From the NCBI GenBank assembly GCA_902609885.1, contig CACLTT010000006.1, forward strand, positions 70,802 through 113,027: DNA of 42,226 nt. The letters run 5' to 3'. The translations under genes were made by a program, and so were the position numbers. Numbering within the stretch: the first letter of the stretch is position 1; every line of letters begins with the position of its first letter. Of the stretch, positions 1-42,226 are shown in pieces. The notes under the pieces are model-generated. The model ran no database searches. It was not told the origin of the DNA and saw nothing but the letters and a program-made list of their open reading frames with translations. Source of the DNA: an uncultured Candidatus Hydrogenedens sp. (GTDB lineage Bacteria > Desulfobacterota_D > UBA1144).

Positions 1-290
1 TTGAATTTTGCAGAATCAATTGCGATTAATGCCGGATCTTTACCTAACAAATCCTCCTCAAAAGATTTGTAAATCAATAAACCTCCAAGTTGCGCAAGAG
101 ATTCTACGATAATGACACCAGGGACAATAGGCCTATCGGGAAAGTGGCCTTTAAAAAAGAAAAAATTTTCATTGAAAGTAATCTCACCCTTAATATCATT
201 ACCGATATTTATATCTGTTACCTTATCAACAAAAAGAAATGGATCTCTATGTGGGAGATATTTCTTTATTTCATCAATATTTAATTCCAT
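1..290 (-). CDS. fabZ: 3-hydroxyacyl-ACP dehydratase FabZ (partial, C-terminus outside window)
   Basis: FabZ dehydrates (3R)-hydroxyacyl-ACP to trans-2-enoyl-ACP in type II fatty acid elongation and supplies the acyl chains used for lipid A and phospholipids. The first 96 residues are present. They show the N-terminal PHRDPFLFVD motif (residues 13-22), then the hot-dog core GHFPDRPIVPG (48-58) with catalytic His49, and ESLAQ with catalytic Glu63. These are the numbers used for Pseudomonas FabZ, so the ATG at 288-290 is well placed. The 3' end runs off the left edge. It lies 2 nt downstream of ompH in the envelope operon. LpxD, which usually sits between ompH and fabZ, is not there. FabA is less likely, because the PHRDPFLFVD start and HFP..P..PG spacing are typical of FabZ. 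Confidence 0.93.
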   Translation of the reverse strand, partial: MELNIDEIKKYLPHRDPFLFVDKVTDINIGNDIKGEITFNENFFFFKGHFPDRPIVPGVIIVESLAQLGGLLIYKSFEEDLLGKDPALIAIDSAKF

Positions 291-292
291 GA

Positions 293-826
293 TCAGTTGT
301 TCATTTGTTCTAATACTTTATCAGTTATATCTAATGATGGGTTTAAATACATAAGGCCTGGCGCTTGGGCGGAGATCACAAAATCATAACCTAATTGCTC
401 AGAAACAACCTTCACTGATTTCATAGCAGCTCTCATTATATCTCTTTGAAATTTAGAATCTTGAATCTTTATATCAGCTTCAAAATCTTCTCTTTTCCTT
501 CTTAGTTCAGTTATTTTATAGGCTAAATCCTCTCCTTTTTCATCTCTGGCTTTTTCATCTAGTACAAGCTTTTGCTCGTCATATTTATCTCTCATACTTC
601 TGACTTGATCCTCTAACTTAGACAATATTTTTTGTTTATTCTCCACATTAGACCTTGCAGATTTTAAATACTTTTTACCAATGTTAGATTCTATTACTAA
701 CTTCTGAAAGTTTACTACCGCGACTTTAGGTGAATTGACAGGAGTCTCTTGAGAATTTATATCTGACGTAATTAATAGTGCAAAAAAAATAAAAAAAATG
801 ATAAAAAATTTATTAAATAATTTCAT
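293..826 (-). CDS. ompH: OmpH/Skp-family periplasmic chaperone
   Basis: This is a 177-residue exported protein of the Skp/OmpH family, a periplasmic holdase for unfolded outer-membrane proteins on their way to BamA. The start has a Sec signal: charged MKLFNK, then a Phe/Ile-rich core, with likely cleavage near residue 25 (after DINS). Residues 35-50 (VAVVNFQKLVIES) resemble the family's first beta-strand and start of helix. They are followed by a long charged coiled coil (about 55-125, rich in K/E/R/D) and a short return strand (about 145-165, YDFVISAQAPG). The length is normal for Skp. The gene lies between bamA and fabZ, its usual neighbourhood, and has a strong Shine-Dalgarno. Sequence identity in the family is low, so the call rests on architecture and context together. 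Confidence 0.9.
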   Translation of the reverse strand: MKLFNKFFIIFFIFFALLITSDINSQETPVNSPKVAVVNFQKLVIESNIGKKYLKSARSNVENKQKILSKLEDQVRSMRDKYDEQKLVLDEKARDEKGEDLAYKITELRRKREDFEADIKIQDSKFQRDIMRAAMKSVKVVSEQLGYDFVISAQAPGLMYLNPSLDITDKVLEQMNN

Positions 827-831
827 AATAT

Positions 832-837
832 CCTCCT
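832..837 (-). promoter_or_regulatory. Ribosome binding site of ompH
   Basis: On the minus strand this is AGGAGG, 5 nt before the ATG of ompH. It is one of the few full-consensus Shine-Dalgarno sequences in a window where many starts have none. That suggests ompH is translated well relative to its operon neighbours, as expected for an abundant chaperone (inference). Confidence 0.7.
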
Positions 838-853
838 AGGTAAAAACATTATA

Positions 854-3148
854 CTAGAATACTGAACCAAATGAAAACTGAACCTCAAACTTACTTTCAT
901 CAGATTCTCTGTTTCCAAGTGGAAAACCAAAATCTAGTTTTAAAGGGCCTACCGGTGAAAGCCATCTAAAACCAAACCCAATGTCTTTTTTCATATCCCA
1001 TGGATTTAAATCAATAGTTTCTGTTTCTTCATAGGTTTCTCCGACATCAATGAATAGTATTCCTTTTAATCCCGTTTCTAAAGCTAGTGGATATAGATAT
1101 TCAAATGCAGAATAAATATATTTATTGCCTCCAATCCTAACAAACTTACCATTTGACAATATCCTTCTTGGAGATACTCTTGCAAATTTGAAACCTCTTA
1201 AATTTTCTGGGCCTCCTAAATAATATCTCTCAGAAACAATTAATCTATCTCCAACATTTCTAAAATCTATAAATGCTCCATCAGCTGTAAAGGCTAAAGT
1301 GTGATTAGGAATAACACTATAATATTTTCCAAAGCTTGCAGTATATTCTGTAAAATGAAGATTTGCTCCTAAATAGCTATTCGACTCTTGGATATAAAAA
1401 CTTGAATTTATTCCTTTTGAAGGGTCCATAAAATTATCTCTTGTATCATAGGTCAAACCTAAGGTAACAGAACTAATTTTATCCTTACTCTCTTGTAAAA
1501 CTTCAGTTGCAACAGAGTTCAAATCATCTACCTTAATATTTTCAAATCTATATTTCAACCTTGCAAAGGTCCATGTATTTAATTCTTTACCAAATTGAAG
1601 AACTCCACCCCATCTGGCTCTATCATAATCAATATATTGATATTCTCGTTTAAATAATTGAAGGCCAAATTGGTAAGAGGTATCTAAAAAATATGGATCA
1701 AAATAATCTATTAAGAAGTTTTGGCTTATTGTTCCGACTGTTACAGATGCCCCAAGGGATTTTCCATATCCAAATAAATTATTTTCTTGAATTTGAACAC
1801 CAAGAAGCAAAGCCTCCACAGAACTATAACCACCCTGAATACTAAAATAACCAGTAGGTTTTTCTTCAACTTCTACCTCTAGATCTAAATAATTAGGTTT
1901 GTCTTTAGATGGAACTTCTTTAATATTTACAAATTCAAAATAATTTCTTCTATTAATAAAACCTTTGGACGCCTTAATTTTAGTTCCAGAGTAATCTTCT
2001 TGTTCTTTGATTTTAATCTCTCTTCTAATAACTTTATCCCGAGTTCTTGTATTTCCTGAAATAGTTATTTTATTAACTTTATATTTTTCTCCTTTCTCTA
2101 TATTGTATTTAATTGAAATCTTAAGTTGTTGATCATCCTGATTAAAAATTGGATTTATATTTGCAAAAGCATATGCTTCATCACCATATGCAATTGTCAA
2201 ACTTTCAATATCTGCATTCATTCTTTCAAGGCTAAAATATTCAATATCATCCAGCGATGTATATTCAGATAAATCTTTATTATCTAATAAATCTCCGCTA
2301 AAAGTTATACTGCCCACTTTATACCTATCCCCTTCCTCTACATCAAATACAACTAGATAACCATCTTTATCTTTTACATATTCTATTCTGGGCTTGGAGA
2401 CTTTTGCATTTATATATCCGTTATTGAGAAAAAAACCTCTTACTTTGGATCTATCAGCATCAATAATATCCTCAGACAATCTTCCACGGCCCGTTATAGG
2501 CGAAAAAACCCACTTTGTTTTAGTCTCTAAGTTTTTTAAAATTTGAACTATATTTTCATCACTAGTTCCTTTAATTACTATACCTTTTACATATCCTCTT
2601 TTTCCCTCTTTAATTGTTACTGAATATTGAATTGAACCTTGTCCAATTGGTGTAATTTTTTCACTTATTTGAACGTCATTAAAACCTTTGATGAGGTAAA
2701 ATTGTTCTATTATAGCTTTAGTAGTTTCAAGAATATCTCTGCTTGTCAATTTACCCTTTTCTATCGGTATTACTTCCAAGATTTCAGATTCTGTCACCTT
2801 ATCATTCCCTGATATTCTTAAATCAGCTAATATTGGATTTTCTTCAAATCTATAGATTAATAAAACTTTATCTTTGATTAATTTTGTAACTATATCAATT
2901 TTATAGAAATAATTTGTTTTATATAGTTTCTTGATATCCTCTTTTATTATATTTGATTTATAAGTGTCACCAATTTTTGTTGAAATTAAATTTTTTATTC
3001 TATCATCTTTGATTATCTTATTTCCAAAAAATTCTATCTTATATATTTCTATTTCTTCGTAGTTTTGTTCTGAGATTGTCTTGGAATATAAAGGTGAAGT
3101 ACTTATTAATAATATTAAACCAATTATGAAAAATATTTTGGATTTCAT
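854..3148 (-). CDS. bamA: Outer membrane protein assembly factor BamA
   Basis: BamA is the central beta-barrel of the BAM complex and inserts outer-membrane proteins. The 764-residue product starts with a signal peptide (about 1-22). Five POTRA-like repeats follow, at roughly 30-105, 106-180, 185-270, 272-350 and 352-430, each with the GN/SGD-type turn. The C-terminal half is the Omp85 barrel. The loop-6 motif appears as LRGF within GGPENLRGFKFA, equivalent to the VRGF motif of E. coli, and the protein ends with an aromatic residue (FSFGSVF), as outer-membrane barrels do. The third POTRA contains a long SP-x-TGRGRLSED segment like those I recall from deltaproteobacterial BamA. The gene overlaps lolD by 4 nt and is followed by ompH. 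Start and stop fit the family length (about 750-810). Confidence 0.96.
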   Translation of the reverse strand: MKSKIFFIIGLILLISTSPLYSKTISEQNYEEIEIYKIEFFGNKIIKDDRIKNLISTKIGDTYKSNIIKEDIKKLYKTNYFYKIDIVTKLIKDKVLLIYRFEENPILADLRISGNDKVTESEILEVIPIEKGKLTSRDILETTKAIIEQFYLIKGFNDVQISEKITPIGQGSIQYSVTIKEGKRGYVKGIVIKGTSDENIVQILKNLETKTKWVFSPITGRGRLSEDIIDADRSKVRGFFLNNGYINAKVSKPRIEYVKDKDGYLVVFDVEEGDRYKVGSITFSGDLLDNKDLSEYTSLDDIEYFSLERMNADIESLTIAYGDEAYAFANINPIFNQDDQQLKISIKYNIEKGEKYKVNKITISGNTRTRDKVIRREIKIKEQEDYSGTKIKASKGFINRRNYFEFVNIKEVPSKDKPNYLDLEVEVEEKPTGYFSIQGGYSSVEALLLGVQIQENNLFGYGKSLGASVTVGTISQNFLIDYFDPYFLDTSYQFGLQLFKREYQYIDYDRARWGGVLQFGKELNTWTFARLKYRFENIKVDDLNSVATEVLQESKDKISSVTLGLTYDTRDNFMDPSKGINSSFYIQESNSYLGANLHFTEYTASFGKYYSVIPNHTLAFTADGAFIDFRNVGDRLIVSERYYLGGPENLRGFKFARVSPRRILSNGKFVRIGGNKYIYSAFEYLYPLALETGLKGILFIDVGETYEETETIDLNPWDMKKDIGFGFRWLSPVGPLKLDFGFPLGNRESDESKFEVQFSFGSVF

Positions 3149-3777
3149 TTTTCTAGCTCATAAATCCTCTTTGATGACTTAGAAACTATATCATCATGGG
3201 TTGCGACTATTATAGTAGTTTTGAGTTCATCATTCAAATATCTTAAAAAATTTACTAGCTTTTTTGTATTATCTAAATCAAGATTTGCCGTGGGTTCATC
3301 TGCTATTAATATTTTGGGCTTCAAAACCATAGCTCTAGCTAGTAGTACCCTTTGTCTTTCGCCTGACGATAAATCACCTGAACTTTTATCTAATAAATTT
3401 TTTATATTTAACTTTTCAACAATATGTTCAAAATTCGAATTACATATATCTTCATTATGAATTATTAAGGGTAGTAAAATATTATCACTGATATTTAACA
3501 TGGAAAATAGAGAACTGGTACTAGACATGATTCCAATTACTTTTCTAAATAATTGTATTGATCTTTTATCATCATAAGTATTAATTGATTTATCGAATAT
3601 TTTTATTATACCAGAACTGCAAGTATTTAATTTTGCTATTAAATCAATTAAAGTTGATTTGCCGGAACCGGATGGACCGACAATTGAAATAAAATCCCCT
3701 TTATTAATTATTAAATCATTATATGAAATTAAATCATAATTATTGTATTTTTTTGTTACGTTTTTTAAAGATATCAT
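3145..3777 (-). CDS. lolD: Lipoprotein-releasing ABC transporter ATP-binding protein LolD
   Basis: This 210-residue ABC ATPase has Walker A GPSGSGKST (about 34-42), signature LSSGERQRV (about 136-144), Walker B ILIADEPT and the H-loop VATHD. The length, the short N-terminal region and the overlap of 4 nt with a LolC/E-type permease on one side and with bamA on the other point to LolD. LolD energises extraction of outer-membrane lipoproteins from the inner membrane for transfer to LolA. MacB- and FtsE-type ATPases share these motifs, so the assignment depends on the adjacent permease. The translation of lolD, its permease and bamA is probably coupled through the stop/start overlaps. Confidence 0.88.
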   Translation of the reverse strand: MISLKNVTKKYNNYDLISYNDLIINKGDFISIVGPSGSGKSTLIDLIAKLNTCSSGIIKIFDKSINTYDDKRSIQLFRKVIGIMSSTSSLFSMLNISDNILLPLIIHNEDICNSNFEHIVEKLNIKNLLDKSSGDLSSGERQRVLLARAMVLKPKILIADEPTANLDLDNTKKLVNFLRYLNDELKTTIIVATHDDIVSKSSKRIYELEK

Positions 3778-4916
3778 TTAATGTCTCTCATAATTAATTC
3801 ATCAATATTTTTATTTAAATAAAAGCTTGTAGGTAAAAAACTTGCTATCGATATCATAAAAAAAGTAAATAACGAAATAATAATAAAGTAACTGTATGAA
3901 AAAATTATTGGAAATCCTTCAATTCCATAAAATGTTAAATTGATATCTAATATCTCAATTATCTCTTGTCTTGCTAATAAATTTGTTAATATCGTCGCCA
4001 AGATAGATCCAAAAAAATATCCTATAAATGATAATGCAAAGCTAACTAAGACAAATACTGCTAATATATAATTTTTTTTAGCCCCAAGAATTAAAAGAGT
4101 AGCAATTTCTGACTTTCTTTGAAAAATCATACTTGTAGTATTAGAATAAATTGTAGTTGATGCAATCAATATTAAGAATGATAAGAATATACCTAAAGAT
4201 AATCTTTCCAATTTCATAATATTGAATAAGTTAATATTTATTGTTTGCCAATCGACTATCTGCCCTTTCAGATGATTATTCTGATCAAGTATAGAGTTTA
4301 TTGTCTCCTTAGATTTAAAAGGGTCATATAGTTTTATTTCAATAAATTCTTTTGAAAAAATTATATTTTTTGCTTGACTATAACTAAAATATATAGTGGG
4401 TATTGACTCAGAATTATCAATTTCATCGCGTATCTTTATCTTTATTTTTTTAATTTTTTTCAATGTATTTGGAGATGGAATATATATTTCAAAATAATCA
4501 TTTTTCACTAAATTATTTAATAATAAAAAATCCTTTGACACATTCCCATAATAAATATTCTTATCATCAATATCAGAATCAGTATTTATATTAGCTTGGG
4601 CTTTTAATTTTATAAGTTCAAACTTATCACCATCAATATATGCTCCATAGCCTTGTAAAGAATTTGAATAAGAAATAATATTTTCAACATTATCTAAGTT
4701 ATTTTTTGGCTTATTACTTAATATAATATGTGGAAAATTTTCAAGTATCTTATTTTGAACTTTAAGTTCAAATCCTTTCATTACAAACATAACAATTAGA
4801 AGCGAAAAGACTGAAACAAAAATTGAAATTATAGAAATTAAGGCGGGGAGTCTTAAAGTTTTATCTGTAAAGATTGAGAGTAGATATTTTTTTGTTAAAA
4901 AATAAATAAATTTCAT
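3774..4916 (-). CDS. lolC: Lipoprotein-releasing ABC transporter permease (LolC/LolE family)
   Basis: The 380-residue protein has the MacB/FtsX-type permease layout: one N-terminal membrane helix (about 20-45), a large periplasmic domain (about 46-235) and three C-terminal helices (about 238-262, 283-310, 335-362). The start (KFIYFLTKKYLLS) and the first helix (ISIISIFVSVFSLLIVMFVMKGF) resemble LolC/LolE. Only one permease gene is present, so the transporter may be a homodimer, as in bacteria with a single LolF-type subunit, or the second subunit may lie elsewhere. It overlaps lolD and lysS by 4 nt each. The gene is more AT-rich and more divergent than its neighbours. LolC, LolE and LolF cannot be separated from sequence alone. 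Confidence 0.82.
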   Translation of the reverse strand: MKFIYFLTKKYLLSIFTDKTLRLPALISIISIFVSVFSLLIVMFVMKGFELKVQNKILENFPHIILSNKPKNNLDNVENIISYSNSLQGYGAYIDGDKFELIKLKAQANINTDSDIDDKNIYYGNVSKDFLLLNNLVKNDYFEIYIPSPNTLKKIKKIKIKIRDEIDNSESIPTIYFSYSQAKNIIFSKEFIEIKLYDPFKSKETINSILDQNNHLKGQIVDWQTININLFNIMKLERLSLGIFLSFLILIASTTIYSNTTSMIFQRKSEIATLLILGAKKNYILAVFVLVSFALSFIGYFFGSILATILTNLLARQEIIEILDINLTFYGIEGFPIIFSYSYFIIISLFTFFMISIASFLPTSFYLNKNIDELIMRDIK

Positions 4917-6382
4917 TCGTCTCTCAAATGTGGAAACAATATAACATCTCTAATAGATGGAGAATCAGTTAGTAGCATCACAAGTCTATCAATACCTAGA
5001 CCAGCACCTGCTGTGGGGGGTAAGCCATATGATAAAGCTTCAACATAATCAAGATCCATATCGTTTGCTTCATCATCACCCTGTTCTTTTAATTTCAGTT
5101 GTTCTCCAAATCTCTGTTTTTGATCATCGGAATCATTTAATTCTGAAAAAGCATTTGCAATTTCTTTACCGTTTATGTAAAGCTCAAACCGATCAGCAAT
5201 CAATTTATTTTTATCGTTTCTTCTAGCAAGCGGTGAAATATCAATAGGGAATTCATAAACAAAAATAGGGTTATATTTTTCTTTAAAAAAGTTAGTTTCA
5301 AAAACTTCCGATATAACTCTTCCTTCCTGTTCAAAGTGTTCTATATTATTTTTCAAAGCATAATTGAATAACTCTTTCTTATTGTTCAAAACATCAAAAC
5401 CTAAAAAGTTTTTTGTCCATTCAATCATGCTGACTCTCTCCCATGGAAGTTGAAAGTTGATAGAATGATTTTGATAGGAAATAGTTTTACCTAAATTAAG
5501 ATCTTCTAAACAATTTAATATCAGCTTCTCAATCAAGTTCATCATATCGTTAAAATCAGAATAAGCCTCATAAATTTCAAGCATAGTGAATTCGGGATTA
5601 TGTTGAGTTGAGATACCTTCATTTCTGAAGTTTCGACCTATTTCAAATACCTTATCAAAGCCTCCAACAACCAACCTCTTCAAGTAAAGCTCTGGAGCTA
5701 TTCTCAATTTTAAATTCATATCAAGTGTGTTATGAAAAGTTGTAAATGGTCTTGCTGCGGCACCACCGGCCATTTTATGCAAAATTGGAGTTTCAACTTC
5801 AATGAATTTATTATCTAAGAGAAAACTTCTTATTGATGAAAAAATTTTTGAACGAATCTCAAAAATTTTTCTAACTTCAGGGTTGGAAATAAGATCTAGA
5901 TATCTCTGCCTATATCTTGTTTCTTTATTAGTTAGTCCATGCCATTTTTCAGGTAGAGGCCTCAAGGATTTTGTTAAAAGTTCAATTTTAGTAACATCCA
6001 ATGTTAATTGCTTGGTTTTCGTAAAAAAACATGTCCCTTCAACAAAAACAAAATCCCCAATATCAATAAATTTTTTAAAGAAATCTAACGAATCTGCTCC
6101 TAAGGTTTCCTTTGAGATAAAAACTTGAAAGTTATTACTATCCTGTTTTATCTGTATAAAAGCTGATTTACCAAAACTTCTTATAGCAATAATCCTTCCC
6201 ACAAGTGAATAAATTTTTTGGTCTTTCTGAAAACTTTCTGGGTTTTGGTCAGCATATATATCTTTCAAATCCTGGATAAGAATAGATGGTTTTAAATCAT
6301 TTTTAAAAGGGTTTATCCCTTCCTCACGAAGTTTTTGAATTTTTTCTCTTCTAACTTTTATATATTCATTATCATTGTCCAT
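4913..6382 (-). CDS. lysS: Lysyl-tRNA synthetase, class II
   Basis: LysS charges tRNA-Lys. The 489-residue protein has an N-terminal OB-fold anticodon-binding domain (about 55-150; GRIIAIRSFGKSAFIQI) and a class II catalytic core. Motif 2 is visible as FRNEGISTQHNPEFTMLE and motif 3 as GAGLGIDRLVMLL near the C-terminus. The substrate-pocket sequences GGAAARPF and FELYINGKEIANAFSELND are typical of LysRS rather than AspRS or AsnRS. The length matches bacterial LysS (about 490-510). A class II enzyme is of some taxonomic use, because many alphaproteobacteria have the class I enzyme instead. The gene heads the lolC/E-lolD-bamA-ompH-fabZ series and overlaps the permease gene by 4 nt. It lies 3 nt after the MFS gene. 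Confidence 0.97.
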   Translation of the reverse strand: MDNDNEYIKVRREKIQKLREEGINPFKNDLKPSILIQDLKDIYADQNPESFQKDQKIYSLVGRIIAIRSFGKSAFIQIKQDSNNFQVFISKETLGADSLDFFKKFIDIGDFVFVEGTCFFTKTKQLTLDVTKIELLTKSLRPLPEKWHGLTNKETRYRQRYLDLISNPEVRKIFEIRSKIFSSIRSFLLDNKFIEVETPILHKMAGGAAARPFTTFHNTLDMNLKLRIAPELYLKRLVVGGFDKVFEIGRNFRNEGISTQHNPEFTMLEIYEAYSDFNDMMNLIEKLILNCLEDLNLGKTISYQNHSINFQLPWERVSMIEWTKNFLGFDVLNNKKELFNYALKNNIEHFEQEGRVISEVFETNFFKEKYNPIFVYEFPIDISPLARRNDKNKLIADRFELYINGKEIANAFSELNDSDDQKQRFGEQLKLKEQGDDEANDMDLDYVEALSYGLPPTAGAGLGIDRLVMLLTDSPSIRDVILFPHLRDE

Positions 6383-6385
6383 AAC

Positions 6386-7540
6386 TTAGCTCACTTTTAA
6401 AACATATTTTAATTTTTTAATAAGAAAATAAAAACATATTGTCACTATTATACTACAGGATAAAAACATAACTCTAAATGAGAAAATTTCAGCTATGAAT
6501 CCATAAATAGAAGAGAAAATCATTCCACCAAAAGTAAAAGATAAACTACATAATGAAAAAGATTTTGTTTTATTAGCATCATCAGAAAATGAAAGAACTA
6601 AAGAATACAAAGAGGGGTAAACAAGAGCATGGCATAAACCAAAAATTGAGCCTGAAATAACAATAAGAATAAAAGTATTTGAGAATGACAGCATACCTAT
6701 TGAAATTCCAAAACCAATTAATCCTGGATAACAAGTTTGAATTCTTCCGATTTTATCTGGAATCCACCCAAAAAAAATTCTCATTACTAGAGCTGTAGAT
6801 GTATATGAAATAAAAAATAAAGTCACTGGTTTTATCATATTTTCGTTAGCATAAATTGCGTTGAAATTTAAACAAGTAACAAAAGCTCCTCCAACTAGAA
6901 ACATAATGCAAAATATTAGAAAAATTTTTTTATTTTTTAACGTTTCAATAAATCCTATTATCGAAGCTCTTTTTCCTTGAACTAAAACTGACTTAGAATC
7001 CTCCAAAAAGGTTATCACTATGAAACAAATTACAGCCGCAAAGGATGTTGATAGAAAAAAAATTCGATAACTATATTCTGATACGATATATGTTGACAAT
7101 GTAGGAGCAATTGCATGATTAGCAATTGCAAATACTCCAAAGAAACCTAATGCTTGGGCTTGATTCTTTAAATCAATTGTTTCCGAAACAAATGTTCCAG
7201 CACTAACAAAGAAAAAAGAAAAAGAACATCCTTGAAGAAATCGCAAAAAAATATACGAATAATATAGACTATCAAAATGAATAAATAAATAATTAGTTAA
7301 AGCAAGACCAAAAGCACCTATAAGAAGCAATATCTTTTTGTTATAGGAATCACCAAGCATACCTGATATTGGAGTAAAAAAAATGGTACTGGCACCAGCC
7401 ACCGACATTATTAATCCTACATCATGCTCTCCTCCCCCTAACTCTATTATCTGTATAGGTAAAATTAGATACGAATGATAAGCATAAAAAAAGAAAAAAG
7501 ATGCTAACGTTATAAGACCAAGATTTTTAGTGATTTTCAA
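6386..7540 (-). CDS. MFS transporter, substrate unknown
   Basis: A 384-residue protein with about 12 predicted membrane helices and the major facilitator layout. The loop after helix 2 has a motif A-like GMLGDSYNKK (about 61-70), and the equivalent loop in the second half has GWIPDKIGR. The N-terminus begins directly with a hydrophobic helix after MKITKN. Nothing in the sequence indicates the substrate. Drug, sugar or metabolite export would all be possible. It lies between pyrC (5 nt) and lysS (3 nt) and is probably co-transcribed with them, but the operon does not suggest a substrate. Confidence 0.85.
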   Translation of the reverse strand: MKITKNLGLITLASFFFFYAYHSYLILPIQIIELGGGEHDVGLIMSVAGASTIFFTPISGMLGDSYNKKILLLIGAFGLALTNYLFIHFDSLYYSYIFLRFLQGCSFSFFFVSAGTFVSETIDLKNQAQALGFFGVFAIANHAIAPTLSTYIVSEYSYRIFFLSTSFAAVICFIVITFLEDSKSVLVQGKRASIIGFIETLKNKKIFLIFCIMFLVGGAFVTCLNFNAIYANENMIKPVTLFFISYTSTALVMRIFFGWIPDKIGRIQTCYPGLIGFGISIGMLSFSNTFILIVISGSIFGLCHALVYPSLYSLVLSFSDDANKTKSFSLCSLSFTFGGMIFSSIYGFIAEIFSFRVMFLSCSIIVTICFYFLIKKLKYVLKVS

Positions 7541-7545
7541 AGCTA

Positions 7546-8838
7546 TCAGCTCCTGTTATCAAAAATAATTTTTCCATTCACTATGGTCATAAAAACTTTA
7601 CCAATCAGCATTTTACCTAGAAAAGGTGAATTAGAGCTTTTAGAATTGATCATTTTTTTTATAAATTTAAATCTCTTTTTTGGATCAAAAATTGTAATAT
7701 CAGCAATCAATCCTTTTTTTAAACTTCCTCTCTTTATTTTTGATAATATTGCTGGTTTACATGAAAGTTTATCTATCAACTCAAACAAACTTAAATAATT
7801 ATTTCTAACCAAGTTCAATGACAATGGTAAAGCTGTCTCAAAACCTATAATACCAAAAGGTGATTTTATGAAACCCTTTGATTTCTCTTTCTCAGAATGT
7901 GGAGCATGGTCTGTAGCAATAATATCAATAGTATTATCCTTTAAAGCATTTCTGATAGCTATCATATCTTCTCTAGATCTTAGTGGAGGATTCATTTTAT
8001 AATTTGAATTTTTATGATCAATATCGGCATCACATAATGAGAAATGATGTGGAGTTGCTTCACAAGTAACATTAATGCCATTTTTTTTAGCACGCCTTAT
8101 AATTTCAACAGAGCCCTTAGTTGAAACATGACAAACATGTAAGTGAGAATTAGTATATTCAGCAATAAAAATATCTCTTAATACACCTAATTCTTCTGAT
8201 GAATTTGGTATTCCAGGTAAGTTATATTTTTTTGAATACTTTCCTTCATTAATTACACCATCTTTTGATAAAGAGCATTCTTCGCAATGAGATATTACAG
8301 GTACACCTATTTTTTTAGAAATTATCATCGCTTCATAAAGTAGCTTTGAATTTACAACTGGAAACCCATCATCTGATATTGCTATACAGCCCGACTTTAT
8401 ATTTTCTTTTATTTTTGCTAACTCATTCCCTTGTTGATTTTTTGTTATTGCTCCAATAGGAAAGATATTAATTTTTGAATCTTTTTCTGAGGTTTTTAAT
8501 ATATATTTTGTTATTTTGGGATTATCATTTGGTGGGAACGTATTTGGCATACAAGCAATGGATGTAAATCCCCCTGATGCAGCTGAATCAGAACCTGTTT
8601 TAATATTTTCCTTGTGTACCAAACCGGGATCTCGTAGGTGAACATGCAAGTCTATAAATCCTGGAGAAATGATCATATTTTTTGCGTTTATTATTTCATA
8701 TTTATCCAGATTTATATTTTTTTTGGGCTGTCCTGAAAAGTAGCTATTAACTTTACCATTTTTGATCTCTATATTAATTTTTTTATTAATATTTTGAGAA
8801 GGATCAACAACTCTTCCATTTAATATAATTAAGTTCAT
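7546..8838 (-). CDS. pyrC: Dihydroorotase
   Basis: Dihydroorotase cyclises carbamoyl-aspartate to dihydroorotate, the third step of pyrimidine synthesis. I place the start at the ATG at 8836-8838, which overlaps the pyrB stop as ATGA and gives 430 residues (about the family length). An in-frame start 13 codons upstream would run further into pyrB and adds no conserved sequence. Metal ligands are visible: His64 and His66 in DLHVHLRDPG, further His in ISHCEEC and LHVCHVS, and Asp in ATDHAPHS near 308. At the bridging position, where many dihydroorotases have a carboxylated Lys, the sequence reads ISDDGFP (Asp156-Asp157), as in the Aquifex/Bacillus-type enzymes. The translation is probably coupled to pyrB, the enzyme of the preceding step. 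Confidence 0.95.
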   Translation of the reverse strand: MNLIILNGRVVDPSQNINKKINIEIKNGKVNSYFSGQPKKNINLDKYEIINAKNMIISPGFIDLHVHLRDPGLVHKENIKTGSDSAASGGFTSIACMPNTFPPNDNPKITKYILKTSEKDSKINIFPIGAITKNQQGNELAKIKENIKSGCIAISDDGFPVVNSKLLYEAMIISKKIGVPVISHCEECSLSKDGVINEGKYSKKYNLPGIPNSSEELGVLRDIFIAEYTNSHLHVCHVSTKGSVEIIRRAKKNGINVTCEATPHHFSLCDADIDHKNSNYKMNPPLRSREDMIAIRNALKDNTIDIIATDHAPHSEKEKSKGFIKSPFGIIGFETALPLSLNLVRNNYLSLFELIDKLSCKPAILSKIKRGSLKKGLIADITIFDPKKRFKFIKKMINSKSSNSPFLGKMLIGKVFMTIVNGKIIFDNRS

Positions 8839-9695
8839 TTTAGCAAGACCTTTTCTAATAGAATTTGCCTGCACCATATTCCAAATTCGATCTGATTAAA
8901 ATATTTTGCTCTTGGATCACTATCGAAGCTAACGGGAATTTCTGTAACTCTAGGGAAAGGGTGCATTACTATTGCGTCTTTGGGCAGTAAATTTAACTGC
9001 TCCATACCTAGTTCGTAATCATGTACGCTGCCTCTCTCTTTTTGAACTCTGGTCACATACAATACATTAGTGTCATTCAATACCTCTTTTATATCGGTAG
9101 TTTCATATGAATTCATGGGTAATTTTTCGTTAAATTTCAGTTCTTCAGGACTAACAAAACAAAAACTATTTCCACTAAATCTATTTAAAAGTTTTACTAA
9201 ACTTTTTACAGTTCTACCATTTTTCAAATCACCAACCATTGTAATTTTAAGATTATTTATTGATTTATTAAAATAATTATAGATAGTAAATCCATCTAAT
9301 ATGGTTTGTGTGGGATGCTCTCCATTTCCATCTCCCGCATTAATAATGGGAACTGAACTTACAGTTGATGCTTGCTTGGCGGCTCCAATCTGATCATGTC
9401 TTAAAACAATTCCATCACACATGCAAGCCATTGTTCTTATTGTATCCTCTAAAGATTCACCTTTTGTAACAGATGAGAATTTAACATTATTTATGGGAAT
9501 CACTGTTCCACCAGACCTAATCATTGCACTGTAAAAAGATGATGAGGTTCTTGTAGATGGCTCATAAAATAAATTTGTTATTATTTTATTCTCGAGATTT
9601 TTATTATTTTTACCTTTATTTTTTAAAGCCTCATCCCATAAATCTATTAAAAAATCTTCTTTCAAATCATCTACTGATAACAAATGGGAAATCAT
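8835..9695 (-). CDS. pyrB: Aspartate carbamoyltransferase catalytic subunit
   Basis: PyrB condenses carbamoyl phosphate with aspartate. The 286-residue protein carries the carbamoyl-phosphate motif PSTRTSSSF (about 46-54), then HPTQTILDGFTI (family HPTQALLD) and HPFPRVTEIP (family HPLPRVDEI). The latter two are aspartate-domain and loop motifs that distinguish ATCase from ornithine carbamoyltransferase. It is slightly shorter than E. coli PyrB (about 310). No regulatory pyrI gene is in the window. It overlaps pyrC and lepB by 4 nt each, forming a pyrimidine pair. The Leu-to-Phe change in HPFPRV is conservative and the product is expected to be active. Confidence 0.95.
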   Translation of the reverse strand: MISHLLSVDDLKEDFLIDLWDEALKNKGKNNKNLENKIITNLFYEPSTRTSSSFYSAMIRSGGTVIPINNVKFSSVTKGESLEDTIRTMACMCDGIVLRHDQIGAAKQASTVSSVPIINAGDGNGEHPTQTILDGFTIYNYFNKSINNLKITMVGDLKNGRTVKSLVKLLNRFSGNSFCFVSPEELKFNEKLPMNSYETTDIKEVLNDTNVLYVTRVQKERGSVHDYELGMEQLNLLPKDAIVMHPFPRVTEIPVSFDSDPRAKYFNQIEFGIWCRQILLEKVLLK

Positions 9696-10423
9696 TCTAT
9701 TGTTTTAAAAAACCTCTCTGTTCTTATTATATCTTTAAAAGATTCGAAATCACTATCCCATGAAAAATGGATTATAGAAGGAACACCAATAATATTTTCA
9801 CGCGGTACAAAACCCCAAAATCTACTATCTAAACTATTATCTCTATTATCTCCTAAAACAAAATACATATTTAATGGGACTTTAACTTTAAGATCATGAT
9901 CTTGTGATATCTTTGGATTTTTTGAATAAATAGTTTCTACATTTTTTTTATCAAATTTGTTTAAGACAATTTGAAATTCTTTTTCTTCGTCTTTAAAAGT
10001 TTTCTCTGTTGGATATGAAACTTTTTCACCATTTATTTTTATACTATTATTATACAATTCAATTGTATCTCCTGGAACTCCGACAACTCTTTTAATATAA
10101 AATATTGAAAAAATGCCTACAAACCCCCCATTAGGACATTTTGTAGAATTTTTATATCCAGGCCAATGAAAAATAACAACATCTCCTCTTTGTATATCAT
10201 TTACCGGACCAAATACATATTCTTTAGAGCATGGAAGCATTGTTCCATAACCAATTCTATTGGCGAGTAGATGATCACCAACTAGAAGATTTGGTAACAT
10301 TGATTTGGAGGGAATTCTAAACGGTTGATAAAAAACATATCTAATTAATAAAGCTACTAATAAAGCAACAAGAATGCTTCTAATATTTATTAATAATTTA
10401 GAAATTTTATTATCTGTGTTCAA
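9692..10423 (-). CDS. lepB: Signal peptidase I
   Basis: LepB removes Sec signal peptides on the periplasmic side of the inner membrane. The 243-residue protein has one N-terminal membrane helix (about 13-31), the nucleophile Ser41 in PSKSMLPNL, the general base Lys111 in FYIKRVVGVPGD and the C-terminal box GDNRDNSLDSRFWG. Between the first and second boxes there is a short insertion with two Cys (CSKEYVF and TKCPNG), a feature I recall from some proteobacterial LepB. It overlaps pyrB by 4 nt and lies 33 nt from the relA/spoT gene. It is shorter than the E. coli protein, which has two membrane helices. Confidence 0.96.
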   Translation of the reverse strand: MNTDNKISKLLINIRSILVALLVALLIRYVFYQPFRIPSKSMLPNLLVGDHLLANRIGYGTMLPCSKEYVFGPVNDIQRGDVVIFHWPGYKNSTKCPNGGFVGIFSIFYIKRVVGVPGDTIELYNNSIKINGEKVSYPTEKTFKDEEKEFQIVLNKFDKKNVETIYSKNPKISQDHDLKVKVPLNMYFVLGDNRDNSLDSRFWGFVPRENIIGVPSIIHFSWDSDFESFKDIIRTERFFKTIE

Positions 10424-10456
10424 AACTTATGCATATTATATTTTGTTAATAAATAA

Positions 10457-12610
10457 TTACAAATTTAGCTCAATCTGCTCAAGATTCATATTCCTGAGTC
10501 TTTCTACGTTATTCACATCACCAATTGAAGATAAGTCTTCAACTATATCATTTAAATGCTCCGCATCCCTAACTAGAAGTTCTATGTATATTGATGATTT
10601 AAGTGATGATATCTGTTTTGCATTAATTTTTATAATATTTGAATCATGTTTTGCTATTGTATTAGAAACCTCAGATAATATTCCTGGCTTATCAAAACAT
10701 GACACTTTAAGCTTAGTAGATGATTTTGAAGCAAAAGATTTATCCCATTTTGCTTCAATTCTTCTAGAGGGGTCAATTTCAAGTATTTGATTACATGAAA
10801 TACGATGTATCGAAATTCCTTTTCCAATTGTAATATGACCTATGATCTCATCCCCATATATTGGAGAACAACATTTTGCTAGCCTAACCATGACATTATC
10901 ATTGCCTCCAACCACGATCGCGTTAGATGAGTCTATGACTCTCGAGGCTTTAGTTACTTTAGACTTATTTTTAATATCTATTCCCATAAAGCTCAAAATT
11001 TCTAATATGTTGATTTGTGATAAAGAGAATTTTATAAATACATCATCTAGTGTTTTAATTTTTTTCATTGAAGAAAATTCTTTTAATTTTTCAAGAATTT
11101 CTTTCTTGTCTATATTGATTCCATAAGAAAGAAGTTTTTGAGATAAAACTGATTTTCCGATTTTAATGGAATCACTAATAAGCGAAGTTTTTATTGCAGA
11201 TCGTATTTTTGTTTTTGCCTTCGAAGTTACAACATATTTTAACCAGTCTCTTTTTGGTACTTGCTCGCTTTTGGTAATTATTTCAACCATGTCTCCACTT
11301 TTAAGCTTATAACTTATTGGAACAATAGCTCCATTGACTTTTCCCCCATAACATGAATTTCCAATATCACTATGAATAGAATATGCAAAATCAATAATTG
11401 ATGAATCAACTGGCAGTTCTTTTAAGTCGCCTGTGGGAGTAAAGGTATATACAAAATTTGTTATTAATTCATCTTTTACGGCATCGATAAATTCTTTTGG
11501 GTCATTCAGAGTTTGAGTATCAAAAATTTTTTGAATGCTATCTGGAAAATTAATTGGCTTCGAATTAATATTTTCGTCTTTTAATTTATATTTCCAATGG
11601 GCTGCGACACCATATTGAGCAATTTCATGCATTTCTTTTGTTCTAATTTGAACCTCAACTTTATCACCAAATGGTCCCAATACATTTGTATGTAAGGATT
11701 GATAGCCATTACTTTTGGGCAGCGCTATATAATCTTTAAATCTTCCTGGTATTGGTCTCCAAGTAGAATGAACAGCGCCCAGTGCTGCATAACAATCTGA
11801 CTCTGCATTAGTAATTACCCTAAAAGCTTTGATATCAAAAACATTATTGAAGTCTAGATCCTTGGATAACATTTTTTTATAAATACCATAAAAATTTTTA
11901 AATCTACTTTGAATTGATGCTTTAATTCCATATTTATCTAATTGTTCTTCAAGCAAGCCTTGAATTTCTGTTGAATAAATTTCCCAATCGTTTTTTTTGT
12001 TTGAGAAGGCATATTCAATTTCTGCATATTCGTGTGGCTTTAATATTCTAAATGATATGTCTTCTAGCTCAGTTCTGATCCAATAAATGCCCAATCTATC
12101 TGCAAGTGGAGCATAAAGATCCATAGTTTCTTTAGCAAAATCAGCTTGTTTGTTTTCAGGTAAATGATGGATAGTTCTACAATTATGTAATCTATCAGCC
12201 AATTTTACTATTATTACTCTTATATCTTTACCTGTAGCTAAAATTAATTTTCTAAAGTTTTCTGCTTGACGTTCGAACTTTGAGCTTATTTTTAATTGTC
12301 CTATCTTAGTAACACCATTCACAAGATTAAAAACTTTTTTACCAAATAATTTTTCAATATCATCATTAGTTGCTAACGTGTCTTCAATTGTGTCATGAAG
12401 CAGCCCCGTTATAATGGATTCTTTGTCAAGCTTTATATCTGCGAGTATTGATGTAACTTCCATTGGATGAATCATGTAAGGCTCTCCAGAATATCTTTTT
12501 TGACCTGCATGGACTTTGGCAGAAAATGCATAAGCTTTTTTAACTTCATCAATATCGTTAGATGTTAAATAAGGTTTTATTTTTGCAACTATATTATCTA
12601 GCCTAATCAT
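10457..12610 (-). CDS. spoT: Bifunctional-type (p)ppGpp synthetase/hydrolase (RelA/SpoT homologue)
   Basis: This 717-residue RSH protein makes and breaks the stringent alarmone (p)ppGpp. In order it has: an HD hydrolase domain (about 25-180) with YSGEPYMIHP and an intact HDTIED (His72-Asp73-Thr-Ile-Glu76-Asp77); the RelA/SpoT synthetase domain (about 220-350); a TGS domain (about 385-450; FAYSIHSDIGNSCYGGKVNG); a conserved Cys segment VRLAKCCSPIYGD; and a C-terminal ACT domain (about 645-715; LKVSCFDKPGILSEVSNTIA). The intact HD motif means hydrolysis should work. No separate relA is in the window, so it may be the only long RSH protein. It overlaps gmk by 4 nt. In many bacteria rpoZ lies between the two. 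Here it does not. Confidence 0.96.
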   Translation of the reverse strand: MIRLDNIVAKIKPYLTSNDIDEVKKAYAFSAKVHAGQKRYSGEPYMIHPMEVTSILADIKLDKESIITGLLHDTIEDTLATNDDIEKLFGKKVFNLVNGVTKIGQLKISSKFERQAENFRKLILATGKDIRVIIVKLADRLHNCRTIHHLPENKQADFAKETMDLYAPLADRLGIYWIRTELEDISFRILKPHEYAEIEYAFSNKKNDWEIYSTEIQGLLEEQLDKYGIKASIQSRFKNFYGIYKKMLSKDLDFNNVFDIKAFRVITNAESDCYAALGAVHSTWRPIPGRFKDYIALPKSNGYQSLHTNVLGPFGDKVEVQIRTKEMHEIAQYGVAAHWKYKLKDENINSKPINFPDSIQKIFDTQTLNDPKEFIDAVKDELITNFVYTFTPTGDLKELPVDSSIIDFAYSIHSDIGNSCYGGKVNGAIVPISYKLKSGDMVEIITKSEQVPKRDWLKYVVTSKAKTKIRSAIKTSLISDSIKIGKSVLSQKLLSYGINIDKKEILEKLKEFSSMKKIKTLDDVFIKFSLSQINILEILSFMGIDIKNKSKVTKASRVIDSSNAIVVGGNDNVMVRLAKCCSPIYGDEIIGHITIGKGISIHRISCNQILEIDPSRRIEAKWDKSFASKSSTKLKVSCFDKPGILSEVSNTIAKHDSNIIKINAKQISSLKSSIYIELLVRDAEHLNDIVEDLSSIGDVNNVERLRNMNLEQIELNL

Positions 12611-13170
12611 AGTGAAGAAATTATCCTTTTTGCATCATTAAAAGCATCATTCAGATCGTCATTTATTATTAAATGGTCAAAATAAGTGGATTTTTTTAAC
12701 TCATTTTTAGCTTCCTCAATTCTTTTATTAATTTGATCTTCAGTAAGATCGGCCCTTATGACCAACCTTTCTCTCAATATTTCAATTGATGGAGTTTTAA
12801 TAAAAATTGAACAGCAATCGAAATGATTAGTATTCATTATTGAATATGCTCCTTTTACATCAATATCTAATAAAACACTGTGTCCAAATTTAACAGAATC
12901 CCGTATTGGTTGAATTGGAGTACCATATAATTCATTATGAACATTCTCATATTCTAAAAATTTATTTTCATTTATCATATTTTTGAAATCATTATCTGAT
13001 ATAAAACTATAGTGCTCTCCTTCAGTTTCACCACTTCTTATTTTCCTTGTAGTACAGGAAATCGAAAAGTCTAAGTTTTTAAAATTTTCTAACATTAATT
13101 TTGTTAAAGATGATTTTCCTGAGCCAGAGGGCCCGGCAACTATAATAAGAAATCCTCCTTTTACGAACAT
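12607..13170 (-). CDS. gmk: Guanylate kinase
   Basis: Gmk phosphorylates GMP to GDP. The 187-residue protein has the P-loop GPSGSGKSSL near the N-terminus (about 14-23), the GMP-binding segment CTTRKIRSGETEGEHYSF (about 40-57) and the lid/LID-associated RADLTEDQINKRIEEA. It is slightly shorter than E. coli Gmk (207). It overlaps spoT by 4 nt, so GTP precursor supply and (p)ppGpp metabolism are co-transcribed, a common pairing. The start MFVKGG is the only one that keeps the first beta-strand. The 61 nt upstream, towards the CbiX-like gene, hold no other gene. Confidence 0.95.
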   Translation of the reverse strand: MFVKGGFLIIVAGPSGSGKSSLTKLMLENFKNLDFSISCTTRKIRSGETEGEHYSFISDNDFKNMINENKFLEYENVHNELYGTPIQPIRDSVKFGHSVLLDIDVKGAYSIMNTNHFDCCSIFIKTPSIEILRERLVIRADLTEDQINKRIEEAKNELKKSTYFDHLIINDDLNDAFNDAKRIISSL

Positions 13171-13231
13171 TATATTATTTTAAGATAAAAGAACCAAATC
13201 ATGAAGTCATAATTTAAAGTTTTCATATAAA

Positions 13232-13630
13232 TTAACTAGCCGGAGACTTAAAAGCAGTTTGTGGGACTCCACACAGTCTTTTATCAATAAGATCGAGAAT
13301 TAAACTATCAACACCCAAAGGTAAGGCAACATGATATTTTGTATTAGGATATTCTTTCGCAGCTTCATCGGCTAAACTTGGAATATCTTCTTTCCAATGC
13401 TTACCTCTAGAAAGAAAAAAAGGACATATAATTATATTTTGAGCACCTCTTTCCACACATTTTCTATAAGCGGTAGCAATAGAGGGTTCAGCAAGTTCCA
13501 TATGAGCTGGCTCAACAATTTCATATTGATCTGAATATTTATCTGAAAAAAGCTTTGTTACTCTAACGAGCATTGCATTACTTTCATCTCTTTTTGAACC
13601 ATGATCAACTATAACAATTCCTGTCTTCAT
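13232..13630 (-). CDS. Short CbiX/SirB-like sirohydrochlorin chelatase
   Basis: The 132-residue protein has the CbiX-type start GIVIVDHGSKRDESN (metal-binding His at about 10), then the region EPAHMELAEPSIATAY with a second conserved His, and the fold motif IIICPFFLSRGKHWKEDIP. This matches one copy of the chelatase domain, the size of the small homodimeric CbiX-type proteins rather than the two-domain CbiX or CbiK. Family members insert Co, Fe or Ni into sirohydrochlorin (siroheme, cobalamin or F430 pathways). No other tetrapyrrole gene is adjacent, so the metal is unclear. The last 20 residues (RLCGVPQTAFKSPAS) look like a divergent tail. It lies downstream of tRNA-Leu with 29 nt between. 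Confidence 0.8.
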   Translation of the reverse strand: MKTGIVIVDHGSKRDESNAMLVRVTKLFSDKYSDQYEIVEPAHMELAEPSIATAYRKCVERGAQNIIICPFFLSRGKHWKEDIPSLADEAAKEYPNTKYHVALPLGVDSLILDLIDKRLCGVPQTAFKSPAS

Positions 13631-13659
13631 ATTTAAATTATAACTAAAAAGTAAAAAAA

Positions 13660-13741
13660 TGCCGAAGGCGGGACTCGAACCCGCACACCCGAAGGCACCA
13701 CCCCCTCAAGATGGCGCGTCTACCAATTCCGCCACTTCGGC
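13660..13741 (-). tRNA. tRNA-Leu (anticodon GAG)
   Basis: An 82-nt class II tRNA. The acceptor stem GCCGAAG pairs with CTTCGGC, followed by discriminator A. The D region contains AATTGGTAGA. The anticodon stem CCATC/GGTGG encloses the loop TTGAGGG, giving anticodon GAG (reads CUC/CUU). A long variable arm and the T arm with GTTCGAGTC follow. The 3' CCA is not encoded, since the next bases are TTT, so a CCA-adding enzyme must complete it. The tRNA begins on the base immediately after the stop codon of the phosphoglycerate mutase gene, so it must be cut from a shared transcript or have a promoter inside that gene. Confidence 0.95.
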
Positions 13742-14965
13742 TTACGCCCCAAATTTATCTAAATTTCCTGCATGCGCAAATATATAGGTGAGTAAATGTT
13801 TAGCCTCAAAAATTCCCAAACTCCCATTTAAACATTCTGATTCTGTAAATCTTTTTGAAAGGCCATTATATGAATTATCAGATCTAATCAAAACTGGGAC
13901 TGGATGCCAACTATGGGACTTCATTCTCGATGGAGTGCTGTGGTCACCCGTAATGGCGATAACATTAAAATTGAGCTCTATAAGTTGCGGAAGAAGTTTA
14001 TCAAATTTTTCAATTTCTTTTACTTTTTCTTTAAAATTACCATCTTCTCCATAACTATCAGTTTTTTTTATATGAAGATAGAAAAAATCATAATTATTTA
14101 TATTTGCTTTGATAGCTGTTATCTGACCTTGAAGACTATTGTTATTCAAAGATAAGGGCTCCATTCCTACTAATCTTCCAATTCCTTTATACATAGGATA
14201 TGTTGTAACTGAGGCTGACTTGATTCCATATAGATTATCAAAAGTAGGGATAGTTGGATAGCTTGAAAAGCCCCTTAAAAGTGCAAAATTTGCATTTTTT
14301 TCCTTTTTCAAAACAATCTTTATTTTGTCTAACAATTTTTTTACAATGATAGAAGTTTGTAAAGATTTTTTGTTCAAATTAATAGGATCTAAAGGTGATT
14401 GTTCTACGATTTGTGGATCTGTATCTTGGATATTGCACTCATCTTTTAAAATCTTATTTGGACTTGATATTTTACATACAAACCTATGCTCTAATCCAGA
14501 CTTAAAAAAAATTTTATACTTACCAATTGTTTTTATATTTTGTGAAAGTTTTTTTACTATTCTATTATTTTCGTCTGTCTTAATTCTTCCTGCTCTTCTA
14601 TCAGTAACAATTAATTTTTTATTTTTATATTCAACACTTGCAAAATTCCCTCTTATAGCTAAATCTTTGGGCCCTATATGAATATCTAATCCCAAAGCTT
14701 CTAGTACGCCTCTACCAATATTAAAATTCAATGGATCATATCCAAAAAGAGCTAGGTGTGCTGATCCACTTCCAGGGGTTATACCTTCCTTAATTGGAAT
14801 ATGACAGCCTGTCTCAGATTTTTTTATTAATTTATTTAGATTTGGTGTTTTAGCAAACTCTAGTTCTGTTTTATATTTATTAGGTATACCGCCAACTCCA
14901 TCTAGAACTATAAGAATATTTTTTGACTTATTTGAGTTTTTTAAACTTGATCTTAAAAGATGCAT
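13742..14965 (-). CDS. apgM: Cofactor-independent phosphoglycerate mutase, archaeal (ApgM) type
   Basis: The enzyme interconverts 3- and 2-phosphoglycerate in glycolysis and gluconeogenesis. The 407-residue product belongs to the alkaline-phosphatase superfamily: metal-binding Asp22 in ILIVLDGVGG, nucleophile region TPGSGSAHLALFGYDP with Ser66 as the likely phospho-acceptor, and the C-terminal metal motif ITGDHSTPSRMKSHSWHPVPV. The length (about 400, versus about 510 for the bacterial GpmI form) and the AHLALFGYDP motif identify the ApgM branch, which also occurs in deltaproteobacteria and other bacteria. The first 14 residues (MHLLRSSLKNSNKS) are not conserved, and a later start is not excluded. 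It directly abuts tRNA-Leu. Confidence 0.9.
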   Translation of the reverse strand: MHLLRSSLKNSNKSKNILIVLDGVGGIPNKYKTELEFAKTPNLNKLIKKSETGCHIPIKEGITPGSGSAHLALFGYDPLNFNIGRGVLEALGLDIHIGPKDLAIRGNFASVEYKNKKLIVTDRRAGRIKTDENNRIVKKLSQNIKTIGKYKIFFKSGLEHRFVCKISSPNKILKDECNIQDTDPQIVEQSPLDPINLNKKSLQTSIIVKKLLDKIKIVLKKEKNANFALLRGFSSYPTIPTFDNLYGIKSASVTTYPMYKGIGRLVGMEPLSLNNNSLQGQITAIKANINNYDFFYLHIKKTDSYGEDGNFKEKVKEIEKFDKLLPQLIELNFNVIAITGDHSTPSRMKSHSWHPVPVLIRSDNSYNGLSKRFTESECLNGSLGIFEAKHLLTYIFAHAGNLDKFGA

Positions 14966-14974
14966 ACATACATA

Positions 14975-15721
14975 TTATATTTTAATACTCATTCCATCAA
15001 ATCCAGGGGCTATATTTTTTGGTAAGTAAGATAATAAATCTTCATACTTTAGCTCAGAACTCATATGTGTTAGAACTGTCTTTTTCGGTTTTAACTTATT
15101 AGATATTTCTATAGCTTGATCAACTGATAAATGAGCCTCATGTGATGTATATCTTAATGAATCTAAAATAAGCAGATCTAAATTATATAAGGTATTAAGA
15201 GTTTCATCTGGAATCATACTACAATCTGTAATGTAAGCAAAATTATTAATCCTGTATCCAAGGATATCCCAATCTCTATGTTTTATCTTAAGCGGTTTAA
15301 CTTCAATGCCTTGTTCAATAAAATTATCGTTTATCTCAATCAAATTAATTCTAGGTCTCCCACTTTTATTATTTATATCAAAGATATATGAAAAATTTTT
15401 TTTAATATCTCTAACAGTATATGGATTTCCAAAGCAATTAATCCTTTCCTGTTTCATATAACTAAATATTCTTAAGTCATCAATTCCGTGGGTATGATCT
15501 GCGTGTGAATGTGTATATAGGACAAAGCTTATATCCTCTATATTATTTTTAAGTGCTTGATATCTGAAATCAGCTCCGCTATCGATTAGAATCTTCTTAT
15601 TATCAACATTTACCAAAACTGAACTTCTAGTTCTAAAATCTTTACTATCAAAAGATGCTAGCCTTTTCCCAATTATAGGGCTTCCAACAGAGGATCCACA
15701 TCCTAAAATTAAAATATCCAC
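14975..15721 (-). CDS. Metallo-beta-lactamase-fold hydrolase, PhnP/RNase Z-like
   Basis: The 248-residue protein starts with ILGCGSSVGSP, the first strand-turn seen in PhnP- and YycJ-like proteins. It has the metal motif YTHSHADHTHGIDDLR (about 71-86), a later Asp in YITDCSM and a C-terminal LTHMS. These supply a complete binuclear metal site. The HTHGIDDLR extension is typical of a conserved but poorly characterised proteobacterial group. Possible roles include a phosphodiesterase (PhnP cleaves cyclic ribose phosphates) or a nuclease. No phosphonate genes are near, so I do not call it PhnP. It runs divergently from ligA, with 66 nt between the two starts. Confidence 0.82.
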   Translation of the reverse strand: MDILILGCGSSVGSPIIGKRLASFDSKDFRTRSSVLVNVDNKKILIDSGADFRYQALKNNIEDISFVLYTHSHADHTHGIDDLRIFSYMKQERINCFGNPYTVRDIKKNFSYIFDINNKSGRPRINLIEINDNFIEQGIEVKPLKIKHRDWDILGYRINNFAYITDCSMIPDETLNTLYNLDLLILDSLRYTSHEAHLSVDQAIEISNKLKPKKTVLTHMSSELKYEDLLSYLPKNIAPGFDGMSIKI

Positions 15722-15737
15722 TTAAAAAATATAGCAT

Positions 15738-15767
15738 TTGATGGTTTTAATTCAAAAACACTAAAGT
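15738..15767 (+). promoter_or_regulatory. Candidate promoter for ligA
   Basis: In the 66-nt divergent region there is TTGATG (15738-15743), an 18-nt spacer and TAAAGT (15762-15767), each 4 of 6 to the sigma-70 consensus. The ATG of ligA follows at 15788 with no Shine-Dalgarno. Matches of this quality are common by chance in AT-rich DNA, so this is only a candidate. Confidence 0.25.
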
Positions 15768-15784
15768 TTTGTGTATCTTATTAA

Positions 15785-18489
<2,705 letters not shown>

Positions 18490-18493
<4 letters not shown>

Positions 18494-19197
18494 TTGTCTC
18501 TAAATCTACTCATTATTATCCCTGCCGCAACACTTACATTTAAGGAATCTATATTTTCATTACCCTTTATAGAGATTGGAATATCACAATTGTTTTTAAC
18601 TAATTTTGATAGCCCTTTACCCTCTGAACCAAAAATTAATAAAATCTTCGAATTTTTATACTTTTCAATCTTTTCAGAGTATAAATCATCACCAAATAAA
18701 TCTGCACCAATCACCCAATAATCTTTTTCTTTAAATAAATTTATAGTATTAATAATATTTGAAACTGAATAAATATTAGAATTAAATATAAATCCTGATG
18801 ATGATTTTACAGAGCCAGGAGAAATAGTAGCTGCTCGTTTATTTGGAATAATAAAGGTCTTAATTCCAAAAAATAATCCTGACCTAATAATAGCACCCAA
18901 ATTGTGCGTATCCATTATATGGTCAAGGATTACAACCACTCTACCAAGATTATTAATATTTTTTTTCAAATCATCATAATTTAATAATTTTGGATTCTCA
19001 ACCAGGATTGCTATTCCTTGATTATCATCATTTCCTGTAATTTCATTTATTTCCCTTTTTGAAACTTTTTTTATCAAATTTATATCTTCGCTTAAATTTA
19101 GATCTTTAATTTTTGAACCAGAATAAAAGATTTTTTTTATGATTTTTGGCTTAGTTTTTAAAAGTTCTTTTATAATATTAATTCCATATATTATCAT
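18490..19197 (-). CDS. rlmB: TrmH/RlmB-family 23S rRNA 2'-O-methyltransferase
   Basis: This SPOUT methyltransferase of 235 residues has an N-terminal substrate-binding domain (about 1-75; IYGINIIKELLK) and the catalytic knot. Motif 1 is ILDHIMDTHNLGAIIRS (Asn and Arg of the active site), motif 2 LIFGSEGKGL and motif 3 IDSLNVSVAAGII. This is the layout of RlmB, which methylates G2251 of 23S rRNA in E. coli. Other TrmH-family members share the motifs, so the target base is not certain. It overlaps uppP by 4 nt and lies 9 nt from the peptidase gene. The N-terminal domain is poorly conserved and Lys-rich. Confidence 0.88.
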
Positions 19198-19206
19198 TTT
19201 AAATTT

Positions 19207-20601
19207 TTAATCTTTACCTATAAATTTTAAATAAGGATCAAATATCTTAATTCCTAAATATTTTTTATCTAAAAATTCAATTGGATCAACAGGTGTGCCT
19301 TGCAAAAAAACACCAAAGTGCAAGTGGTCTCCAAAAGCAAAGCCCGATGTCCCGGTTGTACCCAATAATGTCTGTTTATCGACCTTATCCATCTTATTTA
19401 CACTTATAGTATCTAGATGACTGTACAAAGTGTAAAAACCAATACCATGATCAATTATAACAACACCTCCATATATCCCTAATGATTGCTCAACCAAAAC
19501 GACTTGACCACTATTAGCAGAGTAAACTTTATCGTTTTTAATAGATGATAAATCAATTCCCCAATGATATTGTCTGTCTAGCTCAAGCCCATCATCATTC
19601 TTAAAATAATATGTCCTTAATTCACTATATTCAGAGGATACTTTTGAATTTGCCAAAGGCTTGAATTTTCCATCAAATAATTTGCTAGTAGATATTTTAG
19701 ATGTTACAGAATTAATGTAGGTTTCATTAATCAATCTCTCCTCTTTATTTAGTTTTAAAAAATCTTCTCTTGTAAACTCATTTAAATTTGAATTAAAAAT
19801 TTCATTATATTTATTTATTATCATTTCTTTATCTAAAAATATATCGATGTTTGACCACTTCTTATTCTTTATGGTTTTAATTTTTTTTGAAATTTGAAGT
19901 TTATTTCCTAATGTATCTTCAGAAATAATTTTTATTTTATTTTGATTACATGGCTTATTTGAACATGTAAAAAAAATCAAATGGGCAATATAATTATCTT
20001 TTTCAATCGATAGTGATTTAAAAATACCCCCATTTCCATTCTCTAAATATGTATTTTGTGCATCTTTTGACGTCTTAAACATAACATATCCAATCCCTCC
20101 CAAGTAAACATAACCATCTGTTCTAATATCAAATATTTTGGGTGGTGATACATCAACATTTAAATCAAATTCATCGGATAATGTTCGATTAAAAAATAAA
20201 TTTTCATAACTAATTTCATATTTTAAAATAATTTTTTCCCCATCATTTTTCTTAAGAAAAGAAATTATCTCTTCATCATTATCAAGTATAAATTTTATTT
20301 TTTTATCATTTAGCTCTGTTGACCTATAGTTTCCAGAAGCGGTATCAATATTTAATTTATAAAAATTTTTATCTTTTGAAACTAATCTAATATCAATATT
20401 TTTTATTAAAGAATTTTTTTCAAAAATTGATAAAACAAGTTGATTTAATGATATAACATTTTTAGTTTCTAAATTTAAAGATGGTTTATGAAAAATAAAT
20501 ATATAACCGACGTATAAAAATATAATTAATAAAATACCGATAACTGCCCTAGGTAAATAATTAACTTTTCTATTCGTGAAAACTCTTTTCTTTGCACTCA
20601 T
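19207..20601 (-). CDS. M23-family (LytM-type) peptidase, membrane-anchored
   Basis: The 464-residue protein has a basic start and a single membrane anchor (about 17-34). A periplasmic region of about 300 residues with no domain I recognise follows (Ig-like strands are possible at about 100-230). The C-terminal M23 domain (about 335-445) has all zinc and catalytic residues: HWGIDLSS (His and Asp), YTLYSHLDT and HLHFGVFLQG (HxH). The site is therefore expected to be active as a peptidoglycan endopeptidase, unlike degenerate LytM activators such as EnvC. The C-terminal PVDPIEFLD is also typical. It lies between cdsA and rlmB-like in a minus-strand series. Its substrate crosslink cannot be told from sequence. 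Confidence 0.88.
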   Translation of the reverse strand: MSAKKRVFTNRKVNYLPRAVIGILLIIFLYVGYIFIFHKPSLNLETKNVISLNQLVLSIFEKNSLIKNIDIRLVSKDKNFYKLNIDTASGNYRSTELNDKKIKFILDNDEEIISFLKKNDGEKIILKYEISYENLFFNRTLSDEFDLNVDVSPPKIFDIRTDGYVYLGGIGYVMFKTSKDAQNTYLENGNGGIFKSLSIEKDNYIAHLIFFTCSNKPCNQNKIKIISEDTLGNKLQISKKIKTIKNKKWSNIDIFLDKEMIINKYNEIFNSNLNEFTREDFLKLNKEERLINETYINSVTSKISTSKLFDGKFKPLANSKVSSEYSELRTYYFKNDDGLELDRQYHWGIDLSSIKNDKVYSANSGQVVLVEQSLGIYGGVVIIDHGIGFYTLYSHLDTISVNKMDKVDKQTLLGTTGTSGFAFGDHLHFGVFLQGTPVDPIEFLDKKYLGIKIFDPYLKFIGKD

Positions 20602-20611
20602 TTTATATTTA

Positions 20612-21403
20612 TTACACTACATTAATGGATAATATAATTAAATAGAAAATTGGAAGAATAAAAATTAGGCTATCAACCCTATCCACCATTCCTCCATGGC
20701 CAGGTAATAAATTTCCTGTATCTTTAATACCAGATTTTCTTTTAATTAATGATTCAAAAAAATCACCGAATATTCCCATTAATGAAACTATAAGTCCTAT
20801 AAAAATCATTTTAAGTAACCCAATACTTATATCAAAATATGAAAATAGCACGTAAGAAGAAATTATAGAAGATATAATTCCCCCGAATGCTCCTTCGAAA
20901 GTTTTATTTGGACTTACATTCGGAAAAGCTAAATTCTGTCCGAAGTTTTTACCAATGAGATATGCCATTATATCATTGACCGAGCTTATAATAATTGGAA
21001 TACAAACAAGAATTAAACCATTATCTTCGTTTCTGATTATTATTGCAAAACTTAATCCAAAAGCCGAATACAAAGAAATAAAAATATATGATGACCAAAA
21101 ATTAATGATAGATATTTTTTTATAAATAATTCTAACAAAATATAATATTATTAAAAAAAGCGAAATATTTACAAAAAGTTCTATTTCAACATATGAAGCA
21201 ATAGGAATACTAAGGGTTAAAATATAGCCTAGAAATAATTGATTAGAATCTTTATTAATTATTATTTTCGATAGTTCTTTAAATGAAATCAGTATCACCA
21301 ATGTTACAAATAATAAAAAAATATAATCTCCTTTAAAAATACCAAAAAAAAGTATTGGAACTAAAATTAATGAAGTTATGAATCTTTTTAAAAAATTGCT
21401 CAT
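20612..21403 (-). CDS. cdsA: Phosphatidate cytidylyltransferase
   Basis: CdsA makes CDP-diacylglycerol from phosphatidic acid and CTP, the branch point for all phospholipids. Starting at the ATG at 21401-21403 the protein has 263 residues and begins MSNFLKRFITSLILVPIL, typical of the family. An upstream in-frame ATG at 21458 would add 19 residues without clear homology. Neither start has a Shine-Dalgarno. The protein has several membrane helices, and its C-terminus carries the full family signature: SLIKRKSGIKDTGNLLPGHG followed by GMVDRVDSL. It usually neighbours uppS and dxr, which are not here. It diverges from the arginine decarboxylase gene. Confidence 0.93.
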   Translation of the reverse strand: MSNFLKRFITSLILVPILFFGIFKGDYIFLLFVTLVILISFKELSKIIINKDSNQLFLGYILTLSIPIASYVEIELFVNISLFLIILYFVRIIYKKISIINFWSSYIFISLYSAFGLSFAIIIRNEDNGLILVCIPIIISSVNDIMAYLIGKNFGQNLAFPNVSPNKTFEGAFGGIISSIISSYVLFSYFDISIGLLKMIFIGLIVSLMGIFGDFFESLIKRKSGIKDTGNLLPGHGGMVDRVDSLIFILPIFYLIILSINVV

Positions 21404-21503
21404 TGTTAAAAAATGATACCACTTTTTTATTAAAAATATCTTAATAAATTCCATTGACATAAACCTTAATATCCAGTTTAATAAAATTGATTAAGGGGTT
21501 AAA

Positions 21504-22046
21504 ATGGTTCCTAAATATGCCTTTACAACTAGTGGATGTGGAACAGCCAAAGAAAAATTAGCAAGTTTTGAAATGGCTTTAAGAGATGCGGGAATTGCTG
21601 AATATAATTTAGTTAAAGTATCTAGTATATTGCCACCCAATTGTAAAATTATTAATAAAAAAAAAGGTATTTCTATGCTATCACCTGGTCAGGTTGTTTT
21701 CGTGGTAATGAGCGAACAATCAACTAATGAACCTGGCAGACAAATTACAGCCTCAGTGGGAATTGCAATTCCACCTGATAGGTCAAAGCATGGTTATTTA
21801 TCTGAACACCATTCCTTTGGCCAAACTAAAAAAGAATCTGGGAAATATTCTAAAAATCTAGCTGCATATATGCTAGCAACAATAATGGATGGATCCTTAA
21901 ATGCGGAAAAAAATTCTAATCAACAAAAAGATTTATGGAAAATCAAAGGGAACCCTATTCAAACTAAAGAAATTACAAGCTATTCATGCGGTGATCAAAA
22001 TGGAAATTGGGTAACAGTCTTATCTGCTGTTGTTTTAATTATCTGA
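21504..22046 (+). CDS. pdaD: Pyruvoyl-dependent arginine decarboxylase
   Basis: The enzyme decarboxylates arginine to agmatine, normally the first step to putrescine and spermidine in organisms lacking the PLP enzyme. The 180-residue proenzyme has the self-cleavage motif KVSSILPP. Cleavage between Ser40 and Ser41 would turn Ser41 into the pyruvoyl group. Further family signatures are SGCGTAKEKL near the N-terminus, HGYLSEHHSFGQ and AAYMLATIMDG. The length fits archaeal PdaD (about 160-190). A clear Shine-Dalgarno AAGGGG (21493-21498) precedes the ATG. It stands alone between cdsA and recN, with its last 8 nt overlapping recN. Aspartate 1-decarboxylase is excluded by length and motif. Confidence 0.9.
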   Translation: MVPKYAFTTSGCGTAKEKLASFEMALRDAGIAEYNLVKVSSILPPNCKIINKKKGISMLSPGQVVFVVMSEQSTNEPGRQITASVGIAIPPDRSKHGYLSEHHSFGQTKKESGKYSKNLAAYMLATIMDGSLNAEKNSNQQKDLWKIKGNPIQTKEITSYSCGDQNGNWVTVLSAVVLII

Positions 22047-23619
22047 TCATTTTTTCGGCCAAAATATATGCTTCTTCTTCTAGTTTCTCACCACTTAACA
22101 TCCTAGCAATTTCCTCAATTTTTTCTTCTTTAGTCAATATTGATGTAGAGATCTTGCTAATTTCTGAATCATTTTTTTTTACTAATAAATGATTATCTGC
22201 AAATGCGGCAACCTGTGGTAAATGACTTATACAAATTACTTGGCTTGTTTTCGAAAGAGTAGAAATCTTTTGCCCTAATTTTTCTGCTATAGCTCCTCCG
22301 AGTCCGATGTCAGGTTCATCAAAAATTATAGTTTTTGATTTTAAAGAATCTGATAACTCCAAAGCAATGGATAATAAAATCCTTGATATTTCTCCTCCAG
22401 ATGCAACTTTACTCAGTGAACCAGGAGAAATTTCATCAGAAGATGAAAATAGAAATTCAATATCATCTATTCCTTTAGAATTTAATTCACAATCTCTAAA
22501 AGAAACTAGCCAATTACATTTATATATTCCTAGATCTTTTAGATGACTTAATATTTTCTTTGAAAACTTAGTTGAACTATTTTTTCGAATTTGTGAAAAT
22601 GCTTCAGCCATCAATAAAATTTTTTTGTTAAGAACCAGTATATTGGCATTCAGATTTTTGAGGTCATCATCAATATTACTTTTGCTATTCAATGTAAATC
22701 TTAATTTATCACGTTCATTTAGAAGTTCAGGCAAAGTAAGTCCATATTTTCGTTTTAACTCTTTAATTAAGTATAATTGATCTTCTAAGCTCTCATAATC
22801 AATATCATTATTATCAAGATTGCTTACAAACTTTGATAGATTAAATGATACATCTTCAATGTTTTCATAAGCAATATTTAAAGATTCAGACTCTTTTGTA
22901 ACCGTTTCAATCTTATCTGTATCTTTAATTACTGAACTTAAACTATATAAAATCTTTTCATCTATTTCTTTTATTATATTATTAATCAGATCTATATTTA
23001 TATTTGATTCTTTAGTTTTTTTAATTTTTTCTATGAATTGTAGTTCTTGATCTTCATCTTCGATATTAATTTTATCGAGTTCATTTAATTTAAAAGTATA
23101 AAAATCCTTCTTTTCATTAATATCTTTTTTTAATTTCTCAAGTTTTTCATGTTCGCTAATTTTGGCTCTATATTCATTGTAAATATCTAGAAAATCCATA
23201 ATTTTTCTTGAGGATATACAGTATTGGTCAATATACTCTATATGGTTTTTTTTTCCCAAAAGTTCAATGTATTTCTTCTGGCTAAAAAATAAAATATTTT
23301 CATCAAATAAACTTATAATATCTTCATAATTAGATTCGATTTTATTAATGTAATATTGTGATTGATTCTTGTGATTTACGAGCCTTCTTAATATGATGAC
23401 TTCATCATCATCTTGTATTTCTAAAATAATTTCAAGATTTTCATTTTTTCCTCTTTTTAATTCTTTTGGAAATTTTTTTGAAATGAATAGTTCAATCGAG
23501 CTTAAAATTAGAGATTTTCCTGCCCCAGTTTCACCAGTTAAAATGTTCAATTTATCGGTGAAATTAATTTCTAAATTTTTAATTGTTAAGTAGTTAATTA
23601 ATTTTATATTTTTAAGCAT
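22039..23619 (-). CDS. recN: DNA repair protein RecN
   Basis: RecN is an SMC-like ATPase acting in recombinational repair of double-strand breaks. The 526-residue protein has an N-terminal head with Walker A GETGAGKSLI (about 30-39), a long coiled-coil arm (about 140-370, with a break near 265) and a C-terminal head with the signature VASGGEISRI, Walker B TIIFDEPDIGLGG and the His switch CISHLPQVAA. It is a little shorter than E. coli RecN (553), mainly in the coiled coil. It converges on pdaD with an 8-nt overlap and lies 15 nt after proA. LexA-type regulation is not evident upstream. Confidence 0.95.
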   Translation of the reverse strand: MLKNIKLINYLTIKNLEINFTDKLNILTGETGAGKSLILSSIELFISKKFPKELKRGKNENLEIILEIQDDDEVIILRRLVNHKNQSQYYINKIESNYEDIISLFDENILFFSQKKYIELLGKKNHIEYIDQYCISSRKIMDFLDIYNEYRAKISEHEKLEKLKKDINEKKDFYTFKLNELDKINIEDEDQELQFIEKIKKTKESNINIDLINNIIKEIDEKILYSLSSVIKDTDKIETVTKESESLNIAYENIEDVSFNLSKFVSNLDNNDIDYESLEDQLYLIKELKRKYGLTLPELLNERDKLRFTLNSKSNIDDDLKNLNANILVLNKKILLMAEAFSQIRKNSSTKFSKKILSHLKDLGIYKCNWLVSFRDCELNSKGIDDIEFLFSSSDEISPGSLSKVASGGEISRILLSIALELSDSLKSKTIIFDEPDIGLGGAIAEKLGQKISTLSKTSQVICISHLPQVAAFADNHLLVKKNDSEISKISTSILTKEEKIEEIARMLSGEKLEEEAYILAEKMIR

Positions 23620-23634
23620 AGAATTTTAAAAGTA

Positions 23635-24915
23635 CTATTTAATTTGACCACTCCCATAAACAACAAACTTTTCAGATGTTAATTCGTTAAGACCCATTGG
23701 ACCAAAAGCATGAAGTTTGGTAGTGCTAATACCTATTTCTGCACCAAGTCCCAGCTCATTTCCATCATTAAACCTAGTAGAGGCATTATGAAAAATTGCA
23801 GAGGAATTTAGCTTTTGGATAAAAGTCTCTTTGTTTCTTTCGTTACTGGTAACAATTGATTCCGTATGCAATGAACCGTACTCTTCGATATGCTTAATAG
23901 CCTGGTCAATATCATTTACAAGTTTTATATTTAGCTTCATATCTAAATATTCATTATGATAATATTCAGGATTAAGTAATGTGAATAGATCATTACCAAT
24001 ATACTTTGAAAGTTCATCTTCACCATAAATCAGAACTTTATTATTTATAAATTCATTCAGAAGATTTGAAATAAAATCTTTGGGTAGATTTTTATTAATT
24101 ATTAAAGTTTCCATTGCATTACAAACACCCGGTCTTTGTATTTTAGAATTTATAGCAACATCCTGTGCTATTTTTAAATCTGCTTCGGAGTCTAAATAAA
24201 CATGACATACACCCTTATAATGCTTTATAACCGGAATACTTGAGTTCTCAGAAACAAATCTTATCAAGCCCTCACCTCCTCTAGGTATTACTAAATCAAT
24301 ATCCTCATCTTTTCTAAGTATATATTTTATAACCTCTCGGTCTGTGTAGGGCACTAAATTAACAGAATGCTGATTTATATTGTTCTTAACTAATGATTTT
24401 TGAATGATCTCAACTAAAATTTTATTTGTATTAAAACATTCTGAGCCCCCTCGAAGTAAAACTGAATTCCCTGATTTAAGGCATAGGGAAGCAGCATCCG
24501 AGGTAACATTTGGCCTAGATTCATATATTATACAAATTACTCCTAATGGTATTGACTGCTTAAATACTTTTAATCCATTTGGTCTTTCATATAAAAATCT
24601 ATTTTTCCCAACTGGATCATCTAAACCAATAACTTCATTTATATTTTCTATCATCTGATCAATTCTTGGGTTATCGAGTTTTAATCTATCATAGAAAGCA
24701 AGAGAAAAATTTTTAGGATCAAGTAGATTTAAATCTATCTCATTATTTGATAAAATTAAGCTTCTCGATTCATTTATATTATTCGCAATATCTATCAATA
24801 ATGAATTCTTGGTTTCTGTGCTAGTTTTTGCGATATCCAAAGAAGATCTTTTTGTATCCAAAAGCAAATTATCAATTTGTGACTTTACATCTTGATTTAA
24901 ACTATCTACACTCAT
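23635..24915 (-). CDS. proA: Glutamate-5-semialdehyde dehydrogenase (gamma-glutamyl phosphate reductase)
   Basis: ProA reduces gamma-glutamyl phosphate to glutamate semialdehyde in proline synthesis. The 426-residue protein has the aldehyde dehydrogenase fold: cofactor segment [37 protein letters not shown] (about 116-152), nucleophile Cys in the [12 protein letters not shown] motif (about 262-273), and the C-terminal [27 protein letters not shown]. These motifs are those of ProA rather than general aldehyde dehydrogenases. The length is normal. ProB, its usual partner gene, is not adjacent. It diverges from ndk over 46 nt. Confidence 0.95.
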
Positions 24916-24921
24916 TCTAGC

Positions 24922-24927
24922 TATAAT
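24922..24927 (+). promoter_or_regulatory. Candidate -10 element for ndk
   Basis: A perfect TATAAT lies in the 46-nt divergent spacer, 34 nt before the ndk ATG, with no good -35 at the usual distance. A Shine-Dalgarno-like AAAGGTG (24950-24956) follows. The context is right for the ndk promoter, but TATAAT is not rare in such AT-rich DNA. Confidence 0.35.
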
Positions 24928-24961
24928 AAATCAAGCATTAAACAAGGTCAAAGGTGAAAAA

Positions 24962-25360
24962 ATGGAGAAAACTTTATCAATAATTAAACCAGACGGAGTT
25001 AAAAAAAAGATTATAGGTTCCATCTTAAATAGATTTGAAATATCAGGATTAGAAATAGTAAATATAAAATTAATTAAGTTAACCAAAGACCAAGCGAGTA
25101 GCTTTTATGAAATGCATAAAGGTAAACCTTTCTTTGAAAATTTAGTAGATTTTATGACTTCTGGACCTTGTATACCGTTTGTTGTTGAAGGTGTAGATTC
25201 TATAAAATCAGTAAGAGAAATGATGGGATCAACTAATCCAGATGACGCTGCTAGCGGAACTATCAGGTCAGACTTTGCAGATAGTATAGACAGCAATATT
25301 ATTCATGGTTCGGATTCGAAAGAGTCAGCCGATAGAGAAATTGCATTTTTTTTTGAATAA
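24962..25360 (+). CDS. ndk: Nucleoside-diphosphate kinase
   Basis: Ndk balances nucleoside triphosphate pools through a phospho-histidine. The 132-residue protein is close to the typical bacterial length (about 140). It shows [13 protein letters not shown] at the start and the active-site motif SNIIHGSDS with catalytic His115. Arg85 and the kpn-loop region ([10 protein letters not shown]) are present. The C-terminus reads REIAFFFE, as usual. The final 58 nt overlap lipB on the opposite strand, and the active-site His codon is itself inside that overlap, so this stretch is constrained on both strands. Confidence 0.96.
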
Positions 25361-25989
25361 TTTGATTTTTTTATTAATTCATTGATAAATATTTCAGAAT
25401 ATTTTTTAATAAAAAAGTCCTTTTCTATTTTTATAAATTCGTTAACGTTTCCTATATTAATATCTTTTTCACCACATGCCAAAATTCCATCACTTTTTTT
25501 TAAATCAATATCGAAATTTACCGACATACCATGCTTGCTAAATCCTCTATCAAATTTTAAGCCGATAGATGCAACTTTGTGATCTTGAATCCAAACCCCA
25601 GGACCTAAAACATTCTTTTTACTTTCTAAATTATAATTTATAAAGACTTTAATCAAAGAATCTAGAATCACATCCACTAAATCTCTTGGCTTTATAACTA
25701 AATTTTTTATCGATAAAATTGGATAGAAAACTAATTGACCAGGACCATGATATGTTATATCTCCACCCCTAGAAGAATTAACAATCTTAATACCATTCAT
25801 TGTATCTAAATTAAGATATTTTGACTTTGAAAATTTACCAACAGTAAAAACCTCTTTATGCTCTAAAAAAATCAAATACCCTAAATTATTATTTATTTCT
25901 AAATTATCAACATACATATTAAAAAGACTTTCAATATTAGAATAATCAACGGGATTTGATAAAAATTTTAAATATATTAAATTATCCAT
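25303..25989 (-). CDS. lipB: Octanoyl-[ACP]:protein N-octanoyltransferase LipB
   Basis: LipB moves octanoate from ACP to the lipoyl domains of 2-oxoacid dehydrogenases and GcvH. The 228-residue protein has the family motif [18 protein letters not shown] (about 73-90) and the catalytic dyad Cys172 (ILACGE) and Lys138 ([10 protein letters not shown]), matching Cys169/Lys135 of E. coli Lip[17 protein letters not shown] lies between them. The last 19 codons lie inside ndk on the other strand. LipA is not in the window. It diverges from the holA-like gene with only 16 nt between the starts. Confidence 0.93.
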
Positions 25990-26005
25990 TAATAATCATA
26001 TTATT

Positions 26006-26971
26006 ATGCCAGATAATAGAAATATAGAAGATTTAATATTAGATGATAAATTATTTTCTTTAATTTTTATTGAAAATGATTCTTATTATGAAAGTAAAAT
26101 ATTAAGTTTTTTAAAAAATCGATTAACTAGTGACTTATATTCGACTGATGTATTTATTAGAGATTTAGCAGAAAAAAACGATATAGCAGAAATAATTGAT
26201 GAATTAAATACTTTTCCATTCGGTAACAGAAATAGATATTTTATATTGAAAAATATCGATAAGATAAAAAATGATCAGGTGGTTCTTATAAATAACTATA
26301 ATCTTAAACCCAATAATAAAGTTAAGGTTTTCTACTTTTCAACAAAATCTAACTTTAAATTAAAAGTCGACATAGAAATTAAATTTAAGTCCAATAGAGA
26401 GAATATTAGAGATCTAATTTCAGAAAAATTAAGGTTAAGTAATATAAATTTGGATAGAAATATCATAGATAAGCTTATATCAAAAATATCAGAAAATAGA
26501 TTAAAAGTAGATAAAGAAGTTAATAATATTATAAATTTAGTTAACAATTCACATGATAATAATACCATTATTGATTATATAAATAATAACAAAAGAGAAT
26601 TTTTTAACGAGTCTTACTCTTTAGATATAGATATTAATAAAAAAAATAGAAAAAATCTCTTAAAAAATTATGAAAAAACAAACTTTAATCAAAATATCTT
26701 TATGGAAGTTGGAAGAATAACTTGGAAATATAAACTTTATTTAAAAATAAAAATATTGTTAAAAAATGGATGCAAAGATAGTGAAATAATTGAAAAAATA
26801 AAAGTTTCAAAATATCAATTTAAATATATAAAAAATGAAGCAAGTAATTTATCATTGAATGATATTTTAAGAACTCTTATAGAGCTGGTTAAAGCAGATA
26901 AAAATTTAAAATCTACTGATATTCCGAATGAAATAATATCTTTTAATTTATTAAAAAATATTAGCAAATAA
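26006..26971 (+). CDS. holA: Probable DNA polymerase III delta subunit (HolA-like)
   Basis: A divergent 321-residue protein, very rich in Lys, Asn and Ile. The N-terminal third looks like the delta-subunit fold: LFSLIFIENDSYYESKIL for the first strand and helix, then NTFPFGNRNRYFILKNIDKIKND, which resembles the common delta pattern in which a polar turn leads into R-x-hydrophobic-(L/V)-x-x-(L/V)-D-K. The C-terminal part is helical, as in delta. Neighbourhood supports the call, because holA is next to rpsT in many bacteria, and rpsT starts its convergent 3' end on the very next base. Delta is part of the clamp loader with HolB and DnaX. I saw no ATP-binding motif, as expected for delta. A hypothetical protein remains possible. 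Confidence 0.62.
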   Translation: MPDNRNIEDLILDDKLFSLIFIENDSYYESKILSFLKNRLTSDLYSTDVFIRDLAEKNDIAEIIDELNTFPFGNRNRYFILKNIDKIKNDQVVLINNYNLKPNNKVKVFYFSTKSNFKLKVDIEIKFKSNRENIRDLISEKLRLSNINLDRNIIDKLISKISENRLKVDKEVNNIINLVNNSHDNNTIIDYINNNKREFFNESYSLDIDINKKNRKNLLKNYEKTNFNQNIFMEVGRITWKYKLYLKIKILLKNGCKDSEIIEKIKVSKYQFKYIKNEASNLSLNDILRTLIELVKADKNLKSTDIPNEIISFNLLKNISK

Positions 26972-27229
26972 TTAATTATTTAAAGATTTTGAAAACTTTG
27001 AAATATTTCTAGAGGCATTTTTTTTATGTATAACACCTTTTGAAGCTGCCTTGTCATATAAAGAAATAATTTCTCTTAAGATCTGATCTTTATTCTCAGA
27101 ATTTGAATCGACAGCCGCTTTAAAAACTTTAATCTTGGATTTAAGGTTTGATAACACTGATTTGTTTCTGAGTCTTCTTTTTAAACTTTGTCTGACTCTT
27201 TTTTTTGCTGATGCGCTTTTGTTTGCCAT
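26972..27229 (-). CDS. rpsT: 30S ribosomal protein S20
   Basis: S20 binds 16S rRNA early in 30S assembly. The 85-residue basic helical protein begins MANKSASAKKRVRQSLKRR, the signature start of S20, and contains the KGVIHKKNASRNISKFSK end. The length equals the usual 85-88. Its stop codon abuts the stop of the convergent holA-like gene with no base between. There is no Shine-Dalgarno before the ATG, and the start may be close to the transcription start (see the candidate promoter). Confidence 0.97.
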   Translation of the reverse strand: MANKSASAKKRVRQSLKRRLRNKSVLSNLKSKIKVFKAAVDSNSENKDQILREIISLYDKAASKGVIHKKNASRNISKFSKSLNN

Positions 27230-27241
27230 AATTAAAGCTTA

Positions 27242-27269
27242 ATTCTGCTTAATATTTATTTTTTGTCAA
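27242..27269 (-). promoter_or_regulatory. Candidate promoter for rpsT
   Basis: On the minus strand, a perfect TTGACA (27264-27269) is followed after 16 nt by CAGAAT (27242-27247; 4 of 6 to TATAAT). A start about 6-7 nt past the -10 would leave only about 5 nt of leader before the rpsT ATG, which fits the lack of a Shine-Dalgarno. The match is good for AT-rich DNA, but the short leader makes it uncertain. Confidence 0.35.
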
Positions 27270-27312
27270 TCATTTGTTTAAAATAGATTAAAAAAGGAGT
27301 AATATAGTAGTT

Positions 27313-27957
27313 ATGAAATTTTTTTTAGATAGTGCAAATATTAATGAAATTGAAGAAATTGCATCCTTAGGTCTTTTAGATGGAGTTACTACGAATCCAT
27401 CCTTGGTTGCCAAGGAAAATGGTCAGAAAGATTTTAATAAAATTATCAAGAAAATATGTAAAATCGCAAAAGGTCCCGTAAGTGCTGAAGTTATATCTAC
27501 CAAATATGAACATATGATCAAAGAGGCAGAAATTTTGTCAAAAATTGACAAGAATGTAGTTATTAAGCTCCCTATGACCAAAGATGGTATTAAAGCAACA
27601 AGCTATCTTTCAAAGAAAAAGATTCCTGTAAACGTAACTTTAATTTTCTCTGCCTCACAAGCTTTAATAGCCGCAAAGGCTGGAGCCGCCTATGTGAGCC
27701 CTTTTGTTGGCAGATTGGATGACATATCGTCTAATGGCATGAATCTAATATCAGACTTATCTGAGATTTTTTTAAATTATGGTTTTCATACTGAAATTCT
27801 TGTCGCTAGTATTAGAAATCCAATTCATATAATTGAATCAGCAAAACTAGGAGCTGATGTGGCCACTCTTCCTTATTCAGTCTTAATTCAATTATTTAAT
27901 CATCCATTAACTGATATAGGAATTGAGAAATTTCTTAGAGATTGGAACAATAAATAA
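27313..27957 (+). CDS. tal: Transaldolase-like aldolase of the FSA/TalC family (transaldolase type predicted)
   Basis: The 214-residue TIM barrel matches small transaldolase/fructose-6-phosphate aldolases: [13 protein letters not shown] at the start, DGVTTNPSL (23-31), and the Schiff-base Lys85 in VVIKLPMT. Two positions separate the activities. Residue 131 is Phe (YVSPFVGR), where E. coli FsaA has Tyr131 and transaldolase B has Phe. Residue 59 is Glu (SAEV), where FsaA has Gln59. Both favour true transaldolase, moving dihydroxyacetone units in the pentose phosphate pathway. A Shine-Dalgarno AAGGAG (27294-27299) lies 13 nt upstream, rather far. It converges on tlyA with a 23-nt overlap. Confidence 0.92.
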
Positions 27958-28666
27958 GTGATTCCTGGTTTCCTTTAGATCCTTTTATAGGTGATTCGAA
28001 AGGCTCTGAAATTTTATTGAAATGATTTCTTAAAAATTCTTTTACATTCAATATTGCCTCTTTTCTATATTTTTCATTCTTAACAATTCCACCCTTATCA
28101 ATCTTATCCTTCATTAATTCAAATTGAGGTTTTATTAAGCCAATATACTCCAAATTTTGACAAGAAAATTCTTTAAAGAAATTACTAAACTTGGTAATTG
28201 AAATAAATGAAACATCCATTACTATTAAATCTACCTCATCAGGTATTTCATTTTTTGTTAGATATCTTGCATTCTTTTTTTCAATATTTATAACTTTATT
28301 ATTATTTCTTAATTTATAATCTAGTTGGCCATAGCCAACATCAACACTATAAACTTTTTTAGCTCTATTTTTTAATAAACACTCAGTGAATCCGCCAGTT
28401 GATGCACCAATATCTAGGCAAATCTTTGAATGCACTTTAATTTCAAATTTGTTTATTGCACTAGATAATTTTTCTGCAGACCTACTAACATACTTATCAG
28501 AAATTAATTTGAGATTTATAACGGCATCTTCGTCAATTAATTTAGAAGGCTTTGTCTCTCTTACCCCATCAACATATACTTCTCCAGCCAAAATATGGAC
28601 TTGAGATTTTGTTCTCGAATTAAAAAAATTTTTTTCAACTAAAATTGAATCAAATCTTTTTTTCAT
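27935..28666 (-). CDS. tlyA: TlyA-family rRNA 2'-O-methyltransferase (hemolysin A homologue)
   Basis: TlyA methylates ribose of cytidines in 16S and 23S rRNA in mycobacteria and Campylobacter. The 243-residue protein has an N-terminal S4 RNA-binding domain (about 3-60; [19 protein letters not shown]) and an FtsJ/RrmJ-like methyltransferase domain with the SAM motif [16 protein letters not shown] (about 82-97), [16 protein letters not shown] and [12 protein letters not shown]. The length fits (about 240-270). The name hemolysin in databases reflects early work and should not be read as toxicity. It overlaps the transaldolase gene by 23 nt at the 3' end and diverges from the Nudix gene over about 48 nt. 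Confidence 0.92.
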
Positions 28667-28714
28667 AATTATGATTATTATACATAACTATTTTTTTTGG
28701 TTAGATTTACCATT

Positions 28715-29560
28715 GTGAAAAAAAAAATAAAAGTATGCTGCCTAATAATTATATGTAAGCATAAAATGCTCATTTTAAGAAGGAACCATTTAGGTCCCAG
28801 AAATAAATTATGGGAATTTCCTGGTGGTAAACAGGAAAATGGAGAAAATGAAATAGCATGCGTAAAAAGAGAAGTAATGGAAGAAATTAATTTAAAAGTG
28901 AATTCAGCTGAATTTTTTGAATCGGTAGAAAAAGAATATGACGATATACAGATAGATCTTGTAGCATATATTACACATCTTAAAGAAATTCCTAAAATAG
29001 ATTTAAGTGTTCATGATAATTTTAAATGGATTGATCCATTAGAATTTAAGAATTATGAATATCCAGAAGCAAATAAAAGTATAATAGAAAAATTGTATAA
29101 AAATTATCAAATTTTTCCTAAAATATTAGACTCAATTAAAATTAATTATGACTCGATTTATGGATACGATTTACCTCTCATTCACTCTTCAATTAGTAAA
29201 CTTGAAAAATATTTAGATACTTATAATTTCGATTTTTTGATACATGCTATTGAGCTTAAGCCAGAAATATATTTTGATGACGCGATTGATATAAATGAAA
29301 TATTCCTTAAAATTTCTCCCAATTATAAAATTCATAACTATGAAGAAAAATTATATGTAGAAAAACATTTAATAAGCCCATCCTCTGTAGTATGGACATG
29401 TTATCAAAATATAATAAAAATTATACAAAGTAATTTAAAAAATTGTAATATTGATGAAGTTAAAAGTATGAAATTAAGAATAGAAAAAGCTCTATTTAGT
29501 AAAACAAAAAGAAAAATATCGAAGAATGATTTTAGAAGATTTATGGGAAGAACTATTTAA
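28715..29560 (+). CDS. Nudix hydrolase (MutT-like) with an unassigned C-terminal half
   Basis: I take the GTG at 28715 as start (281 residues, MKKKIKVCC). A TTG six codons earlier is the alternative, and neither has a Shine-Dalgarno. Residues about 5-125 form a MutT-type Nudix domain: ILRRNHLGPRNKLWEFPGG, then a Nudix box at about 38-60 (G-x5-E-x7-REVMEE) with Asn instead of the last Gly. WEFPGGK is the 8-oxo-dGTP-type signature, so nucleotide-pool sanitation is plausible. The remaining ~155 residues are Lys/Ile/Asn-rich with no motif I recognise, giving about twice the length of MutT. Some MutT proteins carry a C-terminal ThiE-like domain, but I see no ThiE motifs. It may be co-transcribed with the SDR gene 47 nt downstream. 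Confidence 0.78.
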   Translation: MKKKIKVCCLIIICKHKMLILRRNHLGPRNKLWEFPGGKQENGENEIACVKREVMEEINLKVNSAEFFESVEKEYDDIQIDLVAYITHLKEIPKIDLSVHDNFKWIDPLEFKNYEYPEANKSIIEKLYKNYQIFPKILDSIKINYDSIYGYDLPLIHSSISKLEKYLDTYNFDFLIHAIELKPEIYFDDAIDINEIFLKISPNYKIHNYEEKLYVEKHLISPSSVVWTCYQNIIKIIQSNLKNCNIDEVKSMKLRIEKALFSKTKRKISKNDFRRFMGRTI

Positions 29561-29594
29561 TTTTTATATAAATACTGGTTAAAATAATATAAAT

Positions 29595-29601
29595 AAAGGA
29601 G
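29595..29601 (+). promoter_or_regulatory. Ribosome binding site of the SDR gene
   Basis: AAAGGAG with 6 nt before the ATG at 29608. It is one of the better Shine-Dalgarno sequences in the window and fixes the start of the short-chain dehydrogenase. Confidence 0.65.
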
Positions 29602-29607
29602 AAACAT

Positions 29608-30366
29608 ATGAGCTTAGAAAATAAAACAGTTATCGTAACAGGTGCTAGTACTGGGATAGGTAGGGAAACATCTATTGAACTTGGAAAAATTGGAATGAAT
29701 GTAGTAATTGGTAATAGAAATGAAAAATTGGGTAATGAAGTTGTCGATATAATAAAGTCAAATGGTGGGAATGCAAAATTCTTAAAAACCGATGTGTCGG
29801 TAGAAAATGATGTAAAAAATTTAACTCAATTCGCTCTCGATGAATTTGGTGAATTCAATTACGCGTTCAATAATTCTGGACTTTTAGGGGATGTTGAACC
29901 AATCAGTGACCAAAACCCAAAAGATGCAGGATATATAGTAGATGTAAACATAAAAGGAGTCATATACTGTCTTCATTATCAAATTAAAGAGATGTTAAAA
30001 TATGCTTCAAAGGATTGCCCTTGTAGTATTGTTAACAATAGCTCTATTCTTTCGCATGCAGGATATCCTGGCCTAACAGTATACAGTTCTACTAAACATG
30101 CTGTCACAGGATTAACTAAAGGTGCCGCAGCCGAATGTGCGGAATCAAATATTAGAGTAAATGCCGTTGGCCCTGGACCAATTAGAACCCCAATGTTAGA
30201 AACACCAACTGACGGACATCCTGAACAATTTGGAGGTATGGTTCCTATGCAAAGAATCGGCGAGCCAAAAGAAATTAGTGATGCAGTCATTTGGCTTTTT
30301 TCGGAAAATTCAAGTTATGTTACAGGTCATACTTTAATGATTGATGGCGGTTTCTGCGCAAAATAA
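29608..30366 (+). CDS. Short-chain dehydrogenase/reductase (classical SDR)
   Basis: The 252-residue protein has the classical SDR set: TGASTGIG (11-18) for the dinucleotide, FNNSG instead of NNAG, the catalytic Ser in NNSSILSHAG, Tyr159 and Lys163 in YSSTK, and GPGPIRTPM after the active site. The C-terminal MIDGGFCAK is typical. Arg/Asn at the end of strand 2 (IGNRNEK) suggests NADP, but this is weak. It resembles the broad 3-oxoacyl-ACP reductase/glucose dehydrogenase group, and the substrate cannot be given. Compared with its neighbours, it is less AT-biased in its catalytic core and has a strong Shine-Dalgarno. The MFS gene follows after 36 nt and may be co-transcribed. Confidence 0.9.
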   Translation: MSLENKTVIVTGASTGIGRETSIELGKIGMNVVIGNRNEKLGNEVVDIIKSNGGNAKFLKTDVSVENDVKNLTQFALDEFGEFNYAFNNSGLLGDVEPISDQNPKDAGYIVDVNIKGVIYCLHYQIKEMLKYASKDCPCSIVNNSSILSHAGYPGLTVYSSTKHAVTGLTKGAAAECAESNIRVNAVGPGPIRTPMLETPTDGHPEQFGGMVPMQRIGEPKEISDAVIWLFSENSSYVTGHTLMIDGGFCAK

Positions 30367-30402
30367 TATTGCTTTATAAATAAATTTGTTTATTTTAACA
30401 AA

Positions 30403-31563
30403 GTGTTACCTTTAGTTGTTTATGTTTTTATTGATGTAATTGCCTTTAGTTCTGTAATAATAGCTGTTCTTCCTTTTCATGTAATGTTTTTAGGTGCAGG
30501 CCCTCTTGTAGTCACTCTGTATATGTCAACTTTTTCTTTTGTTCAATTTTTCGCATCTCCATATATCGGAAGACTCTCAGATAAATTTGGAAGAAAACCA
30601 ATGCTAATAACATCATGCATTGCGGATTTAATTTCACACTCAATCATGGCAATAGCTTCAAGCCTGAATTTAGTTTTATTATCAAGAGTTATTGCAGGAC
30701 TATTTTCATGTAATATATCTGTTGGCTCAGCCTATATATCGGATATCACATCTTTAAAAGATAGGACAAAATACATTGGGTATTATAATGCCGCATTTAG
30801 TCTTGGATTTGTCATAGGACCTATAGTTGGTGGTTTGTTAGCAGGTTCAGATCCAAGTAATCCAAATTATTTAAGAGCAAATTTATTCGCAGCATCAATG
30901 AATTTTATAAATCTTTTTATTTTATTTTTCTTTTTAAAGTCTAGCAAGAGCCTGATATCAACATACAAAAAAAGCAAAAAGTTTCTCTCAGAAATATTTT
31001 CAATAATTACAAATAAGAATGTTTCATATCTTTTTTATCTTTATTTCTTGGTTAATTTTGTATTTTCGGGTTTAAATGGAATTTTTGCTCTTTGGAGTAA
31101 GGAGATTTTTAATTGGGGTCCTCAACAAATTGGATTTCTCATGTGCTTTGTTGGTATTTTGTTAGCAGTTCATCAATCTTTATCGATAAATATTTTTGTT
31201 AATAAATATAAAGAGAAAAAAACAGTTTTTATTGGAATTATGTCAATATTTATAGGAGTTCTATTCTTATCATTTACAAAAAACTATATTATTTTATCCT
31301 TTGCTATTTTTTTTCTGACTTTAGGTATTGGAATATTTAATCCTACTATAAATAGCCTTATTAGTAAAAATATAGAAAAAAATAATACCGGTGCAGCTCT
31401 GAGTATAAATCAATCTGCAATGAGTATTTCAAGATTTAGTGGTCAACCATTCGCAGGACTATTTTTTCAATCTTTTGGATACAATGCACCTCTTTTTGTT
31501 GGAATCGCAATATTAGGAATAATTAAAATTGTTTTCGGTTCTGAGCTTTTGAATAAAGACTAA
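30403..31563 (+). CDS. MFS transporter (TetA-like drug/metabolite family)
   Basis: A 386-residue protein with 12 predicted helices. The loop 2-3 motif A reads GRLSDKFGRKPML (about 66-78), the best-known signature of the superfamily, and motif C-like GFVIGPIVGG is in helix 5, a mark of drug:H+ antiporters. TetA-type proteins share both. The GTG at 30403 is used because no other start occurs between the SDR stop (same frame, 36 nt upstream) and the first helix. The substrate is unknown. It converges on the TPR gene with 9 nt between the stop codons. Confidence 0.86.
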   Translation: MLPLVVYVFIDVIAFSSVIIAVLPFHVMFLGAGPLVVTLYMSTFSFVQFFASPYIGRLSDKFGRKPMLITSCIADLISHSIMAIASSLNLVLLSRVIAGLFSCNISVGSAYISDITSLKDRTKYIGYYNAAFSLGFVIGPIVGGLLAGSDPSNPNYLRANLFAASMNFINLFILFFFLKSSKSLISTYKKSKKFLSEIFSIITNKNVSYLFYLYFLVNFVFSGLNGIFALWSKEIFNWGPQQIGFLMCFVGILLAVHQSLSINIFVNKYKEKKTVFIGIMSIFIGVLFLSFTKNYIILSFAIFFLTLGIGIFNPTINSLISKNIEKNNTGAALSINQSAMSISRFSGQPFAGLFFQSFGYNAPLFVGIAILGIIKIVFGSELLNKD

Positions 31564-31572
31564 AAAATTCTA

Positions 31573-32226
31573 CTATCTATAACTTGCTACAATTCCAGCA
31601 ATATGTTGGAAAAAAGCGTTATTCTTTTCTTTAAGAATATTCATAATCTTATCACCCTCTTCAATCATATTATTTTGAAAACATGTTGATGCAACTAGTG
31701 GATACAATTGAAAAGACTCTGGCTTTTCACGTATAGCATTTCCAAAACATTTAATAGAACTACTTAGATCTCCTAAGCCTTTGTAGGCAAGAGCAAGATA
31801 ATAGTTTTTCTCAAATGAATGAGACTTCTTTGTATCAATTTTTCCTAAAATTTTTACAGTGGATAAATAAAAGCCATGTTGCATAGATGATAAGCCAACT
31901 CTAAAAATTAAATCATTATTTTCATTTACTAATGTTGATAAAATATTATAACAAGATTGAGATTGCTCTAAATCATCTATCTCGTAAAAACAACTTGCTT
32001 CAATTAATTTCACATCAACCTGTCTATTACCTTTTTTTAATTTTGATAATAAATTTAGAGTTTCTGAATATTTCTTATCTCTAAAAAAAATAATAGCTTT
32101 ATTTATAATTGCTGGCTCACACTCAGGATCAAAATCTATAATTTCATCATATATTTTTTGAGACTCCCATATTCTTCCTTGACTCATTAGCTTTGCTGCT
32201 TTCTCTAATTGGTTCGAAATGTTCAT
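31573..32226 (-). CDS. TPR-repeat protein, function unknown
   Basis: The 217-residue protein is built of helix pairs of TPR type, most clearly at about 1-35 (AAKLMSQGRIWESQKIYDEIIDFDPE), 36-70, 75-105 and 145-180 (YYLALAYKGLGDLSSSIKCFGNAIREKPE). It has no signal peptide or membrane helix, so it is probably cytoplasmic. TPR proteins scaffold protein contacts, and nothing more specific can be said. It stands alone between an MFS gene and the ispA-like gene, divergent from the latter with about 65 nt between the starts. Confidence 0.75.
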   Translation of the reverse strand: MNISNQLEKAAKLMSQGRIWESQKIYDEIIDFDPECEPAIINKAIIFFRDKKYSETLNLLSKLKKGNRQVDVKLIEASCFYEIDDLEQSQSCYNILSTLVNENNDLIFRVGLSSMQHGFYLSTVKILGKIDTKKSHSFEKNYYLALAYKGLGDLSSSIKCFGNAIREKPESFQLYPLVASTCFQNNMIEEGDKIMNILKEKNNAFFQHIAGIVASYR

Positions 32227-32291
32227 AGTAATGAAATATTAACTAAAAATTTAGATTTAAAAAAATAAAATAGGTGATATGTTATGTAAAT

Positions 32292-33104
32292 ATGAAAATA
32301 GAAGTACAAATGAATAGATATAGAAAAGAATTCAATTCTCTATTAAACAAGTATGTTAAGCAAAACATTGGCAATAATACACTTGATAGAGCAATAAAAT
32401 ATTCTTTAACAATTGGCGGAAAAAGAGTTAGGCCATTTATATCGAGCTTAATATCAAAAGATCTAGGACTTAGTAAAAAAGAATCTTTTGCAATATCACT
32501 TGCGTCTGAGATGGTACACACATACACATTAATTCATGATGACCTTCCATCTATGGATAATGATGATTTAAGAAGAGGAAATCCCACAACACATATTAAA
32601 TTTAATGAAGCAAATGCTATACTAGCAGGTAACTCCATTTTTTCGATGGCTATAAACATTCTTATTAAGAATATATCAAAGAAAAAAAATGACTCATTAC
32701 TAAAAATTATTGAACTTCTTTGCAACATATCTGGGCTTCAGGGTTTAGCAAAAGGCCAATCTTTGGATCTGGAAATGCAGAATAAAAAAAAATCAATAAA
32801 GAAAATGCTTGAAATAAATCGGCTTAAGACCTCAAAACTATTTGAATTTTGCGTAGTCTCACCGTTTATTTTGTCAAAATCGCCATCAAAATATATTAAA
32901 GAGGCAAAATTATTTTCAAACAATCTAGGATTGATATTTCAAATTACTGACGATATGATCGATCTCGAAAATAAAAATTATCAGAATATGAATAATTTAT
33001 GTGTTAAGTTAATTCGAGAGTGCACCAAGAAGAAATCTTTCTTCGGGGAAAGAAACTTATTTTTTCAAGATTTTTTATATTATATAATGAATAGAAGAAA
33101 GTAA
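32292..33104 (+). CDS. ispA: Short-chain trans-polyprenyl diphosphate synthase (IspA-like), C-terminal region shortened
   Basis: IspA condenses isoprenyl diphosphates to farnesyl or geranylgeranyl diphosphate for undecaprenol and quinones. I use the ATG at 32292 (270 residues). A GTG at 32274 is in frame. Visible are GGKRVRPF, the first Asp-rich motif DDLPSMDNDDLRRG (FARM), GLQGLAKGQSLDL, KTSKLFEF and the second Asp-rich motif FQITDDMIDLENK. After that, members have about 25 residues with GK and K-x-T-x-P motifs before the last two helices. Here the text goes almost directly to LCVKLIRECTKKKSFFGERN, which resembles the last helices. The segment appears missing, so activity is uncertain. It converges on the ZIP gene with 11 nt between the stop codons. 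Confidence 0.86.
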   Translation: MKIEVQMNRYRKEFNSLLNKYVKQNIGNNTLDRAIKYSLTIGGKRVRPFISSLISKDLGLSKKESFAISLASEMVHTYTLIHDDLPSMDNDDLRRGNPTTHIKFNEANAILAGNSIFSMAINILIKNISKKKNDSLLKIIELLCNISGLQGLAKGQSLDLEMQNKKKSIKKMLEINRLKTSKLFEFCVVSPFILSKSPSKYIKEAKLFSNNLGLIFQITDDMIDLENKNYQNMNNLCVKLIRECTKKKSFFGERNLFFQDFLYYIMNRRK

Positions 33105-33115
33105 AATTTTAAAAA

Positions 33116-33934
33116 CTAACCTAATAGAATATCTAAAGTCATCATGATTATTAATCCAACTATAAAACCAAAAGTGGCAGTTGTTTCATTTCCTCTACTG
33201 TGTGATTCGGGAATAATTTCATGACTGATTACGTATAGCATTGCACCAGCCGCAAAGCCTAATGCTAGTGAAAGAAAATGTTGAAATACTGTTACAATAC
33301 TAACACCTAAAAAACCCATTACAGGCTCAGTTAAGCCAGTTAATGTCGCAATAAAAAAGGCTTTTTTATTATTGTAACCAATTGCTTTAAGAGAAAAAGC
33401 GACTGCTAAGCCCTCAGGTATATTTTGAAGACCAATTCCTGTAGCTAATGAGATACCATTACTAATATCACCACCACCAAAACTAACACCAACTGCAAGA
33501 CCCTCTGGAAGATTATGAATAGTAATTGCTATAATGAATAACCAAACTTTTGAAATTTTATCATTACTAATTTCAGGATTATGATTTCCACCCAAAACAA
33601 AATGCTCATGAGGAGCCTTCTCTTCGACTAACCAAATTACTAATGCTCCAAGTACGAGGCCTACTAAAACTATAAACAAAGAGAGTTCTTCACTTCCATA
33701 AATTGAAACTCCAAAATCTATACCAGGAATTATTAGTGAAAAGAAGCTTGCTGCTAACATTACTCCAGCAGCAAAACCCAAAGATGCATCTTCAAATTTT
33801 TTACTAAGTTTTTTTATAAAGAAAACAGGCAAGGCACCAATTCCTGTAGAAGCACCAGCAAAAAGACTGGCGACTGTGCCTAGCAATATAATATCCACGA
33901 ATGTTATATTAATAAATACTTTATCACATATCAA
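33116..33934 (-). CDS. ZIP-family divalent metal transporter (GufA/ZupT-like)
   Basis: The 272-residue membrane protein has about eight helices. The metal-binding helices are clear: TIHNLPEGLAVGVSFGGGD (helix 4) and GIGLQNIPEGLAVAFSL (helix 5), the GufA-type pair in which the second motif starts with Gln-Asn. The loop after helix 3 carries His and acidic residues (EEKAPHEHFVLGGNHNPE), as in ZIP proteins. It probably imports zinc or related divalent metals. Helix 1 with FAGASTGIGALPV is also typical. It is monocistronic or paired with the small DUF2805 gene, 33 nt away. Confidence 0.9.
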   Translation of the reverse strand: MICDKVFINITFVDIILLGTVASLFAGASTGIGALPVFFIKKLSKKFEDASLGFAAGVMLAASFFSLIIPGIDFGVSIYGSEELSLFIVLVGLVLGALVIWLVEEKAPHEHFVLGGNHNPEISNDKISKVWLFIIAITIHNLPEGLAVGVSFGGGDISNGISLATGIGLQNIPEGLAVAFSLKAIGYNNKKAFFIATLTGLTEPVMGFLGVSIVTVFQHFLSLALGFAAGAMLYVISHEIIPESHSRGNETTATFGFIVGLIIMMTLDILLG

Positions 33935-33967
33935 GATATGGACATGCTGTGTCTATAATATAAATTG

Positions 33968-34219
33968 CTATTTATGTTTATTGTGATCATATGATTGATG
34001 CCTTAAGTATTCGAGGTTATTCTTTTTTTGATATTTCGTTTTCCTGCCACGAATTCTATTTCGCCAGAGAATAAAAGAACTTTTTTTAAGATTTTTTCTC
34101 ATTATTTGTGTTAATTGCTTATCTGATAATTTAAAATTTTTCATTATCGCTTCAAAAGGTGTTCTATCTTCCCAACACATTTCTATTATTCTCGAGATAT
34201 CTGGTTTAGTTAATTTCAT
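33968..34219 (-). CDS. Small conserved DUF2805/TIGR03643-type protein
   Basis: An 83-residue basic protein. I recognise the pattern of the DUF2805 (TIGR03643) family: IIEMCWEDRTPFEAI, then LSDKQLTQIMRKNLKKSSFILWRNR, and RGRKTKY, found in many marine proteobacteria and bacteroidetes. Its function is not known to me. The C-terminal half is strongly basic, which would allow nucleic acid binding (inference). It lies between pgpA (13 nt) and the ZIP gene on the same strand. The last 20 residues (NNLEYLRHQSYDHNKHK) are a His-rich tail. Confidence 0.85.
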   Translation of the reverse strand: MKLTKPDISRIIEMCWEDRTPFEAIMKNFKLSDKQLTQIMRKNLKKSSFILWRNRIRGRKTKYQKKNNLEYLRHQSYDHNKHK

Positions 34220-34232
34220 AATACAATACTAA

Positions 34233-34688
34233 CTAATAAATCATGAATTGTATCAAGATGTTGGTTAATATTCCTGCAGCAATATCATCAAGGGTTATCC
34301 CTAAACCACCTTTTAAATCCTCTAGCTTTTTTACTAAAAAAGGCTTATAAATATCAAATAGTCTGAATAATATAAAAGCAATAATTATTAAATTATAATC
34401 AAATGGCAAAAACAAAACTGAGACAAAATAACCCGCCACTTCATCAATGACAACCTCTTTAGGGTCATCGTTATTAAAAATCTTTATTGCATATGATGAT
34501 GTTATAATTGAAACTATTATTAAAATTAATGTAAAAATACACATAGAAAAAGTGCTAAAATCGAAAAAATTATTTAATATTATGTATAAAATTAAACCCC
34601 CTAAGGTACCAATAGTTCCGGGAATTTTTGGAAAATAACCAAAAAAGAAGAAAGTTGATATAAATTTTACAAGATAATCCATGAGCAA
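34233..34688 (-). CDS. pgpA: Phosphatidylglycerophosphatase A
   Basis: PgpA dephosphorylates phosphatidylglycerophosphate to phosphatidylglycerol. The 151-residue membrane protein shows IPGTIGTLGG (about 22-31), DPKEVVIDEVAGY (about 75-87, with the acidic catalytic residues), FRLFDIYKPF and DDIAAGILTN at the C-terminus. All are PgpA signatures, and the length (about 150-170) fits. A start at the internal Met3 is equally possible. It is divergent from the RND adaptor gene, with 37 nt between. Confidence 0.92.
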   Translation of the reverse strand: MLMDYLVKFISTFFFFGYFPKIPGTIGTLGGLILYIILNNFFDFSTFSMCIFTLILIIVSIITSSYAIKIFNNDDPKEVVIDEVAGYFVSVLFLPFDYNLIIIAFILFRLFDIYKPFLVKKLEDLKGGLGITLDDIAAGILTNILIQFMIY

Positions 34689-34719
34689 TTAACAAAAAAA
34701 AATAAGATAGTGATATACT
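34689..34719 (+). promoter_or_regulatory. Candidate promoter for the RND adaptor gene
   Basis: TTAACA (34689-34694, 5 of 6 to TTGACA) and TATACT (34714-34719, 5 of 6 to TATAAT) with a 19-nt spacer. The expected start point would fall on or next to the adaptor ATG at 34726, which has no Shine-Dalgarno. A leaderless transcript is possible. The spacer is longer than ideal. Confidence 0.3.
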
Positions 34720-34725
34720 ACAGAA

Positions 34726-35769
34726 ATGATTGTAAAAATACTATTTTTATTTTGTATGATATTCATTAATATTGCTTTTGCTGATAATGGCACAGGTTTT
34801 TTGGTATCTGCAACCAAAATCAAAGATTTTAAAAGCGCTATTATATCAATTGAAGGAAATGCAAATGCGATTAATGATACAATCCTGAGCTCAGAAGTTG
34901 TTGGAGTAGTTTTAAAAATAAACAAAAATGAAGGTGAAAAAGTAAAAAAGAATGAAGTTATCGCAAAAATAGATAATTCAAAATACCTAGCAATTTACAA
35001 AAGTTCACAAGAGAAACTTTTTTCTCTAGAATCAGAATTAAAAAAATCAAGTTTAAAGCTAAAAAGATTTAATACTCTATTAGACAAAGAGGTTATATCA
35101 AGCCAAGAATATGAAGAAGTTTTATATAACCATAATTCAGTATTATCAAATTTTAACTCTCAATTGGAAATTATGAAATTTAATAAAATAAATTTAGATA
35201 AATGTAATATCAAAGCAAAATTTGATGGAATTATAAGTAAAAAATTTTTAAAATTGGGTCAGTATATAGATGAAGGTGATAACTTATTTGAAATTATTGA
35301 TAGTGATAAATTAGAAATCCACCTGTACATTCCTAAATCATATTTTTCATTAATCAACATAAATGACGAAGTCGAAATCATTTTTAGAGATGAAAATAAA
35401 ATCAATGCAAAAATCTCTAATATAGTTAATAAAATTGATAAGGCATATGGAACTTTTTTGGCTGTCGTTTATATTGATAATAACAGTCTTATAATTCCAG
35501 GTGAAGAAATAATGGCTAAAGTTAAAATGAAACCACCAGAAGGAACTTTTCTCATAAATAAAGATGCGGTTATTAATATGAGTGATAAAAAAATAGTTTA
35601 TAAAATAAAAGAGAAAAAAGTTTATCCTGTTGAAATTAAAATTTATGATTTATATGGAGATTATTTTATTGCAAAAGGACCAATAAAAAGGAATGATCTA
35701 ATTGTTTTGGATGGAAATGAAACATTAGCACCAAACCAAACAGTTAATATATCAAATATCATTAAATGA
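34726..35769 (+). CDS. RND efflux periplasmic adaptor (HlyD/MFP family)
   Basis: The 347-residue protein begins with a signal peptide (about 1-19, ending FINIAFA). It then shows the membrane fusion protein pattern: a lipoyl half (GVVLKINKNEGEKVKKNEVIAKID), a helical hairpin (about 85-140), the second lipoyl half (NIKAKFDGIISKKFLKLGQYIDEG) and beta-barrel and membrane-proximal domains. It would link the inner-membrane pump to an outer-membrane channel. It overlaps the pump gene by 4 nt. No outer-membrane factor gene is in the window, so a shared TolC-like channel elsewhere is expected. Confidence 0.92.
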   Translation: MIVKILFLFCMIFINIAFADNGTGFLVSATKIKDFKSAIISIEGNANAINDTILSSEVVGVVLKINKNEGEKVKKNEVIAKIDNSKYLAIYKSSQEKLFSLESELKKSSLKLKRFNTLLDKEVISSQEYEEVLYNHNSVLSNFNSQLEIMKFNKINLDKCNIKAKFDGIISKKFLKLGQYIDEGDNLFEIIDSDKLEIHLYIPKSYFSLININDEVEIIFRDENKINAKISNIVNKIDKAYGTFLAVVYIDNNSLIIPGEEIMAKVKMKPPEGTFLINKDAVINMSDKKIVYKIKEKKVYPVEIKIYDLYGDYFIAKGPIKRNDLIVLDGNETLAPNQTVNISNIIK

Positions 35770-38700
35770 ATTTTATAGATTATTCAGTAAAAAAATTTAT
35801 AACAATAATTTCTATTTTTTTACTGAGTTTTATCTTTGGGTTAATATCTCTTAATAATATTCCAATTCAACTAGTACCCACTGTTGAAAAGCCAAAAATT
35901 ACAATTAGAACAAATTGGCAAGGTGCAAGCCCCGAAGAAATTGAGCGAGAGATTGTAATTAGACAGGAAGACAAATTAAAAAGTCTTGAGGGTCTTGAGC
36001 TAATGGAAAGCACTTCTATAGAGAATCAAGCAACAATAAAACTCGAGTTAAAAGAAGGAAGAAACATAGAGTCCTCTCTTATACAGGTTTCAAATCTTTT
36101 AGCACAAGTAAAAGATATACCAGCCGATTCTGATAAACCTACTATAAAATCGATATCCTCTGACAGATCACCTATCGCATGGTTTATATTAAAGGCAAAA
36201 AAAGACAATACAAATATTTTTGAATATAAAGATTTTGCAGAAGATTATATCAAGACTAGATTTGAAAGAGTTCAAGGGGTTGGTGAATCTGGAATTAGAG
36301 GTGGTAGATTCAAAGAAGTACATGTTGATATTGACACTAATAAATTAGCTTTCTTAGAAGTTAGCTTACTAGATGTAGTTAACGAAATAAAAAGAAATAA
36401 TATAGATATAAGTTCGGGGGCAATCGAAGAAGGAAAAAGAAAATATACTGCCAGAACAACAGGTGAGATAAAAAGTATCAACGATCTGAAAAAAATAATC
36501 ATCAAAGAAGAGAATAATAATTATATAAGTCTTGGCGATATATCAAAAATAAATATAGGATACGAGGATGAAAATTATATTGTTAGACACCTAGGTGAAA
36601 ATGCTATAGCTATAAATGTAATAAAAGAGACAGGCGCAAATACAAAAGAAGTTCATAAAGAGCTTATTTTGGCAATGAATGAACTTAATGATGGTCCATT
36701 AAAAAAAGAAAATTTAATTCTTACAAATGTTTATTCAGATACAACTTATATTGATGCATCAATTTCATCGGTTAAACAGAATCTTTTTTTAGGTGCATTA
36801 CTGGCAATAGTTGTCTTACTTTTTTTCTTAAAATCTATAAAAACAACTATAATAATAGCACTTGCAATACCTATTAGTACTGTAAGTTCTTTCATAATAT
36901 TTGAGTTTATGGGTAGAACATTAAATTTAATCAGTCTTGCTGGAATTAGTTTTGCAGTTGGTATGGTCGTTGATAATTCACTAGTTGTATTAGAAAATAT
37001 TTTTTCAAAATTTGAAAGTGGAGTTAGGGATCCTAAAAAAGCGGCAATAGAAGGTGCAAAAGAAGTTTCTGGGGCAATTCTAGCGAGCACAATGACAACA
37101 TTTGCTGTTTTTTTACCTATTTTATTTCTGACTTCAGAAATTGGACAATTATTTAAAGATATAGCTTTATCTATTTCAATATCCATAATAATAAGTTTTT
37201 TTGTTTCTTTAACTTTCATTCCAGGCTTAGCATCAAAAATATTAGATTATGATTCACTTTCGGATTTAGGAAGTAAGAAAAAGCTATTTACTAAATTTGA
37301 TAATATTGGGATATTTGTTAATCAAAAAATTAATTCATTCCTCAGTATTATTTTGGACAAATCACAAAATCTTTCAAAATTTTTAATAATAATATTATCC
37401 TCTACGTTATTGCTCTTTTTTCTAACTTTTCCAAAATTAGAATATTTACCTGAGGGAAATAGGAATCTGATAATTTCAGTTTTAATTCCCCCTCAAGGTT
37501 ACAATATAGATAAAATAAAAAAAATTGGTTCTAATGCAGAAAGCAAAATCAAAAAATTCTGGCAAAAAAACTATAAAGGTGAGGATAAAATTAAAAACTT
37601 TTTCTTTGTAGCAAGGCCAAAATCTGTTTTTATGGGGGCGGTTGCAGAAAATCCTAAGAATATAAAAAAACTAATTCCTATATTAAAAAATGCTGGAAAA
37701 GGTTTTCCGGGATTCATAACTGTTGTTAATCAGTCTAGCCTATTCAGTAGATCAATAGGTGAAAGAAGAGCTATAGATATAGATATTAAAGGTAAAAATT
37801 ATGAAACAATTGTTGAACTATCGAGAAATATTTTTATTCAACTCCGTGATGATTTTCCAGAATACCAAATAAGACCAAAGCCTAGCCTAAGCAATTCAAA
37901 TCCGGAAATCATTATACGACCAAAAAATTTGAAATTGAATCAAGTTGGTATGACAGCGGATGAACTAGGTTTAATTACAAATATAATTTTAGATGGGGCT
38001 CGTGTAAGTAAATATAATGATAATGGTAAAGAAATAGATATAAAATTAAGAGGAAATTCCCCAAAAAATATATCCTCAAATATGCTTAGTACTCGATTTA
38101 TATATAATAAGAATAAATTTTTTCCTCTGAGCTTTATATCTGATATATCTATAATAAATTCTCCTCAGCAGATAAATCATGTTGAGCGTGATAGAACTAT
38201 AAAATTACAGGTATCGCCTGATGAAAAATCAAATATTGAAGATGCTTTAAATCTAATCAGAAAATCAATTAATACTGAATATATAAACAAATTCATAATT
38301 GATAATAATATTGAAATAAATTTAAGAGGTATTGCTGGCAAGCTTGAAGAAGCCAAATCCTCATTATCGAGAAATTTCATTTATGCACTATTAATCAGTT
38401 TTTTCTTATTAAGCTCTTTATTTCAAAGTTTTATATATCCATTAATTGTTCTGACTATTGTTCCTTTATCATCATTAGCAGGAATTTATGGTCTAAAAAT
38501 TATGAATATATTTTCTTATGAGCCTCTAAATATGCTATCAATGTTGGGGTTCATTATTTTACTTGGAATAGTTGTGAATAATTCAATATTGATTGTTTAC
38601 AAATCACTAAATAATATTCGTGAAGGCCTTAACCCGATAGATTCTGTAAAATTTGCAGTACAAAAAAGAATAAGGCCAATATTCATGACCACTTTGACAA

Positions 38701-38867
38701 CATCTTTTGGCCTACTTCCATTAGCCATTATTCCTGGTGCAGGTGCTGAACTTTATAGAGGCTTAGCTGTTGTGATTCTTTCGGGGTTATTAATATCAAC
38801 AATTTTCACACTTTTTATAACACCAATGGCAATTATTGTAATAAATCGATTTTTCAAAATAAAATAA
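35766..38867 (+). CDS. RND efflux permease (AcrB/MexB superfamily)
   Basis: The 1033-residue pump has the typical duplicated layout: helix 1, a large periplasmic loop (about 35-330), helices 2-6, helix 7, a second loop (about 560-850) and helices 8-12. GASPEEIEREI near the N-terminus matches the family. In helix 4 the motif is GMVVDNSLVVLEN with Asp403 and Asn404, where AcrB has Asp407-Asp408. In helix 10 the sequence is GIVVNNSILIVYKS with Asn938 at the position of AcrB Lys940. Such VDN/VNN pumps are common outside the enterobacterial AcrB group, so it is expected to be active with another proton relay. The substrate is unknown. It is translated with the adaptor. Confidence 0.94.
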   Translation: MNFIDYSVKKFITIISIFLLSFIFGLISLNNIPIQLVPTVEKPKITIRTNWQGASPEEIEREIVIRQEDKLKSLEGLELMESTSIENQATIKLELKEGRNIESSLIQVSNLLAQVKDIPADSDKPTIKSISSDRSPIAWFILKAKKDNTNIFEYKDFAEDYIKTRFERVQGVGESGIRGGRFKEVHVDIDTNKLAFLEVSLLDVVNEIKRNNIDISSGAIEEGKRKYTARTTGEIKSINDLKKIIIKEENNNYISLGDISKINIGYEDENYIVRHLGENAIAINVIKETGANTKEVHKELILAMNELNDGPLKKENLILTNVYSDTTYIDASISSVKQNLFLGALLAIVVLLFFLKSIKTTIIIALAIPISTVSSFIIFEFMGRTLNLISLAGISFAVGMVVDNSLVVLENIFSKFESGVRDPKKAAIEGAKEVSGAILASTMTTFAVFLPILFLTSEIGQLFKDIALSISISIIISFFVSLTFIPGLASKILDYDSLSDLGSKKKLFTKFDNIGIFVNQKINSFLSIILDKSQNLSKFLIIILSSTLLLFFLTFPKLEYLPEGNRNLIISVLIPPQGYNIDKIKKIGSNAESKIKKFWQKNYKGEDKIKNFFFVARPKSVFMGAVAENPKNIKKLIPILKNAGKGFPGFITVVNQSSLFSRSIGERRAIDIDIKGKNYETIVELSRNIFIQLRDDFPEYQIRPKPSLSNSNPEIIIRPKNLKLNQVGMTADELGLITNIILDGARVSKYNDNGKEIDIKLRGNSPKNISSNMLSTRFIYNKNKFFPLSFISDISIINSPQQINHVERDRTIKLQVSPDEKSNIEDALNLIRKSINTEYINKFIIDNNIEINLRGIAGKLEEAKSSLSRNFIYALLISFFLLSSLFQSFIYPLIVLTIVPLSSLAGIYGLKIMNIFSYEPLNMLSMLGFIILLGIVVNNSILIVYKSLNNIREGLNPIDSVKFAVQKRIRPIFMTTLTTSFGLLPLAIIPGAGAELYRGLAVVILSGLLISTIFTLFITPMAIIVINRFFKIK

Positions 38868-38874
38868 ACTCTTA

Positions 38875-39468
38875 TTATTCTAGTAAGGCTGTCGCAATAT
38901 TACCAACTATCCAATCTGAAACAGAGTAATCATTTCTGATACCTAAATCATTAAAACTCAATGGAACAGGAGTTGATTCACTGCAATCCTCATCATAATT
39001 TATAACTAATTCACGATTTAAATGAACAACTTTTTCAGCTTTATATATTTTAATTCCAATATCAGTTTTATATGAATTTTTCTTACAATACATCCAAGTA
39101 TTGTAATAGTCTAAACATTTAAATTTTTTAAAATCAAAATCAATACATTTATCATAATTATATGATCTTGGGGCACTTTCTGTAAATCTATTATTAACTT
39201 GTATTTCTGCAACCATATCAAATTTTCTAGATATGCCTTGATTTATAAAATTAAACTCCACATCTGGCATTGCATCTTTAAAGATGCTAAATATATAAGG
39301 CTCAAGCCTGCTATTATCACCATCTGACATAAGAATATCTATTTCACCTTCTAGAAAATTAATTAAACCTTTCTTTTCAACTAAAATTGATTCTTTTTGC
39401 GAAGAGCAAGAAGTTAATAGTAAAATAAATAAAACAAATACTACGTAAAGAGTTTTTGGCATAGCCAT
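38875..39468 (-). CDS. Hypothetical lipoprotein
   Basis: I do not recognise this 197-residue protein. It has a lipoprotein signal: a short basic start, a hydrophobic core (VVFVLFILLL) and lipobox LTSC followed by SSQKES, with the lipidated Cys at about 21. Starting at the second Met (MPKTL) is equally possible. The mature part has a mixed pattern with four further Cys (CIDFDFKKFKC, YC, DEDC), which could form disulfides. It stands alone on the minus strand between the RND pump (7 nt) and the next exported protein, from which it diverges with about 23 nt between the starts. Confidence 0.6.
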   Translation of the reverse strand: MAMPKTLYVVFVLFILLLTSCSSQKESILVEKKGLINFLEGEIDILMSDGDNSRLEPYIFSIFKDAMPDVEFNFINQGISRKFDMVAEIQVNNRFTESAPRSYNYDKCIDFDFKKFKCLDYYNTWMYCKKNSYKTDIGIKIYKAEKVVHLNRELVINYDEDCSESTPVPLSFNDLGIRNDYSVSDWIVGNIATALLE

Positions 39469-39491
39469 AATATGTGTATAATTATATAGTA

Positions 39492-40478
39492 ATGATTAAG
39501 AATTTATTAATTTTTTTTCTTATATTTTATTTAGGCGAAGTTGCCAATTCTAGAGAAATTGATATCAAATCATCTATAACTATGAGTTATGAACCTGGCT
39601 TTTTCTTTAAAAAGCCCAAATCAGAAGATGTTGATAAAGCCCTAGAAAAGATAAAAAAGAATATGTGGGAATCCTATACGTCAAATTTTAGCGATGCGAA
39701 AATGAAACAATATTTGATGGTTGAAGAGCAAATAAAACCTGAAATAGATAAGTTTTTTACTTCTTTAAGCGTAGTGGATATTGACGTAAAAAGTGAATTG
39801 AAAACATTTACTGTTTATGCACGTGCAAAAATAAATGATACCGCAGTTAATGCTAGACTTAGTTTTCTATCAAAAGCTGGTCAGACATCTACTGGGGACG
39901 GAAGCCCTTTTACTTTCATATTTATTGCAAAGCAAGCAGAAAAAGTTCTTGATTTTAAGGATCTAGATAGTTTTGATTTACAGGAAAGAAAGTCATCCGA
40001 TTATAAATATGCTTCATCCAACTCAACTTTTATAGACACTTCAATTACAAATATTTTGTCAACTGCAGGTTTTGAAGTTGTTTCTTATTCTGATGTTATA
40101 ATTCAGTGCGGCGGCCCAACTTTTGAGGAAATAGAAAACAGTATTAACCAAGGGGATAAAATAAGTCCAATTATAAGAAAAGGCATAATAGAAGCTTGCA
40201 CAAAATGTGATATAGATTATTTAGCAATAGGAATACTCGATATTGGAATTAAATCTAAAGTTGATACCAATCAAAATAGAGAGATTAGCGTTTCTGTTCA
40301 AAGCCAAGTTTGGAATATACAAGATAAATTACCGAGAGTAATTGCAGCAGTAGGGCCTATTACTTCTGATGCAAATGAAAAAGATGATATTACAACTATA
40401 AAAAAAGCTTTAGTTGATCCTGCTGATTCAGTAGCAAGAAATATTGTAGATCAATTAAACGCAAAAAATATAAATTAA
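39492..40478 (+). CDS. Hypothetical exported protein
   Basis: Unrecognised 328-residue protein starting at the ATG at 39492 (an in-frame GTG at 39474 would add six residues before the signal). A signal peptide (about 1-20; MIKNLLIFFLIFYLGEVANS) precedes a mixed alpha/beta body. The pattern is of an exported soluble protein. The C-terminal ~130 residues (DYLAIGILDIGIKSK, SVSVQSQVWNIQDKLPRVIAAVGP, DSVARNIVDQLN) are loosely like the repeated alpha/beta domains seen in FlgT/LpoB/CsgG-type periplasmic proteins, which I treat as a weak hint only. Three Cys (CGG, CTKC) are in the second half. The small lipoprotein gene follows after a Shine-Dalgarno that overlaps this gene's stop codon. Confidence 0.65.
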   Translation: MIKNLLIFFLIFYLGEVANSREIDIKSSITMSYEPGFFFKKPKSEDVDKALEKIKKNMWESYTSNFSDAKMKQYLMVEEQIKPEIDKFFTSLSVVDIDVKSELKTFTVYARAKINDTAVNARLSFLSKAGQTSTGDGSPFTFIFIAKQAEKVLDFKDLDSFDLQERKSSDYKYASSNSTFIDTSITNILSTAGFEVVSYSDVIIQCGGPTFEEIENSINQGDKISPIIRKGIIEACTKCDIDYLAIGILDIGIKSKVDTNQNREISVSVQSQVWNIQDKLPRVIAAVGPITSDANEKDDITTIKKALVDPADSVARNIVDQLNAKNIN

Positions 40479-40513
40479 GGAGTATTAAATATAAAATGAA
40501 AGGAGTTTTAAAT

Positions 40514-40828
40514 ATGAATGATATGAGAAAAGGAATGTTGTTATTTATTTTAATGTTCATTTTATTATTTTTAGTAAGCTGCTCTTCTTCAGAAGATGAA
40601 CTAGCTAAAGATAAAAATGTTTTAGAGGATAAAATTGGTGAGTGTGATAAAGAAGTTAAAATCATTAAAGCATATGGTGATGATATCAGAATAAGGTACC
40701 CTCTTGGTCAAGAATCTGAAGCAGATGAAGTTGCTAGAGAATGGTGTGACGTAAATGGAAAAGTATCTGTAAAAGGGGTAGTTTCATGCCAAGGGTGTTG
40801 TTACACAAGTTACATGTGCAAGCAATAG
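40514..40828 (+). CDS. Small cysteine-rich lipoprotein, function unknown
   Basis: A 104-residue protein. The ATG at 40514 is chosen because AAAGGAG (40499-40505) precedes it by 8 nt. Another ATG at 40496 also has an AAGGAG (40477-40482), at a poorer distance. A lipoprotein signal (RKGMLLFILMFILLFLVSC) gives lipidation at Cys about 23. The mature part has a charged linker, then AREWCDVNGKVSV, a pattern I recall from small periplasmic proteins (E-x-x-x-x-A-x-x-x-C-x-x-x-G-K), and the Cys-dense end SCQGCCYTSYMCKQ. Cys could pair as disulfides or bind metal. It follows the hypothetical exported protein and probably shares its transcript. Confidence 0.65.
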   Translation: MNDMRKGMLLFILMFILLFLVSCSSSEDELAKDKNVLEDKIGECDKEVKIIKAYGDDIRIRYPLGQESEADEVAREWCDVNGKVSVKGVVSCQGCCYTSYMCKQ

Positions 40829-40879
40829 TATAATAAAATTGATTGTTCATTTTTTTGTTTTATTTATAGAGTTATATCG

Positions 40880-42079
40880 ATGAAATATGAAAATATATCT
40901 TATGCAAAAACTGTATACGGTAAAGCTGAAATAAAGGCTGTCGTAGATTGTCTAAACAAATCTACCCAAATGGGTGTTAATGCAAGGAATTTTGAATCTA
41001 AAATTGCGAAGCTCTTTGATAAGAAATATGGACTTTTTGTTAATTCAGGTTCATCAGCATTATTTCTTGGAATTGAATCTTTAGGTTTACCCTCAGGGAG
41101 CGAGGTAATAACACCTGCTTTAACTTTTAGTACAAGCGTTGGATGTTTGATTAAAAATAATCTTATTCCAGTTTTTGTTGATGTAGAGCCAGCCTCATTT
41201 TGTATTGATGCTAATAAAATTGAAGAAAAAATATCTCGAAGAACTAAGGCTATTCTAGCTCCAAACTTAATGGGAAATCTATGTGATTGGAAAGCAATTA
41301 GAAAAATTGCTAATAAATATAAATTGCTTGTGATAGAGGATTCAGCAGATACATTAGGTGCAAAATTGAATGGTAAATCCTCAGGATATTATTCTGATAT
41401 GTCAATTACAAGTTTTTATGGATCACATATAATTAATTGTGCGGGAAATGGAGGAGCTCTAACTTTAAACAATAAAAAATTTTTAAATAAAGCAAAACTT
41501 TTGCGCTCTTGGGGTAGAAGCTCATCTTTATTTGATGAAAAAAGTGAAGCTATTGAAAACAGATTCAATATCAGGTTAGGAAATATAGATTATGATGCCA
41601 AATTTGTATTTGAAACAATTGGATACAATGTAGAAGGGAGTGAAGTTGGAGCTGCTTTTGGCTTGACTCAACTTAAAAGCCTCAAAAAAAATATTCAAAT
41701 TCGACAAAGTAATTTCAAAAAACAATATAAGTTTTTCAATAAACATAAAGACTATTTTACTAATCCGGAAGAAATTAAAAATTCTAATACAGCATGGCTG
41801 GCTTATCCCATCCTGATAAATAAGCATGCTCCTTTTTGTAGAAAAGATTTTCAAATATATTTAGAAAAAAAAAATATTCAAACAAGAGTTGTTTTTACAG
41901 GAAATATTTTAAGGCAGCCCATGATGAAAAATCAAAAATATATTGGCAAATTAAGTGAGCTTAAAAATGCGGATAATGTTATGAAAAGAGGAGTTTTATT
42001 GCCAGTTCATCATGGTATGACTACTAAAATGTTTGCTAGGCTTCATAATACGATCGAAGATTTCTTAAAGACTTATTAG
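40880..42079 (+). CDS. DegT/DnrJ/EryC1-fold PLP enzyme, predicted sugar-nucleotide 3-dehydratase (RfbH/ColD-like)
   Basis: The 399-residue protein has the DegT aminotransferase fold: SGSSALFLGI (57-66), IPVFVDVEP, NLMGNLCDW, VIEDSADTLGA and the GYNVEGSEVGAAFGLTQL signature. Where aminotransferases have the PLP-binding Lys, SFYGSHIIN carries His183. That substitution marks the PLP/PMP-dependent dehydratases that remove the sugar 3-OH, ColD and RfbH/DdhC. RfbH/DdhC carry a [2Fe-2S] cluster with four Cys after WGRD; here the segment after SWGRSSSLFDE has none, as in ColD. FTGNILRQPMM and the C-terminal pattern are RfbH/ColD-like. It faces a partial gene resembling CDP-glucose 4,6-dehydratase, with a 4-nt overlap. 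Substrate (CDP- or GDP-4-keto sugar) is open. It may instead be an aminotransferase relative that uses PMP. Confidence 0.85.
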   Translation: MKYENISYAKTVYGKAEIKAVVDCLNKSTQMGVNARNFESKIAKLFDKKYGLFVNSGSSALFLGIESLGLPSGSEVITPALTFSTSVGCLIKNNLIPVFVDVEPASFCIDANKIEEKISRRTKAILAPNLMGNLCDWKAIRKIANKYKLLVIEDSADTLGAKLNGKSSGYYSDMSITSFYGSHIINCAGNGGALTLNNKKFLNKAKLLRSWGRSSSLFDEKSEAIENRFNIRLGNIDYDAKFVFETIGYNVEGSEVGAAFGLTQLKSLKKNIQIRQSNFKKQYKFFNKHKDYFTNPEEIKNSNTAWLAYPILINKHAPFCRKDFQIYLEKKNIQTRVVFTGNILRQPMMKNQKYIGKLSELKNADNVMKRGVLLPVHHGMTTKMFARLHNTIEDFLKTY

Positions 42080-42226
42080 TTGAAATATTCTTTTATATCA
42101 TCGAGAGTCTTTTTAAAAATATCATCTTTTTTTATATATGAATTATACCAATCAGCGGTCTTACTTAATGTTTGGGATATTGTAAATTTTGGTCTCCACA
42201 TTAAATCTTTTTTGGCTTTACTAGAA
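42076..42226 (-). CDS. rfbG: CDP-glucose 4,6-dehydratase-like protein (partial, C-terminal end only)
   Basis: The last 49 codons and the TAA stop of a minus-strand gene enter from the right edge. The residues SSKAKKDLMWRPKF, then LSKTADWYNSY and TLDDIKEYFN match the C-terminal pattern of RfbG/CDP-glucose 4,6-dehydratase (D-SSKA-LLGW-P, TVEWY, QI-EY), an NAD-dependent SDR-fold sugar enzyme. The N-terminal NAD-binding part and the catalytic residues are outside the window, so the call is tentative. Its stop overlaps the end of the DegT-fold gene by 4 nt in convergent orientation. The pairing fits a CDP-4-keto-6-deoxyglucose route. Confidence 0.68.
   Translation of the reverse strand, partial: SSKAKKDLMWRPKFTISQTLSKTADWYNSYIKKDDIFKKTLDDIKEYFN

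Follow-up and report, generated by a model that had tools for sequence, protein, structure and literature searches.

A predicted Fe-S-free, E1/RfbH-like CDP-4-keto-6-deoxyglucose 3-dehydratase from an uncultured Candidatus Hydrogenedens sp. and mostly marine bacteria

The window analysed here, a stretch of DNA of 42,226 nucleotides, lies at the end of contig C6, of which it forms the final 42 kb, in the genome (0.98 Mb, 94.6% complete) of an uncultured Candidatus Hydrogenedens sp., referred to as G000; G003 denotes a genome of the same genus and G010 one of the same bacterial family. Towards the contig end, the forward strand encodes a 399-aa protein (40880–42079) that matched the Pfam family DegT_DnrJ_EryC1 (E 5e-81) and is predicted from Pfam, PDB and NCBIfam matches, a phylogenetic tree and fold matches to be a Fe-S-free E1/RfbH-like CDP-4-keto-6-deoxyglucose 3-dehydratase; the clade containing this protein is named E1x here. 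Convergent with it, the stop codons of both genes overlapping, lies the 3′ end of a reverse-strand gene (42076–42225) which had been taken from the sequence alone for a CDP-glucose 4,6-dehydratase (rfbG). This was borne out by TIGR02622 being the best family for the 49 aa available (E 1.9e-8), the remainder of the gene lying outside this assembly beyond the contig end at position 42226, and by the complete ortholog in G003 (L046:13588-14637), which scored 415.8 bits with TIGR02622 (cut-off 278) and adjoins an rfbF gene (TIGR02623, 361 bits, cut-off 300). The E1x ortholog of G003 is 80% identical to the window protein and shows the same convergent layout; a search of the rest of G000 gave no rfbF. 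To the left, a gene for an RND (AcrB-type) pump (35766–38867, forward strand) provides context: in G000, G003 and G010 alike it bounds the locus on this side. The interval between pump and E1x in the window (38875–40828) holds three ORFs with no Pfam match over cut-off, two of them with lipoprotein-like N-termini; in G003 and G010 the pump adjoins the E1 gene.

The PLP lysine site of the window protein is occupied by His183 (codon CAT, 41426–41428), the motif reading SFYGSH as against SFYxxK in aminotransferases, and the alignment showed His in place of the Schiff-base lysine in every E1x member, in agreement with the sequence-only reading, which had assigned the protein to the 3-dehydratase type on this replacement. 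The preceding residue is Ser182 (codons of the pair, 41423–41428, forward strand), as in the Ser187-His188 pair of ColD; Ser was aligned at this position in 95% of E1x rows and all ColD rows, the residue being mostly Ala or Pro in Fe-S E1 and Ala in SpnQ. The title of PDB entry 3gr9 describes a ColD mutant (H188K S187N) in which this Ser-His pair is changed, and which reportedly becomes an aminotransferase. The absence of Fe-S cysteines, also claimed earlier, held on alignment: the [2Fe-2S] cysteine loop of E1, RDCYCAPGCDNTC, aligned gap-free with RSSSLFDEKSEAI of the window protein (codons 213–226; 41516–41557, forward strand), so that in the loop R213-SSSLFDEKSEA-I225 the four E1 Cys correspond to S215, L217, K221 and I225. 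No Cys was present in the cluster-loop region in any of the 38 rows of the E1x clade alignment, and the conservation of the cysteine-free loop and of the His across phyla excludes a chance origin.

Other residues of the active site point to E1. The alignment showed that D157, Y180 and H183 of E1x are the retained equivalents of E1 Asp194, Tyr217 and His220, positions said to have been altered in published retro-evolution work on E1, and that Trp211, Arg213, Tyr238 and Lys241 are common to E1x and E1, with ColD differing there (His/Trp for Trp211/Arg213, and also Glu for Asp157). The loop following the catalytic His reads AGNGG, one residue longer than the GEGG of E1, SpnQ and aminotransferases and unique to E1x; judging from this altered loop, cofactor handling could differ. 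From family membership, PMP would be the cofactor. An E1x subgroup from the Prochlorococcus family (L198–L201) carries SFYASHVITGAGFGG, with a single loop Cys (GWGRRSCLYGE), and is possibly an intermediate or a separate branch.

By score, predicted fold and tree, the window protein is placed nearer to the CDP-linked Fe-S E1/RfbH enzymes than to GDP-linked ColD. The best PDB matches were the E1 structures 3bcx (208 bits) and 3bb8 (205 bits), ColD following at 139 bits; the top NCBIfam model was NF011936 (RfbH), with 312 bits, under its equivalog cut-off of 423 bits, and a runner-up model at 199. E1 dehydrase also gave the best Foldseek matches of the AlphaFold model (pLDDT 93.8), a viral structure library yielding distant PLP enzymes only. 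In trees built after removal of the cysteine-loop columns, E1x formed a single clade (support 100/99), sister to Fe-S E1 (100/96), with ColD, SpnQ-type enzymes and aminotransferases outside. The sequence-only reading had likened the protein to ColD; it resembles ColD in one catalytic position, the Ser before the His, but is not a ColD by these measures, though forcing E1x with ColD cost 7 log units and this grouping was not rejected (AU p 0.31).

Compared with E1/RfbH/DdhC/AscC (NF011936; 3bb8, 3bcx), with which it shares the fold, the catalytic His and the Asp/Tyr/His dehydratase residues at 30–36% identity, E1x has no [2Fe-2S] cysteines and a shorter N-terminus. Like ColD/WbdK (2gms, 2r0t, 3b8x) it is a DegT-fold PMP dehydratase, by prediction, without Fe-S, but its genomic context is CDP rather than GDP. 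SpnQ, the dTDP-4-keto-2,6-dideoxyglucose 3-dehydrase, likewise has His for Lys and catalyses the C3 deoxygenation predicted for E1x, but it acts on a dTDP sugar, has Fe-S cysteines and lies farther away in the tree. The characterised 3-dehydratases named in a 2022 review (PMC8987622) are these three alone, the Fe-S enzymes E1 (CDP) and SpnQ (dTDP) and the Fe-S-free ColD (GDP), and no published Fe-S-free CDP-linked E1-type 3-dehydratase was found in the open-licence literature, so that the known group of such enzymes to which the protein might have belonged, according to the earlier reading, did not come to light. Two further observations concern cyanobacteria and one of their phages. Loci L184–L186 of the Prochlorococcus family and the Synechococcus phage S-H68 (L212:2905-4200) encode another 3-dehydratase subtype (SFYPAHHI.TIEGG), whose cellular members retain loop cysteines (CYCVG...VCGKRF) at longer spacing, and the canonical Fe-S RfbH of the Synechococcus family (L205–L211) is encoded by ORFs of ~500–530 aa, ~70 aa beyond the usual RfbH.

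The gene order at the locus ties E1x to the CDP pathway. G010 shows the order RND pump, Fe-S RfbH, convergent rfbG-rfbF, and G003, like the cut locus of G000, shows RND pump, E1x, convergent rfbG-rfbF. Between G003 and G010, identity is 82% for rfbF and 59% for rfbG, against ~34% for the E1 genes (E1x vs RfbH), the rfbF of both sharing ~64% identity with that of other relatives. E1x and canonical Fe-S RfbH are therefore exchanged in place within one bacterial family, and exchange beside an 82%-identical rfbF argues that the same upstream enzymes feed both kinds of dehydratase, making it the strongest pointer to the CDP pathway. More widely, rfbF and rfbG were each present in 37 of ~53 E1x neighbourhoods, usually in the order rfbF-rfbG-E1x, with rfbG mostly directly upstream of E1x and the ends overlapping or nearly so. 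TIGR02622 was matched over cut-off in 34/38 genomes (29/32 E1x genomes plus 5/6 in the window's family, the sixth being G000, where the gene is cut) and in 5/95 relatives without E1x (Fisher p 6e-22, the genomes being non-independent). No rfbG was detected in three E1x genomes, two of which are the deepest branches, from candidate phyla.

Of the two alternatives raised from the sequence alone, that of a CDP-pathway enzyme free of Fe-S is favoured by the rfbG/rfbF coupling and the RfbH slot exchange; the other, that the partner gene makes a GDP sugar, is disfavoured by the lack of a GDP-mannose 4,6-dehydratase (gmd) in G000 and G003. A GDP pathway for the window protein was rejected on this ground, its consistent neighbours being CDP genes. 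It is accordingly very improbable that E1x is a true ColD acting on GDP-4-keto-6-deoxymannose, with an incidental link to rfbF and rfbG: the lack of Fe-S, the Ser-His pair and the AU result would fit, as would the presence of gmd somewhere in 23/37 E1x genomes, but gmd was also absent from the Ensifer, Aquimarina and SAR116 E1x genomes, and rfbF and rfbG are neighbours across phyla. What a GDP context looks like is exemplified by Synechococcus phage S-CAM7 (L213:1061-4119), where gmd and fcl (GDP-fucose synthetase) lie beside the gene of a DegT protein whose annotation reads CDP-4-keto-6-deoxyglucose dehydrase; this protein is more likely of the GDP-linked ColD type.

No E3 partner was seen for E1x. 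None of the 14 genomes of the window's family showed PF00970, the domain of E3-like reductases, and it was absent from 20/32 E1x genomes. The missing reductase was rejected as proof of a Fe-S-free route, since the 14 genomes include G006 and G010, which carry Fe-S RfbH. In one rival reading, E1x keeps C3 deoxygenation but has its PMP-glucoseen reduced directly by an external reductase or by ferredoxin/flavodoxin, with no cluster of its own. Most of these genomes encode small ferredoxins, and SpnQ runs on general ferredoxin/flavodoxin systems rather than E3 (PMC8987622); we nevertheless regard direct reduction as unlikely, as the four Cys through which electrons enter E1 and SpnQ are gone in every E1x member, no recurrent reductase occurs in E1x neighbourhoods and the Ser-His pair is that of ColD.

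Taken together, the E1 scaffold, the ColD-like catalytic pair and the missing cluster most simply suggest a CDP-linked, ColD-like 3-dehydratase. We put at roughly two in three the probability that E1x is a Fe-S-free CDP-4-keto-6-deoxyglucose 3-dehydratase with ColD-like product release, in which glutamate regenerates PMP. The first half of the reaction is common to E1, SpnQ and ColD, consisting of a PMP Schiff base, His-catalysed loss of the C3-OH and a 3,4-hexoseen; E1 then receives electrons from E3 via its [2Fe-2S] cluster, whereas in ColD the intermediate is hydrolysed and PMP is regenerated by glutamate (PMC8987622). With the family, the absent cluster ligands, the catalytic His, the CDP-pathway coupling and the exchange with Fe-S RfbH computed, we infer the reaction of E1x, glutamate as its donor and its end products as follows. 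RfbF would form CDP-glucose and RfbG would convert it to CDP-4-keto-6-deoxyglucose, with which the PMP of E1x would form a Schiff base at C4. Abstraction of a proton by His183 and departure of the C3-OH would give the 3,4-hexoseen. Lacking a [2Fe-2S] cluster, E1x would leave the E1/E3 radical reduction unused, and the intermediate would be hydrolysed as in ColD to PLP and an enamine, which would tautomerise and lose ammonia to yield CDP-4-keto-3,6-dideoxyglucose. Glutamate would then convert PLP back to PMP, a hydrolytic, glutamate-driven cycle that E1x likely has in common with ColD by analogy. Locus-specific SDR reductases, an RmlC-type epimerase, ThDP enzymes (YerE-like or split-transketolase) and a C-methyltransferase may finally turn the product into differing 3,6-dideoxy or branched surface sugars.

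The genes following E1x vary in kind, comprising glycosyltransferases, SDRs, an RmlC-type 3,5-epimerase, a PF08484 C-methyltransferase, split transketolase and acetolactate-synthase-like (AHAS-like) ThDP enzymes, an AHAS-like gene with an SDR lying ~5 kb from E1x in G003. Enzymes of types known to work on 4-keto-3,6-dideoxy or branched sugars (PMC12247030) are common among them, which speaks for the main reading. Database names for E1x genes are mostly "aminotransferase", the fold is that of DegT, and SpnQ without a reductase shows aminotransferase activity (PMC8987622), so that E1x might retain the nitrogen and make a CDP-4-amino-3,4,6-trideoxy or 4-amino-4,6-dideoxy sugar. This appears quite improbable given that the lysine of ordinary transamination is His in all E1x, that the E1 dehydratase residues are retained and that the downstream RmlC-type epimerase, ThDP branching enzymes and C-methyltransferase require a ketone. 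Some other PMP reaction on CDP-4-keto-6-deoxyglucose that causes no net deoxygenation, for example epimerisation at C3 or C5 or the priming of C3 for C-methylation, would suit the PF08484 C-methyltransferases directly after E1x in Roseibium, Palleronia and Ensifer as well as the unique loop following the His; it is rather improbable in view of the retained E1 residues and the in-place exchange with canonical RfbH, and we know of no precedent, which also counts against it. On the Roseibium (L171) and Palleronia (L172) plasmids, the rfbF-rfbG-E1x genes precede those for a sugar C-methyltransferase (matching PF08484 in L171), for an NAD(P)-dependent oxidoreductase and for a glycosyltransferase, cassettes that may lead to a C-methylated sugar.

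For the ketone product of the proposed 3-dehydratase, conversion to a branched surface sugar of the 3,6-dideoxy type is plausible. Branches of two or more carbons are attached to CDP-4-keto-3,6-dideoxyglucose by YerE-type ThDP enzymes, and a comparable role in miharamycin and amipurimycin has been proposed for split transketolases (PMC12247030). The likeness to YerE/ErwE (yersiniose, erwiniose) consists in this acceptor and in the AHAS-like or split-transketolase genes near many E1x genes; the differences are that deoxygenation in Yersinia is by Fe-S E1 and E3 and that the ThDP genes near E1x are mutually ~30–35% alike. A split transketolase (N and C halves, N being duplicated in some) adjoins E1x at L050:15620-18267, L048:16043-18597, L086, L088 and L090, and may be the enzyme that adds a two-carbon branch to the 4-keto sugar.

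Of the ~50 E1x loci collected, ~38 came from one GTDB genome scan; these belong to Prochlorococcus, Synechococcus, SAR86, SAR116, SAR11/Pelagibacter, Methylophilaceae, Bacteroidota (Flavobacteriales/Aquimarina, Roseivirga), Verrucomicrobia, Ensifer and two candidate phyla, the last forming the deepest branches. Plasmid copies occur in Roseibium, Labrenzia, Palleronia, Leisingera and Ensifer. As judged from its sequences, E1x is a widespread, mostly marine clade which would have lost the cluster or never had it, and the intermixing of phyla within its tree indicates horizontal transfer. E1x was also present on 11 IMG/VR contigs; on at least several of them there are, in addition, genes resembling UvsX and UvsY of T4-like phages. 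Among these contigs (L150–L160; for example L152:3495-8619) a tightly overlapping rfbF-rfbG-E1x-SDR cassette lies near the UvsX/UvsY-like recombination genes, and T4-like phages appear to carry a CDP-dideoxy sugar pathway of their own.

In 300 genomes of the Prochlorococcus/Synechococcus family, 42 scored as carrying canonical RfbH (seven of the sequences were read, all with cysteines), with a median genome size of 3.0 Mb, and 12 carried E1x, with a median of 1.7 Mb (Mann-Whitney p 8e-6, uncorrected for kinship). That E1x spares iron in the open ocean is a reasonable hypothesis, and stays one because soil Ensifer also carries it. We hold tentatively, at somewhat less than even odds, the wider proposal that E1x is a fourth 3-dehydratase class performing CDP-linked C3 deoxygenation on an E1 scaffold by the ionic, glutamate-driven ColD route, spread by horizontal gene transfer, including by T4-like phages, through iron-poor ocean plankton, where it would take the place of RfbH and spare iron.

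E1 is a textbook PMP/[2Fe-2S] radical enzyme, and the need for iron in E1 but not in ColD is an evolutionary puzzle. E1x offers a natural comparison to E1 within the same family and on the same predicted substrate without the cluster. Recombinant E1/E3 from two species failed to deoxygenate, for which dysfunctional Fe-S clusters were blamed (PMC7851689); a Fe-S-free, reductase-free enzyme, if confirmed, would open the synthesis of CDP-paratose, tyvelose and branched sugars. The "aminotransferase" names are corrected here for a gene found in bacteria abundant in the sea, where surface sugars serve as phage receptors, and in some of the viruses of these bacteria; on the sequence data, E1x probably yields the same rare cell-surface sugars as the Fe-S pathway without iron or a partner reductase.
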